From: Leifsonia aquatica
GTDB lineage: Bacteria > Actinomycetota > Actinomycetes > Actinomycetales > Microbacteriaceae
Length of the DNA stretch: 64,000 bases
Direction: 5' to 3'
Assembly: GCF_014190775.1 (NCBI RefSeq)
Contig: NZ_JACHVP010000002.1
Span: 186,001-250,000 of the forward strand
Positions 1 through 64,000 of the stretch are shown here, one piece after another (position 1 is the first letter of the stretch; the number at the start of each line of letters is the position of its first letter). The position numbers and the translations under genes were made by a program. The notes beneath the pieces were generated by a model, which saw only the letters and a program-made list of their open reading frames with translations, had not been told where the DNA came from and ran no database searches.

Positions 1-819
1 AACGAGCTCGACAAGGTCTCGATGCTGCTGAGCGACATGCTCGACTCGGTCGAGGCCTCCCGTGACGAGGTCCTCGCCGTCGGCATCGCCCTCCCGGCGC
101 CGCTCGACCGCGCGAGCGGGACCATCGCCCGCAGCGGCATCATGCGCGGCTGGGACGGCGTGGTCGTGGCCGACGCCATGGAGCGCCGGGTGAAGCGCCC
201 GGTGTTCGTCGACAACGCGGCCAATCTGACCGCGCTGGCCGAGTCGCGCTTCGGCGCGGGACGCGGCAAGGGCAACTCGATCACGCTCGACATCGGCGAC
301 GGGATCGGCGCCGGGCTGCTGCTGAACGGCCAGCTGTTCCGCGGCAACAACGGCGTCGCCGGCGAGTTCGGCCACACGACCATCCGCGAGAACGGGCCCC
401 TCTGCCGCTGCGGCAACCGCGGCTGCCTGGAGGCGATCGCCGGGGGCCCCGCCATCCTGGACGAGCTGCGCGACCACCTCGGCAGCCTCAAGCTCGGCGA
501 CGTGGTGCTGCAGGCCATGGCCGGGGATGCGCGCTGCATCCGCGCGATCGCCGACGCCGGCAAGCACATCGGCGTCGCCACCGCGAACCTCTGCAACCTG
601 CTCGACCCAGAGCGCGTCGTGGTGGGCGGCGAGCTGGCCCGCGCGGGCGAGCTCCTGCTCGGCCCGATGCGCCACGCGGTCGAGCGCTCCATCATCGTCG
701 GCGAGGATCTGATGCCCGACATCGTGCAAGGCCAGCTCGGCACGCGCGCGGCGACGCTCGGCGCCGTCGCGTACGCGGTCGACCGGGTCTCGCTGACGCC
801 GCAGAGCGCGTCGCTCTGA
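1..819 (+). CDS. ROK family regulator or sugar kinase, 3' part
   Basis: The reading frame is open from the first base of the window, so the 5' end is missing. The visible part is the ROK sugar-kinase-like domain: a DIGDGIGAGLLL phosphate-binding segment, the GEFGHTTI motif, and the zinc-type ROK signature CRCGNRGCLEA. ROK proteins are either glucokinases or, with an N-terminal winged helix, repressors of sugar genes. A sugar ABC importer operon follows in the same direction 147 bp downstream, so a xylose/glucose-responsive repressor (XylR/NagC type) is the better guess. The helix-turn-helix itself would lie outside the window and cannot be checked here. Confidence 0.85.
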   Translation, partial: NELDKVSMLLSDMLDSVEASRDEVLAVGIALPAPLDRASGTIARSGIMRGWDGVVVADAMERRVKRPVFVDNAANLTALAESRFGAGRGKGNSITLDIGDGIGAGLLLNGQLFRGNNGVAGEFGHTTIRENGPLCRCGNRGCLEAIAGGPAILDELRDHLGSLKLGDVVLQAMAGDARCIRAIADAGKHIGVATANLCNLLDPERVVVGGELARAGELLLGPMRHAVERSIIVGEDLMPDIVQGQLGTRAATLGAVAYAVDRVSLTPQSASL

Positions 820-879
820 CCCTCCGCATCCCGCTGTCCCCCACCGTCCCCCGAACGTGACCAACCGTTATCGAATGCG

Positions 880-903
880 TTGACTTCAAGTATTGACGCC
901 AAG
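880..903 (+). promoter_or_regulatory. Direct repeat, possible ROK regulator site
   Basis: Two 11-bp direct repeats, TTGACTTCAAG (880-890) and TTGACGCCAAG (893-903), differ at two positions and are spaced 13 bp apart. They lie just upstream of the ABC importer and the second contains its likely -35 box. That is a good position for repression by the upstream ROK protein; binding is inferred. Confidence 0.4.
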
Positions 904-921
904 ACTCGCACCTGACACACT
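893..921 (+). promoter_or_regulatory. Probable promoter of the sugar ABC importer
   Basis: TTGACG (893-898) is followed after 17 bp by CACACT (916-921). The -35 match is good and the -10 is weak. The next gene starts at 967. Confidence 0.4.
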
Positions 922-966
922 CAACCCAGCCGCCAAGGACGGCGGGCTCGAACCGGAGGTTTTTCA

Positions 967-2079
967 ATGAAGATCGCCACCAAGAGAGGAATGATCGCGG
1001 CATCCGCGGTCCTCCTCGCAGCACTCAGTCTCACTGCCTGTTCGAACGGCTCCGGGAGTGGAAGCTCCTCCACTGCGGACGCCTCCAAGGCCCAGATCGG
1101 CCTTCTCCTCCCCGACTCCGTCACCGCCCGCTACGAAGCAGCCGACAAGCCCTTCTTCGAGGCCAAGATCAAGAGCCTCTGCCCCGACTGCAAGGTGCTC
1201 TACGCGAACGCCGACGGCGACGCCAGCAAGCAGCAGCAGCAGGCGGAGTCCATGCTGACGCAGGGCGTCAAGGTGCTCGTCCTCGACCCGTTCGACGGCG
1301 AGGCAGCGGCCTCCATCGTCGGCGAGGCCAAGGCCAAGAGCGTCCCGGTCATCTCCTACGACCGCCTCATCAACAGCAAGGACGTCAACTACTACATCTC
1401 CTTCGACAACGAGGAGGTCGGCAAACTGCAGGGCACGGCCCTGGTCGACAAGCTCAAGAAGGACGGCGTCCCCGCCGGCAGCGGCATCCTGATGGTCAAC
1501 GGCTCGCCGACCGACAACAACGCGACCCTGTTCAAGAAGGGCGCCCACAGCGTCATCGACACGAGCGGCTACAAGGTGCTCGCCGAGTACGACACACCAG
1601 GATGGGACCCGGCACAGGCCCAGAACTGGGTCTCCGGCCAGATCACGCAGTTCGGCAGCCAGATCAAGGGCATCTACGCGGCCAACGACGGCACGGGCGG
1701 CGGCGCGATCGCCGCACTCAAGGCGGCCAACGTCTCGCCGATCCCGCCGGTCACCGGACAGGACGCCGAGCTCGCGGGCATCCAGCGCATCCTCGCCGGC
1801 GACCAGTACATGACCGTCTACAAGGCCATCCAGCCGGAGGCAGAGAAGGCGGCCGAGCTCGCGATCGCACTCACCAAGGCCCAGAAGCCGGCGGGTGACA
1901 CGAGCGTCGACACAGCGGGCGGCGCGAAGATCGCGTCGTTCCTCCTGAAGCCGGTCGCGGTCACGACCGACAACATCGAGAGCACCGTCGTCAAGGACGA
2001 GTTCTACGGGGCCGACTCGGCCGCGAAGATCTGCACCGCGGACTACAAGGCGGCGTGCGACAAGTACGGAATCAAGTAA
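967..2079 (+). CDS. Sugar ABC transporter substrate-binding lipoprotein
   Basis: A 370-residue extracytoplasmic binding protein of the ribose/xylose (periplasmic-binding-protein I-like) type. The N-terminus has a lysine/arginine start, a hydrophobic stretch and a lipobox LTAC around residue 25, so it should be lipid-anchored after cleavage before Cys. The mature part shows the alternating alpha/beta pattern of the family, with VISYDRLI and AANDGTGGGAIAAL segments typical of XylF/ChvE-like proteins. GGAGG sits about 9 nt before the ATG. It is the first gene of an importer operon with the ATPase and permease that follow. The exact sugar is not visible; xylose is plausible because of the family and the adjoining ROK gene. 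Confidence 0.9.
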   Translation: MKIATKRGMIAASAVLLAALSLTACSNGSGSGSSSTADASKAQIGLLLPDSVTARYEAADKPFFEAKIKSLCPDCKVLYANADGDASKQQQQAESMLTQGVKVLVLDPFDGEAAASIVGEAKAKSVPVISYDRLINSKDVNYYISFDNEEVGKLQGTALVDKLKKDGVPAGSGILMVNGSPTDNNATLFKKGAHSVIDTSGYKVLAEYDTPGWDPAQAQNWVSGQITQFGSQIKGIYAANDGTGGGAIAALKAANVSPIPPVTGQDAELAGIQRILAGDQYMTVYKAIQPEAEKAAELAIALTKAQKPAGDTSVDTAGGAKIASFLLKPVAVTTDNIESTVVKDEFYGADSAAKICTADYKAACDKYGIK

Positions 2080-2089
2080 CACCTGGCAG

Positions 2090-2131
2090 CACGGCCCTCC
2101 AGATGCGGATCGACGCACCTGGAGGGCCGTG
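2090..2131 (+). terminator. Strong hairpin between binding-protein and ATPase genes
   Basis: A perfect 13-bp stem: CACGGCCCTCCAG (2090-2102) pairs with CTGGAGGGCCGTG (2119-2131), with a 16-nt loop and no T tract. It starts 11 nt after the binding-protein stop. Such intra-operon hairpins usually give partial termination or protect the upstream mRNA, so that binding protein outnumbers transporter. Confidence 0.65.
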
Positions 2132-2188
2132 TGCACCCGCCCTACGATGGACCCGAACCACCCAGCTCACCTCGAAGGAGAGAACGCC

Positions 2189-3034
2189 GTGACCATGGAA
2201 ACCGCGATCGCCGAGGAGGAGCGGACCGAGCGTCGGCCCGTGCTCTCGCTGAGCGGCGTCTCGAAAGGCTTCGGCGCCGTGCAGGCGCTCACCGACATCA
2301 GCCTCGATGTCTACCCCGGCGAGGTGGTCGCCCTCGTCGGCGACAACGGCGCCGGCAAGTCGACGCTCGTCAAGATCCTGGCGGGCGTGCACCCGCAGGA
2401 CTCCGGGACGATCACGTTCGACGGCCAGGAGGTCAGCATCCCGTCGCCGTCCGCGTCGCGCGAGCTCGGCATCGCGACGGTGTTCCAGGACCTCGCCCTC
2501 TGCGACAACCTCGACGTCGTCTCGAACCTCTTCCTGGGCCGCGAGATCACCCACGGCACCCTCGACGAGGAGGAGATGGAGAAGCGGTCGTGGAGCCTGC
2601 TCCGGCAGCTGTCGGCGCGCATCCCTTCCGTCCGCATCGCCGTCGCCTCCCTCTCCGGAGGCCAGCGGCAGACGGTCGCGATCGCCCGCTCGCTGATCGG
2701 CGACCCGCGCGTCGTCATCCTCGACGAGCCCACCGCAGCGCTCGGCGTCGCCCAGACAGCCGAGGTGCTCAACCTGATCGAGCGCCTGCGCGAGCGCGGG
2801 CTCGGCGTGCTGCTCATCAGCCACAACATGGCCGACGTGCAGGCCGTCGCCGACCGCGTCGCCGTGCTGCGGCTCGGCCGCAACAACGGCGACTTCCATG
2901 TGGCCGACGTCAGCTACGAAGAGATCATCTCCGCCATCACCGGCGCCACCGACAACGTCGTGAGCCGCCGGGCCGGCCGCGGCTCCGATGCCGACGCGGT
3001 CCTCGGCACCAGCGAAGGGAAGGCCGACGCATGA
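2189..3034 (+). CDS. Sugar ABC transporter ATP-binding protein
   Basis: A 281-residue ATPase with one nucleotide-binding domain: Walker A GDNGAGKST, signature LSGGQRQ, Walker B VVILDEPTAAL and a switch histidine in LLISHNM. Most sugar importers of the ribose/xylose class use a double-domain ATPase; this is the shorter single-domain form common beside XylF-like proteins in actinobacteria, which must act as a homodimer. An upstream ATG at 2129 is in frame but lies inside the hairpin. The GTG at 2189, with AAGGAG 8 nt before it, is the better start. The stop overlaps the start of the permease (ATGA). Confidence 0.88.
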   Translation: MTMETAIAEEERTERRPVLSLSGVSKGFGAVQALTDISLDVYPGEVVALVGDNGAGKSTLVKILAGVHPQDSGTITFDGQEVSIPSPSASRELGIATVFQDLALCDNLDVVSNLFLGREITHGTLDEEEMEKRSWSLLRQLSARIPSVRIAVASLSGGQRQTVAIARSLIGDPRVVILDEPTAALGVAQTAEVLNLIERLRERGLGVLLISHNMADVQAVADRVAVLRLGRNNGDFHVADVSYEEIISAITGATDNVVSRRAGRGSDADAVLGTSEGKADA

Positions 3035-4287
3035 GCAAGGCAACAGCGGAGACACCCGCAGAGGTCGCGGCCGACCTGCAGGACGAGCGCCTCATCCGCG
3101 ACGAAGGCCTCGGTGGTGCGTTGCGCGGCTTCGGCCGCCGGGTGCGCGGCGGCGACCTCGGCTCCTTGCCCGTCGTCATCGGCCTCATCGTCATCTGGGT
3201 CGTCTTCCAGGTGCTCAACCCGAACTTCCTGAGCGCCAACAACCTGGTGAACCTCACCCTGCAGTGCGCCGCGATCGGCACCATCTCGATCGGCATCGTC
3301 CTGGTGCTGCTGCTCGGCCAGATCGACCTCTCGGTCGGCTCGGTGAGCGGAGTCTCGGCCGCCATCCTCGGCGTCGGCTTCACCCAGCTCCACTGGCCGC
3401 TGTGGGCGACCGTGATCGTCGCGATCCTCGCCGGCGCGGTGATCGGCTACCTCTACGGTCTGCTCTTCACCCGCTTCGGCGTGCCGAGCTTCGTCATCAC
3501 GCTGGCCGGCCTCCTCGGCTTCCTGGGTCTGCAGCTGTGGATCCTCGGGCCGAACAGCTCGATCAACATCCCCTATGACTCGTGGATCGTCTCGTTCGCA
3601 CAGCAGACCTTCCTCCCGCCGTGGGCCGCCTACGGGCTGGCGGTGATCGCGGCCGGCGGGATGTTCCTCTCCGACTGGCGCCGCAACGTCCGTCGTCGTA
3701 ACGCCGGGTTGTCGGAGGGATCGACGGCGGCCGTCGCGCTCAAGGCGGGTCTGCTGCTCGTCGGCCTCTGCATCGCGGTCTGGTACCTCTCGACGGACCG
3801 CGGCACGGGAGCGATGTTCTTGTTCTTCGTCGTGCTCGTGATCGTGATGAACTACCTCCTCACCCGCACCAAGTGGGGCCGCTCGGTCTTCGCCGTCGGC
3901 GGCTCGGTCGAAGCGGCCCGCCGCGCCGGCATCAAGGTGAACCGCGTGTTCATCAGCGTGTTCATCCTCTGCTCGACGTTCGCCGCGGTCGGCGGCCTGC
4001 TCGCGGCCGCGCGGCTCGCCTCCGTCGGCGCCGGATCCGGTGGAACGGACACCAACCTGAACGCGATCGCGGCGGCGGTCATCGGCGGGACCAGCCTCTT
4101 CGGCGGCCGCGGCTCCGCCTGGTCGGCCCTGCTCGGCATCCTGGTCATCCAGTCCATCACCAACGGCCTGACGCTGATGAATCTCGACTCGTCGTACCGC
4201 TACATGATCACCGGCGCCGTGCTGCTGCTCGCGGTCATCATCGACTCGCTGTCGCGCCGGTCGAGGGCGTCGCACGGCCAAGCCTAG
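3031..4287 (+). CDS. Sugar ABC transporter permease
   Basis: A 418-residue polytopic membrane protein of the ribose/xylose permease family (RbsC/XylH type). After a charged N-terminal 45 residues it has about ten hydrophobic segments. The GQIDLSVGSVSG motif and the C-terminal AAVIGGTSLFGGRG motif are characteristic of this family. It starts on an ATGA overlap with the ATPase gene, so the two are translationally coupled. It completes a lipoprotein/ATPase/permease importer; a single permease gene implies a homodimer in the membrane. Confidence 0.9.
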   Translation: MSKATAETPAEVAADLQDERLIRDEGLGGALRGFGRRVRGGDLGSLPVVIGLIVIWVVFQVLNPNFLSANNLVNLTLQCAAIGTISIGIVLVLLLGQIDLSVGSVSGVSAAILGVGFTQLHWPLWATVIVAILAGAVIGYLYGLLFTRFGVPSFVITLAGLLGFLGLQLWILGPNSSINIPYDSWIVSFAQQTFLPPWAAYGLAVIAAGGMFLSDWRRNVRRRNAGLSEGSTAAVALKAGLLLVGLCIAVWYLSTDRGTGAMFLFFVVLVIVMNYLLTRTKWGRSVFAVGGSVEAARRAGIKVNRVFISVFILCSTFAAVGGLLAAARLASVGAGSGGTDTNLNAIAAAVIGGTSLFGGRGSAWSALLGILVIQSITNGLTLMNLDSSYRYMITGAVLLLAVIIDSLSRRSRASHGQA

Positions 4288-4315
4288 GCGCGGGCGGGTG
4301 TGAGAAGGTGGTCGG

Positions 4316-4546
4316 GTGACCCGCACCACCACCTTCCGCGCCCGCCTTCTGCGTGAGGGCGAGCCGCCGCGCACGGTGACCGAGCGCGCACCGTCGGACG
4401 TGCCCCCGCGCACCCTGCGGCGCAGCGCCTCCGGGAGCGGGATCTACGACATCTACGCCCTGCTCGACGCCGAGGGCTGGCCGGCGACGGCCACCTACAG
4501 CTTCGTGCAGACGCTGTCGCCCGCCCGTTCCGCGGCGGACGACTAG
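4316..4546 (+). CDS. Small hypothetical protein
   Basis: A 76-residue protein not recognised as any family. The start is a GTG with GAGAAGG about 8 nt upstream. The N-terminal half is arginine/threonine-rich and basic; the second half contains GIYDIYALLDAEGW and is more acidic. There is no signal peptide or membrane segment. It lies 28 bp after the permease gene and could be a tail of that operon, and it is convergent with hemL. GC-rich third positions support it being coding. Confidence 0.55.
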   Translation: MTRTTTFRARLLREGEPPRTVTERAPSDVPPRTLRRSASGSGIYDIYALLDAEGWPATATYSFVQTLSPARSAADD

Positions 4547-4574
4547 ACGGGTTCGGCGCCGGGCGGCCTCGCCG

Positions 4575-5939
4575 CTAGGCGCTCTCGTCGGCCGTGGCAG
4601 CCGCCGCCGCGCGGGCTGCGCCGGGCAGCGCGTCCAGGATGCGGCCGACGGCCGTGTCGTCGTGGGCCGCGGTCACGAACCACGCCTCGAAGACGCTCGG
4701 CGGGAGCGAGACGCCCGCGTCGAGCATCGCGTGGAAGAACGGCCGGTAGCGGAACGCCTCCTGCGTCTGCACCTCGGCGTACGTGCGCGGTGCCGCGGCG
4801 AAGTCGCCGAAGACGAAGCTGAACAGGTTGCCGGCGCGCTGCACGCGGTGCGCGACCCCCTCGGCCGCGAGTGCGTCGGAGACGGCGACGGAGACGGTCC
4901 CGGCGACGGCGTCCAGGCGGTCGTAGACGGCCTGGTCGGCGTGCGCGAGCGTCGCGAGTCCGGCGGCGACGGCGACCGGATTCCCGGAGAGGGTTCCCGC
5001 CTGGTAGACGGGGCCCGTCGGGGCGAGGAAGTCCATCAGCTCGGCACGTCCGCCGAGCGCCGCCAGCGGCATCCCGCCGCCGATGACCTTGCCGAACGTC
5101 ACCAGGTCGGGCGTGTAGCCGCGGTCGAGGCCCCAGAAGCCGGATGCGCCGACCCGGAAGCCGGTGAGCACCTCGTCCAGGATGAGCAGGGCCCCGTACT
5201 CGTGAGCGAGGTCGGCGAGCGCGGCGTTGAAGCCGGCGTCCGGCGGGACGACGCCCATGTTGGCGGCGGCGGCCTCGGTGATGACCGCGGCGATGTCGGG
5301 GCCGTTCGCCTCGAAGGCGGCGCGGACCGCGTCGAGGTCGTTGTACGGCAGCACGAGGGTCTGGGCGGCGGTCGCCTCGGTCACGCCGGCCGAGCCGGGG
5401 AGAGACAGGGTCGCGAGACCGGAACCGGCCTCCGCGAGGAGTCCGTCGGAGTGGCCGTGGTAGTGGCCGGCGAACTTGATGAGCAGCGGGCGGCCGGTGA
5501 AGCCGCGGGCGAGCCGGATGGCGGTCATGGTCGCCTCGGTCCCGGTGGAGACGAGGCGCAGCTTCTCGACGAACGGCACGCGGCCGAGCACGGCCTCGGC
5601 GAGCTCGGTCTCGGCCGGCGTGGACGCGCCGAAGGACAGCCCCCTGGCGGCGGCCTCCTGCACGGCGGCGACGACCGCGGGATGGGCGTGGCCCAGGATG
5701 GCCGGGCCCCACGACGCGACGAGGTCGACGTACTCGCGACCCTGCGCGTCGGTGATGTAGGGACCCTGCGCCGACACCATGAAGCGCGGTGTGCCGCCGA
5801 CGGAGCGGAAGGCGCGCACGGGCGAGTTCACGCCGCCCGGGATCACGCGCTGCGCGCGCTCGAACTGCGCGAGGTTCACGTCGCCGAGCGCGGCGCCGTC
5901 GGCGAGCCCCTGGATGTCTGCGCCCTGCACGTCGCTCAT
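4575..5939 (-). CDS. hemL: Glutamate-1-semialdehyde 2,1-aminomutase
   Basis: PLP enzyme (454 residues, usual family length) that converts glutamate-1-semialdehyde to 5-aminolevulinate, the second step of the C5 route started by HemA. The PLP lysine lies in [12 protein letters not shown] (about K284). The N-terminal NSPVRAF and [14 protein letters not shown] segments are typical of the family. An in-frame ATG 9 nt upstream exists, but the ATG at 5939 forms an ATGA overlap with the hemB stop and is preferred. It is the last gene of the hemB-hemL unit. Confidence 0.95.
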
Positions 5940-6916
5940 CGCAGCCACCCCGCGACCTCGGTCGCCCAGTAGGTCATGATGGCGTCGGCTCCGGCCCGGC
6001 GGGCGCCGATCAGCGTCTCCTCAACGATCCGGCGGCGGTCGATCCAGCCGTGCGCGGCAGCGGCCTCCACCATCGCGTACTCGCCAGACACCTGGTAGGC
6101 CCAGACCGGCACGTCGCTGATGGAGGCGACATCGCTGAGCACGTCGAGGTAGCTCAGCGCGGGCTTGACCATGAGGATGTCGGCGCCCTCGTCGAGGTCG
6201 AGCCGCGCCTCGCGCAGGCCCTCGCGGCGGTTGGCCGGATCCTGCTGGTACGCGCGGCGGTCGCCGGAGAGCTGGGAGTCGACGGCCTCGCGGAACGGGC
6301 CGTAGAACGCGGAGGCGTACTTCGCCGCGTAGGCGAGCAGGACGACGTCGTGGCGGCCCACGGCGTCGAGCGCTTCGCGCACCGCGCCGACCTGACCGTC
6401 CATCATCCCGGAGAGGCCGAGCAGCTGCGAGCCGGCCTCCGCCTGGGCGAGCGCCATGTCGCGGTAGCGCTCGAGGGTCGCGTCGTTGTCCACGTGACCC
6501 GCGTCGTCGAGCACGCCGCAGTGGCCGTGGTCGGTGAACTCGTCGAGGCACAGGTCGGTCTGCACGACGAGAGCGTCGCCCACCTCGGCGACGAGCGCAC
6601 GGGTGGCGACGTTGAGGATGCCCTCGGGGTCGGTCGCGGCGCTGCCCACGGCATCCCGCGTCTCCGGGACGCCGAAGAGCATCACGCCGCCGACGCCGGC
6701 CTCGGCCGCCTCGACGGCGGCGCGCTTCAGCGAGTCGATGGAGTGCTGCTGCACACCGGGCATCGAGCCGATCGGCACGGGCTCGGAGGTGCCCTCGCGC
6801 ACGAACATCGGCAGGATCAACTCCGCCGGGTGGAGCCGCGTCTCCGCGGTCAGGCGGCGGAGGGCCGGACTCTGCCGGAGGCGACGCGGGCGGATGACGG
6901 GATGCAGCTCACTCAC
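5936..6916 (-). CDS. hemB: Porphobilinogen synthase (ALA dehydratase)
   Basis: Condenses two 5-aminolevulinate molecules into porphobilinogen; 326 residues. The Schiff-base lysine is in [12 protein letters not shown] (K251) and the second active-site lysine in [11 protein letters not shown] (K199). The metal segment reads [14 protein letters not shown]. It keeps two of the three cysteines of the classical zinc site, with Asp in place of the middle one. I chose GTG 6916 over GTG 6925 because a -10 hexamer TAGGGT (6929-6924) lies exactly 7 nt before it, giving a leaderless start. It overlaps hemL by ATGA and is separated from hemD by 117 bp holding a repeat pair. Confidence 0.94.
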
Positions 6917-6923
6917 TCTCACC

Positions 6924-6929
6924 ACCCTA
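6924..6929 (-). promoter_or_regulatory. -10 box of leaderless hemB promoter
   Basis: TAGGGT on the minus strand, with a 7-nt gap to the GTG start at 6916. This implies that hemB-hemL has its own promoter separate from the chdC-hemD unit. Confidence 0.55.
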
Positions 6930-6970
6930 CGCCTGCGCGGCTGTGCGCCAGCCCGGCGCGAGCCCCGCGA

Positions 6971-7029
6971 GATTCGGCACGAATGTCGGGTTTCGCGACG
7001 TCAAAGCCGCGATTCGGCACGAATGTCGG
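6971..7029. repeat. Pair of near-palindromic repeats, 40-bp period
   Basis: Two identical 19-bp copies of GATTCGGCACGAATGTCGG at 6971-6989 and 7011-7029, exactly 40 bp apart. Each contains the inverted repeat ATTCG-GCA-CGAAT. The same design occurs at 34919 and 58191. It lies between hemD and hemB. Confidence 0.8.
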
Positions 7030-7033
7030 CTCG

Positions 7034-7819
7034 TCAGGAGGCGCGGGAGCGGGCCACGTCGACGACGGCGTCGATGAGGGAGGCGGCGGTGCGCTCCTCG
7101 GCGATGACGTCGACGCGCAGGCCGAAGGAGCGGGCGTCGCGGGCCGTCTGCGGGCCGATGGCGGCGACGAGGGTCGACTCGGGCACCGGGCCGAGCTGCA
7201 GCTGCACCTGCTCGGCGACCGAGCCGCTGGTGACGAGGATGGCCTGCACGAGCCCGTCGTGCACGTCCGTCACCACGTTCTCGGGCACCGAGACGCCGAC
7301 GGTGCGGTACGCGACGACGGACTCGACGTCATGCCCGATCCGGCGCAGGCCCTCGGTGAGCAAGGGCTTCGCGATCTCGGAGCGCAGCGTCAGGATGCGC
7401 AGCGGCACGACGCCCTGCGTCGCCGCCTCCCACTCCTCCAGGAGGCCGCGGGCCGAGTTGTCCTCCGACGGCACGAGGTCGACCTTGTAGCCGGCGGCCG
7501 CGAGCGCCGCCGCCGTGGTCTCGCCGACCGCGGCGATCCGGGTCGACGACGGCACGACGACGCGCTGGGAGCTCAGCACGTCGACCGTGGTCGCACTGGT
7601 CACGGTCATCCAGTCGAACTCGCCGGCGGCGAGCCGCTCCAGGGCGCGCTCCAGGGCGGGCGCGTCCGCCGTGGGAGCGAAGTTGATCATGGCCGCGACG
7701 AGCGGGGACGCGCCCTTCGAGCGCAGGTCCGCCGCGACCGAGTCTCCCCACGGGCCGCCGCGCGGCACGAGGACGCGCCAACCGGCGAGGGGTTTGGGTG
7801 CAGCGGACGGCTGGGTCAT
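7034..7819 (-). CDS. hemD: Uroporphyrinogen-III synthase
   Basis: A 261-residue protein that cyclises hydroxymethylbilane with inversion of ring D to uroporphyrinogen III. The family is poorly conserved; the calls rest on LAGWRVLVPRGG at the N-terminus, the two-lobed alpha/beta pattern, the VTSATTVDVL segment, and a late AIGPQTARDARSFGL motif typical of HemD. It starts on an ATGA overlap with hemC, which is strong context support. A longer frame extends upstream but would run through hemC. Confidence 0.9.
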   Translation of the reverse strand: MTQPSAAPKPLAGWRVLVPRGGPWGDSVAADLRSKGASPLVAAMINFAPTADAPALERALERLAAGEFDWMTVTSATTVDVLSSQRVVVPSSTRIAAVGETTAAALAAAGYKVDLVPSEDNSARGLLEEWEAATQGVVPLRILTLRSEIAKPLLTEGLRRIGHDVESVVAYRTVGVSVPENVVTDVHDGLVQAILVTSGSVAEQVQLQLGPVPESTLVAAIGPQTARDARSFGLRVDVIAEERTAASLIDAVVDVARSRAS

Positions 7820-8817
7820 CGGGTACTCCCCAGGGGGGCCAGGCCGGCGGCCCCCGCGCCGAGCAGTTCGGAGACCACCCGCTCCCCCACGTCGCGCGCG
7901 GCCTCGTCGAGGTGGCCGGCGCTGAGGGATTCGGGAGTCGCGGCATGGGATGCGGTGATCCGCTCGGAACCGTCGGGACGGTAGACCGAGGCGGTCAGGA
8001 ACAGCAGGCCGTCGTCGACGAGGGCGGTCGCGCCGATCGGGGCTGCGCACCCCGCCTGCAGTCCGGCGAGCACCGCGCGCTCCGCGGTGACGACGGCGTG
8101 GGTGGTGACGTGGTCGACGGCGTGCAGGGCACGGGCGATCGGCCCGCGGCCCTTCTCGTCGCCGGCGCGGACCTCCAGGGCCAGCGCCCCCTGTCCCGGT
8201 GCGGTCGGCATCTGGGAGAGGGCGAAGTAGTCGGTGACGGCGTCGAGACGGCCGAGGCGGCCGAGACCGGCGGCCGCGAGCACCACGGCGTCGAGATCGC
8301 CCTCGGCGACGCGGCCGAGCCGGGTGTCGACGTTGCCGCGGATGTCGACGACCTCGAGATCCGGACGCGCGGACTTCAGCTGCGCGATGCGGCGCGGCGA
8401 GCCGGTGCCGACGCGCGCACCCTCGGGGAGCGACTCGAAGGTGAGCCCGTCCCGCGCGCACAGGGTGTCCCGGGCGTCGGCCCGCTTGGGCACGGCGCCG
8501 ATCACGAGGCCCGGGGCTGCGGCGGTCGGGAGGTCCTTCAGCGAGTGGACCAGGAGGTCGCACTCGTCGGCGAGCAGCGCCTCCCGCAGCGCGGTGGCGA
8601 AGACGCCGGTGCCGCCCAGCTCGGAGAGGGATTCGCGGGAGGTGTCCCCGTGCGTCGTGATCGTGACCAGCTCGACGTCCAGGCCGGTCGCGCGGGCGAT
8701 CGCCTCGGCGACCGCCGTCGTCTGCGCGACCGCGAGCGCGCTGCCACGTGTCCCCACGCGCAGCACGCCGTCGCGACGCTCGGCCGGGCCCTCGGCACGG
8801 CGCACGGAGCCGCTCAC
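7816..8817 (-). CDS. hemC: Hydroxymethylbilane synthase (porphobilinogen deaminase)
   Basis: Polymerises four porphobilinogens to hydroxymethylbilane; 333 residues. The N-terminus has RVGTRGSALAVAQ, and the dipyrromethane-cofactor cysteine is in LQAGCAAPIGA (C257). The ARVGTGSPRR motif supplies the arginines that hold the growing chain. The GTG start at 8817 overlaps the cpfC stop as GTGA, and the stop overlaps the hemD start, so cpfC-hemC-hemD are tightly coupled. Confidence 0.96.
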   Translation of the reverse strand: MSGSVRRAEGPAERRDGVLRVGTRGSALAVAQTTAVAEAIARATGLDVELVTITTHGDTSRESLSELGGTGVFATALREALLADECDLLVHSLKDLPTAAAPGLVIGAVPKRADARDTLCARDGLTFESLPEGARVGTGSPRRIAQLKSARPDLEVVDIRGNVDTRLGRVAEGDLDAVVLAAAGLGRLGRLDAVTDYFALSQMPTAPGQGALALEVRAGDEKGRGPIARALHAVDHVTTHAVVTAERAVLAGLQAGCAAPIGATALVDDGLLFLTASVYRPDGSERITASHAATPESLSAGHLDEAARDVGERVVSELLGAGAAGLAPLGSTR

Positions 8818-9992
8818 GGCGCCAGTCCGGCCGCGGCGGGCTTGAAGCCGAGGCGCACGTTCTCGCAGCAGCCCGGGCGGCAGACGTCGTACCAGGGCCC
8901 GAGGTCCGTCAGTGCGGGGCGCTGGTCCACCGGGACGCCGTCGCGGCGCTCGAGCACCAGGTCGACGAGACCCTTCACGTACTTCGCGTGCGTGCCGGGG
9001 GTGGGCACGCGGACGGCGACGAGGCCGTTCTCCTCGCTGCTCTCCATCGCCTCGTTGTCGAGATCCCAGAGGACCTCCATGTGGTCGCTCACGAAGCCCA
9101 GCGGCACGATGATGACGGCCTTGACGCCCGTGGCGGGCAGCTCGGCGATCCGGTCGTTGATGTCGGGTTCGAGCCACGGCATCGACGGCGGCCCGGAGCG
9201 GGACTGGTAGACCAGATCCCAGCCGATCACACCGCCGGTCGCGGCCTGCGACACGACCTCGGCCACCGCGAGGTGCTGAGCCGCGTAGGCACCGCCCTCA
9301 CCGAAGCCGCGCTCGGCCGGCCCGGACTTCGCCGCGTCGGTCGACGGGATGGAGTGGGTCGAGTAGAGGATGCGGATCTCGGTCGCCGGGTCGATGCCGG
9401 GGATCTTCTCCTGCAGCTCGGTCACTGCGTTCTTCACGCCCTCGATGAAGGGCTCGACGAAGCCGGGGTGGTCGAAGAACTGGCGGACCTTGTCGATCTG
9501 GATCGTGCCCTCGAGGCCGGTCTCCTCCAGGACCCGCGCGAAGTCCTCGCGGTACTGACGGCAGCTGGAGTACGAGGAGTAGGCGCTCGTGGCGATGGCG
9601 ATGAGCTTCGTGAAGCCCTGCTCCTGCGCCTCCTTCAGCGCGTCCTCGATGTACGGGTCCCAGTTGCGGTTGCCCCACAGCACGGGCAGGTCGATGCCGC
9701 GGGAGGCCAGCTCGGCCTCCAGCGCGGCCTTGAGCTCGCGGTTCTGGTCGTTGATCGGGCTCACGCCGCCGAAGTGGCGGTAGTGGTGCGCGACCTCCTC
9801 CAGCCGCTCCTCGGGGATGCCGCGGCCACGGGTGACGTTGCGGAGGAACGGGATGACGTCGTCCTGGCCCTCGGGACCGCCGAAGCCGGCGAGCAGGATG
9901 GCGTCGTACGCGACCGGCTCGGTGACGTGCTCGGGGCCGTCGGCGGCGGCGGGCGTCGCGCCGAGGACGCGCGCGGTGGTCTCGGCGCTCAC
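8814..9992 (-). CDS. cpfC: Coproporphyrin III ferrochelatase
   Basis: Inserts iron into coproporphyrin III in the actinobacterial/firmicute haem route (older name HemH); 392 residues. Typical segments are [11 protein letters not shown] near the start, [11 protein letters not shown], and [17 protein letters not shown]. The C-terminal tail has three cysteines in [10 protein letters not shown], which with the internal Cys of SSCRQY could hold the [2Fe-2S] cluster known from actinobacterial ferrochelatases. The GTG start overlaps the chdC stop (GTGA). Its pairing with chdC rather than a protoporphyrin pathway oxidase fixes the coproporphyrin substrate. Confidence 0.94.
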
Positions 9993-10720
9993 TGGAGCAC
10001 CTCCACGACCTCGGCCGGCTCGACGCGGCGGCCCGTGAAGAACGGGACCTCCTCGCGCACGTGCAGGCGGGCGTCGGTCTGGCGCAGGTCGCGCATCAGG
10101 TCGACCAGGTCGACGAGCTCGTCGGACTCCAGCGGGAGGATCCACTCGTAGTCGCCGAGCGCGAACGACGCGACGGTGTTGGCCAGCACGCTGCGGAACG
10201 CGGCGCCCTTGCGGCCGTGCTCGGAGAGCATCCGGCCGCGCTCCTCGTCGGGGAGCAGGTACCACTCGTAGCTGCGCACGAACGGGTAGACGCAGAGCCA
10301 GGCCTTCGGCTCCTTGCCGCGGAGGAAGCCGGGCACGTGCGCCTTGTTGAACTCGGCGTCGCGGTGCACGCCCATCGCGTTCCACGTGGGCAGCAGCGCC
10401 TTCAGCAGCTGAGTGCGGCGCAGCTGGCGGAGCGCCCACTGCAGTCCCTCGGCATCGGGGCCGTGCAGCCAGATCATCAGGTCGGCGTCGGCGCGCAGGC
10501 CGGAGACGTCGTAGAGGCCGCGGGTGGTGACACCCTGCAGCGTGATGTCCGCGATGACGCCCTCGAGCTCGGCGACGGCCTTGGGCACGTCGGTCCCGTC
10601 GAGGTCGTCGGGACGGGCGGGGTCTCGCCGGAGCACCGCCCACAGGGCGAAGCCGGTCGGAGTGTCGCTGGTTTCTTCGGGGGCGGTCGACTCTGCCGGT
10701 ACGGCAGCCGGGGTACTCAT
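9989..10720 (-). CDS. chdC: Coproheme decarboxylase (HemQ)
   Basis: Performs the last step of the coproporphyrin-dependent pathway: peroxide-driven decarboxylation of two propionates of coproheme to give haem b. The protein has a chlorite-dismutase-like fold with [11 protein letters not shown] at the start and [15 protein letters not shown], which carries the catalytic tyrosine region. A poorly conserved 25-residue N-terminus precedes the domain. The ATG at 10720 was chosen; a GTG two codons upstream is equally possible. It is the first gene of the chdC-cpfC-hemC-hemD unit. Confidence 0.93.
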
Positions 10721-10804
10721 ACCCACAGTCTCTCTCTCAATCCTGTGAAGGCCAAAACCACGCGACGGGACCGCCGGCGCGGCACCGGCGGTGAGGGAGG
10801 CGCG

Positions 10805-11020
10805 TCAGCGCCGGGTGAGGCGCGCGATGCCCCAGACGACCCCGCCGACGGCGGCGGCCACGCCCACCACGACGCCGGTGAAGGCGAGGGGGTTCTGCGA
10901 GGCCAGCGTCTTCACGCGCTGCGTGGCACGCTTCGGGGCGTTCAGCTTGTACTCGATGGCGTCGAGGGTCGCGGCCAGCTCGGCGCGGGCGCGGTCGACG
11001 TCGCTGCGGTCAGTGGTCAT
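10805..11020 (-). CDS. DUF3618 family small membrane protein
   Basis: A 71-residue protein with a charged N-terminal helix (DVDRARAELAATLDAIEYKLN), a basic linker and one C-terminal membrane segment ending in RLTRR. This matches actinobacterial DUF3618 proteins. The start codon lies inside the end of the holin-X-like gene (11-nt overlap), so the two are coupled. Its role is unknown; such proteins usually travel with holin-X and YtxH-like genes and are thought to act at the envelope. Confidence 0.8.
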   Translation of the reverse strand: MTTDRSDVDRARAELAATLDAIEYKLNAPKRATQRVKTLASQNPLAFTGVVVGVAAAVGGVVWGIARLTRR

Positions 11021-11420
11021 ACTTGCCCAGTCCCTTCAGAGCGTCGGCGTCTTCCTTGATGCTGTCGATGGTCTTCTGCGGGGCGACGCCCTGGATCTTC
11101 TTCAGCGAGGACACCCCGATCAGCGCCAGCACCGCGGCGATGACCAGCAGGGCGCCGAACACGATCAGCGCGGAGGCCCAGCCCGGGAGCACGACGGCCA
11201 GGCCCAGGATGGCCGCGGCGACGAGCACGCCGAGCGCGAAGAACAGCAACACCGCCGCGACGACGAAGAGGCCTATGCCCACCCCGGCATACTTCGCCTT
11301 CGCGGCGAACTCCGCCTTCAAGTGGGCGAACTCGGCCTTCAGGAGCTCGATCAGCAGCCGCGGCAGGTCGGAGATCAGCTCGACGAGGGACTTCGACCCT
11401 GCACGTTCACGATCTGTCAT
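11010..11420 (-). CDS. Phage-holin-like (actinobacterial Holin-X) membrane protein
   Basis: A 136-residue protein with an amphipathic N-terminus (about 45 residues), then two strongly hydrophobic segments (near residues 46-70 and 78-105) and a charged lysine-rich tail. This is the architecture of the actinobacterial putative Holin-X family. Despite the name these are chromosomal genes with no phage neighbours here. The longer frame to 11561 adds arginine-rich sequence and is not used; ATG 11420 follows a purine-rich stretch. Function in the envelope is presumed, not shown. Confidence 0.8.
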   Translation of the reverse strand: MTDRERAGSKSLVELISDLPRLLIELLKAEFAHLKAEFAAKAKYAGVGIGLFVVAAVLLFFALGVLVAAAILGLAVVLPGWASALIVFGALLVIAAVLALIGVSSLKKIQGVAPQKTIDSIKEDADALKGLGKYDH

Positions 11421-11448
11421 TCCGCTCACTCCCTTCGGGCGGACGCGC

Positions 11449-11754
11449 TCAGGCGTCCCGTTCGGCTCGCAGTGCGGCTTCGGCGGCCGGCGACGGGTAC
11501 GTGCCGCGCGACTCGCGACGGCGCTCGTTGGCCCGGACGACGAACTTCTTGACGGTGACATACACCGTCTCGGGCAGCTCGCCCACCTTCTCGGCCACGA
11601 AATCCTCGACCGCGTGGACCTGCTTCTGCACGCCCTGCGACTCCCAGACCTTGGTCGCGGCCGCCTTCATCTGGTCGTAGCGCTTGCGCCCGGCACGCGT
11701 GCCGAGCACGTAGCCCACCGCCGCGCCCGTGACGAAGAGAAGCTTTCCGCGCAT
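11449..11754 (-). CDS. YtxH-like small membrane protein
   Basis: A 101-residue protein beginning with one membrane segment (LLFVTGAAVGYVLGTRAGRKRYDQM). The glycine-spaced VGYVLGTRAGR pattern is the YtxH-type signature. It is followed by an amphipathic helical region (VHAVEDFVAEKVGELPE) and a basic tail. The start has GGGGACC just upstream. It lies 20 bp downstream of cgoX and so is probably co-transcribed with hemE-cgoX, leading into the holin-X and DUF3618 genes. Confidence 0.75.
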   Translation of the reverse strand: MRGKLLFVTGAAVGYVLGTRAGRKRYDQMKAAATKVWESQGVQKQVHAVEDFVAEKVGELPETVYVTVKKFVVRANERRRESRGTYPSPAAEAALRAERDA

Positions 11755-11773
11755 GTGGTCCCCTTTGCTCGGC

Positions 11774-13354
11774 CTACAGGTTGTCGGTCAGTGCCTTCCA
11801 GCGTAGACCCCGTGCATTCTCGGCGACCCGGCGTGCGTCCGGGACGACCGAGGCGAGGCCTGTGCCGGTCAGCCAGGAGCCGGTCACCTCGAGGCCTTCG
11901 ATGGCGTCGGCTCCCTCGCGGACCCGTTGGATGCGGTCCCGCTGCCCCACTGTTGCATAGGGCAGGGCGTTCGTCCAGGGGGTGCGGGCGAATGCGACGA
12001 GATCGGATGCCCGCAGCGGAATATTGAGCAGGCGGCTCGCGTCGGCGATGGCCAGCTCGCGCAGCCGCGCGTCGTCCAGATCGCGCGATTCGGCCGGCCG
12101 GCCTGCCCGCCCGTACGAGAGCCGGACCACGTGGTGGCCGGGCCCCGCGGCCTCCGCCACCCACGCCCACTTGGCGCTCGAGTGCGTCATGGCCTTCGCC
12201 GTCACGTCGGCGTCCTCGGTGTCGGCGACGAGCACGCCGGTGCCCTGCGGCGCCGCGGCCAGCCGGTCGTCGGCGAGGACGAGGGTGACCAGCTCGACGC
12301 TGGACGCGGCGGGCCACTCCAGCTCGGCCAGCTCGGCGAGCGCGGGATCGGCGGTCGCCAGGAGGTCGAGGGCCGGGTCGGCGGGGGCGGCGACCACGAC
12401 GACGTCGGCGGGGATCTCCCCGCCGTCCGCGAGGCGCACGGTCCAGCGCGCCGGGCGGTCCGCCTCCTCGACCGAAGGGAGGGCGTCGAGCTCTCCGGAG
12501 ACGATGGTCTCGAGCACGGCCTCGACGGCTTCGGCGGCGAGCTCCTCCTCCGTGGGGGCGACGACCGGATCGATCGCGACGACGGGCGCGTCCACCCGGA
12601 TGGAGCCGCCCCGCTCGCGGATGTCGTCGGCGAGCGCCGCCGGAAGCCGCCACATCCCGCCGCGGATGCCGCCGACCGCGCTGCCGGCCTTGGCCGTCGA
12701 GCGCAGCTCGCCGACCGCGCCGGACAGGGAGCCGAGGCGGGTCAGGGCAGCGTTGAGCCCGGGCGCCACCACGTCCACGTCGAGGTCGTCGGGGCTGGCG
12801 GAGTACACGCCGGTGACGACGGGGGCGACCAGGAGGTCGAGCACCTTGTCGCCCATCCGCTGGCGGACGAGCGCGCCCAGCCGCTTCTCCTGTCCGATCT
12901 TGAGCACGGGCTTGAGCCGGTCGAGATAGGCGCGGAAGGCGCCGCGGCGGCCGATCGCCGCCACCACGTCGCGCGCGAGCGGGGAGCTCGGGATGCCGAG
13001 AAGACCGGCCTTGGGCAGCGGGACGGACCGGCTGCCGTGGCGCACCCACGCGCCCGCCGCGTTCGGCTGCACGACGTCGTCCGAGAGGCCGAGCGACTCC
13101 AGCAGCGCGGCGACGTGGCCGCCGCGGGTGGCGAAGCTCTCGGCCCCCGCGTCGAGCGTGAGGCCGTCGAGCTCCAGGGGCGCGACGGAACCTCCCACGC
13201 GGCCGGAGGCCTCCAGCAGCGTCACCGCGAAGCCCGGCCGCGCGCACTCGCGTGCGACGACCAGGCCGGCGACTCCGCCGCCGACGACGACGATGCGGGT
13301 CGACGGCGCCTCGACGGCGTGCCGGATCTCGTCGGCGAGCGCGTCCTCGCTCAT
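11774..13354 (-). CDS. cgoX: Coproporphyrinogen III oxidase (FAD-dependent)
   Basis: A 526-residue flavoprotein of the protoporphyrinogen-oxidase/HemY family. In organisms with ChdC it oxidises coproporphyrinogen III to coproporphyrin III. The dinucleotide motif IVVVGGGVAGLVVARE is near the N-terminus, and LDAGAESFATRGG and a C-terminal VTGSWLTGTGLASV segment (FAD binding) fit the family. The start at 13354 makes an ATGA overlap with the hemE stop. At about 526 residues it is somewhat longer than the usual 460-480, with extra alanine/glutamate-rich sequence around residues 265-300. Confidence 0.92.
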   Translation of the reverse strand: MSEDALADEIRHAVEAPSTRIVVVGGGVAGLVVARECARPGFAVTLLEASGRVGGSVAPLELDGLTLDAGAESFATRGGHVAALLESLGLSDDVVQPNAAGAWVRHGSRSVPLPKAGLLGIPSSPLARDVVAAIGRRGAFRAYLDRLKPVLKIGQEKRLGALVRQRMGDKVLDLLVAPVVTGVYSASPDDLDVDVVAPGLNAALTRLGSLSGAVGELRSTAKAGSAVGGIRGGMWRLPAALADDIRERGGSIRVDAPVVAIDPVVAPTEEELAAEAVEAVLETIVSGELDALPSVEEADRPARWTVRLADGGEIPADVVVVAAPADPALDLLATADPALAELAELEWPAASSVELVTLVLADDRLAAAPQGTGVLVADTEDADVTAKAMTHSSAKWAWVAEAAGPGHHVVRLSYGRAGRPAESRDLDDARLRELAIADASRLLNIPLRASDLVAFARTPWTNALPYATVGQRDRIQRVREGADAIEGLEVTGSWLTGTGLASVVPDARRVAENARGLRWKALTDNL

Positions 13355-14487
13355 TCGGGCCGCCAGCCGTGCACGAACTCGACCAGGCGGGTCAGCACGG
13401 TCGGGTCGGTCTCGGGCGGGACGCCGTGGCCGAGGTTCAGGACGTGCGCCGGGGCGTCGCGGCCGCGCTCGAGCACATCGGCGACGTGGGCCTGCAGCAC
13501 CTCCCACGGTGCATCCAGCATCGCCGGGTCGACGTTGCCCTGCAGCGGCACCACGTGGCCGAGGCGGCGGCTGGCCTCGTCGAGCGGGATGCGGTAGTCG
13601 ACGCCGACCGTGTCGGCCCCGACATCGTGCATCGCCTTGAGCAGCTCGCCGGTGCCGACGCCGAAGTGCACGATCGGCACGTTGCGGGCCTCGGCCTCGC
13701 CCGTCGCGCTGCCCTCGGCGGCGGGCACCTCGTAGGTCAGGTCGCGCACATGGGACAGCGCCCGGGCGGACGCCGGCGCGACGTGCTGCACGTAGTCGTG
13801 GAGTGAGAGGGACCCGGCCCAGGAGTCGAACAGCTGGGCGGCGCTCGTGCCCGCCAGGACCTGCGCGCGCAGGAACATGCCGGTGATGTCGGCTGTCCAC
13901 GCCATCAGGCGAGCCCAGGCCTCGGGGTCCGCGTGCATCAGGGTGCGGGCGCGGATGTGGTCCTTGGACGGCCCGCCCTCGACCAGATAGGCGGCGAGGG
14001 TGAACGGCGCACCGGCGAAACCGATCAAGGGGGTTTCCCCCAGCTCGGCGATGGTGAGCCGCACGGCCTCGGCGATCGGGGCGAACGCGTCGATGCCGAG
14101 GGAGGCGGGGTCGACGGCGGTCAGCCGGTCGACGTCGTCCGCCGTGCGCACCGCCTGCGCGAACACCGGCCCCTTGCCGGGCTGGATCTCGACCTCCACG
14201 CCCGCGAGCTTGAGCGGGACCACGATGTCGCTGAAGAAGATGCCCGCGTCGACGCCGTGGCGGCGCACCGGCTGCAGCGTGATCTCGCTCGCCATCGCGG
14301 GGTCGAGGCACGCGTCGAGCATGCGCGTGCCGACGCGCAGTTCGCGGTACTCCGGCAGGGAGCGGCCGGCCTGGCGCATGAACCAGACGGGCGTGGTCTC
14401 GGGACGATCGGCCCGGTAGGCGCGGACGAGCCGGCTGGAGGCGGTGAGGCCGGAGGCGAGGGGATGGGCGGGGGCGAGTGCGGTCAC
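13351..14487 (-). CDS. hemE: Uroporphyrinogen decarboxylase
   Basis: Decarboxylates the four acetates of uroporphyrinogen III to give coproporphyrinogen III; 378 residues. The family signature [17 protein letters not shown] is at residues 32-48, and [17 protein letters not shown] and [12 protein letters not shown] are the other conserved blocks. The start is a GTG with CAGAAT 6 nt upstream, which fits a leaderless -10 box. It heads the minus-strand unit hemE-cgoX-ytxH-holinX-DUF3618 and is divergent from hemA. Confidence 0.96.
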
Positions 14488-14493
14488 CCCCTG

Positions 14494-14499
14494 ATTCTG
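14494..14499 (-). promoter_or_regulatory. -10 box of leaderless hemE promoter
   Basis: CAGAAT on the minus strand, 6 nt before the GTG at 14487. Confidence 0.45.
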
Positions 14500-14587
14500 C
14501 CAGGGGGGAATCTGCCAATCCCCCGGGAATCCGGGCGACGGTCCCGATCCGGGCCCTCGCGGATTCGAGGTTCGCGTCGCGCGAGCG

Positions 14588-14593
14588 TAGGCT
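14588..14593 (+). promoter_or_regulatory. -10 box of leaderless hemA promoter
   Basis: TAGGCT with a 7-nt gap to the GTG at 14601. It also supports that GTG over upstream in-frame starts. Confidence 0.55.
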
Positions 14594-14600
14594 TCCGCTC

Positions 14601-15896
14601 GTGCTTCTCTGCTTCTCGTCGAGCCACCGGACGGCGGATTTCGACCTCCTCGAACGGCTCGAGCGATCCGCTCCGGCCGTCACCGCGGCGCTCGCGGAGC
14701 ACAGCGAGCTCGTCGCCGGGTCGGTGGTCGTCGCCACCTGCAACCGCTTCGAGGCCTATCTCGACATCGACGACCCGCTGCCCTCGGCGCGCGCGGTGTC
14801 GTCCGAGACCGTGATCGACGCGGTGAGCGCGGCCAGCGGCATCTCCGCGGACGAGCTGCGCCGGGCCAGCGCCGTCTACTGCGACCACTCCGTCGCCGAG
14901 CACCTCTTCGCCGTCTCGAGCGGACTCGAGTCCGTCGTCGTGGGCGAAGGCGAGATCGCCGGCCAGGTGCGCCGCTCGCTCGAGTCGGCCCGCGCCGCCG
15001 GCACCGTCACCAGCGACCTCGAGCGCCTGTTCCAGGTCGCCTCCCGCACCTCCCGGGGCGTGAAGAACCGCACCGGGATCATGACCGCCGGCCGCTCGAT
15101 GGTCCGCCTCGCGCTCGACCTGGCCGAGAGCCGCATCACCGACTGGTCGCAGACCAAGGTGCTGCTCGTCGGCACCGGCAAGTACGCCGGCGCCAGTCTC
15201 GCCGCCCTGCGCGACAAGGGAGCGGAGGACGTGCGCGTCTACTCCGCGTCCGGCCGCGCCGCCAAGTTCGCACTCTCGCACGACGTGCGCCCGGTCGTCG
15301 AGGGCGGTCTGCTCGAGGCGCTCGGCCGCGCCGACCTCGTCGTCACCTGCACCACGGTCACCGACTACGTGCTCACCCGCGACCTGCTCGCCGAGGCCGC
15401 CGCACAGCCGGGGGCAGCAGAGCGCCGCCTGATCGTCGACCTCGGCCTGCCGCGCAACGTCGACCCCGCCGTCGCCGAGCTGGACGGGGCCGAGCTGCTC
15501 GACCTCGAGACCATCAGCATCCACGCGCCGCTCGAGGAACTCTCGGCCGCCGACGACGCCCGCAGCATCGTCGGCGCCGCCGCTGCCGAGTTCGCCGCCC
15601 AGACCGCCGAGCAGGCCGTGACGCCGGCGCTCGTCGCCCTGCGCAAGCACGTGTTCGACGTGCTCGACGCCGAGATCGAGCGAGCCCGCTCGCGCGGAGC
15701 GGACGAGCAGACGGAGGTCGCCCTGCGTCACCTCGCCGGAGTGCTCCTGCACACGCCGTCGGTGCGCGCCCGCGAGCTCGCCCGGAGCGGCGAGGCCGAG
15801 GCGTTCGTCGCCGGCGCCGCCGCCCTCTTCGGTCTCGAGATCGAACCCGAATCCGTCCGGCCGCGCCTCAGCGCGATCGACGACCAGACCGCCTGA
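14601..15896 (+). CDS. hemA: Glutamyl-tRNA reductase
   Basis: Reduces glutamyl-tRNA to glutamate-1-semialdehyde, the committed step of the C5 pathway; 431 residues. The catalytic cysteine is in [14 protein letters not shown] and the N-terminus [19 protein letters not shown] matches the family. The NADPH-binding part includes [14 protein letters not shown], and the C-terminal dimerisation helix is present. An open frame extends upstream to 14478, but the GTG at 14601 fits both the family start and the -10 box just before it. It is divergent from hemE, so the region between controls both branches of haem supply. Confidence 0.96.
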
Positions 15897-15915
15897 CCAT
15901 CCCATCGGAGGACAC

Positions 15916-16542
15916 GTGAGCAACGACGCCGCAGCCCCCACCGAGACCGTCGAGCCGCACGGCGCGACCGGCCTCCCCTACGCCGCGCAGGAGCTGCGCA
16001 CCGAGCGCCTCGTGCTGCGCCCGCTCAACACCGGCGACCTGGACGACGTGCACGCGTACCAGAAGCTCAAGGACGTCGTGCGCTACCTCTACTGGGAGGT
16101 GCACGACCACGAGGAGTCGGCCAAGCACCTGCGCAAGCGCATCGCGATGAACCGCCTCGAGAAGGACGGCGAGGGCATCGTCTACGCCGTCGAGCTGCCC
16201 GACGCCGACGGCGGTCACGGCCGGGTCATCGGCGACATGAGCGTCTTCCTCAAGTCGGCCGCGTGGGGAAAGTTCGAGATCGGCTGGGTGTTCCACCCCG
16301 CCTTCCACGGCAACGGCTTCGCCAGCGAGGCGGCCGACGCCATCCTCGGGCTCTGCTTCGACACCCTCGGCGCGCACCGGGTCTTCGCCCAGCTCGACGC
16401 CCGCAACGAAGCTTCGGCCCGGCTGTGCGAGCGCATCGGGATGAAGCAGGAGGCGCTCCTGCGCGAGACCGAGATCTTCAAGGGCGAATGGTCCGACACC
16501 GCGGTCTACGCCCTGCTCGAAGAGGAGTGGCGCTCGCGCTGA
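15916..16542 (+). CDS. GNAT family N-acetyltransferase (RimJ/RimL type)
   Basis: A 208-residue acetyl-CoA-dependent acetyltransferase. LRTERLVLRPL at about residue 30 and the EIGWVFHPAFHGNGFASEA segment (acetyl-CoA pyrophosphate loop) define the ribosomal-protein/aminoglycoside-like GNAT group. The C-terminal SARLCERIGMKQEALLRE block is also typical. Substrate unknown. GGAGG lies about 5 nt before a GTG start. It follows hemA by only 19 bp and may be co-transcribed with it. Confidence 0.85.
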   Translation: MSNDAAAPTETVEPHGATGLPYAAQELRTERLVLRPLNTGDLDDVHAYQKLKDVVRYLYWEVHDHEESAKHLRKRIAMNRLEKDGEGIVYAVELPDADGGHGRVIGDMSVFLKSAAWGKFEIGWVFHPAFHGNGFASEAADAILGLCFDTLGAHRVFAQLDARNEASARLCERIGMKQEALLRETEIFKGEWSDTAVYALLEEEWRSR

Positions 16543-16579
16543 GCCGAACCGCCCGGCGCGGGCACCGACGCATCCTCGT

Positions 16580-16585
16580 TAGGAT
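16580..16585 (+). promoter_or_regulatory. Possible glyS -10 box in a small hairpin
   Basis: TAGGAT lies inside a 6-bp inverted repeat (CATCCT 16571-16576, AGGATG 16581-16586). It would give a leader of about 45 nt before glyS. No T-box-like structure was recognised in this short leader. Confidence 0.35.
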
Positions 16586-16636
16586 GGTTGCGGACTTCTC
16601 CACCCACCCGCACCGACCCCACGAGCAGGGAGCACC

Positions 16637-18025
16637 ATGGCCGCCACGTCGAAGCTGGATTCCGTCATCACGCTGGCACAGCACCGCGGATTCGTCTTCC
16701 CGTCCGGTGAGATCTACGGCGGCACCCGCTCGGCGTGGGACTACGGCCCCCTCGGCGTGGAGCTGAAGGAGAACATCAAGCGCGAGTGGTGGAACCGCTT
16801 CGTGCGCGGCCGCGGCGACATGGTCGGCCTCGACTCGGCGATCATCCTGCCGACGCCGGTGTGGGAGGCCTCCGGCCACGTCAAGGTCTTCAGCGACCCC
16901 CTCACCGAGTCGCTCATCACCCACAAGCGCTACCGCGCCGACCACCTCTTCGAGGCGTACGAGGCGCAGCACGGCCACCCGCCGGTGAACGGCCTGGACG
17001 ACATCGCCGACCCCGACCACCCGGACAAGGTGGGCCAGTGGACGCCGATCCGCCAGTTCTCGGGCCTGATGAAGACCTACCTCGGCGTCGTGGACGACGA
17101 GTCCGGCCTCCACTACATGCGCCCGGAGACGGCGCAGGGCATCTTCACCGACTTCGCGTCGGTGCTGCAGACCTCGCGCAAGAAGCCGCCGTTCGGCATC
17201 GGCCAGATCGGCAAGGCGTTCCGCAACGAGATCACGCCGGGCAACTTCATCTTCCGCACCCGCGAGTTCGAGCAGATGGAGATCGAGTTCTTCGTCGAGC
17301 CCGGCACCGACGAGGAGTGGTTCCAGACCTGGATCGACCTCTGCTGGGACTGGTTCGTCGACCTCGGCATCGACCCGGCCAACATCCGCCGGCTCGAGCA
17401 CCCGAAGGACAAGCTCGCGCACTACTCGAAGCGCACCATCGACATCGAGTACAAGTTCCAGTTCGCGGGCAGCGAGTGGGGCGAGCTCATGGGCGTCGCC
17501 AACCGCACCGACTACGACCTCAAGACCCACATCGAGAACTCCGGCAAGGACCTCAGCTACTTCGACCAGAACAAGAACGAGCGCTACGTGCCGTTCGTGA
17601 TCGAGCCGTCCTTCGGCCTCACGCGCGCGCTGATGGCCTTCCTGGTCGACGCGTACGACGAGGAGGAGGTGCCGAACGCCAAGGGCGGCACCGACAAGCG
17701 CACCGTGCTGCACCTCGACCCGCGCCTCGCGCCGGTCAAGGTCGCCGTGCTGCCGCTCTCGCGCAACGAGGCCCTGTCGCCGCTCGCCCGCTCCCTGGCC
17801 GACCGGCTCCGCCAGCGCCGCAACGTCGACTTCGACGACTCGGGCGCGATCGGCCGCCGCTACCGCCGCCAGGACGAGATCGGCACGCCGCTCGCGGTGA
17901 CGGTCGACTTCGACTCCCTCGAGGACGACGCCGTGACCGTGCGCGACCGCGACACGATGAAGCAGGAGCGCATCCCGCTGGAGGGCCTCGACCGCTACCT
18001 CGCCGAGCGCCTGCGCGAGTTCTGA
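16637..18025 (+). CDS. glyS: Glycine-tRNA ligase (single-chain type)
   Basis: A 462-residue class II aminoacyl-tRNA synthetase of the homodimeric alpha2 type found in actinobacteria. The N-terminal [20 protein letters not shown] block, [24 protein letters not shown] (motif 2 region) and the C-terminal anticodon-binding domain starting near VAVLPLSRN are all present. The zinc-insert cysteines seen in some relatives are not evident. GAGCAGGGAGCACC precedes the ATG as ribosome binding site. It stands alone as a housekeeping gene. Confidence 0.96.
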
Positions 18026-18141
18026 GGCGTCCCGCGGCGACACGCTCCGCCGCGCCTGTCGGGTAGGTGGGCGCGCGTCCCCGGGCCATACTCGTCTTCA
18101 GAGATCCGCACGGACCTCCCCGCCGACGACCGGAACCGAGC

Positions 18142-20718
18142 ATGAGCAGCGCACCCACCGCGAACGAGCGACGCGCGGACGCCGACCCGGCGGACCCGCA
18201 GCCGGGTCGCGGGCGCAGACCTCCGGCCGCCTTCTGGGTCGCGCTCGGCCGGTTCGCCCGCGTGGCTCCGGCGAGCATCGTGCTGGCGCTCGTCGTCATC
18301 GCCACCTCCGTCGTGACGGCGACGATGTGGAGCCCCGCGACCGAGAGCGGGACGGCCCTGGTCTGGGCGGCCGGGGTGACGACGACCATCCAGGGCGGGT
18401 TCTGGTGGACGCCGCTGACGGCGCTGTTCATACCGGAGAACGCTGTGCAACTGGTCGTGGGCGTGCTCCTGGCGCTCACCCTGATGGCGGTCGCCGAGCG
18501 GCTGCTCGGCACGCTGCGCGCGTCGATCGCCTTCGTCGCGACCGGAGTGCTCGGGATCACGATCGGCGTCGTGGGGCAGTGGGCCGCCGCGAGCATCGGC
18601 GAGCTGTGGGCCTCGGCCACCGAGTACGACTTCACCCTCGACCCGACCATCGGCATCGTGGGCGCCCTGATCACGGCGAGCGCCTTCGCCTCGGCGCTCT
18701 GGCGCCGGCGCATCCGCCTCCTGACGTTCGCGACCCTCCTGGCGTTCGTGCTCTACAACGGCGACCAGAACAACGTGTACCGGCTCTTCGCCGCCCTCCT
18801 CGGCCTCGCTCTGGGCGCGCTCCTGCGCGGCGGCCGCATCCAGCGCATCCGGCGCAGCTCGCACGGCGAGACCCGCAACCTCGTCGCGGCGATCGTCGCG
18901 ATCACGGCCCTCGGACCGCTGGTGGCGCTGCTGCCGCCCGGCGGCCTGGGACCGTTCTCGTTCATCGCCACCCTGTTCCAGCACCAGCAGCTGGACACCG
19001 CGAGCGTGCTGCAGCAGTGCGACCAGGTCTACACCTCGAACTGCCGGCTGGAGCTCGCGGTCGTCTCGGTGCAGGGGCTCGGCCCGCTGCTGCTGACGCT
19101 GCTGCCCCTGGTCCTGCTGCTGGTGACCGCGATCGGCCTGCGCCGCGGGCGGCACTTCGCGCTCATCCTGGGCATCGTGGTGAACGCCGGGATGATGGTC
19201 CTGCCCTTCACGGCCCTCCCCGACGGCGACCTGCGCATCGACGTGGACGGCATCGACGCCCTCGCCCCCGCGATCGAGGCGCTCGCCTGGCTGCTGGCCG
19301 TCGTCGTGGTGCCGCTGGCCTCGATCATCCTGCTGCTGCTCACCCGCCGGCAGTTCCAGATCCGTGCACCCCGGGAGGCCGTGGTGCGGTTCACGCTGCT
19401 CGCGGTCTCCTCGTTCGTGCTGCTGGGCGTGGCGTACCTCGTCGCCGCGCTGGCCTCCCTGGTCGAGTTCGTGCCGGACGCGACGATCGGCGACGTCTTC
19501 GCCTCCACCCTCCGGCGGTTCGTGCCGTCCGGTTTCGAGTCGGTGCTCGGGCAGGTCATCGTGCCCACCACGCCGATCGTCATCGTGCTCTACCAGTGGG
19601 TCGGTCCGGTGTTCTGGCTGATCTTCGTGCTCGCCACGCTGCGGCTCTACCGCGCCACCTCGACCGGGCGCACCGTCGGCGACGAGCTGCACTTCCGCGA
19701 GCTGCTGCGGGCGGGCGGAGGCGGCACGCTCGGCTTCATGGGCACCTGGCCGGGCAACGTCTACTGGTTCAGCGAGGAGAACGACGCCGCGGTCGCCTAC
19801 CGGGTGATCAACGGCATCGCCATCACCCTCTCCGACCCGGTTTGCCGGCCGGAGCGGGCCGAGCGCACGATCATCGAGTTCATCGGATTCTGCGACGCGA
19901 ACGGCTGGACGCCGGTCTTCTACAGCGTCCACGGGGAGTACCTGCCGGTCTTCGAGTCGCTGGGCTGGCAGTCCGTCTCCGTGGGCGAGGAGACGCTGAT
20001 GCACCCGCAGACCTTCGACATGCAGGGCAAGCCGTGGCAGAAGGTGCGCCAGGCCCACAACCGCGGGCTCAAGGAGGGCATCACGACGGTGTGGTCCACC
20101 TGGGACGACCTGCCCCCGCTCTACCAGACCCAGATCGCCGCGATCAGCGAGCAGTGGGTGGCCGAGAAGGAGCTGCCCGAGATGGGCTTCACCCTCGGCG
20201 GGATGGCCGAGCTCAAGGATCCGGACGTGCAGCTGTACCTCGCGTTCGACCCGTCCGGAGCGCTCCAGGCGGTCACCAGCTGGATGCCCAGCTGGCGCGA
20301 CGGCCGGGTGGTCGCCTACACGATCGACTTCATGCGCCGGGCCGACGGCAGCATCCCGGGAATCATGGAGTTCATCATCGCGTCGGCCGCCCTGCGCATG
20401 CGGGAGGAGGGCGTGGAGGTGCTGAGCCTGTCAGGCGCACCCCTCGCCAGCAAGCCGGTGGCGCCCGGTGAGGAGCCCGGAGAGCCCGACACCATGGACC
20501 GGCTCCTCGGCTTCCTCGCGAAGACGCTGGAGCCCGCGTACGGCTTCGCGTCGCTGTTCAAGTTCAAGAGCAAGTTCAACCCGACGTACGAGACCATCTA
20601 CATGACGTACGCGGACCCGCTTGCCCTCCCGGCGATCGGCAGCGCCATCGGCAAGGCGTACCTGCCGGACGCGAATGCGCGCGAGTACGTGGCGCTGGCG
20701 CGCACCCTTCTTCGCTGA
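18142..20718 (+). CDS. MprF-like phosphatidylglycerol lysyltransferase with pseudo-rhomboid N-domain
   Basis: An 858-residue membrane protein. The C-terminal 330 or so residues are a DUF2156/lysyl-phosphatidylglycerol synthase domain (GFMGTWPGNVYWFSEEND, EYLPVFESLGWQSVSVGEE, KVRQAHNRGLKEG, SLSGAPLASKP). This domain transfers an amino acid from aminoacyl-tRNA to phosphatidylglycerol and lowers surface charge. The first 200 residues or so have six hydrophobic segments with GGFWWTPLTALFI and AERLLG, resembling a rhomboid fold. However, the GxSG serine is replaced (GIVGAL) and the helix-6 histidine is missing. Several more membrane helices lie between. The aminoacyl group (lysine, alanine or other) cannot be read from sequence. 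ATG 18142 is preferred over upstream frames. Confidence 0.8.
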   Translation: MSSAPTANERRADADPADPQPGRGRRPPAAFWVALGRFARVAPASIVLALVVIATSVVTATMWSPATESGTALVWAAGVTTTIQGGFWWTPLTALFIPENAVQLVVGVLLALTLMAVAERLLGTLRASIAFVATGVLGITIGVVGQWAAASIGELWASATEYDFTLDPTIGIVGALITASAFASALWRRRIRLLTFATLLAFVLYNGDQNNVYRLFAALLGLALGALLRGGRIQRIRRSSHGETRNLVAAIVAITALGPLVALLPPGGLGPFSFIATLFQHQQLDTASVLQQCDQVYTSNCRLELAVVSVQGLGPLLLTLLPLVLLLVTAIGLRRGRHFALILGIVVNAGMMVLPFTALPDGDLRIDVDGIDALAPAIEALAWLLAVVVVPLASIILLLLTRRQFQIRAPREAVVRFTLLAVSSFVLLGVAYLVAALASLVEFVPDATIGDVFASTLRRFVPSGFESVLGQVIVPTTPIVIVLYQWVGPVFWLIFVLATLRLYRATSTGRTVGDELHFRELLRAGGGGTLGFMGTWPGNVYWFSEENDAAVAYRVINGIAITLSDPVCRPERAERTIIEFIGFCDANGWTPVFYSVHGEYLPVFESLGWQSVSVGEETLMHPQTFDMQGKPWQKVRQAHNRGLKEGITTVWSTWDDLPPLYQTQIAAISEQWVAEKELPEMGFTLGGMAELKDPDVQLYLAFDPSGALQAVTSWMPSWRDGRVVAYTIDFMRRADGSIPGIMEFIIASAALRMREEGVEVLSLSGAPLASKPVAPGEEPGEPDTMDRLLGFLAKTLEPAYGFASLFKFKSKFNPTYETIYMTYADPLALPAIGSAIGKAYLPDANAREYVALARTLLR

Positions 20719-20753
20719 CGGCAGACGTCGCCGCCCCTTCGCCGGTCCCGGCG

Positions 20754-20759
20754 TACGGT
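20754..20759 (+). promoter_or_regulatory. -10 box of leaderless promoter
   Basis: TACGGT, 6 nt before the ATG at 20766. Confidence 0.5.
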
Positions 20760-20765
20760 GGGGCC

Positions 20766-21824
20766 ATGTCGGACACCACGCGCACGGCCATGCTCATCGG
20801 CGGCACCGGGCAGATCGGCTCCGCCGTCGCCAGGCGGCTCGCGGCGGACGGCTGGTCCGTCCTCGTCGCGCACCGGGGCGAGCACCACGGCGACACCGAG
20901 CTGTCGGAGCTGGACGTCACCAGCATCCGGCTCGACCGCGACGACACCGACGCGCTCATCGAGCGGGCGCGCGGCCACGACCTCGTGCTCGACACGGTGG
21001 CGTACGAGCCCCGCCACGGCGAGCAGCTCGCCCGGCTCGCCGGGGAGGTGGGCTCGCTCGTCGTGATCTCCACCGGGTCGGTCTACACCGGCCGCGACGG
21101 CGGCTACCTCGACATCGTGACCGGCCCCGACGACTTCCCCGACTATCCCGTGCCGCTGCGCGAGACGGATCCGACGGTCGACAACGACGAGCGCACCTAC
21201 TCGCCGCTCAAGGCCGCGCTGGAGCGCACGCTGCTCGCCGTCGACGACCTCCCGGTCAGCATCCTCCGCCCCGGCGCCGTGTACGGGCCGTTCAGCCCCG
21301 CGTTGCGCGAGTGGTACTTCATCAAGCGCGCGCTGGACGGCCGCGACCGGGTCGTGCTCTCGGACGACGGCGCCAACCGCTTCAGCACCTCCTCGACCGT
21401 CAACATCGCCGAACTCGTCGCCCTGTGCGCCGACCGGCCGGGCAAGCGCGTGCTGAACGCCGTCGACACGGACGACCTCAGCGTCGCCGACATCGCCGGC
21501 GCCGTCTACCGCGCGCTCGACCGCGACCTGGAGGTCGTCGCCTTCCCCGGTCCGCCAGTCGACGGCGTCGGCAGCACGCCCTGGACGGTCGCGCATCCCC
21601 TGCTCCTCAGCATGGCGGGCGCCGCGGTCGAACTCGGCTACCGTCAGCAGGTGCACTACGAGGAGGCCGTCGCGGCCGCCGTCGACTGGGCCGTCCGCGA
21701 GGTGAAGGCGGCGGAGCTGCGCCAGGAGGACTGGACGGCGGCGTTCCCGGGTCTCGCGAAGCGGGCCGAGGCCGACCGCTGGTTCGACTACTCGGCGGAG
21801 GACGCGTTCGTGGCGGCGCGCTGA
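20766..21824 (+). CDS. NAD(P)-dependent epimerase/dehydratase
   Basis: A 352-residue extended-SDR-like protein. The nucleotide-binding motif GGTGQIGSAVARRL is at residues 13-26 and the catalytic YxxxK pair lies in YSPLKAALE. ILRPGAVYGPF is a typical sugar-epimerase segment. The C-terminal 100 residues carry a substrate-binding region with FPGPPVDGVG and a tryptophan-rich end. No ribosome binding site is visible; a -10 hexamer sits 6 nt upstream instead. Substrate unknown; a nucleotide-sugar or steroid-like epimerase are both possible. The neighbour is the unrelated convergent beta-lactamase-fold gene. Confidence 0.8.
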   Translation: MSDTTRTAMLIGGTGQIGSAVARRLAADGWSVLVAHRGEHHGDTELSELDVTSIRLDRDDTDALIERARGHDLVLDTVAYEPRHGEQLARLAGEVGSLVVISTGSVYTGRDGGYLDIVTGPDDFPDYPVPLRETDPTVDNDERTYSPLKAALERTLLAVDDLPVSILRPGAVYGPFSPALREWYFIKRALDGRDRVVLSDDGANRFSTSSTVNIAELVALCADRPGKRVLNAVDTDDLSVADIAGAVYRALDRDLEVVAFPGPPVDGVGSTPWTVAHPLLLSMAGAAVELGYRQQVHYEEAVAAAVDWAVREVKAAELRQEDWTAAFPGLAKRAEADRWFDYSAEDAFVAAR

Positions 21825-21840
21825 GCCGTCACGGGATCAC

Positions 21841-22752
21841 TCAGAACACGTACTCCAGCAGGTCGATGCCGACCGTGCGCATGCCCTCGATGACCGCGAG
21901 GCGCTCGGGCAGCTCGGTGTCGTCGAAGTAGGTCGAGACCGCGTACGTCACACCGGCGTTGGGTCCGCGCAGCACGCCGACCTCGCTGCGCACGCCCGCA
22001 TCGATGCCGGTCTTGTTGACGAGCAGGATGCCGTGCTCCGCGTGGCGGTGCGAGTGCGGGTCGAGCCCGAACGCGCTCGAGACCAGGGAGAAGTCGCTGT
22101 TCAGGGACAGCCAGGAGATGACGCGCTGGCTGGTGGCCGCATCCACGACCTCTCCGCGGGCGAGCGCCGAGAACAGCCAGGTGAGCTCGTTGGCGCTGCC
22201 GACCGAGAGCTGCGGGGCGTCGTCCGGTCCGCGGTGGTCGCGGGCGAGGTCCAGCAGCCCGGTGCGGGTGAGGCCGAGCGCCTCGGTGCGGGCGCTGACG
22301 GCCTCCAGGCCGACGCGGCGCAGGAGGACGTTGGTGGCGAGGTTGTCGCTGGAGGCGCCGACGAGGGCCGCGAGATCGGCGACCGGCAGGGCCGGGACCT
22401 GGAGGTGCTGCCAGATGCCGGAGTCGCCGGCGGCGTCCTGCGGCAGGCGGTCGAGCTGCACGAGCGGGCTCAGCTGCCCCGACTCCAGGCGCGCCGCGAC
22501 CTCCACCAGCAGCAGCACCTTGCCGATGCTGGCCGTCGGCATCACGACGTGGTCGTCGACCGAGAAGAGCACCGCGCCCGTGCTGAGATCCGTCGCGCGG
22601 GCCGAGACCTGCACGCCTTGCAGTGCGAGCTGGCCGAGGCTGTTGAAGCTGCGCGCGAAGGCGTCGTCGGGCGTCGCGGGGCCGCGGTGGCGGGCGCGCC
22701 GGGCCGTGGCATGGCGCCGGCGGCGCTCGGACTCCTGGGTCTGCATCGTCAC
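21841..22752 (-). CDS. Beta-lactamase-fold serine hydrolase, class A-like
   Basis: A 303-residue protein with the SxxK motif (SIGK, S75/K78), an SDN loop (S135-N137) and a KTG triad (247-249), the three penicillin-recognising motifs of class A enzymes. The omega-loop ExxLN that holds the deacylating glutamate is not found; the matching region reads LLDLARDHRGPDD. The N-terminus is arginine-rich with no membrane segment or signal peptide. It is therefore probably cytosolic, or it uses a start I have missed. A role in beta-lactam hydrolysis is doubtful; a peptidase/esterase or penicillin-binding role is possible. GTG 22752 and ATG 22746 are both possible starts. Confidence 0.7.
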   Translation of the reverse strand: MTMQTQESERRRRHATARRARHRGPATPDDAFARSFNSLGQLALQGVQVSARATDLSTGAVLFSVDDHVVMPTASIGKVLLLVEVAARLESGQLSPLVQLDRLPQDAAGDSGIWQHLQVPALPVADLAALVGASSDNLATNVLLRRVGLEAVSARTEALGLTRTGLLDLARDHRGPDDAPQLSVGSANELTWLFSALARGEVVDAATSQRVISWLSLNSDFSLVSSAFGLDPHSHRHAEHGILLVNKTGIDAGVRSEVGVLRGPNAGVTYAVSTYFDDTELPERLAVIEGMRTVGIDLLEYVF

Positions 22753-22838
22753 GTGGTTCGGGTCTCTCCTGCGAGCGTTCTTCGGGTTCGCGCGCTCCCC
22801 CCGAAGCCGCGGCTGGGGTCGATGCTACCCCGATCGGG

Positions 22839-22874
22839 GGACGCGTGCGTCACCGATCGGCGACGCACGCGTCC
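22839..22874 (-). terminator. Hairpin after the M13 peptidase gene
   Basis: A perfect 13-bp stem: GGACGCGTGCGTC (22839-22851) with GACGCACGCGTCC (22862-22874) and a 10-nt loop. It begins 3 nt beyond the peptidase stop. There is no T tract, as is common for high-GC actinobacterial terminators. Confidence 0.65.
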
Positions 22875-22877
22875 ACC

Positions 22878-24851
22878 TCACCAGATCGTGACGCGGGAGG
22901 CCGGGTCGAGCCAGAGCGCGTCGCCCTCGACGACCCCGAAGGTGTCGTAGAACGCGTCGATGTTGCGCACGATCTGGTTGCAGCGGAACTCGTTCGGCGA
23001 GTGCAGGTCGATCGCGAGCAAGCGGATCACCTCGGCGTCGCGGCCCTTCTGCTGCCACGCCTGCGCCCAGGAGAGGAAGAACCGCTCGGCGCCGGTGAGG
23101 CCGTCGACGACGGGAGGCTCCTGGCCGTCGAGCGACAGCAGGTACGCCTTCCAGGCGATGCCGAGGCCGCCCAGGTCGCCGATGTTCTCGCCGATGGTGA
23201 GCGCGCCGTTCACGTGGTGGTCGGGCACCTGCTCCGGGGCGAGGGCGTTGTACTGCTCGATGAGGCTGGCTGTGCGCTTCTCGAACGCGGCGCGGTCGGC
23301 GGCGGTCCACCAGTCCTCGAGCCGGCCGTCGCCGTCGAACTTGGAGCCCTGGTCGTCGAAGCCGTGACCGATCTCGTGGCCGATGACCGCGCCGATGGCG
23401 CCGTAGTTGGCGGCGGCGTCCCGGTCGGCGTCGAAGAACGGGTACTGCAGGATGGCTGCCGGGAACACGATCTCGTTGAAGCCGGGGTTGTAGTACGCGT
23501 TGATCGTCTGCGGCGTCATGAACCACTCGTCGCGGTCCAGCGGCTTGCCGATCTTGCCCAGCTCGCGGTCGAACTCGAACAGCGCAGCGGCCCGCACGTT
23601 GCCGACGAGATCGGTCGGGTCGACCTGCAGGGCCGAGTAGTCGCGCCACTTCACCGGGTACCCGATCTTGGGCGTGAACTTCTCGAGCTTGTCGAGGGCG
23701 CGGTCGCGGGTGTCCTCGCCCATCCACTCGAGGGTGCGGATGCTCTGCCGGTAGGCCTCGATGAGGTTCGCGACCAGGGCGTCCATCGCGTCCTTCGCGG
23801 CGGGCGGGAAGTGCTTCTCGACGTAGATGCGGCCGACGGCCTCCCCCATCGCGCCCTCCACCAGCGAGACGCCGCGCTTCCAGCGGGCCCGCATCTGCGG
23901 CGTGCCGGTGAGGGTGCGGCCGTAGAAGTCGAAGTTCGCGTCGACGAAGTCGCCAGGGAGGTACGGGGCCGCACCGTGGATGATCTGCCACGCGAGCCAG
24001 TCCTTCCACGCGTCCAGGCGGGACTCGGTGAGCAGACCGGCGAGGCCGGAGGTGAACGACGGCTGGCGCAGCACGACCTCGGCGAGCGCACCCTCCGGAG
24101 CGCCCAGGGCGGTGGCCCACACGTCGAGGCTCGCCGCGGGGTCGCCGGCGCCTCCCGAGAACAGCGCGTCGGCGTCGGCCCAGCTGTAGAGGTTGTAGGT
24201 CTTCTCGGAGTCGCGGGAGGTCACGTTGTCCCAGTGCTGGGCCGCGATCTCGGTCTCGAGGTCGAAGACGCGCTGCGCGCGCTCCGGGGCGCCTTCCAGC
24301 CCGGCCAGCTCGAACAGGCGCTGGATGTGCGCGACGAACGCCTCGCGGATGGGCGCGAAGCGCTCCTCGCGGAAGTAGGACTCGTCGGGCAGCGAGATGC
24401 CGCCCTGCTCGGCGAACACCAGGTAGCGCTCGGGGTCGCCCGGGTCGTTGTCGACGAACAGCTGGTAGAAGCCGCCGACGCCGTGGCGCTCCAGCTTGCC
24501 GAGGGTCTGCAGCAGCTCGGTGACCGAGCTCACGTCGCTCGCGAGAGCGAGCTGCGCCTCGATCGGGCGGATGCCCAGCGCATCCACCCGCTCCTCGTCC
24601 ATGAAGCTCGCGAACAGGTCGCCGAACTTGCGCTCCTCCGTGCCCTCCGGTGCCGTCTGCGCGGCTTCGATGATCTCGCGCACCGCCGCCTCCGACTGCT
24701 CGGCGAGGACCATGAACGAGCCCCAGCGGGCCTTGTCGTCGGGGATCTCGGTGCGGGCGATCCACTTGCCGTTCACGTGGCGGAACAGGTCGTCCTGCGG
24801 GCGGATCGTGGGGTCGAGTTCGTCGGAGGCGATACCGGAGGCGAGCGTCAT
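22878..24851 (-). CDS. M13 family zinc metallopeptidase (neprilysin/PepO type)
   Basis: A 657-residue peptidase. The zinc motif HEIGHGFDDQG provides the two histidines and catalytic glutamate; ENIGDLGGL gives the third ligand and the Asp that orients it. NAYYNPGFNEIVFPA is the substrate-binding NAxY motif. There is no signal peptide, consistent with the soluble PepO-like bacterial members that cleave small peptides in the cytosol. The ATG has TAGGCT 6 nt upstream and no ribosome binding site, so it is probably leaderless. The gene ends at a strong hairpin and is monocistronic. Confidence 0.93.
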   Translation of the reverse strand: MTLASGIASDELDPTIRPQDDLFRHVNGKWIARTEIPDDKARWGSFMVLAEQSEAAVREIIEAAQTAPEGTEERKFGDLFASFMDEERVDALGIRPIEAQLALASDVSSVTELLQTLGKLERHGVGGFYQLFVDNDPGDPERYLVFAEQGGISLPDESYFREERFAPIREAFVAHIQRLFELAGLEGAPERAQRVFDLETEIAAQHWDNVTSRDSEKTYNLYSWADADALFSGGAGDPAASLDVWATALGAPEGALAEVVLRQPSFTSGLAGLLTESRLDAWKDWLAWQIIHGAAPYLPGDFVDANFDFYGRTLTGTPQMRARWKRGVSLVEGAMGEAVGRIYVEKHFPPAAKDAMDALVANLIEAYRQSIRTLEWMGEDTRDRALDKLEKFTPKIGYPVKWRDYSALQVDPTDLVGNVRAAALFEFDRELGKIGKPLDRDEWFMTPQTINAYYNPGFNEIVFPAAILQYPFFDADRDAAANYGAIGAVIGHEIGHGFDDQGSKFDGDGRLEDWWTAADRAAFEKRTASLIEQYNALAPEQVPDHHVNGALTIGENIGDLGGLGIAWKAYLLSLDGQEPPVVDGLTGAERFFLSWAQAWQQKGRDAEVIRLLAIDLHSPNEFRCNQIVRNIDAFYDTFGVVEGDALWLDPASRVTIW

Positions 24852-24857
24852 GCCCCC

Positions 24858-24863
24858 AGCCTA
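24858..24863 (-). promoter_or_regulatory. -10 box of leaderless M13 peptidase promoter
   Basis: TAGGCT on the minus strand, 6 nt before the ATG at 24851. Confidence 0.5.
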
Positions 24864-24867
24864 CGGC

Positions 24868-25269
24868 TCAGGCCGGGACGCGGGCCAGGGCGCGCAACCG
24901 GCTGGCCGAGGTGAGGAACAGCGCGGCGAGCGCGGCCTGCGCGAGCACCGACACCCAGCCGGAGAGGCTCCCGTAACCGGCGACCGAGAACACCGCGTTC
25001 GCCAGCGCCGACAGGGCGTACACACCGCCGAGCACGGCCGAGAGCAGCCACCGGTTCGTCATCCGCCACCAGGGCCGTGCGGCGGCCGGAGACTCCCCCG
25101 GACCGCGGAACATGCGCGTGGCGATGTACCAGCCGAGCACCTGCAGCACGGTCAGGATGATTGACCCGGCCTCCGAGTGCAGGGCGTCGAAGAGGAGGAC
25201 GAGCACGATGTCGACCGCGACCAGGACGGCGATGACGATCGCCTTCTGCGTGGGCGTGGTGAAACGCAT
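24868..25269 (-). CDS. Small integral membrane protein, unknown function
   Basis: A 133-residue protein with about four hydrophobic segments (near residues 10-28, 35-52, 72-90, 98-118) and short charged loops. It matches no family I recognise. The start at 25269 has AGGGGG 5 nt upstream; the longer open frame to 25506 is arginine-rich and runs through a simple repeat, so it is not used. It ends 17 bp before the M13 peptidase start codon. Confidence 0.65.
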   Translation of the reverse strand: MRFTTPTQKAIVIAVLVAVDIVLVLLFDALHSEAGSIILTVLQVLGWYIATRMFRGPGESPAAARPWWRMTNRWLLSAVLGGVYALSALANAVFSVAGYGSLSGWVSVLAQAALAALFLTSASRLRALARVPA

Positions 25270-25280
25270 GGGTCCCCCTG

Positions 25281-25335
25281 GTGGTGCGTGCGGTGCGTGG
25301 TGCGTGGTGCCTGCGGTGCGGTCGTGCGTGGAGCC
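25281..25335. repeat. GTGCGTG simple repeat
   Basis: An irregular tandem of GTGCGTGGT/GTGCGGT units just upstream of the small membrane protein gene. The rest of 25336-25641 shows no gene I can support, only antisense frames with poor codon use. Confidence 0.5.
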
Positions 25336-25641
25336 TGGTGATGCTCCACGCCCAGTCTCGCCGACGAACGGCCCGGAGCCGTGGAGGCGGGTCAGCGTGG
25401 GGCGGAATGAGGTGGCGTCGGGATCGGGTCGCGACCGATCAGCACGTACTTCCCTCATCGCGCGATTCGTCAGGCGAGACGGCGATGACTCGAATCTGAG
25501 CAGCACATCCGCCCGCCCCGCCTGATCGTGATTGCCGGAGTTGTGAGGTTGGGATGGTGGAACCCGACAGTCGGTGGCCGCCGCTCCTTCTCGACCGGAC
25601 CGTGGCGATCCTCGATCGGGGGTTGCCGATCAGTGCGCGTC

Positions 25642-26118
25642 TTAGTCGATGAATATCGGTCGCAACCACAGGGATGATATTCCTGCCGAGTTCGTTCCAA
25701 TCACAGTGTCGGTAGCGATACGAGTCAAGGCGTCGCTGTGAGTGCCATTCGTCGCCTGAAACCAGCCAGAGTCGGCGTCGAACTGCGTCCACCACACATC
25801 CGAATCGTCACTGTGAACACCGATGGCCAGTCCTTCCTGAACACGGTCGTCGTCCACAATGACAACCCCGTCGGCGCAGTCGCCGGGCGAGCCCTGCATG
25901 GGAACCCACGAAGATCGCGGCGAGTAGCCCCGGGCGTAGGTGAGAAGACCGCTCGGCAGGCTCACCCCGATCTCGATCATGCCGATCACAAGAGACCCGG
26001 ACGCCCCCACGGGTCGGAGGACTCCCGCGACCTCATCGGGGACGAAGTCGAATGAACTCTCGTGTTGTCGGTACACCACACGGCCGGACAGCGGAGCAGT
26101 AACGCTGTAAGCAAACAC
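25642..26118 (-). CDS. Hypothetical protein in a lower-GC patch
   Basis: A 158-residue protein of no family I recognise. The composition reads as a real soluble beta-rich protein (SGRVVYRQHESSFDFVPDE, IGMIEIGVSLPSG, DVWWTQFDADSGWF) with no membrane segment. DNA here is visibly poorer in G+C than the flanks, with A/T at many third codon positions, which suggests recent acquisition. The GTG start has only a weak AGG about 7 nt upstream. It sits alone between the small membrane protein and the MarR/GbsR-type gene. An overlapping plus-strand frame (25738-26055) reads less like a protein. Confidence 0.6.
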   Translation of the reverse strand: MFAYSVTAPLSGRVVYRQHESSFDFVPDEVAGVLRPVGASGSLVIGMIEIGVSLPSGLLTYARGYSPRSSWVPMQGSPGDCADGVVIVDDDRVQEGLAIGVHSDDSDVWWTQFDADSGWFQATNGTHSDALTRIATDTVIGTNSAGISSLWLRPIFID

Positions 26119-26310
26119 GTGCGCCTACGATCCGAATAGGACGTGTTCGACGGTCTGAGTTTTCATAGCGATCACCGATTCCCAGGTTCCCTCTGTTCCG
26201 CCGAGACTCCTGCGGACTCCCCACGATAACGGTTGGGTGCACCTCGGATCCCGTCTCATCTCGCCCGTAGCGGGGACCTCCTGCACCGGCCCTCGCGGCA
26301 GAGAAGGTCG

Positions 26311-26790
26311 CTACGAGCGTGGGGCGGAACCGGCGCGCAGCGCTTCCCACTCCCCGATCATCTCCGGCAGCCGCCCCTGGAGGAAGCGGTAGAAGCCGGC
26401 CATGTCGCGGAGGCGCTCTGTTGCCGGCGAGTCCGGGTCGCCGACGGCGGCGAGGCCGAGGTCGGCCTGGTCAGCGAGGGCGGCGTAGATCGGGCTGTTG
26501 CGGACCATGAGCGCGTACCAGTCGGACGGCAGCTCGTAGCGGTCGCGGCGGCTGGTGGACTGCGAGACCCGTCGGATGATGCCGAGGGTCTGGAGGTAGC
26601 GGACGGCGCCCGAGATCGCGGCGGCGCTCGCGGAGAGGGTCTCGGCGAGCTCGGCGGCGGTGAGGCCCGGCTGCTCGGTGACCGTGAGCGCCATGAGCAC
26701 GCGGGCCGGCATCTTGGGGAAGCCGGCCGCGGTGAGGATCGCCGACGAGTGCTCCCGCACATCGCCGAGCGCGGTCGGGTCCTTCGCCAT
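26311..26790 (-). CDS. MarR/GbsR-type transcriptional regulator
   Basis: A 159-residue winged-helix protein. The helix-turn-helix is around residues 33-75 (PGLTAAELAETLSASAAAI then YLQTLGIIRRVSQ), with a wing rich in Arg and Tyr and a C-terminal helical dimerisation region. The form is that of the GbsR/MarR regulators often paired with ABC-2 exporters. It is the last gene of the ATPase-permease-regulator operon, 10 bp after the permease, with AGGGAG upstream. A TTTCAC-N6-GTGAAA palindrome at the operon promoter is its probable site, giving autoregulation. Confidence 0.82.
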   Translation of the reverse strand: MAKDPTALGDVREHSSAILTAAGFPKMPARVLMALTVTEQPGLTAAELAETLSASAAAISGAVRYLQTLGIIRRVSQSTSRRDRYELPSDWYALMVRNSPIYAALADQADLGLAAVGDPDSPATERLRDMAGFYRFLQGRLPEMIGEWEALRAGSAPRS

Positions 26791-26799
26791 GCCTGCTCC

Positions 26800-28503
26800 C
26801 TATCCGATCGCGACGTCTCGGCGGCGGATGAGCGCTGCCGCAGCCGCCAGGGCCACGACCGCGATGCCGAGCATCCAGTATCCCCCGGTCCAGTCCACGT
26901 GGCCCACGACGACCGGGACGTCGGCGAACGGCGAGAGGTGCCGCACGGCGTCGGGCAGGTCGATCAGGCCGCCGAAGATGCCGATGAACGCGCCGAGTCC
27001 GAGCGTCGCCCAGCCGACCGCGACGGTCCAGCTCGGGAGCAGGACGAACACCAGCGTGAGGACGCCGAGATAGACGAGCGCCACCGGGAGCTGCGCGGTC
27101 GCCGCGACGAAGGAGTCCCCGATACGGGCCGCGGCCTCCCCGGCAGCCACCGCCGAGAGCCCCGAGGCGAGAGCGGCCGCGATCAGCACGAGCAGCACAG
27201 CGACGATGCCGACGACGACGAACCCGAAGAGCCAGCGGACCCGCGACACGGGCGTCGTGAGCATGACCTCCGCGGTGCCGGCGGCCTCCTCCTGCCGCAG
27301 CCGGATGACCGCCTGTACGGCGCACGCGGCCGCGAGCACGCCCACGATCGAGAAGATCGCCGCGATGAAGAGCTGCGTGAGCGGACCGCTGCCCCCGGCC
27401 CCGATGCGCCCGATGGCGGAGCGGATGTCAGAGAGGTTCGGATCGTTCGCGATCGAGCTGCTGACCACGCTGCCGAGCGCCCCCGCGAGCGCGCCGGTCG
27501 CGGCACCACCGATCGTCCAGCCGAGGATGGTCGGCCACTGCAGCCGCCAGGCGAGACCGAGCGGACCGCGCAGGGTGGGCAGCGCATCCCGCCGGCCCGC
27601 GCGCTCCGGAATGACGCCGGCGCCGGAGTCGCGCACCGTCTGGATCCAGAAGGTCACGGCGATCAGCACCGCGGCGAAGCCGAGCTGCAGCAGCAGCGGC
27701 CACCAGTTCGCTCCCGAGTACGGCGAGAACTGCTCGCCCCAGCCGATGGGGCTCAGCCAGCTGAGCCATCCGGTCACCATGTGCGTGCCGTCGCCGGTGA
27801 TCGTGCCGGTGGCGTCGCCGATACCGCGCAGCACGTACGCCAGCACGACCAGCGCGGCGGCGAAACCGTTGGCGCCGCGGGAGGTGCTCATGATCTGGGC
27901 GAGCAGCAGGCCGACCGCGAGGAACGCGATCCCGACACCGCCGACCGCCGCACCGGCCGCGAGCGATCCGCCCGCAGGGAGCCCGGCCGCGATGAATCCG
28001 AGCGCCGTCACGAGCGCGAGCACGACATCGACGAGGACGCCGTGCACGACCGTCGCGGCCGTCGGCAGCAGGCGACCGGCCGGCGTCGAGCCGATGAGCT
28101 CGGCGCGTCCCGACTCCTCCTCCGCCCGGGAGTGCCGCACGGCCAGGAAGGTGTTCATCAGGCCCGCGAGCAGCGCGAGGAAGGTGAAGATCTCGAAGAA
28201 CGTGACCGCCGCGAGGCCCGTGCCCGCGGGGAGGCCGCGCAGCAGCAGGACGGTCGGGTTGGCGATCGCGAGACGCAGAAGCTCGGTGCGGCTGGCCTCG
28301 TCGCCATAGGTCTGCTGGATGGCGGCGGCGGAGAACAGGGCGAGGACGGCGATGCTGACGAGCCAGATGACGAGCTGCCAGCGGTCGCGGCGCAGACGCT
28401 GGCGGAGCAGGGCGCCGAGCGTGCCTCCCGCACCGCCGGCGCGCGCGGGTGCTGCGGCGGAGTGATGGCCGGCCGGGCGACCGGTCGCGGTGGTGGCGCT
28501 CAT
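26800..28503 (-). CDS. ABC-2 type exporter permease (tetronasin/polyketide-antibiotic type)
   Basis: A 567-residue protein with about 12 hydrophobic segments in two halves, as in the actinobacterial antibiotic-export permeases such as the tetronasin-resistance family. The N-terminal 35 residues are Ala/Gly/Arg-rich and cytoplasmic. The start at 28503 overlaps the ATPase stop (ATGA). With the ATPase it should form an export pump for a hydrophobic compound. No biosynthetic cluster adjoins, so resistance to an outside compound or lipid export is likely. Confidence 0.85.
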   Translation of the reverse strand: MSATTATGRPAGHHSAAAPARAGGAGGTLGALLRQRLRRDRWQLVIWLVSIAVLALFSAAAIQQTYGDEASRTELLRLAIANPTVLLLRGLPAGTGLAAVTFFEIFTFLALLAGLMNTFLAVRHSRAEEESGRAELIGSTPAGRLLPTAATVVHGVLVDVVLALVTALGFIAAGLPAGGSLAAGAAVGGVGIAFLAVGLLLAQIMSTSRGANGFAAALVVLAYVLRGIGDATGTITGDGTHMVTGWLSWLSPIGWGEQFSPYSGANWWPLLLQLGFAAVLIAVTFWIQTVRDSGAGVIPERAGRRDALPTLRGPLGLAWRLQWPTILGWTIGGAATGALAGALGSVVSSSIANDPNLSDIRSAIGRIGAGGSGPLTQLFIAAIFSIVGVLAAACAVQAVIRLRQEEAAGTAEVMLTTPVSRVRWLFGFVVVGIVAVLLVLIAAALASGLSAVAAGEAAARIGDSFVAATAQLPVALVYLGVLTLVFVLLPSWTVAVGWATLGLGAFIGIFGGLIDLPDAVRHLSPFADVPVVVGHVDWTGGYWMLGIAVVALAAAAALIRRRDVAIG

Positions 28504-29417
28504 CGTGCCGTCGCCGCTTCGGCGTCGTAGTGCCGCAGGAACAGCTCCTCCAGCGAGGGCGGCGCGACCGTCAGGCTCTTCGCGTCCAGCGCGGCCAGGG
28601 CGGTGAGCACCGGCGGCAGGGCGTCGCTGTCGGCCGTGAAGGTCACTCGGCCGTTCTGCACGCGCAGATCGTGGGCGTCCGGGATGCTCGCGAGCGCGGC
28701 CTCCGCGACCCCGTCGGCCGCGAACGAGACCTCGGTGCGGGTCAGGTGGCGCAGCTGGTCGAGCGTGCCGGTCTCGACCGTCCGGCCTTCCCGGATGATG
28801 CTGACGCGATCGCAGAGCTGCTCCACCTCGGAGAGGATGTGGCTCGACAGCAGGACGGTCGCGCCCTCCCGGGCGATGCGGGCGATCTCGGCGTCGAACG
28901 TCGCCTCCATCAGCGGGTCGAGACCGCTGGTCGGTTCGTCGAGGATGTAGAGGTCCGCGGGAGTCGCGAACGCTGCGACGAGGGCGACCTTCTGGCGGTT
29001 GCCCTTGGAGTAGGCGCGCCCCTTCTTCGTCGGGTCGAGCTGGAAGACGTCGATCAGGCGCTTCTTGCGCTCGGCGTAGGCCGCACGGTCGGCTGTCCCG
29101 CCGCGCAGTCGGGAGAGCAGGTCGATGGCCTCCCCGCCGGAGAGGTTCGGCCAGAGGTTCACGTCGCCCGGCACGTACGCGATGCGGTGGTGGAGGCTGA
29201 CCGCATCCGTCCACGGGTCGCGTCCGAACACGGTCGCGCTACCGCCCGACGAGCGGGCGAGACCGAGCAGGATGCGGATGGTGGTCGACTTGCCTGCACC
29301 GTTGGGGCCGAGGAAGCCGTGCACCTCGCCCGCGGCGACGGACAGGTCGAGCCCGTCGAGGGCGCGCACGCGCCCGAACCGCTTCTCGAGGCCGGAGGCC
29401 TCAATCACTGTGTCCAT
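28500..29417 (-). CDS. ABC exporter ATP-binding protein
   Basis: A 305-residue ATPase: Walker A GPNGAGKSTT, Q-loop region, Walker B LYILDEPTSGLDPLME and an LLSSHIL switch region. The signature sequence is KGNRQKVALVAA, a drug-exporter-type variant of LSGGQ. The last 80 residues form the C-terminal domain common in DrrA/Ccm-like exporters. It is the first gene of the exporter operon. The start has TAGAGT 7 nt upstream and a -35 box, so it is probably leaderless and controlled by the palindrome there. Confidence 0.9.
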   Translation of the reverse strand: MDTVIEASGLEKRFGRVRALDGLDLSVAAGEVHGFLGPNGAGKSTTIRILLGLARSSGGSATVFGRDPWTDAVSLHHRIAYVPGDVNLWPNLSGGEAIDLLSRLRGGTADRAAYAERKKRLIDVFQLDPTKKGRAYSKGNRQKVALVAAFATPADLYILDEPTSGLDPLMEATFDAEIARIAREGATVLLSSHILSEVEQLCDRVSIIREGRTVETGTLDQLRHLTRTEVSFAADGVAEAALASIPDAHDLRVQNGRVTFTADSDALPPVLTALAALDAKSLTVAPPSLEELFLRHYDAEAATAR

Positions 29418-29424
29418 GCGCGGG

Positions 29425-29453
29425 ACTCTACGCTTGTTTCACTAATTTGTGAA
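29425..29453 (-). promoter_or_regulatory. Promoter of the ABC exporter operon
   Basis: Minus strand: -35 TTCACA (29453-29448), 17-bp spacer, -10 TAGAGT (29430-29425), then 7 nt to the ATG at 29417. This is one of the clearest promoters in the window. Confidence 0.7.
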
Positions 29454-29454
29454 A
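29437..29454. promoter_or_regulatory. Operator palindrome of the exporter operon
   Basis: TTTCAC-TAATTT-GTGAAA, an inverted repeat with 6-bp arms and an A/T centre, covers the -35 box. Its size and place fit a dimeric MarR/GbsR repressor, most likely the one encoded at the end of the same operon. Confidence 0.65.
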
Positions 29455-29493
29455 ACTCTAACGGAATCCTTACGGGCGGCAGGTGCCGCGGAG

Positions 29494-30390
29494 TCAGGTG
29501 CCGCAGTCGATCGCGTCGATGCTCGCGTACTGCAGGCTCGACGCGTCGTAGGGCACCGAGTACACGTGCGGTTGACCCGCCTCGAGCGCGACAGTGTCGG
29601 TGAACTCCTCCTGGGCCGGCCCGCTGACGTCGTCGCCGAACCCGACGGTCACGGTGGCGGCCGGGCAGTCGCGCGGGGAGGTGAGGGTGAAGTCCCAGCC
29701 GTCCTCGTTGTACTCGACGCGCACCCCGTCGACGACGTACTCGCCCGACGCGGAGTCGCTGGAGCCGCCGCCCGCGTCGGTGTACGAGACCTGCGACCGC
29801 GCGGATCCCACGATCGCGACGACGGCGACCACCACGATCACGAGGAGCACCGCGAACCCGCCGAGCACCCAGCCGACGATCGCGCCGGTGGAGGGGCCGC
29901 GCCGAGGCGGCGCGAAGGGCGGGTACGGCTGTGCGTAGGGGTACGGGGCGTAGGGCGGCTGACCCGGCTGCGGATGAGGATGCGCGCCGTAGGGCTGCCC
30001 GCCATAGGGCTGCTGCGGGTACGGCTGGGCGCCGTAGGGCTGCTGCGGGTACGGCTGTTGCAGGGAGAGCTGCTGCGGAGCGGGTTGCGCGCCGTATGCC
30101 TGCTGCGGATTCGGGGTCGCGGTGACCTGCTGCGGCGGACCGGGCTGCACGGGCGCGGCCGACTGCTGCACGGGCGCGGCCGGCTGGCCCAGCGGAGCCC
30201 CGGGCACGCCCGGCGCCTGCCATCGGGCCGCCGCCACCAGCGCATCGCGTGCGGCGGTGAGACGATCGCGCGTCTCGACATCGGATGCGGGCACGACGTT
30301 CAACCGGGCGAGGTAGGCGCTCTCGACGTCGTGGGAGGCGGCGGACGGGCTCACTCCGAGGAGCGCCGCGGCCTCGACAGGGCTCAGCAT
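29494..30390 (-). CDS. Membrane protein with Pro/Gln/Tyr-rich linker
   Basis: A 298-residue protein of unknown role. The first 60 residues form a small helical domain (LSPVEAAALLGV, ARDALVAAARWQ) with a faint J-domain-like look. Residues 65-155 are a low-complexity linker with repeated QQPYGAQPYP units. One membrane segment follows near residues 165-195 (IVGWVLGGFAVLLVIVVVAV). The last 95 residues, with a conserved-looking Cys pair (RDCPAATVTV and AIDCGT), should be outside the cell. TAGCAT lies 6 nt before the ATG, so the gene is probably leaderless. Confidence 0.7.
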   Translation of the reverse strand: MLSPVEAAALLGVSPSAASHDVESAYLARLNVVPASDVETRDRLTAARDALVAAARWQAPGVPGAPLGQPAAPVQQSAAPVQPGPPQQVTATPNPQQAYGAQPAPQQLSLQQPYPQQPYGAQPYPQQPYGGQPYGAHPHPQPGQPPYAPYPYAQPYPPFAPPRRGPSTGAIVGWVLGGFAVLLVIVVVAVVAIVGSARSQVSYTDAGGGSSDSASGEYVVDGVRVEYNEDGWDFTLTSPRDCPAATVTVGFGDDVSGPAQEEFTDTVALEAGQPHVYSVPYDASSLQYASIDAIDCGT

Positions 30391-30396
30391 GGCTCG

Positions 30397-30402
30397 ATGC
30401 TA
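30397..30402 (-). promoter_or_regulatory. -10 box of leaderless promoter
   Basis: TAGCAT on the minus strand, 6 nt before the ATG at 30390. Confidence 0.5.
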
Positions 30403-30717
30403 GTGCTCGGGATGGCGCAGCGACCCGCGCCGCGCGACCACGATCCCGACGGCGACGACGGCAGCCCCGATCACAGCGACGACGATACCGACCCAGAGAC
30501 CGGCGTAGTCCGGTGGGAGGAGGCGCTGAGTGAACTGCGTGTACTGGTGGACGGGCAGCGTGGGCATGGTGTCGGTGAACGGCGACGGGTGATCGATGGA
30601 GGACTTCACCACGAGCGCACGCACTGCGCCCCCGATCGCCAACGCCGCACCGAGCCCCAGCAGGAGCAGGACGACGGCGGGGCTCCAGCGCCGTCGGGCG
30701 CGAGGCGCATCGGTCAT
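30400..30717 (-). CDS. Small two-helix membrane protein, unknown
   Basis: A 105-residue protein with two membrane segments (near residues 14-36 and 73-95) joined by an outside loop of about 35 residues rich in Pro, Thr and Gln (LPVHQYTQFTQRLLPPDYAG), and basic ends. Not recognised. The ATG has TAGCTT 6 nt upstream, another leaderless-type start. Its stop overlaps the -10 box of the next gene, so the two are likely separate transcripts. Confidence 0.65.
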   Translation of the reverse strand: MTDAPRARRRWSPAVVLLLLGLGAALAIGGAVRALVVKSSIDHPSPFTDTMPTLPVHQYTQFTQRLLPPDYAGLWVGIVVAVIGAAVVAVGIVVARRGSLRHPEH

Positions 30718-30723
30718 GAGACG

Positions 30724-30729
30724 AAGCTA
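30724..30729 (-). promoter_or_regulatory. -10 box of leaderless promoter
   Basis: TAGCTT on the minus strand, 6 nt before the ATG at 30717. Confidence 0.5.
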
Positions 30730-30792
30730 GACGATCGGCCGCGGCGGGCGCATCCCCGGAAAGTCACATCCCGCCCGCGCCGAACGGCGCTC

Positions 30793-31551
30793 TCAGCAGG
30801 CCGCGAGGATGCGCTCGAGCGCGGCGCGTTCGGCGGGCACGACCCAGAGGCCGTAGGCCGACTTCACCGCGACCTGCCGGGCCGCGTACGTGCAGCGGTA
30901 GCCCTTCGCTGGCGGCAACCAGGTGGCCGCGTCGCCCGCACCCTTCTGCTGGTTGGTCGGGCCGTCGACCGCGACCAGGTTGAGCGGGTCGTTCGCGAGG
31001 TGCTCCCGCGCCTCCTGCGAGAGGGCCTGCGCCCCCGTGCGCCATGCATCCATGAGCGGGACGACGTGGTCGATCTGCACCCGTGCCGACGTGTCGACCC
31101 CGCGTTCGAAGGCGATGCGCGTGCCGGTGTACGGGTCGTCGAGCGTTCCCGAGACCACGGTGCAGCTCCCCCGGCGCACGACGCCGGTCAGGTCGCGGGC
31201 GAGGATGTCGTCGCGGGTGTCGCACCCGTTGCCGTCCACGTCGAGCCACGCTTCGCCGAAATCGGCGACACGGTCGTAGCCCGTCTTCGGCGCGCTGCCC
31301 TTGACCGGGAGGCCGGCGAGCAGGGTGCGCGCCTCCGCCGCCGACGGGACGCCCGCATCCCGGGCACCCGGCGTTGCGGGGGCGACCCCGGTCGTCGTTC
31401 CCGGCGTGGCGACCGCCGAGCCGTCGAACGCGCCCGCACCACCCGCGCCTCCACCTGTCACCACGGCGTACCCGCAGAGCCCGAGCACGGCCGCGAGCGT
31501 CATCCCTGCCAGGGTCGTCACGAGCCGGGCGGGGGAACGCCGCCGCGTCAC
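30793..31551 (-). CDS. Exported HNH endonuclease-like protein (DUF1524)
   Basis: A 252-residue protein. After RRR and a hydrophobic segment (about residues 10-35: signal peptide or anchor) comes an Ala/Thr/Pro-rich linker. The C-terminal domain shows the GmrSD-C/DUF1524 HNH pattern: RVQIDHVVPLMDAW, then NDPLNLVAVDGPTNQQKGAG, where the DH..N..K residues would form the beta-beta-alpha-metal site. NGCDTRDDILARDL is also typical of the secreted actinobacterial group. It may be an extracellular nuclease for nucleic-acid scavenging. The GTG start overlaps the upstream gene stop (GTGA). Confidence 0.82.
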   Translation of the reverse strand: MTRRRSPARLVTTLAGMTLAAVLGLCGYAVVTGGGAGGAGAFDGSAVATPGTTTGVAPATPGARDAGVPSAAEARTLLAGLPVKGSAPKTGYDRVADFGEAWLDVDGNGCDTRDDILARDLTGVVRRGSCTVVSGTLDDPYTGTRIAFERGVDTSARVQIDHVVPLMDAWRTGAQALSQEAREHLANDPLNLVAVDGPTNQQKGAGDAATWLPPAKGYRCTYAARQVAVKSAYGLWVVPAERAALERILAAC

Positions 31552-32159
31552 CGGATGCTGTCGCTCGGGATGCCGCGGTGCAGCCCGCGGCCGCCCAGGT
31601 GCACGCCGGGACGCTCGCTGGTGGAGATCTCGCCGAGCTCGCGCATCACGCGGCCGTAGTACGGGTTGGCGGTGGAGTTGCGGTACGCGCCCGGGTGCAG
31701 GTCGGCCTCGTTGCGCAGGCGGATCTCGGCGCGCGCGGCCTCCACCGGGTCGATGATCTTGGCGCCGTTGCGGTACCGGATGAGCCGGTGCACCCACTGG
31801 TCCAGCATCTCGGGAAGACCGCTGGGCACACGGTCGTGCTCGGGCGCGAGCGACACCCGGCCACGGTCGGTCGACGCGATGGGCGCGTCGTCGCCCTCGC
31901 GGCGGCGGCGCTCCGTCGAGAGCACGGAGAGCAGGTCGTCGCGGCGGTTCTGCTGCTGCGCGAGCACCTGCAGCGCGTCGAGCGCGGCGGTGTACTCCTC
32001 GTCGTAGTCCACGTAGGCCTCGGGCTGCGCGGCCCGGTCGTTGACCAGGTCGGACCGCGCGGTGGACGCCTGTGAACGGCTCAGGATGGTGCGCCCGCTG
32101 CGCACGCGCTCCAGACGCCAGGTCCAGGTGGCGAGGAGCTGCGGCATGAGGGTGCTCAT
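31548..32159 (-). CDS. Hypothetical protein upstream of the HNH gene
   Basis: A 203-residue soluble protein, not recognised. It is rich in charged residues with helical stretches (TAALDALQVLAQQQNRRDDL, WVHRLIRYRNGAKIIDPVE) and a glycine/arginine tail (LGGRGLHRGIP). No signal peptide. Translationally coupled to the exported HNH protein, so the two may act together. The ATG has TACAGT 6 nt upstream. Confidence 0.65.
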   Translation of the reverse strand: MSTLMPQLLATWTWRLERVRSGRTILSRSQASTARSDLVNDRAAQPEAYVDYDEEYTAALDALQVLAQQQNRRDDLLSVLSTERRRREGDDAPIASTDRGRVSLAPEHDRVPSGLPEMLDQWVHRLIRYRNGAKIIDPVEAARAEIRLRNEADLHPGAYRNSTANPYYGRVMRELGEISTSERPGVHLGGRGLHRGIPSDSIR

Positions 32160-32165
32160 GTGTCC

Positions 32166-32171
32166 ACTGTA
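32166..32171 (-). promoter_or_regulatory. -10 box of leaderless promoter
   Basis: TACAGT on the minus strand, 6 nt before the ATG at 32159. Confidence 0.5.
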
Positions 32172-32286
32172 GGAAGGACCACCGACATCGGCGACCCCGA
32201 CACGACCGCGGCCTCCACCGGGCCGTCGAAGCGCCCGGATGCGCGCCGACCGGGTGTCGGGGTTCCGCGCTACCGTTGACCTCGCC

Positions 32287-33621
32287 GTGAAAGCCCTCCT
32301 CCGCCGCCCGGTCGACCGGGAGATCCTCCGCCTCGCCGTCCCCGCGCTCGGGTCGCTGATCGCGGAGCCCGTCTTCCTGCTCGCCGACTCGGCGATGGTC
32401 GGGCACCTGGGCGTCGCCCCGCTCGCGGGGCTCGGGATCGCCAGCGCCGTGCTGCAGACGATCGTGGGGCTGATGGTGTTCCTGGCGTACTCCACGACCC
32501 CCGCAGTCGCGCGGCGCCTCGGCGCCGGCGACGAGCGGGGCGCGGTCGCGGCCGGCGTCGACGGCACCTGGCTGGCGCTGGGTCTCGGTGTGGTGCTCGC
32601 GGCGGCGGGATGGTTCGCGGCGCCCGCGCTCGTCGGCCTCTTCGGCGCCTCGGCCGAGATCTCCGCGCAGGCGACGCGCTACCTGGAGCTCTCGATGCTC
32701 GGGCTGCCCGCGATGCTGATCGTGTTCGCCGCCACCGGCCTGCTGCGCGGCCTGCAGGACACCCGCACGCCCCTCGCGGTCGCCGTCGCCGGCTTCGCGG
32801 CCAATATCGTCTTGAACTACCTCTTCATCTACGTCGCTGGCTGGGGCATCGCGGGATCGGCCGCGGGCACCGTCGCCGCCCAGTGGGGCATGGTGCTGGT
32901 CTACGTGGTCGTCGTGGCGCGCCACGCGCGGCGGGTGGGTGCGCCGCTCCTCCCGCACCACTCCGGGATCGGCCGCAGCGCACGCGCCGGCGGCTGGCTG
33001 CTGCTGCGCACCGCGAGCCTGCGCGCCGCGATGCTGCTCGCCGTGTTCGCCGCCACCCGGCTCGGCCCGGACGAGCTCGCGGCGTTCCAGGTGACGATGA
33101 CGATCTTCGCGACGCTCGCCTTCGCGCTCGACGCGCTCGCGATCGCCGCGCAGGCCCTGATCGGCAAGGGACTCGGAGCGGGCGATCTGGAGCAGGTGCG
33201 TGCCGTCCTGCGCCGCTGTCTGCAGTGGGGCGTCGGCGCCGGCGTCGTGCTCGGAGCGGTGACCGTGCTGCTCAGCCCCGTCGCCGCCGGGCTGTTCACG
33301 AGCGACGCGACCGTGGCCTCCCTGCTCCCCGTCGGCCTGGCCCTGGTCGGGATCAGCGCGCCGCTCGGCGGGTACGTGTTCGTGCTCGACGGCGTGCTGA
33401 TCGGCGCGGGAGACGCCCGCTATCTGGCGCTCACGGGAATCGCGAACGTCGCCGTGTTCGTGCCGCTCGCCCTCGCGGTGGTCGCCTGGGGCGGCCACGA
33501 CGCCGCCGGGCTGGCGTGGCTCACCGCGGCGTTCGTGTTCGGGTACCTCGGGGCGCGCGCGGTCACGCTCGGGCTCCGCGCCCGCGGGCGGGTGTGGATG
33601 CGCGCGGGCGCGGAGCTCTAG
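32287..33621 (+). CDS. MATE family efflux transporter (DinF type)
   Basis: A 444-residue transporter with twelve hydrophobic segments in two pseudo-repeats. The start REILRLAVPALGSLIAEP and LADSAMVGHLG are the conserved first helix of the DinF/NorM family. These proteins export drugs or organic cations in exchange for H+ or Na+. In-frame ATG 32239 is possible; GTG 32287 matches the usual family start, and TACCGT lies 10 nt before it. No regulator adjoins. Confidence 0.88.
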   Translation: MKALLRRPVDREILRLAVPALGSLIAEPVFLLADSAMVGHLGVAPLAGLGIASAVLQTIVGLMVFLAYSTTPAVARRLGAGDERGAVAAGVDGTWLALGLGVVLAAAGWFAAPALVGLFGASAEISAQATRYLELSMLGLPAMLIVFAATGLLRGLQDTRTPLAVAVAGFAANIVLNYLFIYVAGWGIAGSAAGTVAAQWGMVLVYVVVVARHARRVGAPLLPHHSGIGRSARAGGWLLLRTASLRAAMLLAVFAATRLGPDELAAFQVTMTIFATLAFALDALAIAAQALIGKGLGAGDLEQVRAVLRRCLQWGVGAGVVLGAVTVLLSPVAAGLFTSDATVASLLPVGLALVGISAPLGGYVFVLDGVLIGAGDARYLALTGIANVAVFVPLALAVVAWGGHDAAGLAWLTAAFVFGYLGARAVTLGLRARGRVWMRAGAEL

Positions 33622-33652
33622 CGGCTGCGACCGCGTACCGGGCGGGCCGGGT

Positions 33653-34861
33653 TCAGCCCAGCCACTCCCGTGCGGCCACGACGAGGGCGCGCACGCCGGT
33701 CGGGATGGTCGGCTGCGCGAGCGGCGCGAAGTACGGGGAGTGGTTCGACGGGATGTCGGTGTCGGCCGTCCCCGCGGCGATCGCGGCCTGCACGACCTCC
33801 GGGTCGCCGCCTCCCAGCATCCAGTAGACCAGCGGAGCACCGGCTGCGGTCGCGAGGTTGCCGACGTCCTCGCTGCCCGAGAGCGCGCCCGGGTCGAAGA
33901 TGCGGTCGGCGCCGAACTCGGCCGCGAAGGCCGCCGTCACGCGCGCGGTCGCCTCCGGCTCGTTCACGGTGACGGGGTAGCGCTCGCCCCACACCACATC
34001 CGGAGCCTGCGGCGCGCCCGAGGCCTCGGACTCGGCGCGCAGGATGCGGTCGACACCACCGAGCACGCGCTCGCGCACGTCCTCGTTGAAGCTGCGCACA
34101 CTGATCCCGAGCGTCGCCTCCGCCGCGATGATGTTGTTCTTGGTGCCGGCGTGCAGGGTGCCGACGGTGACGACCGCGGTGTCCTGCGGCGCGATCTCGC
34201 GCGAGACGACGGTCTGCAGGCGCATGACCGCGGAGGCCGCCATCACGACCGGGTCGATGGTCGTCTCGGGGCGCGAGCCGTGGCCGCCGCGGCCGTGGAG
34301 GGTGACCTCCATCGTGTCGACGGCGGCCATCGCGGCGCCGGAGTGCGCGCCGAGCATGCCGGCGGGCAGCGGGGTGACGTGCTGGCCGAGCACGACGTCC
34401 GGGGTGGGGACGGTGTCGTAGAGCCCGCTGTCGACCATGACCTGCGCGCCGCCGCCGTGCTCCTCGGCGGGCTGGAAGACGGCGACCACGGTGCCCGACC
34501 AGGCGTCGCGCGAGCCGACGAGCTCCTCCACCGCGCCCAGCAGGCAGGTGATGTGGATGTCGTGGCCGCACGCGTGCATGACGGGGACCGGGTTGCCCGC
34601 CTCGTCCTCGGTGGTGACGGTCGAGGCCCAGGGCAGGCCGGTCAGCTCGCGGACGGGCAGGGCGTCCATGTCGGCGCGGAGGAGCACCGTCGGGCCCTCC
34701 CCGTTGCGGAGCACGCCGGCGACGCCGGTGCCGGCGATGCCCGTGTGCACCTCCACCCCCAGTGCGGTCAGCTGGTCGGCGACGATGCCGGCGGTGCGGT
34801 GCTCGGCGAACGAGAGCTCGGGGTGGGCGTGGAGATCGCGGTAGAGGGCCTCAAGATCCAT
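33653..34861 (-). CDS. M20 family amidohydrolase (hippurate-hydrolase-like)
   Basis: A 402-residue metal-dependent amidohydrolase that removes acyl groups from amino acids or similar amides. Metal-site blocks seen: HACGHDIHITCLLGAVEEL, PAEEHGGGAQVMV and the N-terminal DLHAHPELSFAEHRT. The second, smaller dimerisation domain starts near GRGGHGSRPETTIDP. Start ATG 34861 was chosen because TAGGGT (34874-34869) is 7 nt upstream and the family begins with the same DLHAHPELS spacing. Substrate unknown. Confidence 0.92.
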   Translation of the reverse strand: MDLEALYRDLHAHPELSFAEHRTAGIVADQLTALGVEVHTGIAGTGVAGVLRNGEGPTVLLRADMDALPVRELTGLPWASTVTTEDEAGNPVPVMHACGHDIHITCLLGAVEELVGSRDAWSGTVVAVFQPAEEHGGGAQVMVDSGLYDTVPTPDVVLGQHVTPLPAGMLGAHSGAAMAAVDTMEVTLHGRGGHGSRPETTIDPVVMAASAVMRLQTVVSREIAPQDTAVVTVGTLHAGTKNNIIAAEATLGISVRSFNEDVRERVLGGVDRILRAESEASGAPQAPDVVWGERYPVTVNEPEATARVTAAFAAEFGADRIFDPGALSGSEDVGNLATAAGAPLVYWMLGGGDPEVVQAAIAAGTADTDIPSNHSPYFAPLAQPTIPTGVRALVVAAREWLG

Positions 34862-34868
34862 ACCCCTC

Positions 34869-34874
34869 ACCCTA
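34869..34874 (-). promoter_or_regulatory. -10 box of leaderless M20 promoter
   Basis: TAGGGT on the minus strand, 7 nt before the ATG at 34861. Confidence 0.5.
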
Positions 34875-34918
34875 CGCACCCGGGGGCGCGGGCCGTCAGG
34901 TGCGTTGTGCGGGCCGCG

Positions 34919-34974
34919 CATTCTGCACGAATGTGGGGATAGCGCGGCGCTTTCGCGACATTCGTCACGAATGT
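34919..34974. repeat. Pair of near-palindromic repeats, 40-bp period
   Basis: CATTCTGCACGAATGT (34919-34934) and CATTCGTCACGAATGT (34959-34974), 40 bp apart, each with arms like CATTC/GAATG. They lie between the M20 gene and the LacI-family gene. Diverged relatives of the pairs at 6971 and 58191. Confidence 0.7.
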
Positions 34975-35029
34975 GCGCGGGAGTGGGCGGCGGGAGGGAG
35001 GCGGGGTCGCGGGAGGGAGGGAGGCAGCG

Positions 35030-36100
35030 CTAGCGGCGCGCGGGGGCGGCGGTCGTGTTGCCCTGGTGGAACTCGGAGGTGAACGACTCGGGAGTGATCT
35101 CGCGGCCCTCCAGCATGTCGACGACGGCGCGGCCGGCCGCGCGGCCCTTGTCGACGGCGGGCTGGACGAGGGTGGTGAGGTCGTAGGGCCAGAGGCCGTC
35201 GACGCGCACGCCGTCGAAGCCGACGACGCTGACGTCCCACGGCACCTCGAGCCCGAGCTCCTCGGCGGCGCGGATGACGCCGGCGGCGAGCAGGTCGCTC
35301 TGCGCGACGATCGCGGTGGGGCGATCCTGCGCCCGCTCGAGCAGGGCGGTGCCGGCCAGGCGGCCCTCCTCGACGAAGGAACCGCGGGTGACCCATCCCC
35401 CGACTCCCGTGAAGACATCCTGCACCCCGGCGAGGCGGTCGACGGCGGTGGTCGAGCTGGCGCTGCGGGCCGACTCGGTGGTGAACCGGCCGCGGTTGCG
35501 GTCGCGCGTGAGCGGCAGCGCCACCACGGCGACGTCGCGGTGGCCGAGATCGTGGAGGTGCTGCGCGGCGATGCGCGACGCCTCCCGGTTGTCCTGGCCG
35601 ATGACGGGCACGCCGACAGCCGGGTCGCCCTCGATCGCGATCAGCGGGATGCCGCGCTGGCGGAGCATGGCGACCGACTCGTCGAGGCGCGGGCTGCAGC
35701 CGACCAGCACGACCGCGTCCATCGGGGCGTCCTCGATGCGCTGGGCGGCGTCGCCCGCGTCGGTGAGGATGAGCAGCCCGGCGTCGATCGCGCCGATCTC
35801 CTCGGTGATGCCGTCGAGCAGCGCGATCTTGATCGGGTCGCGGAACGCATCCCCGACCCGCTCCTCCATCACCACGCCGACGATTCCCGAGCGGCCGCGG
35901 CGCAGCGAGCGCGCCCGCGGGTCGGGTCCGGCGTAGTTGAGCTGCTTCGCCGCGGCGAGCACGCGGTCGCGCGTGGCATCGGAGACCGGTCCCGTGCCCG
36001 AGAAGGCGAGCGAGGCGGTCGAGTTGGAGACGCCGGCGAGGCGGGCGACCGCGGCCAGCGTCGGCCGGGCGGTCACAGGGGCTGTGCTGCTGTCGTTCAC
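35030..36100 (-). CDS. LacI family transcriptional regulator
   Basis: A 356-residue repressor-type protein. The LacI helix-turn-helix is at residues 13-40 (TLAAVARLAGVSNSTASLAF), with the hinge PDPRARSLRRGRSG and a periplasmic-binding-protein-like effector domain after it. It is divergent from an MFS transporter, and a 28-bp perfect palindrome lies between the two starts, so it very likely controls the transporter and itself. The GTG start has TAAGCT 7 nt upstream (leaderless type). The ligand, presumably a sugar, is not visible. Confidence 0.92.
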   Translation of the reverse strand: MNDSSTAPVTARPTLAAVARLAGVSNSTASLAFSGTGPVSDATRDRVLAAAKQLNYAGPDPRARSLRRGRSGIVGVVMEERVGDAFRDPIKIALLDGITEEIGAIDAGLLILTDAGDAAQRIEDAPMDAVVLVGCSPRLDESVAMLRQRGIPLIAIEGDPAVGVPVIGQDNREASRIAAQHLHDLGHRDVAVVALPLTRDRNRGRFTTESARSASSTTAVDRLAGVQDVFTGVGGWVTRGSFVEEGRLAGTALLERAQDRPTAIVAQSDLLAAGVIRAAEELGLEVPWDVSVVGFDGVRVDGLWPYDLTTLVQPAVDKGRAAGRAVVDMLEGREITPESFTSEFHQGNTTAAPARR

Positions 36101-36107
36101 GTGTGGT

Positions 36108-36113
36108 AGCTTA
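36108..36113 (-). promoter_or_regulatory. -10 box of the LacI-family gene
   Basis: TAAGCT on the minus strand, 7 nt before the GTG at 36100; the operator palindrome begins one base further upstream. Confidence 0.5.
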
Positions 36114-36114
36114 G

Positions 36115-36142
36115 TCGAATCGTTTCGATCGAAACGATTCGA
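36115..36142. promoter_or_regulatory. 28-bp perfect palindrome, LacI-family operator
   Basis: TCGAATCGTTTCGA is followed directly by its exact reverse complement. Each 14-bp half is itself nearly a LacI-type site (TCGAA...TTCGA), so two dimers could bind side by side or one at the centre. It covers the spacer and -35 region of the LacI-family gene and precedes the MFS gene start by about 50 bp. Confidence 0.85.
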
Positions 36143-36190
36143 TAGCCAAAAAACCCCACCCGTCGCCCGCTCGAACCACCAGGACAGCCG

Positions 36191-37441
36191 ATGTCACAGC
36201 CGACCCCGACCTCATCCACCTCCGTGCCGGCGCGCAGCCGCCGCGAACTCGTCGCCTGGCGCAACGCCGTCTTCGCCGTCTTCGTGCTGAGCGGTCTCGC
36301 GATGGCCACGTGGGTGGCCCGCATCCCGGGCGTCCGCGACGATCTCGGGCTCGGCAAGGACCCGTCCGCAGTCGGCCTGCTCATCCTGGGCATGTCGGCC
36401 GGCGCCGTGCTCGGCCTCGCCCTCTCCTCCCCCGTCCTGGTCCGCTTCGGGCCGCACAAGGGGATGTTCGGGTCGCTGACGATCGCCGCCGCCGGCACCG
36501 TCGTGCTCGGACTCGGCTCGACGGTCTTCCACGCCGTGCCGATGGTGGCGATCGGCCTCATCCTGCTCGGCTTCGGCAACGGGATGCTCGACGTCATGAT
36601 GAACGTCGAGGGCACCGCGGTCGAGCGCGAGATCGGCAAGACCCTCATGCCGCTGATGCACGCCTGCTTCAGCCTCGGCACCGTGATCGGCGCGGGCGTC
36701 GGCGCCGCGGCCGCCGCCCTCCACATCGGCGTCGCCTGGCACCTGATCGGCATCGCTGTCGTTCTGGTCGCGGGCATCGCCGTCGCCATCCGCTTCATCC
36801 CGCGCGAAGCCGAGCTCGGCGACGAGGCCGCGACCACGCGCGTCCCTTTCGGCGAGCGCATGCGCACCGCTCTCGCCGTCTGGGCCGACTGGCGCCTCAT
36901 CCTCATCGGCGTCGTCATGCTCGGCATGGCCTTCGGCGAGGGCTCGGCCAACGACTGGATCTCCCTCGCGGTGGTCGACGGCCACGGCCAGGCGAACTCC
37001 ACCGGCGCCGTCGTGTTCGGCTGCTTCGTGGCCGCCATGACCGTCGGACGCGTCGCCGGCGGACCCATCGTCGACCGCATCGGCCGCGTGAACGCCATCC
37101 GCATCACGGCGGGGATGGGCGTGGTCGGCCTCCTGCTGTTCATCCTGGGCGGCCCGATGTGGGTCGTCGTGATCGGCACGGTGCTCTGGGGCTTCGGCGT
37201 CTCGCTCGGCTTCCCGCTCGGGATGTCGGCGGCGGCGGACGGCGCGAAGAACCCGGCCGCGCGCGTCTCCGCCGTCGCGATCATCGGCTACTGCGCCTTC
37301 CTCGTCGGGCCGCCGCTCATCGGCTTCCTCGGCAAGGACTTCGGCCTCCTGAACGCGCTCTACCTCATCCTGGTGCTTCTGCTCGCGTCGTTCCTCGCGG
37401 CACCGGCGGTCCGGCCGCAGAGGGAGCGCGTCGCGGCCTGA
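36191..37441 (+). CDS. MFS transporter
   Basis: A 416-residue major-facilitator protein with twelve membrane segments and a charged 20-residue N-terminus. The GLAMATWVARIPGVRDDLGL start and the LMHACFSLGTVIGAG segment are those of the YbjJ/fucose-permease-like group. It sits under a divergent LacI-family regulator, so a sugar or sugar-like substrate is likely; uptake versus export cannot be told. No clear ribosome binding site precedes the ATG. Confidence 0.85.
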   Translation: MSQPTPTSSTSVPARSRRELVAWRNAVFAVFVLSGLAMATWVARIPGVRDDLGLGKDPSAVGLLILGMSAGAVLGLALSSPVLVRFGPHKGMFGSLTIAAAGTVVLGLGSTVFHAVPMVAIGLILLGFGNGMLDVMMNVEGTAVEREIGKTLMPLMHACFSLGTVIGAGVGAAAAALHIGVAWHLIGIAVVLVAGIAVAIRFIPREAELGDEAATTRVPFGERMRTALAVWADWRLILIGVVMLGMAFGEGSANDWISLAVVDGHGQANSTGAVVFGCFVAAMTVGRVAGGPIVDRIGRVNAIRITAGMGVVGLLLFILGGPMWVVVIGTVLWGFGVSLGFPLGMSAAADGAKNPAARVSAVAIIGYCAFLVGPPLIGFLGKDFGLLNALYLILVLLLASFLAAPAVRPQRERVAA

Positions 37442-37448
37442 GCCGCGT

Positions 37449-37541
37449 CGGCAACGGAGGAGATTCCGAGGTCGGGACGCCCGAAACGCAGGGAACGGAG
37501 GGGATCCGGGCCGTTGAGGCCGGGATCTCCTCCGTTCGCCG
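37449..37541. terminator. Bidirectional inverted repeat between convergent genes
   Basis: ACGGAGGAGAT within 37453-37464 pairs with ATCTCCTCCGT within 37525-37536, extended on both sides as CGGC and GCCG. It lies between the MFS stop and the lactonase stop. The 60-bp gap between arms makes it a weaker terminator candidate. Confidence 0.4.
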
Positions 37542-37585
37542 TGGATGGGGTGCTGCTGCCGGGCGCGGGGCCCGGTCGCCGCGGG

Positions 37586-38632
37586 TCAGACGAAGGCCAG
37601 GCAGACCGGGGTCGGGACCGACGAGGCGCCGAGGAAGCGCAGGGAGCGGGTGCGCGCGTCGAACGCGAAGACGGTGACCTCGTCGCTGTCCTGGCAGGCG
37701 GTGAGCACCCGGTCGCCCTCGGGCGCGATCACGAGGTCGCGCGGGGAGCGCCCGCGCGCCGGCTCGGTCGCGACGAGCGCCGCGCGCGAGACGTCGGCGT
37801 CGAACGAGAAGACGGCGATCGTGTCGTCGCCGCGATTGGTCACGAAGACGGTGCTGCCGTCGTCGCTGACGCGCACGGCGGCCGGCGAGTTGTCCCCGGT
37901 CGCGCCCGGCTCGCGGGTGGAGACGGTGGAGACGCGCACGAAGCGGTCGCCGTCGCGGCGCAGCACGTCCAGCGTGCTGTCCAGCTCGTTGACCACGACG
38001 GCGTGACGGCCGTCCGGGTGGAAGGCGAGGTGCCGCGGACCGGCCGCGCCCGAGGAGAGCGTCGCCTCGGGCCGGAGGGTGAGACCGCCGTCATCGTCCA
38101 GCGCGTACCAGCGCACCTCGCCGAGGCCGAGGTCGACGACCACGACGTCGCCGGTCACGGGGTCGACGCTGAGCTGGTGGACGTGCGGCGCCTCCTGCCG
38201 CGCATCGTCCGGACCGCGGCCCTCGTGCTGCACGAACGCGGTGCGCGCGCCGATCGATCCGTCCCCGTTGAGGGTGAAGACGGAGACGGTGCCGCCGCTG
38301 TAGGTGCCGGCGATCAGCCGCCGGCCCGAGGGGTGCACGGTCAGGTGCGCGGGATCCGCGCCTCCACTCGACACCTCACCGAGGAGAGTGAGCGCGCCGT
38401 CGCCCGAGCGGGAGAAAGCGAGGAGGCCGCCGTCCGGTCCGGTCTCGGCGACCGCGTAGACCCGGGTGCCGTCGGGCGTCACGGCCACCCACGAGGGGTT
38501 GCGCACGCGCGCGGCGACGGAGACGCCCGACACCTCCGACCCGTCGAACCGGGCGGCGAGCACGCCCTCCGCGTGACCGTCGATGTGCGGGAGCTGCTCG
38601 GTGTACGTGCCGATGACGAGATCGTGAGGCAT
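37586..38632 (-). CDS. Lactonase family protein (YbhE-like, seven-bladed propeller)
   Basis: A 348-residue beta-propeller of the family that includes 6-phosphogluconolactonase Pgl/YbhE. Typical segments are DLVIGTYTE at the start, DPAHLTVHPSGRRLIAGTY, GPRHLAFHPDGRHAVVVNEL and SPRDLVIAPEGDRVLTACQ, the repeated propeller strands. It has no signal peptide, consistent with a cytosolic lactonase in the pentose-phosphate route, but substrate is not proven. CAGGAT is 6 nt before the ATG. It is divergent from nucS with only 38 bp between starts. Confidence 0.87.
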   Translation of the reverse strand: MPHDLVIGTYTEQLPHIDGHAEGVLAARFDGSEVSGVSVAARVRNPSWVAVTPDGTRVYAVAETGPDGGLLAFSRSGDGALTLLGEVSSGGADPAHLTVHPSGRRLIAGTYSGGTVSVFTLNGDGSIGARTAFVQHEGRGPDDARQEAPHVHQLSVDPVTGDVVVVDLGLGEVRWYALDDDGGLTLRPEATLSSGAAGPRHLAFHPDGRHAVVVNELDSTLDVLRRDGDRFVRVSTVSTREPGATGDNSPAAVRVSDDGSTVFVTNRGDDTIAVFSFDADVSRAALVATEPARGRSPRDLVIAPEGDRVLTACQDSDEVTVFAFDARTRSLRFLGASSVPTPVCLAFV

Positions 38633-38638
38633 GCCCCC

Positions 38639-38644
38639 ATCCTG
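38639..38644 (-). promoter_or_regulatory. -10 box of the lactonase gene
   Basis: CAGGAT on the minus strand, 6 nt before the ATG at 38632. Confidence 0.4.
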
Positions 38645-38658
38645 CCAGGGCGCCCCCG

Positions 38659-38664
38659 TAGGAT
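38659..38664 (+). promoter_or_regulatory. -10 box of leaderless nucS promoter
   Basis: TAGGAT, 6 nt before the GTG at 38671; back to back with the lactonase -10. Confidence 0.55.
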
Positions 38665-38670
38665 GTTCCG

Positions 38671-39366
38671 GTGCGTCTCGTCATTGCCAACTGCTCCGTG
38701 GACTACGCCGGACGCCTGAGCGCGCACCTGCCGCTGGCGAAGCGGCTGCTCATGCTCAAGTCCGACGGCAGCCTGCTCGTCCACTCCGACGGCGGCTCGT
38801 ACAAGCCGCTCAACTGGATGAGCCCGCCCTGCACGCTCGCGGTCATGGAGCCCGACGAGCTGCAGCGGGAGGCCGGCGTCACCGAGGTCTGGCGCGTCAC
38901 CCAGGCGAAGACCGCCGACATGCTGATCGTCTCCATCCACGAGGTGCTGCACGATTCGGCGCACGAGCTCGGCATCGACCCCGGCCTGCAGAAGGACGGC
39001 GTGGAGGCGCACCTGCAGAAGCTGCTCGCGGAGCAGATCCACCTGCTCGGCGACGGGCACGTGCTCGTGCGCCGTGAGTACATGACGGCGATCGGGCCGG
39101 TCGACATCCTCGCCCGCGACGCCGCGGGAGCGTCCGTCGCCGTGGAGCTCAAGCGCCGCGGCGACATCGACGGCGTCGAGCAGCTGACCCGCTACCTCGA
39201 GCTGATGAACCGCGACCCCCTCCTCGCGCCCGTCTCCGGCGTCTTCGCCGCGCAGGAGATCAAGCCCCAGGCGCGCACGCTCGCCGAGGACCGCGGCATC
39301 CGCTGCCTGGTGCTCGACTACGACGCGATGCGCGGCCTCGACGACAGCGACAGCAGGCTCTTCTGA
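38671..39366 (+). CDS. nucS: Mismatch-specific endonuclease NucS/EndoMS
   Basis: A 231-residue nuclease that performs the non-canonical mismatch repair of actinobacteria and archaea, cutting both strands at mismatches. The N-terminal DNA-binding part has [18 protein letters not shown]. The RecB-like nuclease residues are visible as D145 in GPVDILARD and E159/K161 in [18 protein letters not shown]. The C-terminus ends DSDSRLF, a likely beta-clamp-binding tail. The GTG start is exactly 6 nt after a -10 box. It is followed with a 1-nt overlap by the SseB-like gene. Confidence 0.95.
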
Positions 39367-39788
39367 TGGCACCCTCCCCCCGCTTCCCGCAGACCTACGA
39401 GAACGTCCCCGTGCGCAAGGCGCTCGCGGACATCGCCGCCGAGCCGACCCTCCCGAACCTGGAGGCGCTGCTCGCCGCCGCGGTCAAGGGCGGCCTGGTC
39501 GTCGACGTCACCGGGTCCACCCCGGAGGACACCCGCCTGCGCACGATCAGCTCGACGACTGGCGAACCGGTGCTCCCCCTCTTCACCTCGATGAAGGCAC
39601 TGCGCTCGGCGGTCGGGCAGACCGCGGAGGGCGCGGGCACGAAGGTGCAGGCCGTCATCGTCCCGGCCGTCGAAGCGCTCGGATTCGTCCGCACCGCGGA
39701 GTTCGTCGCCGTGCAGTTCGACCCGGGCTCGGAGCAGACGATGGTCGTGGCCCGATCGCACATCGAGACGGCACTCGGCGACCGCTGA
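39366..39788 (+). CDS. SseB-like protein
   Basis: A 140-residue protein with the SseB N-terminal-type fold: a helix (PNLEALLAAAVKGGLVVDV), VLPLFTSMKALRSAVG in the centre, and a late VIVPAVEALGFVRTAEFVAV. SseB-domain proteins are poorly understood in actinobacteria. It begins on the last base of the nucS stop (TGATG), so the two are translationally coupled, which hints at a link to NucS. Confidence 0.75.
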   Translation: MAPSPRFPQTYENVPVRKALADIAAEPTLPNLEALLAAAVKGGLVVDVTGSTPEDTRLRTISSTTGEPVLPLFTSMKALRSAVGQTAEGAGTKVQAVIVPAVEALGFVRTAEFVAVQFDPGSEQTMVVARSHIETALGDR

Positions 39789-39825
39789 GCGAACGTTCAC
39801 AAACGCCACATACGATGGGTGGGCT

Positions 39826-40506
39826 ATGACCACCACCCCCACCCCCACCGTCACCCGGACGTGGACGTGCGTGCTGTTCGACCTCGACGGCACCCTCACC
39901 GACTCCGCCCCCGGCATCACCGGCTCCCTCGTCAGCATGTTCGAGGACCTCGGCCGCCCCGTCCCCACCCCCGCCGAGCTCGTCGAGTACGTCGGCCCGC
40001 CGCTGCTGGACTCCCTCGAGAAGTTCGCCGGCATGGACGAGGCCGAGGCGCGTGCCGCGCTCGCGGTCTACCGCACCCACTACGCCGAGCACGGCGCCTT
40101 CGACAGCGCGGTGTTCCCCGGCATCCGCGGCCTGCTCGAGCGCCTCCACGCCTCCGGCATCCCACTCGCCATCGCGACCAGCAAGCCCGAGTCGCAGGCG
40201 ATCCGCATCCTGGAGCACTTCGGCCTGGCCCAGTACTTCACCGTCATCACCGGCGCCAGCGAGGACGAGTCCCGCAGCGCCAAGGCGGACGTGGTCGAGG
40301 AGGCCCTGCGCCGCCTCACCGCGGAGGGCGTCGACCTCGACCACACCGTCATGGTGGGCGACCGCCAGTACGACGTCGAGGGTGCGGGAGCGCACGGGCT
40401 GCCGACCATCCTCGTCGAGTGGGGCTACGGCTCCCCCGCCGAGGCCGCCGGCGCGATCGCCGTCGTGCATTCGGCGGATCAGCTGCGGAGCCTACTGCTC
40501 GGCTGA
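39826..40506 (+). CDS. HAD hydrolase, phosphoglycolate-phosphatase-like
   Basis: A 226-residue HAD phosphatase. The nucleophile motif LFDLDGTLTDSAPGI is at residues 18-32, motif II serine/threonine in IATSKPE, and motif III/IV in VMVGDRQYDVEGA. The helical cap between is of the Gph type. Likely removes phosphate from phosphoglycolate or similar small metabolites. TACGAT is 9 nt before the ATG. Confidence 0.85.
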   Translation: MTTTPTPTVTRTWTCVLFDLDGTLTDSAPGITGSLVSMFEDLGRPVPTPAELVEYVGPPLLDSLEKFAGMDEAEARAALAVYRTHYAEHGAFDSAVFPGIRGLLERLHASGIPLAIATSKPESQAIRILEHFGLAQYFTVITGASEDESRSAKADVVEEALRRLTAEGVDLDHTVMVGDRQYDVEGAGAHGLPTILVEWGYGSPAEAAGAIAVVHSADQLRSLLLG

Positions 40507-40545
40507 ACGGAGGCGGGGCCCCAGCGGGGGCGCGAGTACGCTGGA

Positions 40546-40560
40546 GTGTTGTTGCAACAC
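40546..40560. promoter_or_regulatory. Inverted repeat upstream of lipoprotein gene
   Basis: GTGTTG-TTG-CAACAC, with a perfect 10-bp core TGTTGCAACA (40550-40559). A TTGCAA within it could serve as -35 for the lipoprotein gene at 40593. Possible operator. Confidence 0.35.
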
Positions 40561-40592
40561 CGCACCACCAGACATACAGCACTAGGAAGATC

Positions 40593-40997
40593 ATGCGCAC
40601 CCGTACCTCTCTGTTCGCTCCCGCCGCCCTCGTCGCGGCTCTCTCCATCGCCACCCTCGCCGGCTGCTCCAGCACCGGATCGGACTCGTCGTCCACCCCC
40701 AGCTCGTCGCAGTCGCAGGCCTCGGCCACGCTGCCCTCGGACTTCCCGAAGAGCGACGTCCCGCTCGTCGACGGCCAGGTCGTCGTCGCCCGCGGCGACA
40801 AGGACAACGGCTGGTCGGTCACCGTCCAGCCCACCACCAAGACCGGCTTCGCCGACGCGACCGCCGCCCTCGAGAAGGCCGGCTACACGAAGCAGGCCGG
40901 TTCGACGGACACCAAGGCCGTCTACACCAACGACAAGTACACCGTCGCCGTGGGCACCCCCGGCGTCTCGGTGACCTACACCGTCACGGCGAACTAG
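40593..40997 (+). CDS. Small lipoprotein, unknown function
   Basis: A 134-residue exported lipoprotein: basic start, hydrophobic stretch, lipobox LAGC near residue 27, then a Ser-rich linker. The mature domain of about 90 residues (PLVDGQVVVARGDKDNGWSV, GYTKQAGSTDTKAVYTND) is not recognised but looks like a small beta-rich fold. AGGAAGA lies 3-9 nt upstream of the ATG. The gene ends at a clear terminator hairpin. Confidence 0.75.
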   Translation: MRTRTSLFAPAALVAALSIATLAGCSSTGSDSSSTPSSSQSQASATLPSDFPKSDVPLVDGQVVVARGDKDNGWSVTVQPTTKTGFADATAALEKAGYTKQAGSTDTKAVYTNDKYTVAVGTPGVSVTYTVTAN

Positions 40998-41020
40998 GCT
41001 CCGCGCCGCTTCGCCTCCCG

Positions 41021-41058
41021 GACCGCCGGCTGCCTCGTGCGCCGGCGGTTCGTCGTTT
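41021..41058 (+). terminator. Terminator after the small lipoprotein gene
   Basis: ACCGCCGGC (41022-41030) pairs with GCCGGCGGT (41041-41049), 10-nt loop, followed by the T-rich TCGTCGTTTCT. A good intrinsic terminator for a high-GC genome. Confidence 0.7.
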
Positions 41059-41075
41059 CTCCCCCGCCCGGCCCG

Positions 41076-41132
41076 CGAGTACGCAAAAAGTGGGGCGAAA
41101 ACCGCCGAGTACGCAGAGAATCCGCGTACTCG
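41076..41132. repeat. CGAGTACGCA repeat, 30-bp period with inverted third copy
   Basis: CGAGTACGCA occurs at 41076-41085 and 41106-41115, and CGCGTACTCG in inverse orientation at 41123-41132. The stretch between is A-rich (GCAAAAAGTGGGGCGAAAA). It lies between the lipoprotein terminator and the mtlR-like gene end. Similar in design to, but different in sequence from, the 40-bp pairs. Confidence 0.65.
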
Positions 41133-41148
41133 AGGGCCGAACAGGACC

Positions 41149-43050
41149 CTACGAGTCGATGATGCGGACGAGCTCGTCGATGAAGGCGGTGAAGGTGTCG
41201 GCGCGGCGGATGAGGCCGAGCACGGCCTCCCGATCGCCGAAGACCTCCACGAACTGGTCGAACACGGTCTGGAACGACGCGCGGCCCCCGGCGTCGAAGG
41301 CGATGAACGCGATGACGTTGACGCGCGCGTCACCCCAGTCCATCGCCGTGTCGTTGACCACGATCGCGATCGCCGTGCGCTTGGCGCTCATCGTCATGGC
41401 GTGCGGCACCGCGAGGGAGTCCGTGAACGCCGTGGACGACATCTGCTCCCGCTCGATCGTCTGGTCGACGTAGTCCTGGTCGATGGCTCCGACCGCGATC
41501 ATCCGGTCGCCGAGCGCGCGGATCATCGTGATCGCGTCGCGGGCGTAGAAGTTGCGCAGGAAGAGGCGCTCGTCGAAGTACTCGAGCAGGTCGTTCTTGA
41601 TGCGCGCGCGGCGGCGCTGCCGGCGGATGCGCGCGACGGCCTGGCGGATGTGCTCCACATCCGTCTCGGTCACGAACGGCTGCACGATGACCGCGTTCTC
41701 GCGGCGGCCGCGGGGGTCGATCGTCGTGAGCACCAGGTCGGCGTCGAGGGCGGCCCAGTCCACGTCGGTCGAGGTGATCACGCTCGTGACGTCGAGCTCG
41801 TCGCCGAGGGCGCTCTCGAGCCGCTCCCGCAGCAGGATGTGCATGTCGTAGTAGTTCGGGCAGACGACGGCGCAGGTCACCGCATCCCGGCGCCGTGACT
41901 GCTGCTCCAGGTAGGCGCCGACGTGCATCGCGATGTACGCGATCTCGTCCTCGTTGACCTCGATGCCCTCGGCCGTCTGCAGGCGGCTCGCGATGTAGAC
42001 CGCCAGCTCGTAGATCATCGGGTAGGAGCTCTTGATCGAGCGGGTCAGCGGGTTGCGCGAGTACGTCTTCTCGTGGGCGCGCGCGACGAGGTTCTGCACG
42101 TGCAGAGTGAGCCGCACGATGAAGTTCTCGTCGCGCAGGTCGACCAGGTACTCGGTGGAGGCGCGTGCCACGATGCCGCGCACGACCTCCAGATCGTGCT
42201 CGCTCACGAACTCCTCGACCGGGTCGCGGCCGGCTCCCGGCGCGATGACGCGCGTGCGCAGCAGGATGGCGAGGTAGCGCAGCTCGGTCGGGTCGAGCAC
42301 CACGTCGAAGTGCGTGTCGATCAATCCGCCGAGGTCGTCGGCGAGCGCTCGGATGCCCCCGCTGACCTCCGGATCGCCCACGGCGGGCAGCACGCGGTCT
42401 TTGGCGACGCGGTCGAGCGCGACGGCCATGTGGAGCAGCACGTCGTTGATCCCGTACTCGTTGACGAAGAAGCCGCGGGCGTCGAGCATCCCGACCAGGT
42501 CGGACTTGAACTCGGCCAGCCCGCGCGACGCGAACGCCTCCTGGATGCGCGCCACGTCGACGACACCCTGCCGCATCTCATCGCGGAACAGCCGGCTGAT
42601 GAGCTTGCGGCGCGCGATCTCCGGGCCGGTGAGCTGCACGACCGGCCCCTGCCGCTGCAGCGCGAGCTCGGTGTCGGCGAGGATGCCGCGCAGCCGGGTC
42701 AGGTCGGACTCGATGGTGGATTCGCTGACGAACAGGCTCTCGGCCGCCTCGTACACGTCGACGCCCTCCGGCTCGTCGAGCAGACGACGGGCGAGGAAGA
42801 CCAGGCGCTCCTGGGGCGAGCCGACGCTCGGTTCGGCGGCCTCCGCATCGTCGAGGTGGGCGGCGTACGCCTCGGTCCGCACCCGGTATCCGCTGGCGCC
42901 CGACTCGACCAGGTCTCCCAGTGCGGCGGCGTAGGTGCGGATGCTGCGGGTCGTGACGCCCAGATCGTGCGCGAGCTCGGCCGCGGTCACCCAGGCAGCA
43001 CGGCGCGCCAGGATGTCCAGCATCCTCGTCTGCTGTGCCGAGAGCGCCAC
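41149..43050 (-). CDS. mtlR: PRD/EIIA-containing transcriptional regulator of the mannitol PTS
   Basis: A 633-residue BglG/MtlR-type activator. Domains in order: winged helix (residues 1-60, TAAELAHDLGVTTRSIRTYA), a second HTH (about 95-140), two PTS-regulation domains (about 170-390, with HMAVALDRVA, HVQNLVARAHEK and AYIAMHVGAYLE), a GatB/EIIB-like domain (about 395-490), and an EIIA domain with the phospho-histidine in SLAVPHAM (H550). Its activity should depend on phosphorylation by HPr and EII proteins encoded in the divergent operon. GTG 43050, with AAAGG 8 nt upstream, is preferred to ATG 43107. The symbol rests on family and context. Confidence 0.82.
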   Translation of the reverse strand: MALSAQQTRMLDILARRAAWVTAAELAHDLGVTTRSIRTYAAALGDLVESGASGYRVRTEAYAAHLDDAEAAEPSVGSPQERLVFLARRLLDEPEGVDVYEAAESLFVSESTIESDLTRLRGILADTELALQRQGPVVQLTGPEIARRKLISRLFRDEMRQGVVDVARIQEAFASRGLAEFKSDLVGMLDARGFFVNEYGINDVLLHMAVALDRVAKDRVLPAVGDPEVSGGIRALADDLGGLIDTHFDVVLDPTELRYLAILLRTRVIAPGAGRDPVEEFVSEHDLEVVRGIVARASTEYLVDLRDENFIVRLTLHVQNLVARAHEKTYSRNPLTRSIKSSYPMIYELAVYIASRLQTAEGIEVNEDEIAYIAMHVGAYLEQQSRRRDAVTCAVVCPNYYDMHILLRERLESALGDELDVTSVITSTDVDWAALDADLVLTTIDPRGRRENAVIVQPFVTETDVEHIRQAVARIRRQRRRARIKNDLLEYFDERLFLRNFYARDAITMIRALGDRMIAVGAIDQDYVDQTIEREQMSSTAFTDSLAVPHAMTMSAKRTAIAIVVNDTAMDWGDARVNVIAFIAFDAGGRASFQTVFDQFVEVFGDREAVLGLIRRADTFTAFIDELVRIIDS

Positions 43051-43171
43051 CCGCACCACCTTTCTGCACCGAGTCAACCACGAGGGCATCGGTGGGGGCT
43101 CGCGCACGGAGAAGATCTTCCGCTCCCCCCGGAAGGCTGCCGCGGGATCGCCGGGTCACCGGGCGCGCGAA

Positions 43172-43198
43172 AGGGCCGCACCCTCGCGGATGCGGCCC
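43172..43198 (-). terminator. Terminator after the LAxTG surface protein gene
   Basis: GGGCCGCA (43173-43180) pairs with TGCGGCCC (43191-43198). Read on the minus strand the stem is followed by CTTTCGCG. It follows the surface protein stop at 43216. Confidence 0.55.
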
Positions 43199-43215
43199 CT
43201 CCACCGGGCGTCGCG

Positions 43216-45417
43216 CTACGCCCGGTCGGTGCGACGGCGCCGGACGATCAGGAGCGTCAGGCCCGCGACGAGGCACACCGCCGCCGCCGCGCCCAGCCCG
43301 ATCGGGAGCGTGGATCCCGTCACCGCGAGTCCGCCCGGCTCCGTCGCTGCGGGGGCCGTCGCGGGAGGCGTCGCGGGCGCGGGGTCGACGACCACCCTGA
43401 TCGTCGCCGTGTCCCGCTGTCCCACCGCGTCCTCGATCGTGTAGCCGAACGTCGCCGTCCCGGCGAAGCCGTCGTTCGGGGCGAAGGTGACCGTACCGTC
43501 GTCGTTCAGGGTCACCGTGCCGTCCTCCGGCGTCTCGGCCTCGGCGACGACGATCGCCTCGCCCGAATCGTTGTCGAGGACGGGGATGACGACGCTCGTG
43601 CCCGCGCCGGTGCGGGCATCGTCATCCGCGGCGACCGGCGCTGCCGGCGCTTCCACGGTCACGGTGACCGTCGCCGTGGCGCGCTGCCCCACCGCGTCCT
43701 CGACCGTGTACCCGAACGACGCTTCGCCCGCGAAGCCCGCATTCGGCACGAACGTCACGGTGCCGTCCGCGTTCAGCGTCACCACTCCGTCCGCACTCTC
43801 GTCCACCGCGGACACCGACAGATCGGCACCCGAGTCGTTGGCCAGCACGGGGATCGTCACGGCCGTCGCGTACGGCGTCGACGCCGTGTCGTCCGCCGAG
43901 ACCGGAGCCGCGGGCTCCGCGACCGTCACGACGACCGTCGCCTCCGAGTGGTTTCCCCGCTCGTCCGTGATCGTGTAGACGAAGGACGCCTCGCCCGCGA
44001 AGCCGGCATTCGGCACGAACGTCACGGTGCCGTCCGCGTTCGCCGTCGCGGTTCCGTCGGGGCTCGCGCCGACCGCCGAGACGACGATCCCGTCACCCCG
44101 GTCGTTGGCGAGCACCGGGATGGTCACCGCGGTCGCGTACGGGGTCGACGCCGTGTCGTCGGCCGCCGCCGCATCCACCAGGGGAGCCGTCACCGTCACC
44201 GTGGTCGACGACTCGAGGACCGGCGCGAGCAGGGCCGAACCGCTGAGCTCGAACGCGGCCGCGCCCTGCTCGCTGAGCACGACGTCGAACGTCACCGCGG
44301 CCGACGCCTGACCGGCGATCTCCTGCACGAGCGGGATCGTCAGCGTGTCACCCGTCTGCGAGGCGGGTCCCGACGCTCCGACGAGGGATCCGTCGACGTA
44401 CGCGGCGCCACGCGGCAGCCGGACGACGAGCGCGTCCATCGACACGTCCGCCGTGTTGGCCGCATTGCTGACCTCCGCCCGGAGGGAGACCGTCGAGCCT
44501 GCGGCGACCGACGACGGGTCGGGCGTGATCGTGGTGGGCAGGGCCCGCAGGTCGACCGGGGAGAAGTTCGTCAGCATCGACGCGGTCGCTGTCCCCTCGA
44601 CCGGCACGTGGAGGTTCCAGGAGAGCGCGATGGCGTTGTCCTGCGCCTCGTCCGCGCCTTCCAGCGTGTTCGGGAGCGGCGCCTTGGACGCGATGTTCGC
44701 CCACATCCTCGAATACTTGCCATAGAAGAAGTCCGATCCGGGCGTCCGGGGGATGAACTGCTCGATGCGGGACGAGGAGTCCGGCGATGCCTTGCAGGTC
44801 ACGGCGCCGGTGGCGGAAGAGTAGTCCCCATAGCCGGAATCCATCTCGCCGAGGTAGCAATCCCCTCCGTGGTAGAGGGTGATGTCGTGGGCCTGCCCGT
44901 CAAGGGAGCGGACACTGGTGCTGGTCGCATAGAAGTTGTCGCCGACCACGTAGCTGTCCACCTGGGTCAGCTCGAGCACGTCGACGCCTGCGGCGTTCCG
45001 CGCGCGGACGGTCGTCGTGATCGAGTGCGGGTCCGCTCGCGTCCCGGACCCGGCCCGGCTCTGGCTCACCGGGATGTACGTGGTTCCGGCCTGGACGGCC
45101 GCCTGCCCCGCCGGAACGGACGCCGGACCCGCCAGCGAACGAGAGCCTTCCTCGTCGAAGGCGACGAAGGTCGCGCACGCGGTCTCGCCGTAGAACTCCG
45201 CGTGCGTGTCTCCTGCGTAGTTGACGGCGCAGTTCAGATAGGGGGTGATCTTGACGTCGACGAGTGGCCCGCTGGAGGTGATCGTCTCATCGGCGACGGC
45301 CGCCGAGGGCGCTGCCAGTGCCAGGGCGACGGCGGCGGCGAGAGCGCCGACGACGCCGGCGAGCCTGGTGACGCGGCGCCGGGCACGACGAGGGCGGGAG
45401 ATCGGAGAGATGCGCAT
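43216..45417 (-). CDS. LAxTG-anchored surface protein with three Ig-like repeats
   Basis: A 733-residue exported protein. Signal peptide (residues 1-42, ending SAAVA-DE). Residues 45-300 form an unrecognised domain with several cysteines (YLNCAVNY, GETACATF, GDCYLGE). Next is a DUF11-like segment, then three repeats of about 86 residues (about 425-680) of the Big_9/cadherin-like type (TIPVLANDSG, GTVTFVPNAGFAGEASF). The C-terminus carries a sortase signal LAVTGS, a membrane helix and RRRRTDRA. LAxTG is the class E sortase signal. No sortase gene is in the window. It lies between the PTS regulator and the PTS operon, whose divergent promoter region it shares. Confidence 0.82.
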   Translation of the reverse strand: MRISPISRPRRARRRVTRLAGVVGALAAAVALALAAPSAAVADETITSSGPLVDVKITPYLNCAVNYAGDTHAEFYGETACATFVAFDEEGSRSLAGPASVPAGQAAVQAGTTYIPVSQSRAGSGTRADPHSITTTVRARNAAGVDVLELTQVDSYVVGDNFYATSTSVRSLDGQAHDITLYHGGDCYLGEMDSGYGDYSSATGAVTCKASPDSSSRIEQFIPRTPGSDFFYGKYSRMWANIASKAPLPNTLEGADEAQDNAIALSWNLHVPVEGTATASMLTNFSPVDLRALPTTITPDPSSVAAGSTVSLRAEVSNAANTADVSMDALVVRLPRGAAYVDGSLVGASGPASQTGDTLTIPLVQEIAGQASAAVTFDVVLSEQGAAAFELSGSALLAPVLESSTTVTVTAPLVDAAAADDTASTPYATAVTIPVLANDRGDGIVVSAVGASPDGTATANADGTVTFVPNAGFAGEASFVYTITDERGNHSEATVVVTVAEPAAPVSADDTASTPYATAVTIPVLANDSGADLSVSAVDESADGVVTLNADGTVTFVPNAGFAGEASFGYTVEDAVGQRATATVTVTVEAPAAPVAADDDARTGAGTSVVIPVLDNDSGEAIVVAEAETPEDGTVTLNDDGTVTFAPNDGFAGTATFGYTIEDAVGQRDTATIRVVVDPAPATPPATAPAATEPGGLAVTGSTLPIGLGAAAAVCLVAGLTLLIVRRRRTDRA

Positions 45418-45479
45418 GATGTTCCCAACCTGGCGGTCCGGATGCTCGGACTCCGCAGGCGGACGGGATTAACCGAAGC

Positions 45480-45540
45480 GGGAACCGCCGAGTTCCGTAG
45501 TCGGTATTGCATATATATAGCGTCCACGCTCTTCGGCTTC
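45480..45540. promoter_or_regulatory. Divergent promoter region of surface protein and PTS operon
   Basis: The only A/T-rich stretch in this area, with TATTGCATATATATAGC at about 45505-45521, lies between the surface protein start (45417) and the EIIB-like gene (45659). It can be read as -10 boxes in both directions (TATATA). A small inverted repeat GGAAC-N6-GTTCC is at 45481-45496. Regulator binding (for example the PRD regulator) is a guess. The remaining leader up to 45659 shows nothing further. Confidence 0.4.
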
Positions 45541-45658
45541 CGCTCCCCCGGAAGAAAGCCGGCTGGAGGGACGGACGCGACCGGACGAGCATGAAGGACG
45601 ATCCACCAGATCCATCCGCTCCACCCAGCAACTCCGCGTTACCGAAAGGCACAGGTCG

Positions 45659-45967
45659 ATGAAGATCGTGGTCGTCTGCGGCGCGGGTGCCTCGAGCACC
45701 TTCGTCGCCGTCAAGCTCCGCAACGCGGCTGCGTCGCGCGGCGTCCCGGTGACCGTCGAGGCGGGGAGCGTCTCCCAGCTCGACGCGCTGACCGGCGTCG
45801 ACGTGATCCTCGTCGGGGCGCACCTCGAAGCCTCGGTGCCCGCTCTGCGCGAACGCGCCGCCGCCTCCGGCACGTCGGTCGCCGTGCTCCCGCCCATCTC
45901 CCCGGCCGCCCTCGACGGCGCCCAGGCGCTGGATCTGGCTCTCGGCGCCCGGACGGCGGCACTATGA
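45659..45967 (+). CDS. Orphan PTS EIIB-like protein
   Basis: A 102-residue protein that looks like the lactose/cellobiose-type EIIB: MKIVVVCGAGASST at the start, with the phospho-cysteine at C8, then an alpha/beta pattern. No EIIA or EIIC of that type is present here; instead the general PTS genes follow. It could be a phosphate-receiving regulator rather than part of a transporter, or serve the PRD regulator. AGGT is about 6 nt upstream of the ATG. First gene of the mannitol PTS operon. Confidence 0.7.
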   Translation: MKIVVVCGAGASSTFVAVKLRNAAASRGVPVTVEAGSVSQLDALTGVDVILVGAHLEASVPALRERAAASGTSVAVLPPISPAALDGAQALDLALGARTAAL

Positions 45968-46024
45968 GAGCACGAGCCACTCTCCCGGGCACCCGGGGCA
46001 TCGAACGATCGAAGGAGAACACAC

Positions 46025-46291
46025 ATGGCTGAGCGGATCATCACCGTCGGATCGACCCACGGACTGCACGCCCGACCGGCGAAACTCTTCGTCGAGGCGG
46101 TCAAGAGCTCCGGCGCCGCGGTGAAGCTGTCGAAGGAGGGCGGCAAGACCGTCGACGCCGGCAGCATCCTCGGCGTGATCTCGCTGGGCATCGACCACGG
46201 CGACAAGATCGTCCTCACCACCGACGCGGCGGACGCGGACGCGGTGCTCGACGACCTCGCCGACATCCTGACCACCGACCACGACGCCTGA
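46025..46291 (+). CDS. ptsH: Phosphocarrier protein HPr
   Basis: An 88-residue cytosolic phosphocarrier that passes phosphate from EI to the EIIA proteins. The phospho-histidine is H15 in THGLHARPAK. The regulatory-serine region reads LSKEGGKTVDAGSILGVISL, where the usual Ser46 position is not clearly a serine in context, as in many actinobacteria that lack HPr kinase. GAAGGAG precedes the ATG. It is followed 2 bp later by ptsI. Confidence 0.95.
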   Translation: MAERIITVGSTHGLHARPAKLFVEAVKSSGAAVKLSKEGGKTVDAGSILGVISLGIDHGDKIVLTTDAADADAVLDDLADILTTDHDA

Positions 46292-46293
46292 TC

Positions 46294-47970
46294 ATGGCCG
46301 AGACGACCACTCAGCTCACCGGCGCCGGCATCGGCCAGGGCGTCGCCCTCGGCCGGGTGCTCCGCATGTCCGACCCGCTTCCCGAGCCCGCCGAGACGCC
46401 CAGCACCCGCACCCCCGACGAGGAGAAGGCGCGCGTCGCCGAGGCGGTCGCGGCCGTCGCGGACGACCTGCGGTCCCGCGCGGCGAAGGTCACCGGCGTC
46501 GCTGCGGACGTGCTGGAGGCGCAGTCGATGATGGCGGAGGACTCCACCCTCGCCGACGACGTCGCCACCCGGATCGACGGCGGCACGACCGCCGAGCGCG
46601 CCGTGTTCGAGGGCTTCGCGGTCTTCCGCGACATGCTCATCGACCTGGGCGGATACATGGGCGAGCGCGCCACCGACCTCGACGACGTCGCCCAGCGCGT
46701 CATCGCCGCTCTCGCCGGTCGTCCCGCTCCCGGGGTCCCGGAGTCCGACGAGCCGTACGTGCTCGTCGCGCACGACCTCGCGCCGGCCGACACCGCCCTG
46801 CTCGACCTGACCAAGGTCCTCGGCCTCGTCACGCGCGAGGGAGGCCCGACCTCCCACACCGCGATCCTCGCCCGGGAGAAGGCCATCGTCGCCATCGTCG
46901 GCGTGGCCGGCGCGGATTCGCTCGCCGACGGCACCGAGGTCATCGTGGATGCGGCCTCCGGCACGGTCACGGTCGCCCCGGCCGACGACCAGCGCGCCGA
47001 CGCCCAGCACCGCATCGAGGAGCGCGCGGCCGCCCTGGCCGGCGGCCTCGAGCCCGGCGCCCTCGCCGACGGCACGCCCATCCCGCTGCTCGCCAACCTG
47101 GGCTCGGCCGACGGCACGCAGAAGGCCCTCGACGCCGGAGCCGAAGGCGTCGGGCTGTTCCGCACCGAGTTCCTCTTCCTCGACCAGCGCATGGCCCCGA
47201 CGGTGGAGCAGCAGCGCGAGCACTACATCGCGCTCCTCTCCGCCTTCCCCGGCAAGAAGGTCGTCGTGCGCGTGCTGGACGCGGGCGCCGACAAGCCGCT
47301 CGCCTTCCTGAACGACGCCCACGAGGACAACCCGGCGCTCGGCCTGCGCGGCCTGCGCGCGCTGCGGGCCAACGAGGACCTCCTCCGCGAGCAGCTCACC
47401 GCCCTCGCCGAGGCGGACGCCGCCACCGAGGCCGACCTGTGGGTCATGGCGCCGATGGTGTCGACCGTCGAGGAGACGCGCTACTTCGTCGAGCTGGCGA
47501 CCGGGTACGGGCTGAAGACCGTCGGCGTCATGGTGGAGGTCCCCTCCGCCGCCCTGCTCGCCGACCGCGTGCTGCAGACGGCCGCGTTCGCCTCCATCGG
47601 CACGAACGACCTCACCCAGTACACGCTCGCCGCCGACCGCCTCCTCGGCTCGGTCGCCGGCTTCCAGGACCCGTGGCACCCCGCCGTCCTCCGCCTCATC
47701 GGCGAGGTCGGCGCTGCGGGCGCCGCCCACGGCAAGCCGGTCGGCATCTGCGGCGAGGCCGCGGCCGACCCCCTGCTCGCGGTCGTGCTGGTCGGCCTCG
47801 GCGCCACCACGCTCTCGATGTCGCCGGCGGCGCTCGCCGACGTGCGGCTCTCCCTCACCCGTTACACCCTCGACCAGGCACGAGCCCTGGCCGAGGTCGC
47901 CCTGGCCGCCGACGGCGCGGCCGAAGCCCGGGACGCGGTCCGTGCGGCCGCGACCCCACCCCCTCAGTGA
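46294..47970 (+). CDS. ptsI: PTS enzyme I
   Basis: A 558-residue PEP-protein phosphotransferase that starts the phosphate relay from PEP to HPr. The phospho-histidine is H188 in REGGPTSHTAILARE. The PEP-binding TIM barrel includes GVGLFRTEFLFLDQ, LRALRANEDLLREQ and FASIGTNDLTQYTLAADR, with the active-site cysteine in GICGEAAADP. Adjacent to ptsH with almost no gap. Confidence 0.96.
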   Translation: MAETTTQLTGAGIGQGVALGRVLRMSDPLPEPAETPSTRTPDEEKARVAEAVAAVADDLRSRAAKVTGVAADVLEAQSMMAEDSTLADDVATRIDGGTTAERAVFEGFAVFRDMLIDLGGYMGERATDLDDVAQRVIAALAGRPAPGVPESDEPYVLVAHDLAPADTALLDLTKVLGLVTREGGPTSHTAILAREKAIVAIVGVAGADSLADGTEVIVDAASGTVTVAPADDQRADAQHRIEERAAALAGGLEPGALADGTPIPLLANLGSADGTQKALDAGAEGVGLFRTEFLFLDQRMAPTVEQQREHYIALLSAFPGKKVVVRVLDAGADKPLAFLNDAHEDNPALGLRGLRALRANEDLLREQLTALAEADAATEADLWVMAPMVSTVEETRYFVELATGYGLKTVGVMVEVPSAALLADRVLQTAAFASIGTNDLTQYTLAADRLLGSVAGFQDPWHPAVLRLIGEVGAAGAAHGKPVGICGEAAADPLLAVVLVGLGATTLSMSPAALADVRLSLTRYTLDQARALAEVALAADGAAEARDAVRAAATPPPQ

Positions 47971-48010
47971 TCCACCTCACCGTGATCCCCGACAGAAACG
48001 AGGCCCCATC

Positions 48011-49627
48011 ATGACATCGGCGACAGCGACGACGCCGAAGAAGCCCGGAGGCGCGCGCGTCCACGTGCAGCGCTTCGGGACCTTCCTCTCGAACATGGTC
48101 ATGCCGAACATCCCCGCGTTCATCGCGTGGGGATTCATCACGGCGCTGTTCATCGCGACCGGCTGGTTGCAGAACACCGGCTGGGACATCAACGGCATCC
48201 TCGGCGGCTTCGGGGACCAGGCGAAGATCGGCTGGCAGGGCGCGGCGACGGTGCTCGCGCAGGACGGCGACGGCCGCACCTTCCAGCAGTACGTCGGCCT
48301 CGTGGGCCCGATGATCACCTACCTGCTGCCCCTGCTCATCGCGAACACCGGCGGCCGGATGGTCTACGGCGTCCGCGGCGGCGTGGTCGGCTCGATCGCC
48401 ACCATGGGCGTCATCGTCGGCTCGACCATCCCGATGTTCATCGGCGCCATGATCCTCGGCCCCCTCGCCGCGTGGATCATGAAGAAGGTCGACGGGATCT
48501 GGGACGGCAAGATCAAGGCCGGCTTCGAGATGCTGGTCAACAACTTCTCGGCGGGCATCGTCGGCATGCTGCTCTCGATCGGCGCCTTCTTCGGCATCGC
48601 CCCGATCGTCGAGTGGCTGAGCTCCGTGCTCGGCGGCGCGGTCAACTGGCTGGTGTCTGCGCACCTCCTGCCGCTCGCCAGCATCCTGATCGAGCCGGGC
48701 AAGGTGCTGTTCCTCAACAACGCCATCAACCACGGCGTGCTCACCCCGCTCGGCATCGAGCAGGCGCAGCAGACCGGCAAGTCGATCCTGTTCCTGCTGG
48801 AGGCGAACCCCGGCCCCGGCTTCGGCATCCTGATCGCGTACTCGATCTTCGGTCTCGGCATCGCCCGTGCCAGCGCCCCGGGCGCCGCGCTGATCCAGTT
48901 CGTCGGCGGCATCCACGAGATCTACTTCCCGTACGTGCTCATGAAGCCGATGATCATCATCGCGGCCATCCTCGGCGGCATGACCGGCATCGCGATCAAC
49001 GTCACCTTCAGCTCGGGCCTGCGCGCCCCGGCCTCCCCGGGATCGATCATCGCGGTCCTGCTGCAGACCCCGGCGGACAGCTTCGTCGGCGTCATCCTGT
49101 CGGTGGTCGGCGCCGCGGCCGTGTCGTTCATCGTCGCGTCGATCATCCTGCGGGCCAGCCGCAAGCGCGACCTCGCCGCCGGCAACGCGGGCGACCTCTC
49201 GGCCGCCGTCGCACAGACCGAGGCCAACAAGGGCAAGTCGTCCAGCGTCCTCGAGGGCCTGGTCGACGAGGCCGAGCACGACGCCGGCGACGCCCAGGGC
49301 GACGGCACCGATCGACTGGTGCGCAACATCGTGTTCGCGTGCGACGCTGGGATGGGCTCGAGCGCGATGGGCGCGTCCGTGCTGCGCAACAAGATCAAGA
49401 AGGCGGGCGTCGAGGGCGTCACGGTGACCAACCAGGCCATCGCGAACCTCGACGGCACGGCCGATCTCGTCATCACGCAGCGCGAGCTGACCGACCGCGC
49501 GAAGGGCCAGTCCCCGGACTCGGTCCACGTGTCCGTCGACAACTTCATGAACAGCCCGCGGTACGACGAGGTCGTGGACCTCGTCGCCAAGCAGGCCCAA
49601 GCAGCACCGGAGGACGCCAACAAATGA
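48011..49627 (+). CDS. mtlA: Mannitol-specific PTS EIICB
   Basis: A 538-residue membrane permease and phosphotransferase for mannitol. The EIIC part (about residues 1-360) starts VQRFGTFLSNMVMPNIPAFIAWG, with NHGVLTPLGIEQAQQTGKS and the GGIHEIYFPYVLM substrate-site motif. The EIIB part begins near 435 with NIVFACDAGMGSSAMGAS (C444 is the phospho-cysteine). The EIIA domain found fused in E. coli MtlA is absent and is encoded by the next gene. ATG 48011 is preferred to the frame start at 47942, which lies in ptsI. Confidence 0.94.
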   Translation: MTSATATTPKKPGGARVHVQRFGTFLSNMVMPNIPAFIAWGFITALFIATGWLQNTGWDINGILGGFGDQAKIGWQGAATVLAQDGDGRTFQQYVGLVGPMITYLLPLLIANTGGRMVYGVRGGVVGSIATMGVIVGSTIPMFIGAMILGPLAAWIMKKVDGIWDGKIKAGFEMLVNNFSAGIVGMLLSIGAFFGIAPIVEWLSSVLGGAVNWLVSAHLLPLASILIEPGKVLFLNNAINHGVLTPLGIEQAQQTGKSILFLLEANPGPGFGILIAYSIFGLGIARASAPGAALIQFVGGIHEIYFPYVLMKPMIIIAAILGGMTGIAINVTFSSGLRAPASPGSIIAVLLQTPADSFVGVILSVVGAAAVSFIVASIILRASRKRDLAAGNAGDLSAAVAQTEANKGKSSSVLEGLVDEAEHDAGDAQGDGTDRLVRNIVFACDAGMGSSAMGASVLRNKIKKAGVEGVTVTNQAIANLDGTADLVITQRELTDRAKGQSPDSVHVSVDNFMNSPRYDEVVDLVAKQAQAAPEDANK

Positions 49628-50061
49628 CCGACACGATTCTCGACCGGGCGAACGTCGTGGCCGCGGGTTCCGCGACCACGCGGGAGGACGCGATCCGCGA
49701 GGCGGGTGCGCTGCTGGTGAACGCCGGCGCCGTCCTCCCCGGCTACGTCGACTCGATGCAGGACCGCGAGAACACGGTCTCCACCTTCATGGGGAACGGG
49801 CTCGCCATCCCGCACGGCACCAACGAGTCCAAGGACGAGATCACCCGCTCGGCGCTCTCTTTCATCCGCTACTCCTCGCCGCTCGACTGGGGCGGCGAGG
49901 AGGTGCGGTTCGTCGTGGGCATCGCCGGGCAGAACAACGAGCACCTCGAGATCCTGTCCAAGATCGCCATCCTCTTCTCGGAGGAGGACGACGTGCAGAA
50001 GCTCATCGACGCCCCGGACGCGGACGCCCTGTTCGCGCTCCTCGGCGACGTGAACGAGTGA
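49624..50061 (+). CDS. mtlF: Mannitol-specific PTS EIIA
   Basis: A 145-residue protein that passes phosphate from HPr to the EIIB domain. The phospho-histidine is H64 in [13 protein letters not shown]. Length and [18 protein letters not shown] match the mannitol EIIA family. It starts on an ATGA overlap with the EIICB stop. Confidence 0.94.
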
Positions 50062-50074
50062 GGTGACCGAACGC

Positions 50075-51226
50075 ATGAAGGCCGTCCATTTCGGTGCGGG
50101 CAACATCGGCCGCGGCTTCGTGGGGCTCCTGCTCCACGAAGCCGGGTACGAGGTCGTGTTCGCCGACGTCAACGCCGAGCTGATCGACGCGCTGGCCGCG
50201 GCCGACTCGTACGACGTGCACCTCGTCGGCGAGGAGTCGGAGACCAAGACGGTCACCGGGTTCCGCGCCATCAACAGCGCGACCGACGAGGAGGCGCTGG
50301 TCGCCGAGATCGCGACGGCCGACATCGTCACGACCGCCGTCGGCCCCCGCATCCTGCGCTTCGTCGCGCCGGTGATCGCGAAGGGCCTCGCCGCCCGCGC
50401 GGACGACGCACCCCGCCTCGCCGTGATGGCGTGCGAGAACGCGATCGGCGCGACCGATCTGCTGGCCGCCGAGCTGATGGACGGCCTGCCGGACGACGAG
50501 ACCCGGGAGGCGCTGGGCGCCAAGGCGGTCTTCGCCGACACCGCGGTCGACCGGATCGTGCCCGCGCAGGCCCCCGGGTCGGGCGTAGACGTGACCGTCG
50601 AGACGTTCTACGAGTGGGTCGTCGACCGCAGCCCGTTCGCCGGGCACGAGCCCGTCATCCCGGGCGCGCACTTCGTCGACTCGCTGGCGCCGTACATCGA
50701 GCGCAAGCTCTTCACGGTGAACACCGGCCACGCGACCGTGGCGTACACCGGCTTCCTGCAGGGCGCGAAGACCATCAGTGAGGCCATCGCGATCCCGCTC
50801 GTGCGCGAGGCCGCCGAGGACGCGCTGCGCGAGACGTCGGCGGCGCTCGTCGCCAAGCACGGACTGGACGAGGACGAGATGGCCGCGTACCGCGCGAAGA
50901 TCCTCGACCGCTTCACGAACCCGCACCTGGTGGACGAGGTGACGCGCGTCGGCCGCGAGCCGCTGCGCAAGCTCGGCCGCAACGACCGGTTCATCGGGCC
51001 GGCCATCGACCACGTCGCCTACGTCGGCTCCGTGCCGCAGGCGCTGCTGGCAGCGGTCGGCGCGGCGCTCCGCTTCGACGTGCCGGAGGACACCCAGAGC
51101 GTGGAGCTGCGACACCTGCTCGAGGAGGCCGCCCCGGAGGACATCGTCACCGAGATCACCGGGGTCGTGCCGGGCGAGGCCCTCTACGAGCCGCTCGTCG
51201 CGGTCGTACGCGAGGTGCAGGGCTGA
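50075..51226 (+). CDS. mtlD: Mannitol-1-phosphate 5-dehydrogenase
   Basis: A 383-residue NAD-dependent enzyme converting mannitol-1-phosphate to fructose-6-phosphate, the step after PTS uptake. N-terminal Rossmann motif [16 protein letters not shown]; the catalytic-domain segment [17 protein letters not shown] contains the key Lys/Asn/His. ATG 50075 gives the usual family start; GTG 50063 is also in frame. It ends the operon at a short tandem repeat. Confidence 0.95.
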
Positions 51227-51258
51227 GCTCAGTCCCTGAGCTCGGTCCCTGCGCTCAG
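51225..51258. repeat. 13-bp tandem repeat at convergent gene ends
   Basis: GAGCTCAGTCCCT and GAGCTCGGTCCCT are followed by a partial third copy GCGCTCAG. It spans the mtlD stop and the stop of the convergent hydrolase gene, and probably arose by slippage. Confidence 0.6.
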
Positions 51259-51818
51259 CGCGGCTGCAGCGTCGTGGTCGGGTCGAAGCACCACGCGAGC
51301 ATCGACGGCCACTCGCCGTAGCCCGCGCTGAGCTCCAGATGGCCGCCGCCGGGGATGATCTGGACCGGGATGCCCAGCGGCGCACCGTAGGCGGCCTGGG
51401 CGCCCTCGGGGCAGTACGGGTCGTCGTCCGAGGCGACGATGGTCGTCGCGTACGCCGGCCGGGCCGGGTCGGGCGACGCGAAGGCGGCGATCTCGGGGAT
51501 GCCGGCCACGACCTCCCGCGACGGCGGAGCGACGAGCATGACGCGGTCCACCACCGTGTCGAGCGGGCGGCCGCCGAGCCAGAGCAGGCAGGCGAGGCTG
51601 TGGCAGATCACGGTGACCTCGGCGTCGTCGGCCGCGGCCGCGCGCAATGAGACCGCCACCGCATCCCGCCACGCCGGGACGGACGGCGCCGACGCGCTCG
51701 GAAGCTGCGGGTACTCCACCCGCTCGCCGCGCGAACGCAGCGCGGTAGCCAGCTCGTGCTGCCAGTGCCCGGGCGGTCGGTGGTTGTCCCAGCCGTGCAG
51801 GATCAGGAAGCTGCGCAT
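51255..51818 (-). CDS. RBBP9/YdeN family serine hydrolase
   Basis: A 187-residue small alpha/beta hydrolase. The N-terminus FLILHGWDNHRPPGHWQ, nucleophile in VICHSLACLLW (Ser after His, the family variant of GxSxG), acid in VASDDDPYC and histidine in PGGGHLELSAGYGEWP make the triad. The substrate is unknown for this family in bacteria. TACGCT is 7 nt before the ATG (leaderless type). Confidence 0.88.
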   Translation of the reverse strand: MRSFLILHGWDNHRPPGHWQHELATALRSRGERVEYPQLPSASAPSVPAWRDAVAVSLRAAAADDAEVTVICHSLACLLWLGGRPLDTVVDRVMLVAPPSREVVAGIPEIAAFASPDPARPAYATTIVASDDDPYCPEGAQAAYGAPLGIPVQIIPGGGHLELSAGYGEWPSMLAWCFDPTTTLQPR

Positions 51819-51825
51819 GCCGTCG

Positions 51826-51831
51826 AGCGTA
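51826..51831 (-). promoter_or_regulatory. -10 box of leaderless hydrolase promoter
   Basis: TACGCT on the minus strand, 7 nt before the ATG at 51818. Confidence 0.5.
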
Positions 51832-51840
51832 GCGCGCGGT

Positions 51841-52149
51841 TCAGGTTCCGCCCGAGGCGTACCGATAGCCCTCCTCTACGGTGAATCCGTCGCCGAGCTC
51901 TACTCTGAGGTCGTGTGCGAGGCGGCCCCCTTCGGCCAGCCATGCTCTTCCGAGGTCCGGATCATCCCACCCACCGCCGGGATGGAAGTGGTCGAACCAT
52001 TCGTCATACCACCGCCGCATTCTCACGGTGAGGCCAGGTGACAGGCCGTAGTCCTCGGGGGACATGTCCGGCCCCGGCTCGGCCTCCCACAGCGGCCACC
52101 GATGACCCCAATCGGGGAAGAGGCGGACATCCCGCGGCTTTTGTTCCAT
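51841..52149 (-). CDS. Hypothetical protein in a lower-GC patch
   Basis: A 102-residue soluble acidic protein, rich in Trp and Asp (RLFPDWGHRWPLWEAEPG, RRWYDEWFDHFHPGGGWDD). Not recognised. It reads as a genuine protein, and its codons use more A/T than the neighbours, so it may be acquired. AGGC lies about 6 nt upstream of the ATG. The 112 bp on to 52262 hold no gene and include an AT-rich stretch (AAATATTACATGCTTTAA). Confidence 0.55.
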   Translation of the reverse strand: MEQKPRDVRLFPDWGHRWPLWEAEPGPDMSPEDYGLSPGLTVRMRRWYDEWFDHFHPGGGWDDPDLGRAWLAEGGRLAHDLRVELGDGFTVEEGYRYASGGT

Positions 52150-52261
52150 CGGCTGCCTAACTGCAGAAGGATCCGCCGTCTTTCAACGGGAGGGCGGTGA
52201 TCACGCGGTCATTGCTGTCGGAGGCGACATGCGACCAACATCTCAGGATGTCGCGACGGTG

Positions 52262-53884
52262 TCAAATATTACATGCTTTAATGGCGTTAGGGTGGCGTAG
52301 CGCGCGGCCCGGGCGGGCCTCGGTCCGCCGCCCGTCGGCGATGACCGCCTCGCCCGCCACGAACACCCACGGGATGCCGGCCGCCTGTTGCCGCGGCTCG
52401 GCGAACGTCGCGCGGTCGGCCACGGTCGCCGGGTCGAAGAGCACGAGGTCGGCGACCATACCGGGAGCGATGCGACCGCGGTCGGTGAGTCCGAGCAGGG
52501 CCGCCGGGCGCGCGGAGAGGTGCACGATCGCGTCCTCGAGGCGCAGCACGTTCTCCTCGCGCACGTAGTGGCCGAGGTAGCGCGGGAAGGTGCCCCAGGC
52601 ACGGGGATGCGGCTTGTCGCCGACCAGGATGCCGTCGCTGCCGCCCGTGTGCCGCGGGTGCGCCATCATCGTGCGCACGTTGGCCTCGTCGCCGACGTGC
52701 TGCAGGATGCCGGTGCCCAGCCGGTCGGCCACCAGCAGCTCGAGGGCGATCGTGGACGCCGGCCTCCCGGTCTCGGCGGCGAGGGCGGCGACGGTGTGCC
52801 CGACCCGGCCGGAGAGCGCGGGATCGCGCACGCCCGAGATCTCGATGGTCTCCCACTCCACGGGGACGCCGTGGCAGCCGTCGGTTCCGACCACATCGAG
52901 CTCGTACGCGATGCGCGCCCGGGAGGCGGGGTCGCGCAGGCGGTCGAGTGTGGCGGCAGGGCCGCCTGCCGCGGCCCACGACGGCAGGAGCGCGGCGAGG
53001 GTCGTCGAGCCCGGGAGGTACGGGTAGGTGTCGAAGGTGAGGTCGACACCGGAGGCCAGAGCCGCATCCAGCAGCGCGACGAGTTCGCCCGCGCGCCCGC
53101 GGTTGACGCCGAAGTTCATCGTGGCGTGCGCGAGGTGCAGGGCGACCCCGGACCGGCGGGCCACCTCGATCATCTCGGCGTACGCCTCCAGCGCCCCCGC
53201 GCCGTAGGAGCGCTGGTGCGGCACGTAGACACCGCCGTGGGCCGCGACCACCTCGCAGAGGGCGACGAGCTCATCCGTGCCGGCGAACATCCCGGGCACG
53301 TAGGTGAGGCCGGACGACATCCCGAACGCGCCGTCCCGCATCCCGCGGTCGACGAGGGCGCGCATCGCCGCGATCTCCGCGTCGGCGGCGGGGCGGTCGA
53401 CGGCACCGACGACGTCCAACCGCACGGTGCCCTGCGGGACGAGCGCGGCGACGTTGGCGGCGGGGCGTGCGGCGTCGACGGCCGCGAGGTAGTCGCCGAC
53501 GGTCTCCCAACCGAGGGCGAGATCGGACGGCACGCCGTTCCAGCCCGCGAGCTGCTCGCGGAGTACCTCGATCGCGGCGGGCGTCGCGGGAGCGTACGAG
53601 AGTCCGTCCTGACCGACGACCTCGGTGGTCACCCCCTGCGAGACCTTCGCCAAATGGACCGGGTCGGTCAGCACGGCGAGGTCGGAGTGGGCGTGCATGT
53701 CGATGAAACCGGGAGCGAGGGCGAGACCGTCGGCGTCGACGACCCGTGCACCGGGTGCGTCGACCCGGCCGCCGGCCCGCTGGATGCGTCCCTCGGCGAG
53801 GAGCACGTCCCCGGTCCGCCCCGGCCGTCCGGTGCCGTCGAGCACCAGCGCTCCGCGGAGGAGCGTCGGCGCCGGCCCGGTCAT
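52262..53884 (-). CDS. N-acyl-D-amino-acid deacylase
   Basis: A 540-residue amidohydrolase-superfamily enzyme that releases D-amino acids from N-acyl forms. The metal motif FIDMHAHSDLAVL is near residue 60; GAVDRPAADAEIAAM, GAFGMSSGLTYVPG and GLTDRGRIAPGMVADLVLFDP are conserved blocks. It begins on an ATGA overlap with the aldolase. The last 11 residues or so (RHPNAIKACNI) are read from an AT-rich stretch and are unlike the usual ending, so the original 3' end may have been replaced. Confidence 0.9.
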   Translation of the reverse strand: MTGPAPTLLRGALVLDGTGRPGRTGDVLLAEGRIQRAGGRVDAPGARVVDADGLALAPGFIDMHAHSDLAVLTDPVHLAKVSQGVTTEVVGQDGLSYAPATPAAIEVLREQLAGWNGVPSDLALGWETVGDYLAAVDAARPAANVAALVPQGTVRLDVVGAVDRPAADAEIAAMRALVDRGMRDGAFGMSSGLTYVPGMFAGTDELVALCEVVAAHGGVYVPHQRSYGAGALEAYAEMIEVARRSGVALHLAHATMNFGVNRGRAGELVALLDAALASGVDLTFDTYPYLPGSTTLAALLPSWAAAGGPAATLDRLRDPASRARIAYELDVVGTDGCHGVPVEWETIEISGVRDPALSGRVGHTVAALAAETGRPASTIALELLVADRLGTGILQHVGDEANVRTMMAHPRHTGGSDGILVGDKPHPRAWGTFPRYLGHYVREENVLRLEDAIVHLSARPAALLGLTDRGRIAPGMVADLVLFDPATVADRATFAEPRQQAAGIPWVFVAGEAVIADGRRTEARPGRALRHPNAIKACNI

Positions 53885-54504
53885 GCGCCCGTCGCGGCGG
53901 CGCCGAACTCCCGCGCGCGCTCGGTCACGGCGGCCCAGGAGGCGGCGGCGATGTCAGCCGCGCTCACCACGCTCGAACCGGCGGTCACCGCGAGGGCGCC
54001 CGCTTCCATCCACGCGCGCGCGTTACCGGCGTCGAGGCCGCCGGACGGCACGAACGCTGTGCCGGGGAACGGCCCGCCGAGATCGCGCAGGTAGCGCGGG
54101 CCGACGAGCGATGCCGGGAAGACCTTCACGGCGGCGGCGCCCAGCTCGACCGCGCGCATCACCTCGGTGGGGCTGAGCGCGCCGAGCAGGATGGGCACGC
54201 CCGCCTCCCGTGCGACGGCCGCCGCACTCTCGCTGAGCCCGGGCGTCACCAGGAAGCGCGCGCCCGCGGCGATGGCCGCCTCGGCGGTGCGCGCGTCGGT
54301 CACCGTGCCGGCCCCGACGAGGGCGTCGTGCTCCCCCGCGGCCGCCTCGGCGATCACGTCTTCGACGCCGGGAGTCGTGAAGGTGAACTCCACCGTGCGG
54401 ATGCCGCCCGCGGCGAGCGCACGGCAGAGCCCGGCCGGGTCGTCGATGCGGGGCGCGCGCACGACGGCGAGCGCGCGGTCGTGGCGGAGGGTGTCGAGGA
54501 GCAT
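53881..54504 (-). CDS. KDPG/KHG-type aldolase
   Basis: A 207-residue aldolase of the 2-keto-3-deoxy-6-phosphogluconate / 4-hydroxy-2-oxoglutarate family, which yields pyruvate. Catalytic Glu in TVEFTFTTPG (E39) and Schiff-base Lys in AAVKVFPASL (K127); VGAGTV and FVPSGGLDAGN are conserved. Together with the kinase across the divergent region it could complete a KDG to pyruvate plus glyceraldehyde-3-phosphate route. A role in keto-acid cleavage after D-amino-acid breakdown is the alternative. Confidence 0.9.
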   Translation of the reverse strand: MLLDTLRHDRALAVVRAPRIDDPAGLCRALAAGGIRTVEFTFTTPGVEDVIAEAAAGEHDALVGAGTVTDARTAEAAIAAGARFLVTPGLSESAAAVAREAGVPILLGALSPTEVMRAVELGAAAVKVFPASLVGPRYLRDLGGPFPGTAFVPSGGLDAGNARAWMEAGALAVTAGSSVVSAADIAAASWAAVTERAREFGAAATGA

Positions 54505-54515
54505 CCGGGGTCCGT

Positions 54516-55763
54516 TCAGCCGAAGGCGGTCTCGAGCAGGCCGGTGACGTGCGGCTCGGCGGCGAGCGCGTCGTCGACGACGGCGAGCGCGCGCCACTTG
54601 TCGAAGGTCGTGCAGGGGTGCGAGAGGCCGAAGCGGATCACGTCGCCGACCTCGACGCGGGCGTGGGAGGGCAGCCGCACGAAGGTGTGCTGGTCGTTCA
54701 TCGCGGTGACGACGGCACCGTCGAGCGGGATGCCGCTCGCCGCCCCCAGGGCTCGGATCGCCTGCGGGACGGGCATCCCCTCGTCGTAGGGGAAGTCGCG
54801 CTTGCCCGCATCGACGAGCGCGAGACCCGGCTCGGGGCGCGAGACGACCGTCGCCCAGCCGTGGATGGCCGAGCGGAACTCGCCGCCGCCCACCCGGCCG
54901 AGCGGGGTGATGACGCTGTAGAAGCCGTCGTCGTGGGTGATGTACGCGCCGGAGCGCAGCAGCACGTCGACGACGCGGCCACCGCTGCCGTCGAGGTCGC
55001 GACGGGGCGCGAGCACCTCGGCGACGAGGTCGAAGTAGGCGCTCCCCCCGGCCGTGATGATCGCCGGCGCACCGGCGGCGTACAGGCCCTCGGCTTCGAA
55101 GCCGTCGTGCAGTTCGCCGAGCGCCTGGAGGTAGCCGCGCACGGTCGCCAGCGACTCCGGGCGCCCGTCGTGCGCGAGCGCACCCTCGTAGCCCGCTACC
55201 CCGGCCAGCCGCAGCACGGGCGACGCGGCGACGGCGCGTGCGATCGCGACCGCCTCGTCCGCCGTTCGCGCACCGGTGCGGCCGCCGGGAGCGCCCAGCT
55301 CGACCAGCACGGCGAGCGGCTCCGGGAGGTCGAGTCCCGCGAGCGACTCCGTCATGATCTCGACGCCCCGCAGGGAGTCGGCCCAGACGGTCAGCCGGTC
55401 GGTGTCGGGAGCGAGGGCACGCAGCGCCGCGGGCTGCACGAGCGCGTTCGCGAGCAGCACCCGTGGGACGCCCCAGCCGAGCGCGACGGAGGCCTGCCAC
55501 GGCGTCGCCACCGTGATTCCCCAGGCGCCCGCGTCGAGCTGGCGCTGCCAGAGTTCGCGGCTCATCGTGGTCTTGCCGTGCGGCGCGAGGCCGACTCCCG
55601 CGGTGCGGCACCATTCCGCCATCGTCGCGAGGTTGTGCGCGACCGCGCTCTCGCTGAGGGTGACGAGCGGGGTCGGGAAGTCGCGGAGCGCGGGGCGCGC
55701 GTCGCCGAGCGCGGCGACATCGGCGGCGGCGTAGCCGAGGGGTACGGCCTTGTACTCTCTCAC
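54516..55763 (-). CDS. D-serine dehydratase-like / D-threonine aldolase-family PLP enzyme
   Basis: A 415-residue fold-type III PLP enzyme with the alanine-racemase N-terminal domain. The PLP lysine is in LAPHGKTTMS (K64), and a zinc pair His-x-Cys lies in FGLSHPCTTFDKW, as in DSD1-type D-serine dehydratase. This family makes keto acids or aldehydes from D-amino acids. It heads a minus-strand operon with the aldolase and the D-aminoacylase, which would supply its substrate. The GTG start has GGAGG 6 nt upstream. Confidence 0.86.
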   Translation of the reverse strand: MREYKAVPLGYAAADVAALGDARPALRDFPTPLVTLSESAVAHNLATMAEWCRTAGVGLAPHGKTTMSRELWQRQLDAGAWGITVATPWQASVALGWGVPRVLLANALVQPAALRALAPDTDRLTVWADSLRGVEIMTESLAGLDLPEPLAVLVELGAPGGRTGARTADEAVAIARAVAASPVLRLAGVAGYEGALAHDGRPESLATVRGYLQALGELHDGFEAEGLYAAGAPAIITAGGSAYFDLVAEVLAPRRDLDGSGGRVVDVLLRSGAYITHDDGFYSVITPLGRVGGGEFRSAIHGWATVVSRPEPGLALVDAGKRDFPYDEGMPVPQAIRALGAASGIPLDGAVVTAMNDQHTFVRLPSHARVEVGDVIRFGLSHPCTTFDKWRALAVVDDALAAEPHVTGLLETAFG

Positions 55764-55809
55764 GTCGGTCCTCCGGGATGGGGCGTGGATGCGGGTGGGC
55801 TGAACGGCT

Positions 55810-55838
55810 GCGTTGCGTATTTTGCAACGCGCGTTGCA
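55810..55838. promoter_or_regulatory. Overlapping inverted repeats, probable IclR operator
   Basis: Three GCGTTGC half-sites in alternating orientation. GCGTTGC (55810-55816) pairs with GCAACGC (55824-55830) across GTATTTT, and TGCAACGC/GCGTTGCA forms a perfect 16-bp palindrome (55823-55838). It lies between two divergent operons, one of which encodes an IclR regulator; IclR/KdgR sites are often of the TTGC...GCAA type. Confidence 0.7.
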
Positions 55839-55863
55839 GTGTGTGCTCGTTCTGTTCTAGCAT
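55834..55863 (+). promoter_or_regulatory. Possible promoter of the kinase-IclR-RidA operon
   Basis: TTGCAG (55834-55839), 18-bp spacer, TAGCAT (55858-55863). The -35 box lies within the operator, so binding there would block it. Confidence 0.45.
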
Positions 55864-55934
55864 GCCTCTGGGCGTCCGCCAAGACCGGCGCGAGCGCCGA
55901 GAGCCACCGAGAGCCACCGCAGAGAGGAGGGGCA

Positions 55935-56942
55935 ATGCCGTCCCCCCTGCTCGTCACCCTCGGCGAGGCCATGGTCGTGCTCTACCCCGAGGCGCACCGC
56001 CCGCTCGCCGAGGCGACGGCCTTCGGCTCCGACGTGGGCGGCGCCGAGTTCAACGTCGCCACCTCCCTCGCCCGGCTCGGCCTGCCGACCGCGTGGATCT
56101 CCCGCCTCGGCGCGGACGGATTCGGCGAGCGCATCCTGCGCGTCGCCGCGGACGCCGGCCTCGACACGCAAGGCGTCGAGCTCGACGAACAACGCCCGAC
56201 CGGCCTCTACATCAAGGAGTCCACGCCCGGCGCCGACGGCGTCGCGACCCGGATGCACTACTACCGCCGCGACTCGGCAGCCTCCGCCCTGGAGCTGCCG
56301 CAGCTGCACGCCGCTCCGGCCGCCGACCTGCTGCGCCGCGCCTCCCACCTCCACACCAGCGGCATCACCGCGGCCCTCTCGCCGAGCGCCGCGGAGGTGA
56401 CCGCCGGGCTCCGGGAGGTCGTCGGCCCGGAGACGCTCATCAGCGTCGACCTCAACTTCCGCCCCCGGCTCTGGCGCGACCACGACACCGCCCCGCTCGA
56501 CGCGCTCGTCGCCCAGGCCGACCTGCTCTTCGCCGGCCACGACGAGGCCCAGGCGCACTACGGCCACACCGACCCGGCGCGCCTGTTCGCCGCCTTCCCC
56601 CGCCTCGACGCCGTGGTGCTCAAGGAGGACGCGCACCGCGCCTCCGTGCACCGCCGCGACGGCCGCGCGACGCACGTGCCCTGCCTGACCGTGGAGGTCG
56701 TGGAGCCGGTCGGCGCGGGCGATGCGTTCGCGGCCGGGTTCCTCGCCGGCCTCGCCGAGGGACGCGACGACGCGGCGTCCCTGCGCCTCGGGCACGCCCT
56801 GGCAGCGCTCACCCTGATCGGCCACGGCGACCGGCCGCTCTCGGTGCCGACCGCGGCCGAGCGCGAGACGATCGCCGCGGCCGGCGACGAGTGGGCCGGG
56901 TGGCGCGTGCATCCCGGCGAGATCCCCTGGAGGTCCGCATGA
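55935..56942 (+). CDS. PfkB family sugar kinase, 2-keto-3-deoxygluconate kinase type
   Basis: A 335-residue ribokinase-fold kinase. The start VTLGEAMVVLYPE, GGAEFNVATSLARLG, and the anion-hole/catalytic block PVGAGDAFAAGF with catalytic Asp identify the family. FGSDVGGAEFN and TGLYIKE resemble KdgK. With the KDPG-type aldolase across the divergent region it suggests KDG use. GAGGAGG is about 6 nt upstream of the ATG. It overlaps the IclR gene by ATGA. Confidence 0.88.
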   Translation: MPSPLLVTLGEAMVVLYPEAHRPLAEATAFGSDVGGAEFNVATSLARLGLPTAWISRLGADGFGERILRVAADAGLDTQGVELDEQRPTGLYIKESTPGADGVATRMHYYRRDSAASALELPQLHAAPAADLLRRASHLHTSGITAALSPSAAEVTAGLREVVGPETLISVDLNFRPRLWRDHDTAPLDALVAQADLLFAGHDEAQAHYGHTDPARLFAAFPRLDAVVLKEDAHRASVHRRDGRATHVPCLTVEVVEPVGAGDAFAAGFLAGLAEGRDDAASLRLGHALAALTLIGHGDRPLSVPTAAERETIAAAGDEWAGWRVHPGEIPWRSA

Positions 56943-57745
56943 GTCAGTCCCTCGCCCGCGCGCTCGACGTGCTCGACCTCGTCTCCCGCGGCATCGCGAC
57001 GCTGGACGCCCTGGCCGAGGAGGTCGGTGTGCACAAGACGACGGTCCTCCGCCTCCTGCAGACCCTCGAGCAGCGCGGGTTCGTCGGGCGCGACAGCTCC
57101 CACCGCTACCACCTCGGCCCTGCGGTCTTCGCCCTCGCCGAGAGCGCGCTCGACGCCCGCGACGTGCGCACCGCCGCGGGCCCCGCGCTGCGCGAGCTCG
57201 CCGCCGAAACCGGTCAGACCGTGCACCTGGCGACCTACCAGGACGGCGTCGTCACCTACATCGACAAGGTGGAGTCGCGGCAGCCGCTGCGCATGTACTC
57301 CCGCGTCGGCCTCCCCGCCGCCCTGCACGCGACCGCCGTCGGCAAGGTGCTGCTGGGCGCGCTGGATGCCGCGGAGCTCGATCGCGTCGTCTCCGCCGTG
57401 CCGTTCGAGCGCTACACCGAGCGCACCATCGGCAGCGCCCCCGAGCTCGTGGCCGAGGTGCGCCGGAGCGCCGACCGCGGCTGGGCCGAGGACCACGAGG
57501 AGCACGAGACCTTCATGAACTGCGTCGGCGCCCCGGTCTTCGGAGCCGACGGACGCATCGCCGCAGCCGTCTCGGTCTCGGTGCCGAACGTCGTGCTGCC
57601 CTACGAGGGTGTGCTCGGCCTCCTCCCGTCGCTGCTCGCGGCGACCGCGCGCATCTCCGCCGAGCTGGGAGCACCCGCCTCCAGCATCCCGACCGCCACC
57701 CTGCCGGGCGCGAGCGCGCCCGCCGCACCGAAAGGCTCCGCATGA
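56939..57745 (+). CDS. IclR family transcriptional regulator
   Basis: A 268-residue regulator. Winged helix in residues 5-62 (TLDALAEEVGVHKTTVLRLL), followed by the GAF-like IclR effector domain with LHATAVGKVLLG and EHETFMNCVGAPVF. Embedded in the operon between the kinase and RidA, with ATGA overlaps on both sides. It most likely controls both divergent operons through the GCGTTGC repeats, sensing a keto-sugar or keto-acid. Confidence 0.92.
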   Translation: MSQSLARALDVLDLVSRGIATLDALAEEVGVHKTTVLRLLQTLEQRGFVGRDSSHRYHLGPAVFALAESALDARDVRTAAGPALRELAAETGQTVHLATYQDGVVTYIDKVESRQPLRMYSRVGLPAALHATAVGKVLLGALDAAELDRVVSAVPFERYTERTIGSAPELVAEVRRSADRGWAEDHEEHETFMNCVGAPVFGADGRIAAAVSVSVPNVVLPYEGVLGLLPSLLAATARISAELGAPASSIPTATLPGASAPAAPKGSA

Positions 57746-58146
57746 CCGACCGCATCGCCCTCTCCACCACCGACGCGCCCGCGCCCGCCCACACCTTCTC
57801 GCAGGGCGTCCGCCGTGGACCGTTCCTCCAGGTCTCCGGCCAGGGGCCGGTCGATCCCGCCACCAACGAGTACCTGCACCCGGGCGACGTGAAGGCGCAG
57901 ACGATCCGCACCCTCCAGAACGTGGAGGCCATCCTCGCCGCCGGGGGCGCGACTTTCGACGACGTGATGATGCTGCGCGTCTACCTCACCACCCGCGACG
58001 ACTTCGGCCTCATGAACGAGGCGTACGGCGAGTTCGTCGGCGCGCGCGTCGCGTCCGGCGTGCTCCCGGCCCGCACCACGGTCTTCACCGGCCTGCCGCG
58101 CGAGGAGATGCTCGTCGAGATCGACGCCCTCGCCGTCCTGGCCTGA
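57742..58146 (+). CDS. RidA family deaminase
   Basis: A 134-residue trimeric-type RidA protein. FSQGVRRGPFLQVSGQGP at the start, and LPARTTVFTGLPREEMLVEIDALA near the end, with the arginine that binds the carboxylate. RidA hydrolyses reactive enamines/imines such as 2-aminoacrylate. That is exactly what a D-serine dehydratase-like enzyme releases, so its place in this module makes sense. ATGA overlap with the IclR gene. Confidence 0.93.
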   Translation: MTDRIALSTTDAPAPAHTFSQGVRRGPFLQVSGQGPVDPATNEYLHPGDVKAQTIRTLQNVEAILAAGGATFDDVMMLRVYLTTRDDFGLMNEAYGEFVGARVASGVLPARTTVFTGLPREEMLVEIDALAVLA

Positions 58147-58190
58147 CGCGCCGCCCCTCCCCTCCGCTCCCCTTCGCTCCTCCCTCCGGC

Positions 58191-58250
58191 ACATTCGTGC
58201 CGAATGTCGTGAATGGGCGCCGCTAACACCGCATTCGTGCCGAATGTCGG
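58191..58250. repeat. Pair of near-palindromic repeats, 40-bp period
   Basis: Two copies of CATTCGTGCCGAATGTCG, at 58192-58209 and 58232-58249, exactly 40 bp apart. Each is the inverted repeat CATTCG-TGC-CGAATG. They lie between ridA and the type III PKS cluster. The centre is reversed relative to the 6971 pair. Confidence 0.8.
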
Positions 58251-58302
58251 GAGTGGGGAGACTGCCCCGTGCCCTCCCTGTGGCGCACGGAGCCACGGGG
58301 TG

Positions 58303-58308
58303 TACGTT
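58303..58308 (+). promoter_or_regulatory. -10 box of leaderless type III PKS promoter
   Basis: TACGTT, 6 nt before the GTG at 58315. Confidence 0.5.
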
Positions 58309-58314
58309 GCGCTT

Positions 58315-59418
58315 GTGAGCCGAATCGTGTCGGTGGCGCCGGTGCTCCCGGCCCGCAGCTACCCCCAGCAGGAGATCACGACCGCGCTTCTGGGGATGAT
58401 CACACCGGACCCGAAGCGCCAGGCCGTGATGCGCCGCATCCACGCCTCCAGCGGGGTGGAGACACGCAGTCTGGTCATGCCGCTCGAGCGGTACAGCTCG
58501 ATCGCGTCGTTCCAGGAGTCGAACGACTTCTTCATCGCCGAGGGCACGACCCTGGCCGAGCGCGCCATCACCGGGGCGCTCGCCTCGGCCGGGCTCGAAC
58601 CGGCCGACGTCGACTTCCTGCTCTTCACCTCGGTGACCGGCATCGCCGCCCCGTCGATCGACGCGCAACTCGTCGCGCGACTCGGGCTGCGCCCCGACGT
58701 CAAACGGCTGCCGAGCTTCGGTCTCGGCTGCGTCGCCGGCGCAGCGGGCATCGCCCGGGTGCACGACTATCTGGCCGGTCATCCCGGGGAGGTCGCCGTG
58801 CTGCTGTCGGTGGAGCTCTGCTCCCTCACGGTGCAGGCCAGCGACGACTCGATGGCGAACATCGTCGCCAGCGGCCTCTTCGGCGACGGCGCCGCGGCGG
58901 TCGTGATGGTCGGCGACGAGCGGGCCGAGGCTCTGGGTCTCCCAGGCCCCGAGGTGGTGGACACCCGCAGCCACATCTACCCCGACACCGCCGATGTCAT
59001 CGGCTGGGACATCGGCGGCACCGGTTTCCGCATCGTCCTGAGCGCGGGCGTGCCCGACGTGATCGAGCGCAATTTCGCGGGGGATGCCCGTGGGATCCTC
59101 GCCGCGCACGGCCTCGACGTCTCCGACGTGGGGGCCTGGGCCGCGCATCCCGGCGGCCCGAAGGTGCTGGAGGCGTTCGCGCAAGCGCTCGACCTGCCCG
59201 AAGGAGCCTTGGACGCGAGCTGGCGGTCGCTGGCCCGCGTCGGCAACCTGTCGTCGGCGGCCGTGCTGCACGTGCTCGCCGAGCAGCTGGACGCCCACGA
59301 ACCCGGGACGGTCGGGTTGCTCTTCGCCCTCGGCCCCGGCGTGACGAGCGAGCTCGTGCTGCTGCGCTGGGCGGCCGGCGCTGCGCAGGCCCCCGCGGCG
59401 ATCGGCGCGGCCGCGTGA
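58315..59418 (+). CDS. Type III polyketide synthase
   Basis: A 367-residue chalcone-synthase-like homodimeric ketosynthase. Catalytic triad: C139 in SFGLGCVAGAAG, H278 in WAAHPGGPKVLEAF and N311 in RVGNLSSAAVL. The HPGGPKVL form separates it from FabH. Such enzymes extend a fatty acyl-CoA with malonyl-CoA to make alkylresorcinols or alkylpyrones. It heads a tight three-gene operon with a methyltransferase and a flavoprotein, the same set as Streptomyces srsABC. The GTG 58315 start is supported by the -10 box 6 nt upstream. Confidence 0.92.
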   Translation: MSRIVSVAPVLPARSYPQQEITTALLGMITPDPKRQAVMRRIHASSGVETRSLVMPLERYSSIASFQESNDFFIAEGTTLAERAITGALASAGLEPADVDFLLFTSVTGIAAPSIDAQLVARLGLRPDVKRLPSFGLGCVAGAAGIARVHDYLAGHPGEVAVLLSVELCSLTVQASDDSMANIVASGLFGDGAAAVVMVGDERAEALGLPGPEVVDTRSHIYPDTADVIGWDIGGTGFRIVLSAGVPDVIERNFAGDARGILAAHGLDVSDVGAWAAHPGGPKVLEAFAQALDLPEGALDASWRSLARVGNLSSAAVLHVLAEQLDAHEPGTVGLLFALGPGVTSELVLLRWAAGAAQAPAAIGAAA

Positions 59419-59431
59419 TCCGGGCGGCGTC

Positions 59432-59956
59432 GTGATCTGGTACACACTGCTCGTGCTGGCGACCGGCGGCGAGCGCATCGCCGAGCTGGTCGTCTCCGCC
59501 CGCAACGCCCGCTGGTCGTTCGCCCGCGGCGGGGTGGAGTTCGGCCGCGGGCACTTCCCGCCGATGGTCGCCCTCCACACGGGCCTGCTGCTCGCCTGCC
59601 TGGCCGAGGTGTGGTTCGGCGACCGCCCGTTCCTCCCCTGGCTCGGCTGGCCGATGTTCGCGCTGGTGCTCGCCAGCCAGGCGCTGCGCTGGTGGTGCAT
59701 CACCGCCCTCGGTCCGCGCTGGAACACGCGGGTCATCATCGTGCGCGACCTCCCGCTCGTCGCGGGCGGCCCGTACCGCTGGCTGAAGCATCCCAATTAC
59801 ATCGCCGTCGTGGTGGAGGGGTTCGCCCTCCCCCTCGTGCACACCGCGTGGATCACCGCGCTCGCCTTCACCGTGCTGAACGCGGTGCTGCTGCTGGCCG
59901 TGCGCATCCCCTGCGAGAACCGCGCCCTGGCGACCGTCGCCCCCGCACGGGCATGA
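59432..59956 (+). CDS. ICMT-like membrane methyltransferase
   Basis: A 174-residue protein with about four membrane segments and the C-terminal isoprenylcysteine-carboxyl-methyltransferase signature: LVAGGPYRWLKHPNYIAVVVEG and IPCENRALA near the end. In phenolic-lipid clusters the homologue (SrsB) methylates the ring hydroxyl of the PKS product. It begins 13 bp after the PKS gene and overlaps the next gene by ATGA. Confidence 0.88.
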   Translation: MIWYTLLVLATGGERIAELVVSARNARWSFARGGVEFGRGHFPPMVALHTGLLLACLAEVWFGDRPFLPWLGWPMFALVLASQALRWWCITALGPRWNTRVIIVRDLPLVAGGPYRWLKHPNYIAVVVEGFALPLVHTAWITALAFTVLNAVLLLAVRIPCENRALATVAPARA

Positions 59957-60996
59957 CAGCCCCCGACCTGATCGTCGTCGGCGCCGGCCCGGTGGGGCTG
60001 GCGTGCGCGATCGAGGCGCGGCTCGACGGGATGGACGTGCTCGTCGTCGAACCGCGCAGCGGCCCCATCGACAAGGCGTGCGGGGAGGGGCTCATGCCGG
60101 GCGCGCTCGCGGCCCTGCACCGGATCGGCGTCGATCCCGCCGGTCGCCCGCTGGCCGGGATCGCGTACATCGATCGCGACGCGCGCGTCGAGCACCGGTT
60201 CGCCGAGCGCCCGGGGCGCGGAGTGCGGCGAACGGTCCTCCACGCCGCCCTCGCCGAGCGCGCCGAGTCGCTGGGCGCACGGAGGGCCGAGGGCCGGGTC
60301 ACGGGTGTCTCCCACAGCGGCGACCGCGTGCGGCTCGAACTCGCCGACGGCGGGTCGCTCGAGGCTCCCTGGGCGATCGCGGCCGACGGCCTCCACTCCC
60401 CCATGCGCCGGCTGCTCGGACTCGAGCGGCGCCCGCAGGCCGAGGCCCGGCGCCGGTTCGGCGTCCGGCGGCACTACGCGGTCGAGCCGTGGAGCGATCT
60501 GGTGGAGGTGCACTGGTCCCCGGTCGCCGAGGCCTACGTCACCCCGGTGGACGAGCGCACGGTCGGCGTCGCCGTGCTGGGGCGGCGGCCGCTGGATCAG
60601 GAGGCCGTGCTCGCGTCGCTGCCGGGGCTCGCCTCCCGGCTCACCGGCGTCGGGACGATCGGCTCGCTGCGCGGCGCCGGCCCCCTGCTGCAGCGCGCCC
60701 GATCGCGGTCGTCCGGGCGCACGCTGCTCGCCGGCGACGCATCCGGGTACGTGGACGCCCTCACGGGCGAGGGGATGCGCGTCGGCTTCGCGCAGGCGCG
60801 GGCCGCCGTCGCCGCCGTGCGCGCGGGCGACACCGAGCAGTACGAGCGGGCGTGGCGGGCGACGACCCGCGATTTCCGGATGCTGACCTCGGCCCTGGTG
60901 ATCGCGGCGCGCTCGCGATTCCGGCCCCGCATCGTGCCGACCGCCGCGGCGCGGCCCGAGCTCTTCGGCTCCATCGTCGAGCGCCTCTCGCGCTGA
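59953..60996 (+). CDS. FAD-dependent monooxygenase/oxidoreductase
   Basis: A 347-residue flavoprotein of the geranylgeranyl-reductase / PHBH-like fold. FAD motif LIVVGAGPVGLACAIEAR at residues 6-23; DKACGEGLMPGALAAL; and the second FAD motif LLAGDASGYVDALTGEGM. In srs-type clusters the flavoprotein hydroxylates the alkylresorcinol ring to a quinol/quinone. Last gene of the cluster. An export or transport gene does not follow. Confidence 0.88.
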   Translation: MTAPDLIVVGAGPVGLACAIEARLDGMDVLVVEPRSGPIDKACGEGLMPGALAALHRIGVDPAGRPLAGIAYIDRDARVEHRFAERPGRGVRRTVLHAALAERAESLGARRAEGRVTGVSHSGDRVRLELADGGSLEAPWAIAADGLHSPMRRLLGLERRPQAEARRRFGVRRHYAVEPWSDLVEVHWSPVAEAYVTPVDERTVGVAVLGRRPLDQEAVLASLPGLASRLTGVGTIGSLRGAGPLLQRARSRSSGRTLLAGDASGYVDALTGEGMRVGFAQARAAVAAVRAGDTEQYERAWRATTRDFRMLTSALVIAARSRFRPRIVPTAAARPELFGSIVERLSR

Positions 60997-61048
60997 CAAT
61001 GCATGCATAGGAGGGTCTAAATAGTGTGCTCGCCGGTGTCCGCCGGTT

Positions 61049-61085
61049 AGAATATAGAAGATCGATTATCACCTACTGATATTCT
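61049..61085. promoter_or_regulatory. AT-rich inverted repeat upstream of the RHH-like gene
   Basis: AGAATAT (61049-61055) pairs with ATATTCT (61079-61085), with TAGAAT (61048-61053) as a possible -10. The stretch 61000-61090 is far richer in A/T than the rest of the window. It could be an autoregulatory site. Confidence 0.45.
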
Positions 61086-61096
61086 GTGAGGTCTTC

Positions 61097-61426
61097 ATGA
61101 GCCGACCCTCCGATGAGAGCTCCTCAGCCCGTCGGCGCAAGCCTCCCGACACCTCGCCGTTTCACGCCCAGCCCAGCGCGGTCGGCAGCCCTGCGGGGTC
61201 GCGCCGCCGCACGACCATCACGTTCTATCTGACCGACGCCCTGCGCAATCGCGCCCGGTCCGTGTACCGGGCCACCTCGTTCGCCGAGCGAGACAGCAGC
61301 TGGTCCGAGATGCTCACCAAAGCGCTCCTCGCCGAGGTCGAGCGCCGCGAGCTCGAGCACAACGACGGCGAACCCTTCGTCATCACCGACGAACCATTGA
61401 CCCCCGGCAGACCCATCGGGTTCTGA
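61097..61426 (+). CDS. Ribbon-helix-helix-like DNA-binding protein
   Basis: A 109-residue protein. The first 36 residues are basic and Ser/Pro-rich, presumably disordered. RRTTITFYLTDALRNRARSVY looks like the RHH beta strand and first helix, followed by SSWSEMLTKALLAEVERREL as the second helix; the tail is acidic (NDGEPFVITDE). The layout recalls small centromere-binding partition partners and ParB-like proteins of plasmids, but no ParA is nearby. It stands alone with its own AT-rich control region. Confidence 0.6.
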   Translation: MSRPSDESSSARRRKPPDTSPFHAQPSAVGSPAGSRRRTTITFYLTDALRNRARSVYRATSFAERDSSWSEMLTKALLAEVERRELEHNDGEPFVITDEPLTPGRPIGF

Positions 61427-61433
61427 CCGGGCC

Positions 61434-61486
61434 GAGAGGGCGTCCCGCCTGGCGGATCCCCCCAACTCCCCGCGGGGCGCCCTCTC
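61434..61486. terminator. Bidirectional terminator between convergent genes
   Basis: GAGAGGGCGTCCCGC (61434-61448) pairs with GCGGGGCGCCCTCTC (61472-61486) apart from a central mismatch. It lies between the RHH-like gene and the META-type lipoprotein gene. Confidence 0.65.
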
Positions 61487-61504
61487 ACTCCCCGGTCGGC
61501 ACGC

Positions 61505-61873
61505 TCAGCCCTTGGCGAGCGTGCCGACCTTCTCTCCACCGTTCGCGTAGACGACGAGGTCGCCGCCGGAGATCTTCGCCGTGTTCGCCCGGCTGAGCCA
61601 GGGGTTCACACCGTCGCACGCCTTGAGGGTCGAGGCGAAGGGACCGAAGGTGAACGTGTCGCCGCTCACCGTCCCCTTGCCCGACATGTCGTTGCAGCCG
61701 TCGTTGCCGCTGAAGGTGCCGTCATCCTTGATCGTCAGGTTCGGCTGTCCCGCTGCCGACGACCCCCAGGTGCCGGTGAAGGACGAACCGGGCGACGAAC
61801 ACCCGGTGAGGGCGACGATCGCGGCGACAGCGGCGAGGGCGAGGGCGGCGCGGGCGGGTCTCAGGCTCATCAT
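61505..61873 (-). CDS. META-domain-like lipoprotein
   Basis: A 122-residue lipoprotein: lipobox LTGC around residue 25, then a single domain of about 95 residues. GTWGSSAAGQPNLTIKDDGTF, GNDGCNDMSGKG and FTFGPFASTLKACDG are the META/HslJ pattern, with two cysteines that could form a disulfide. META-domain proteins sit at the cell surface and are linked to stress tolerance. Start ATG 61873, or the ATG one codon later. Confidence 0.8.
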   Translation of the reverse strand: MMSLRPARAALALAAVAAIVALTGCSSPGSSFTGTWGSSAAGQPNLTIKDDGTFSGNDGCNDMSGKGTVSGDTFTFGPFASTLKACDGVNPWLSRANTAKISGGDLVVYANGGEKVGTLAKG

Positions 61874-61954
61874 GCCTCACACCGTAGTGGTCGGGCCGCG
61901 CGGCGGAAAGATGCATTCGCGGGCGAGACCACGCCTCACGGCGGGCATGGCGAA

Positions 61955-61988
61955 GCGGGCCGTCGACCGGGATCGACCGACGGCCCGC
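61955..61988 (-). terminator. Terminator after the chaplin-repeat gene
   Basis: A perfect 11-bp stem: GCGGGCCGTCG (61955-61965) with CGACGGCCCGC (61978-61988) and a 12-nt loop. It begins about 17 bp downstream of the stop on the minus strand. Confidence 0.65.
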
Positions 61989-62005
61989 GCGCCGTTCGCA
62001 CGCGA

Positions 62006-63775
62006 CTAGCGCGTGCGGTGGTGCCGCCGTTCGCGGCTGGCCGCCGTGAAGAGCGCCAGCACTCCGAAGAGCGCCAGGAGCGCGGCGAGCGCGCCCAGGG
62101 CCAGTTCGTTCGAGCCGGTCGAGGCGAGCATCGCCGAACCGCCGGAGCCGAGCGCCATCACGGCGCCGACCGAAGCCGTCGTCGTGCCGGTGCCCGTGCC
62201 GGTTCCGTTGCCGCCGTCACCCGGGACGACCGGAGTCGTCGGCGTGGTGGGCGTGGTGGGAGTGGTGGGAGTGGTCGGGGTGGTCGGCGTCGTCGGGGTC
62301 GTGGTCGACCCGGTCGTGCCACTGTCGCCGATGACGCTGATCGCGTTGCCGCCGACCGTCACGGGCACATCCAGCCCGATCGGCAGCTCGACGGGGAGCA
62401 GACCGCCGAGGAGGCCGGTGCCGGAGTCACCCGTGCCGGTTCCGCCGGTGACGGTGGTGCCGCCGCCCGTGGTGGGCGCCGTCACCGTGGAGCCGCCGCT
62501 GGACGAGTCGCCCACGACGCTCACCGCGTTGCCGCCGGCCGTCACGGGGACACCGGCGTTGATCGGCAGCTGGACGCCGCCGGTCAGGCCGCCGAGCAGT
62601 CCGCCGTCCGTTCCGGTGCCGGTCCCGCCGCTGGTGGCGGTGGTGCCGGTACCGGACCCCGCCGGGGCGGTGGTGGAGGAGCCGGTCGACGAGGAGTCGC
62701 CGACCACGCTGATCGCGTTGCCGCCCGCGGTCACGGGGACTCCCGCGTTCACGGGAGCCTGCACGTCGCCGAGCAGGCCGCCCAGGAGGCCGGAGTCACC
62801 CGAGCCGGAGCCCGAGCCGCTCGCCACCGTGGTGCCCGAGCCCGTCGCCGGCGCCGAGGTCGTCGACCCCGCCGTGGTGGAGTCGCCCAGCACGCTGATC
62901 GCGTTGCCGCCCGCGGTCACGGGCAGTGCCGCATTCACCGGCGCCTGCACGTTGCCGAGCAGACCGCCCAGGAGGCCGCTGTCGCCCGAGCCGGAGGCCG
63001 GGTCGCTCGTCACCGTGGTGCCGGCTCCCGCCGCCGGAGCGGAGGTCTGCGAGCCGGTCGACGACGAGTCGCCCAGCACGCTGATCGCGTTGCCGCCGAC
63101 CGTCACCGGGACCGCGGCATCCACCGGGGCCTGCACGTCGCCGAGCAGGCCGCCCAGCAGTCCGTCGTCCGAGCCGCCTCCGGTCGACGTCACCGTCGCG
63201 CCGGGAGCCGCCGCCGGGGCGGTCGCGGTCGAACCGGACGACGACGAGTCGCCCAGCACGCTGATCGCGTTGCCGCCGACCGTCACGGGGACGGCCGCGT
63301 TCACCGGCGCCTGCACGTCGCCGAGCAGGCCGCCGTCACCAGACGAATCGGTCGTGGTCGCCGTCGGCGCCGGGGCCGCGGCAGGCGCGGCCGGAGCCGT
63401 CTGCGACTGGTCGCTGCCGGCATCGCCGGCCACGCTGATCGCGTTCCCGGTGACCGTGACCGGCACCGAGACGTCGGCGACGGCCTGCGTGCCGTCGAGG
63501 ACGCCGCCGATGGCGGACGGGTCGATCGTCACGGACGGAGCCGCGGCGGGCGCCGGAGCGCTCGTCGTCGCCCCGGCCGAGGACGAGTCGCCCAGGACCG
63601 AGATCCCGTTGCCGGAGATCGTGACCGGGACGGAGAGTCCGACCACCGCTTGGGTGCCGGAGCCGGCGCTGTCGGCGGTGGGGGCCTCAGCGGCGTTCGC
63701 CGCCGCCGTCCCCGCCAGCCACAGGCCGCCGGTGCAGAGGGTGATCCACAACCCTCGCGAGACGTACTTGTTCAT
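62006..63775 (-). CDS. Surface protein with eight chaplin-like repeats and LAxTG anchor
   Basis: A 589-residue exported protein. Signal peptide ends in ANAA around residue 29. Eight repeats follow, each of about 55-62 residues, built on VPVTVGGNAISVLGD with a Gly/Ser/Thr/Ala-rich linker (residues about 40-490). This core matches the chaplin motif VPVNVCGNSVNVIG but without the cysteines. A PTT repeat (about 490-520) then precedes LASTGSNELALG, a membrane helix and RERRHHRTR, a sortase E-type signal. Chaplins are hydrophobic amyloid-forming surface proteins of aerial Streptomyces, and the long ones are LAxTG-anchored. It probably coats the cell surface. Confidence 0.75.
   Translation of the reverse strand: MNKYVSRGLWITLCTGGLWLAGTAAANAAEAPTADSAGSGTQAVVGLSVPVTISGNGISVLGDSSSAGATTSAPAPAAAPSVTIDPSAIGGVLDGTQAVADVSVPVTVTGNAISVAGDAGSDQSQTAPAAPAAAPAPTATTTDSSGDGGLLGDVQAPVNAAVPVTVGGNAISVLGDSSSSGSTATAPAAAPGATVTSTGGGSDDGLLGGLLGDVQAPVDAAVPVTVGGNAISVLGDSSSTGSQTSAPAAGAGTTVTSDPASGSGDSGLLGGLLGNVQAPVNAALPVTAGGNAISVLGDSTTAGSTTSAPATGSGTTVASGSGSGSGDSGLLGGLLGDVQAPVNAGVPVTAGGNAISVVGDSSSTGSSTTAPAGSGTGTTATSGGTGTGTDGGLLGGLTGGVQLPINAGVPVTAGGNAVSVVGDSSSGGSTVTAPTTGGGTTVTGGTGTGDSGTGLLGGLLPVELPIGLDVPVTVGGNAISVIGDSGTTGSTTTPTTPTTPTTPTTPTTPTTPTTPVVPGDGGNGTGTGTGTTTASVGAVMALGSGGSAMLASTGSNELALGALAALLALFGVLALFTAASRERRHHRTR
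62236..62312 (-). repeat. PTT microrepeat
   Basis: GTGGTGGGAGTGGTCGG-type 9-bp repeats encode the Pro-Thr-Thr wall-spanning spacer before the sorting signal. Confidence 0.7.
62335..63700 (-). repeat. Eight DNA repeats encoding chaplin-like units
   Basis: Units are about 180-189 bp apart, centred on CTGATCGCGTTGCCGCC-type cores near 62338, 62521, 62709, 62898, 63079, 63258, 63437 and 63600. The six on the left are most alike; the two nearest the signal peptide are most diverged. Confidence 0.8.
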
Positions 63776-63802
63776 GGTTCAGCCTTTCGAATGAGTGATG
63801 TC

Positions 63803-63845
63803 GCCTCCGCGTGGGAGGCATGGTCGCGTTCTGCCCGCAGGCAGA
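63803..63845 (-). terminator. Two short hairpins upstream of the chaplin-repeat gene
   Basis: GCCTCC-N5-GGAGGC (63803-63819) and TCTGCC-CGCA-GGCAGA (63830-63845). They follow the stop of the partial gene at 63856 and would end its transcript. Confidence 0.4.
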
Positions 63846-63855
63846 CGGGACCCAC

Positions 63856-64000
63856 TCAGTCGGGGCTGGTGTCGTGGTCGGCGACGGGGGACGCCGGGAT
63901 GCGGTCGTCCATTGAAGCGCTGGTCGCGCCGCCCAGGGCGCATGTAGGCAGGGCGATGCCGTCGGCGACGGCCGAGAGCGCGACGCCGCCACCGCCTGCC
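63856..64000 (-). CDS. C-terminal end of a gene running off the window
   Basis: An open minus-strand frame ends with TGA at 63858-63856 and continues past the window edge. The 47 visible residues read GVALSAVADGIALPTCALGG then SMDDRIPASPVADHDTSPD, with a small-residue hydrophobic stretch and an acidic tail. Nothing can be said of its function. The overlapping frame from 63992 is arginine-rich and less likely. Confidence 0.4.
   Translation of the reverse strand, partial: AGGGGVALSAVADGIALPTCALGGATSASMDDRIPASPVADHDTSPD

Follow-up and report, generated by a model that had tools for sequence, protein, structure and literature searches.

A cysteine-free, multi-unit chaplin-like wall protein and its conserved upstream partner gene in Leifsonia aquatica and related Microbacteriaceae

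Introduction

Textbooks present chaplins as aerial-growth proteins of Streptomyces. Many Microbacteriaceae are rods without aerial hyphae. As described in the parts of the reports cited here, a chaplin domain carries three GN motifs 12-13 residues apart and two cysteines (PMC13251363), with ChpE and the second domain of ChpB as exceptions to the rule of two cysteines per domain (PMC3079736, PMC13251363). The cysteine-free ChpE and reduced chaplins nonetheless form cross-beta fibrils in vitro, and the cysteines of ChpH are said there to matter in vivo (PMC3079736). In S. coelicolor, according to the part of the account cited, the SrtE enzymes, which belong to class E, anchor the long chaplins via LAXTG (PMC5148588). 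Within the same limits, chaplin-like genes in actinobacteria that do not grow aerially are already known: they were reported in 2013 for the nonsporulating rod-coccus Arthrobacter chlorophenolicus, and attachment was proposed as an older role (PMC4255298).

Here we analyse a chaplin-like gene of Leifsonia aquatica and the genes around it. It lies in a stretch of 64,000 nucleotides (NCBI RefSeq assembly GCF_014190775.1, contig NZ_JACHVP010000002.1, positions 186,001 to 250,000 of the forward strand), which we call the window. A sequence-only reading of the window had proposed that a single protein with eight chaplin-like repeats builds a surface coat, and had named a beta-solenoid adhesin as the alternative.

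Results

The eight-repeat architecture, the cysteine-free units, the PTT spacer and the LAxTG-type signal described in the sequence-only reading are all found in the open reading frame at 62006-63775 (Table 1). The eight units are centred on VPVTVGGNAISVLGD; seven of them match our regular expression and the remaining one reads LPVTAGGNAISVLGD at residue 284. Unit starts fall at residues 49, 104, 162, 222, 284, 346, 409 and 470, with a spacing of 55-63 residues, and the cores of about 24 residues are separated by linkers of 31-39 residues made of Gly, Ser, Thr, Ala and Pro. TRF reports a tandem array in the DNA at 62502-63334, with a period of 186 bp, 4.5 copies and a score of 803. The units are more hydrophobic than the linkers (GRAVY 0.73 versus 0.06), and canonical chaplin domains have a value of 0.58. 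The sole cysteine of the protein is residue 14, inside the signal peptide. From residue 29 to residue 553 there is no Lys, Arg, His, Phe, Trp, Tyr or Cys, a feature absent from the sequence-only reading, and the same segment holds 28 Asp and 2 Glu.

Table 1. Features of the multi-unit gene, its intergenic region and its partner gene (window positions unless a locus is named)
Feature	Position	Strand	Remarks
CDS, multi-unit chaplin-like wall-anchored protein	62006..63775	-	589 aa, ATG start, mature part Cys-free
Signal peptide, residues 1-28 (MNKYVSRGLWITLCTGGLWLAGTAAANA)	63692..63775	-	leader common to relatives
Unit 1 core, residues 40-63	63587..63658	-	
Unit 2 core, residues 95-118	63422..63493	-	
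Unit 3 core, residues 153-176	63248..63319	-	
Unit 4 core, residues 213-236	63068..63139	-	
Unit 5 core, residues 275-298	62882..62953	-	
Unit 6 core, residues 337-360	62696..62767	-	
Unit 7 core, residues 400-423	62507..62578	-	
Unit 8 core, residues 461-484	62324..62395	-	
PTT spacer, residues 491-518	62222..62305	-	
LASTG sorting motif, residues 550-554	62114..62128	-	
Hydrophobic segment ahead of basic tail, about residues 557-580	62036..62107	-	limits by eye; helix 557-587 in predicted model
Second intergenic hairpin, GCCTCC-CACGC-GGAGGC	63803..63819	-	read in sequence and alignment
First intergenic hairpin, TCTGCC-TGCG-GGCAGA	63830..63845	-	10 nt past the partner's stop codon
Partner gene, ends DDRIPASPVADHDTSPD	L001:4857-5846 (3' end = window 63856..64000)	-	329 aa, secreted-looking; continues past window end

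The features that mark the end of a long chaplin, namely a C-terminal LAxTG, a hydrophobic stretch and a basic tail, are all present in the window protein, which ends in LASTG, a hydrophobic stretch and RERRHHRTR. The anchor signal claimed earlier is thus in place, and the class E sortase that was to go with it was looked for in the genome and found. Pfam recognizes two sortases there; one, at L022:1420-2451 on the minus strand, scores 244.3 bits with the NCBIfam class E model NF033747, for which the cut-off is 160, and the other stays below this cut-off at 52.5 bits.

Are the units related to chaplins? A canonical profile built from 27 two-cysteine chaplin domains from genomes of the class (presumably Streptomyces) aligns in register to all eight window units with 30.7 bits, as illustrated by canonical vqvPvhvPvnvCGntvnviG against window VQAPVNAAVPVTVGGNAISVLG. 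Units 3-7 require a two-residue insertion against this profile, and a ninth stretch that it reports lies in a linker and contributes 0.8 bits. None of the 997 scored full shuffles (1000 were made) reaches 30.7 bits, the best attaining 6.2, and neither does any of 1000 same-permutation controls in which the repeats are preserved (best -1.8). In the reverse test, a profile of 485 units from relatives scores all 27 canonical domains at 19.9-33.0 bits, with 1070 scored shuffles at or below 7.8. A profile from the window's eight units alone gives the canonical domains 6.9-19.0 bits and shuffles up to 9.1, so that the two ranges overlap. With hhalign, the family units align to chaplins over 30 columns at a probability of 94.9, and the window's units alone at 88.2. 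Moreover, the family leader resembles, by eye and unscored, the leaders of some canonical chaplin loci (MRQVTRKGLMTVAAAGG...AHAD).

The only Pfam model found for the window protein is ChpA-C (PF03777), at E 0.85 and 9.9 bits, under the cut-off of 21. When 41 full-length proteins were scanned with Pfam (the window protein and 40 of 67 suitable relatives), 36 matched PF03777 at E<=0.001, the best at 1e-40, the window protein not being among them. The chaplin likeness of the repeats, as claimed from sequence, is therefore borne out by the canonical profile, the shuffle controls, the reciprocal profile, hhalign and the relatives' PF03777 matches; what a profile search upholds is the similarity of the family, and the part that does not stand is a match of the window protein with Pfam alone. 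Convergence alone, by which Val/Gly-rich beta repeats of similar composition would come to look chaplin-like, could appeal to the short and biased sequence, to that Pfam result for the window protein and to the overlap of its own-unit profile with the shuffle control, but we reject it on the shuffle and reciprocal profile tests and, with the relatives matching PF03777 down to 1e-40 and the LAxTG end also against it, hold it to be very improbable.

Among the 485 units of relatives, G(-9) is kept in 97%, P(+1) in 100%, G(+6) in 98%, N(+7) in 93%, G(+13) in 100% and D(+14) in 96%, percentages that are partly built in because the pattern used to pick units restricts most such positions, G(-9) being free of this restriction. 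The central GN motif of the chaplin domain is kept in these units, the first site has G in 97% but N in only 14%, and the third has become a GDS-type sequence. The family units therefore lack the full set of three GN motifs, and two cysteines per domain are likewise missing, the mature window protein having none. Since strict membership among the chaplins fails on the cysteines, the third GN and the Pfam cut-off, we call the units a chaplin-derived variant. A relation to chaplins is supported for the family and, via the canonical profile, for the window protein, and judging by these comparisons of sequence the units are very probably related to chaplins by descent.

Nor is the gene a lone local curiosity. 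In our collection of species genomes, relatives are encoded at 311 places, out of 391 stretches bearing the pattern, and the best 80 of these 311 form our locus set. The genera among the best 80 are Leifsonia, Agromyces, Microbacterium, Herbiconiux, Agreia, Cryobacterium, Agrococcus and others, and the set also includes one Janibacter and some MAGs, one of them labelled Fulvimarina (a 12-kb contig). The closest relative is that of Leifsonia sp. 71-9, with 87% in the best segment. A script located the gene start in 75 of the 80 loci, and 69 of these 75 gave complete proteins. Cysteine is absent after residue 40 in 64 of the 69; four have two, and L097 has ten, which look like the result of a frame change. 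An LAxTG end is present in 64 of the complete relatives, LPVTG, LPNTG or LATSG in three, and none in two (L080 and L097). By the regular expression there are 3-10 units per protein, with 6-8 in 54 of the 69.

Some variants stand apart. The Herbiconiux-type relatives L075, L106, L118 and L131 carry one cysteine pair (C-x4-C) per protein, in the unit just ahead of the spacer; this pair, of the GGNAVCVIGDC type, sits elsewhere than the canonical chaplin pair. The open frames of L099 and L120 are unusually long, at 2500 residues and no fewer than 1181; they start with a leader like that of the family, and the regular expression finds four units in them. In the window's own genome the gene is present in a single copy: profile A1 returns three pieces of the same open reading frame, and its other match, at E 0.54, concerns the spacer/anchor part. 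A search of this genome with PF03777 found no short chaplin at E<=0.001 (one match has E 0.4), so that the genome lacks the division of labour seen in Streptomyces. A plasmid search gave no match for the multi-unit protein or its partner.

That partner is encoded directly upstream of the multi-unit gene, on the same strand and across a gap of 80 bp. Its start resembles a signal peptide by eye, and it carries no sorting signal. An upstream frame ending in PD (76 loci) or PG (one locus) is found in 77 of the 77 assessable loci, the other three of the 80 being L116, which lacks the gene start, and two that lie too near a contig end. The upstream zones held 212 candidate frames. Upstream frames were read once without and once with a tail filter, and the 77 of 77 comes from the filtered reading. 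As a background, 77 of 6274 other frames in the same loci end in PD or PG, 11 of them in PD. The gap between the two genes is 57-134 bp in the 77 loci, with a median of 89. The consensus of the partner tail is DDxLPSSPVxDTDxSPD, and the pattern P..[PLVI]-x(4-7)-[DG]..PD fits 70 of the 77. A BLAST neighbourhood test found the partner in just 5 of the 80 loci because masking hides it; direct reading of the upstream frames is what revealed it. The proposal of a single multivalent protein thus lacks support: the gene is half of a conserved two-gene unit, and this unit with its P-D-tailed partner is a stronger finding than the chaplin relation.

The window's partner has no match in Pfam or NCBIfam, and family scans of 43 of the 77 partners gave scattered matches (two each to PhasinPhaH, Collagen_mid, DUF6987 and DUF7217, one each to CsmC and ApoLp-III). 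In the predicted model of the Leifsonia sp. 71-9 partner, helices lie between 57 and 172 (block pLDDT 67-82) and a disordered part follows (mean 59.9), an arrangement that would suit an amphipathic surface-active protein. A fold search with this model found nothing, its best E values being 7.1 and 9.6.

The region between the two genes (window 63776-63855) contains two hairpins. Across the loci, a perfect stem of at least 6 bp occurs in 64 of 77 intergenic regions, versus 15% of mononucleotide shuffles. A stem beginning 9-12 nt after the partner's stop (search zone 7-13) is present in 44 of 77 loci; among the controls it turns up in 25 of 1540 shuffled sequences and, behind the multi-unit gene, in 10 of 71 regions. 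These early hairpins have 26 different inner stems. In 11 Leifsonia sequences two-sided changes fall in 3 of 10 predicted pairs, and the covariation term is small (-0.43). Rfam returned one sub-threshold match for 61400-64000 (mir-2774, E 0.028), which we take as chance. We infer that the hairpins may set the ratio of the two products.

Other genes lie nearby in the window. A type III polyketide synthase, an ICMT-family methyltransferase and an FAD-dependent oxidoreductase stand in a row on the plus strand (58213-60996), a trio that we take to be reminiscent of alkylresorcinol-type clusters. The gene at 61097-61426 (plus strand) encodes a small protein that matches the C-terminal, centromere-binding domain of ParB, and the one at 61505-61873 (minus strand) is small, carries a META domain and has a start like that of a lipoprotein. 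As candidate parts of the system, the MFS, MarR, META, ParB-like and FAD-oxidoreductase neighbours were rejected: they match in 10, 12, 3, 9 and 9 of the 80 loci, respectively, and we place them outside the system because these loci are few and chiefly from Leifsonia.

How tightly are the two genes linked in whole genomes? We surveyed them with the partner profile A2 and with A3, both built from the multi-unit/partner family, and the survey genomes and the 80 loci are not independent samples. In the family Microbacteriaceae, A3 matches 76 of 150 genomes at E<=1e-6, many in the spacer and anchor only, and the best A3 match reaches E<=1e-20 in 42 of the 150. The partner adjoins all 42 of these strong matches. 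In 36 of them A2 also matches at E<=1e-3, with an A2-to-A3 distance of 84-195 bp in 32, of 382-438 bp in three where the A3 match starts late in the profile, and of 1129 bp in G148, where a reading of locus L168 shows a partner ending in CSPD next door. The remaining six have a PD-ending frame upstream. A2 matches 43 genomes altogether, and the seven of these without a strong A3 match were all read. Four (L142, L143, L144 and L151) keep the partner and the family leader, and with the chaplin and the unit profile alike their downstream repeats do not outscore shuffles; the anchor is present in three of the four, L151 ending at the edge of the fetched sequence. L169 retains the partner tail with its downstream side off the contig, and L152 and L170 are something else.

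At the level of the order, A2 (E<=1e-5) matches 20 of 198 genomes, 11 of them outside the family. Downstream of five of these 11 the unit profile beats 200 shuffles (L157, 396.5 bits; L158, 114.8; L159, 144.5; L164, 40.9; L167, 35.3), and the canonical chaplin profile stands above shuffles for L157, L158 and L159 only. L160 and L163 score with neither profile, and four others have no downstream frame that passes the filter. Partner tails in this set end in PD, SPA or SPG, with none clear in L166. L157 is probably the same locus as that of Janibacter L121. Cysteine pairs occur in late units of L159, L164 and L167, for example VPVNVSCIAAGVLGDAGAAC, and these three perhaps bridge the cysteine-free and the canonical chaplin forms.

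AlphaFold gave a mean pLDDT of 65.1 for one of five models of the window protein and of 45.6-53.1 for the others. In one of the five the strands of all units are stacked, and among solved structures this model comes closest to the curli amyloid CsgA, though the statistics are weak; this weakly suggests a curli-like stack, and tandem repeats can lead structure predictors to produce spurious solenoids. A sequence search of the PDB found no match for the window protein. Profile A3 gave four matches among PDB sequences, all at profile positions 412-508, which is the spacer/anchor part.

Discussion

Our analysis inclines us, with slightly better than even confidence, to read the window protein as a variant of the long, wall-anchored chaplins, cysteine-free and with many units, and as half of a two-gene surface system that coats Microbacteriaceae cells. 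On this reading sortase E would couple the multi-unit protein to peptidoglycan, and the cores would fold into short beta-strands, whose stacking inside each molecule and from one molecule to the next would give a water-repelling layer of cross-beta type. One polypeptide would then do the job that short and long chaplins share in Streptomyces, and the partner would help assembly or complete the coat. The likely roles of such a coat would be in attachment, in resistance to drying and in the surface properties of colonies. That the coat is built together with the partner seems to us an evenly balanced proposition, and we lean slightly against its being an amyloid in the strict sense.

How might such a protein look on the cell? 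Each polypeptide could instead fold on its own into a cross-beta stack like that of curli, in which every unit forms a rung, and the surface would then bear many short rods and no continuous film. We consider such a pre-assembled fibril possible though rather unlikely; it is compatible with the coat reading as a structural form that the coat might take, and a beta-solenoid of the kind predicted need not preclude a coat. We also put forward, tentatively and with more doubt than conviction, a two-component locus of the Micrococcales, in which a helical partner with a docking or assembly tail accompanies a leader-typed, sortase-anchored and swappable repeat passenger, mostly a curli-like cross-beta rod of cysteine-free chaplin cores stacked inside a single molecule. 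The partner would here be secreted and is predicted to be helical, and the signal would be its free C-terminal tail, DDxLPSSPVxDTDxSPD. If this were true, chaplins would be just one of the cargoes of an older module for building coats, untied from aerial hyphae.

A stalk or fibrillar adhesin, in which a beta-solenoid or a beads-on-string rod displays a binding surface and chaplin descent comes without coat function, strikes us as improbable. Adhesin stalks typically have tandem units, a PTT spacer and a sortase anchor, all of which are present here, the one model does stack the strands of all units, and the four genomes with another kind of repeat recall the variation that is frequent in stalks. 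However, we see no non-repeat ligand domain, unit 1 beginning about 12 residues past the signal peptide; the chaplin residues are kept in the cores across genera; and neither Pfam nor NCBIfam assigns the window protein to an adhesin family at E<=0.001. The Pfam Collagen matches of 9 of the 41 scanned proteins come from a model prone to low-complexity matches.

Returning to the reading of a chaplin-derived coat, the wide occurrence of a cysteine-free multi-unit form in Microbacteriaceae suggests a broader surface function of chaplin cores, and a direct genetic handle is offered by the partner, which is conserved and has a fixed tail. Such a broader role was previously raised for Arthrobacter, in the part of the account cited (PMC4255298). 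The same part of the A. chlorophenolicus account makes no mention of multi-unit cysteine-free forms or of a partner gene (PMC4255298). In the literature searched, consisting of titles and the starts of abstracts with few subscription journals, we found no multi-unit chaplin and no such partner.

Among the systems described, the stacked cross-beta solenoid of curli CsgA is weakly approximated by the best predicted model of the window protein; in contrast to CsgA, to which we see no sequence relation, the window protein has units separated by long linkers and a wall anchor. CwpA and CwpB of Actinoplanes missouriensis are hydrophobic, SrtE-dependent wall proteins proposed to render the surface hydrophobic, and as far as the cited part of that report goes they are without chaplin domains according to its authors (PMC13251363), whereas the window units are chaplin-related. 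ChpE shares a cysteine-free chaplin domain, which for ChpE is accompanied by cross-beta fibrils in vitro in the portion of the work cited (PMC3079736), and differs in being a single unit with no wall anchor. The long chaplins ChpA-C share secretion, the LAxTG wall anchor via a class E sortase and chaplin cores, as given in the cited parts of the literature (PMC5618241, PMC5148588). Their two domains fit into about 225 aa and each carry a cysteine pair and three GN turns (the second domain of ChpB lacks cysteines), whereas the window protein places eight shorter cores, with no cysteine and no third GN, in 589 aa, next to a conserved non-chaplin partner gene.
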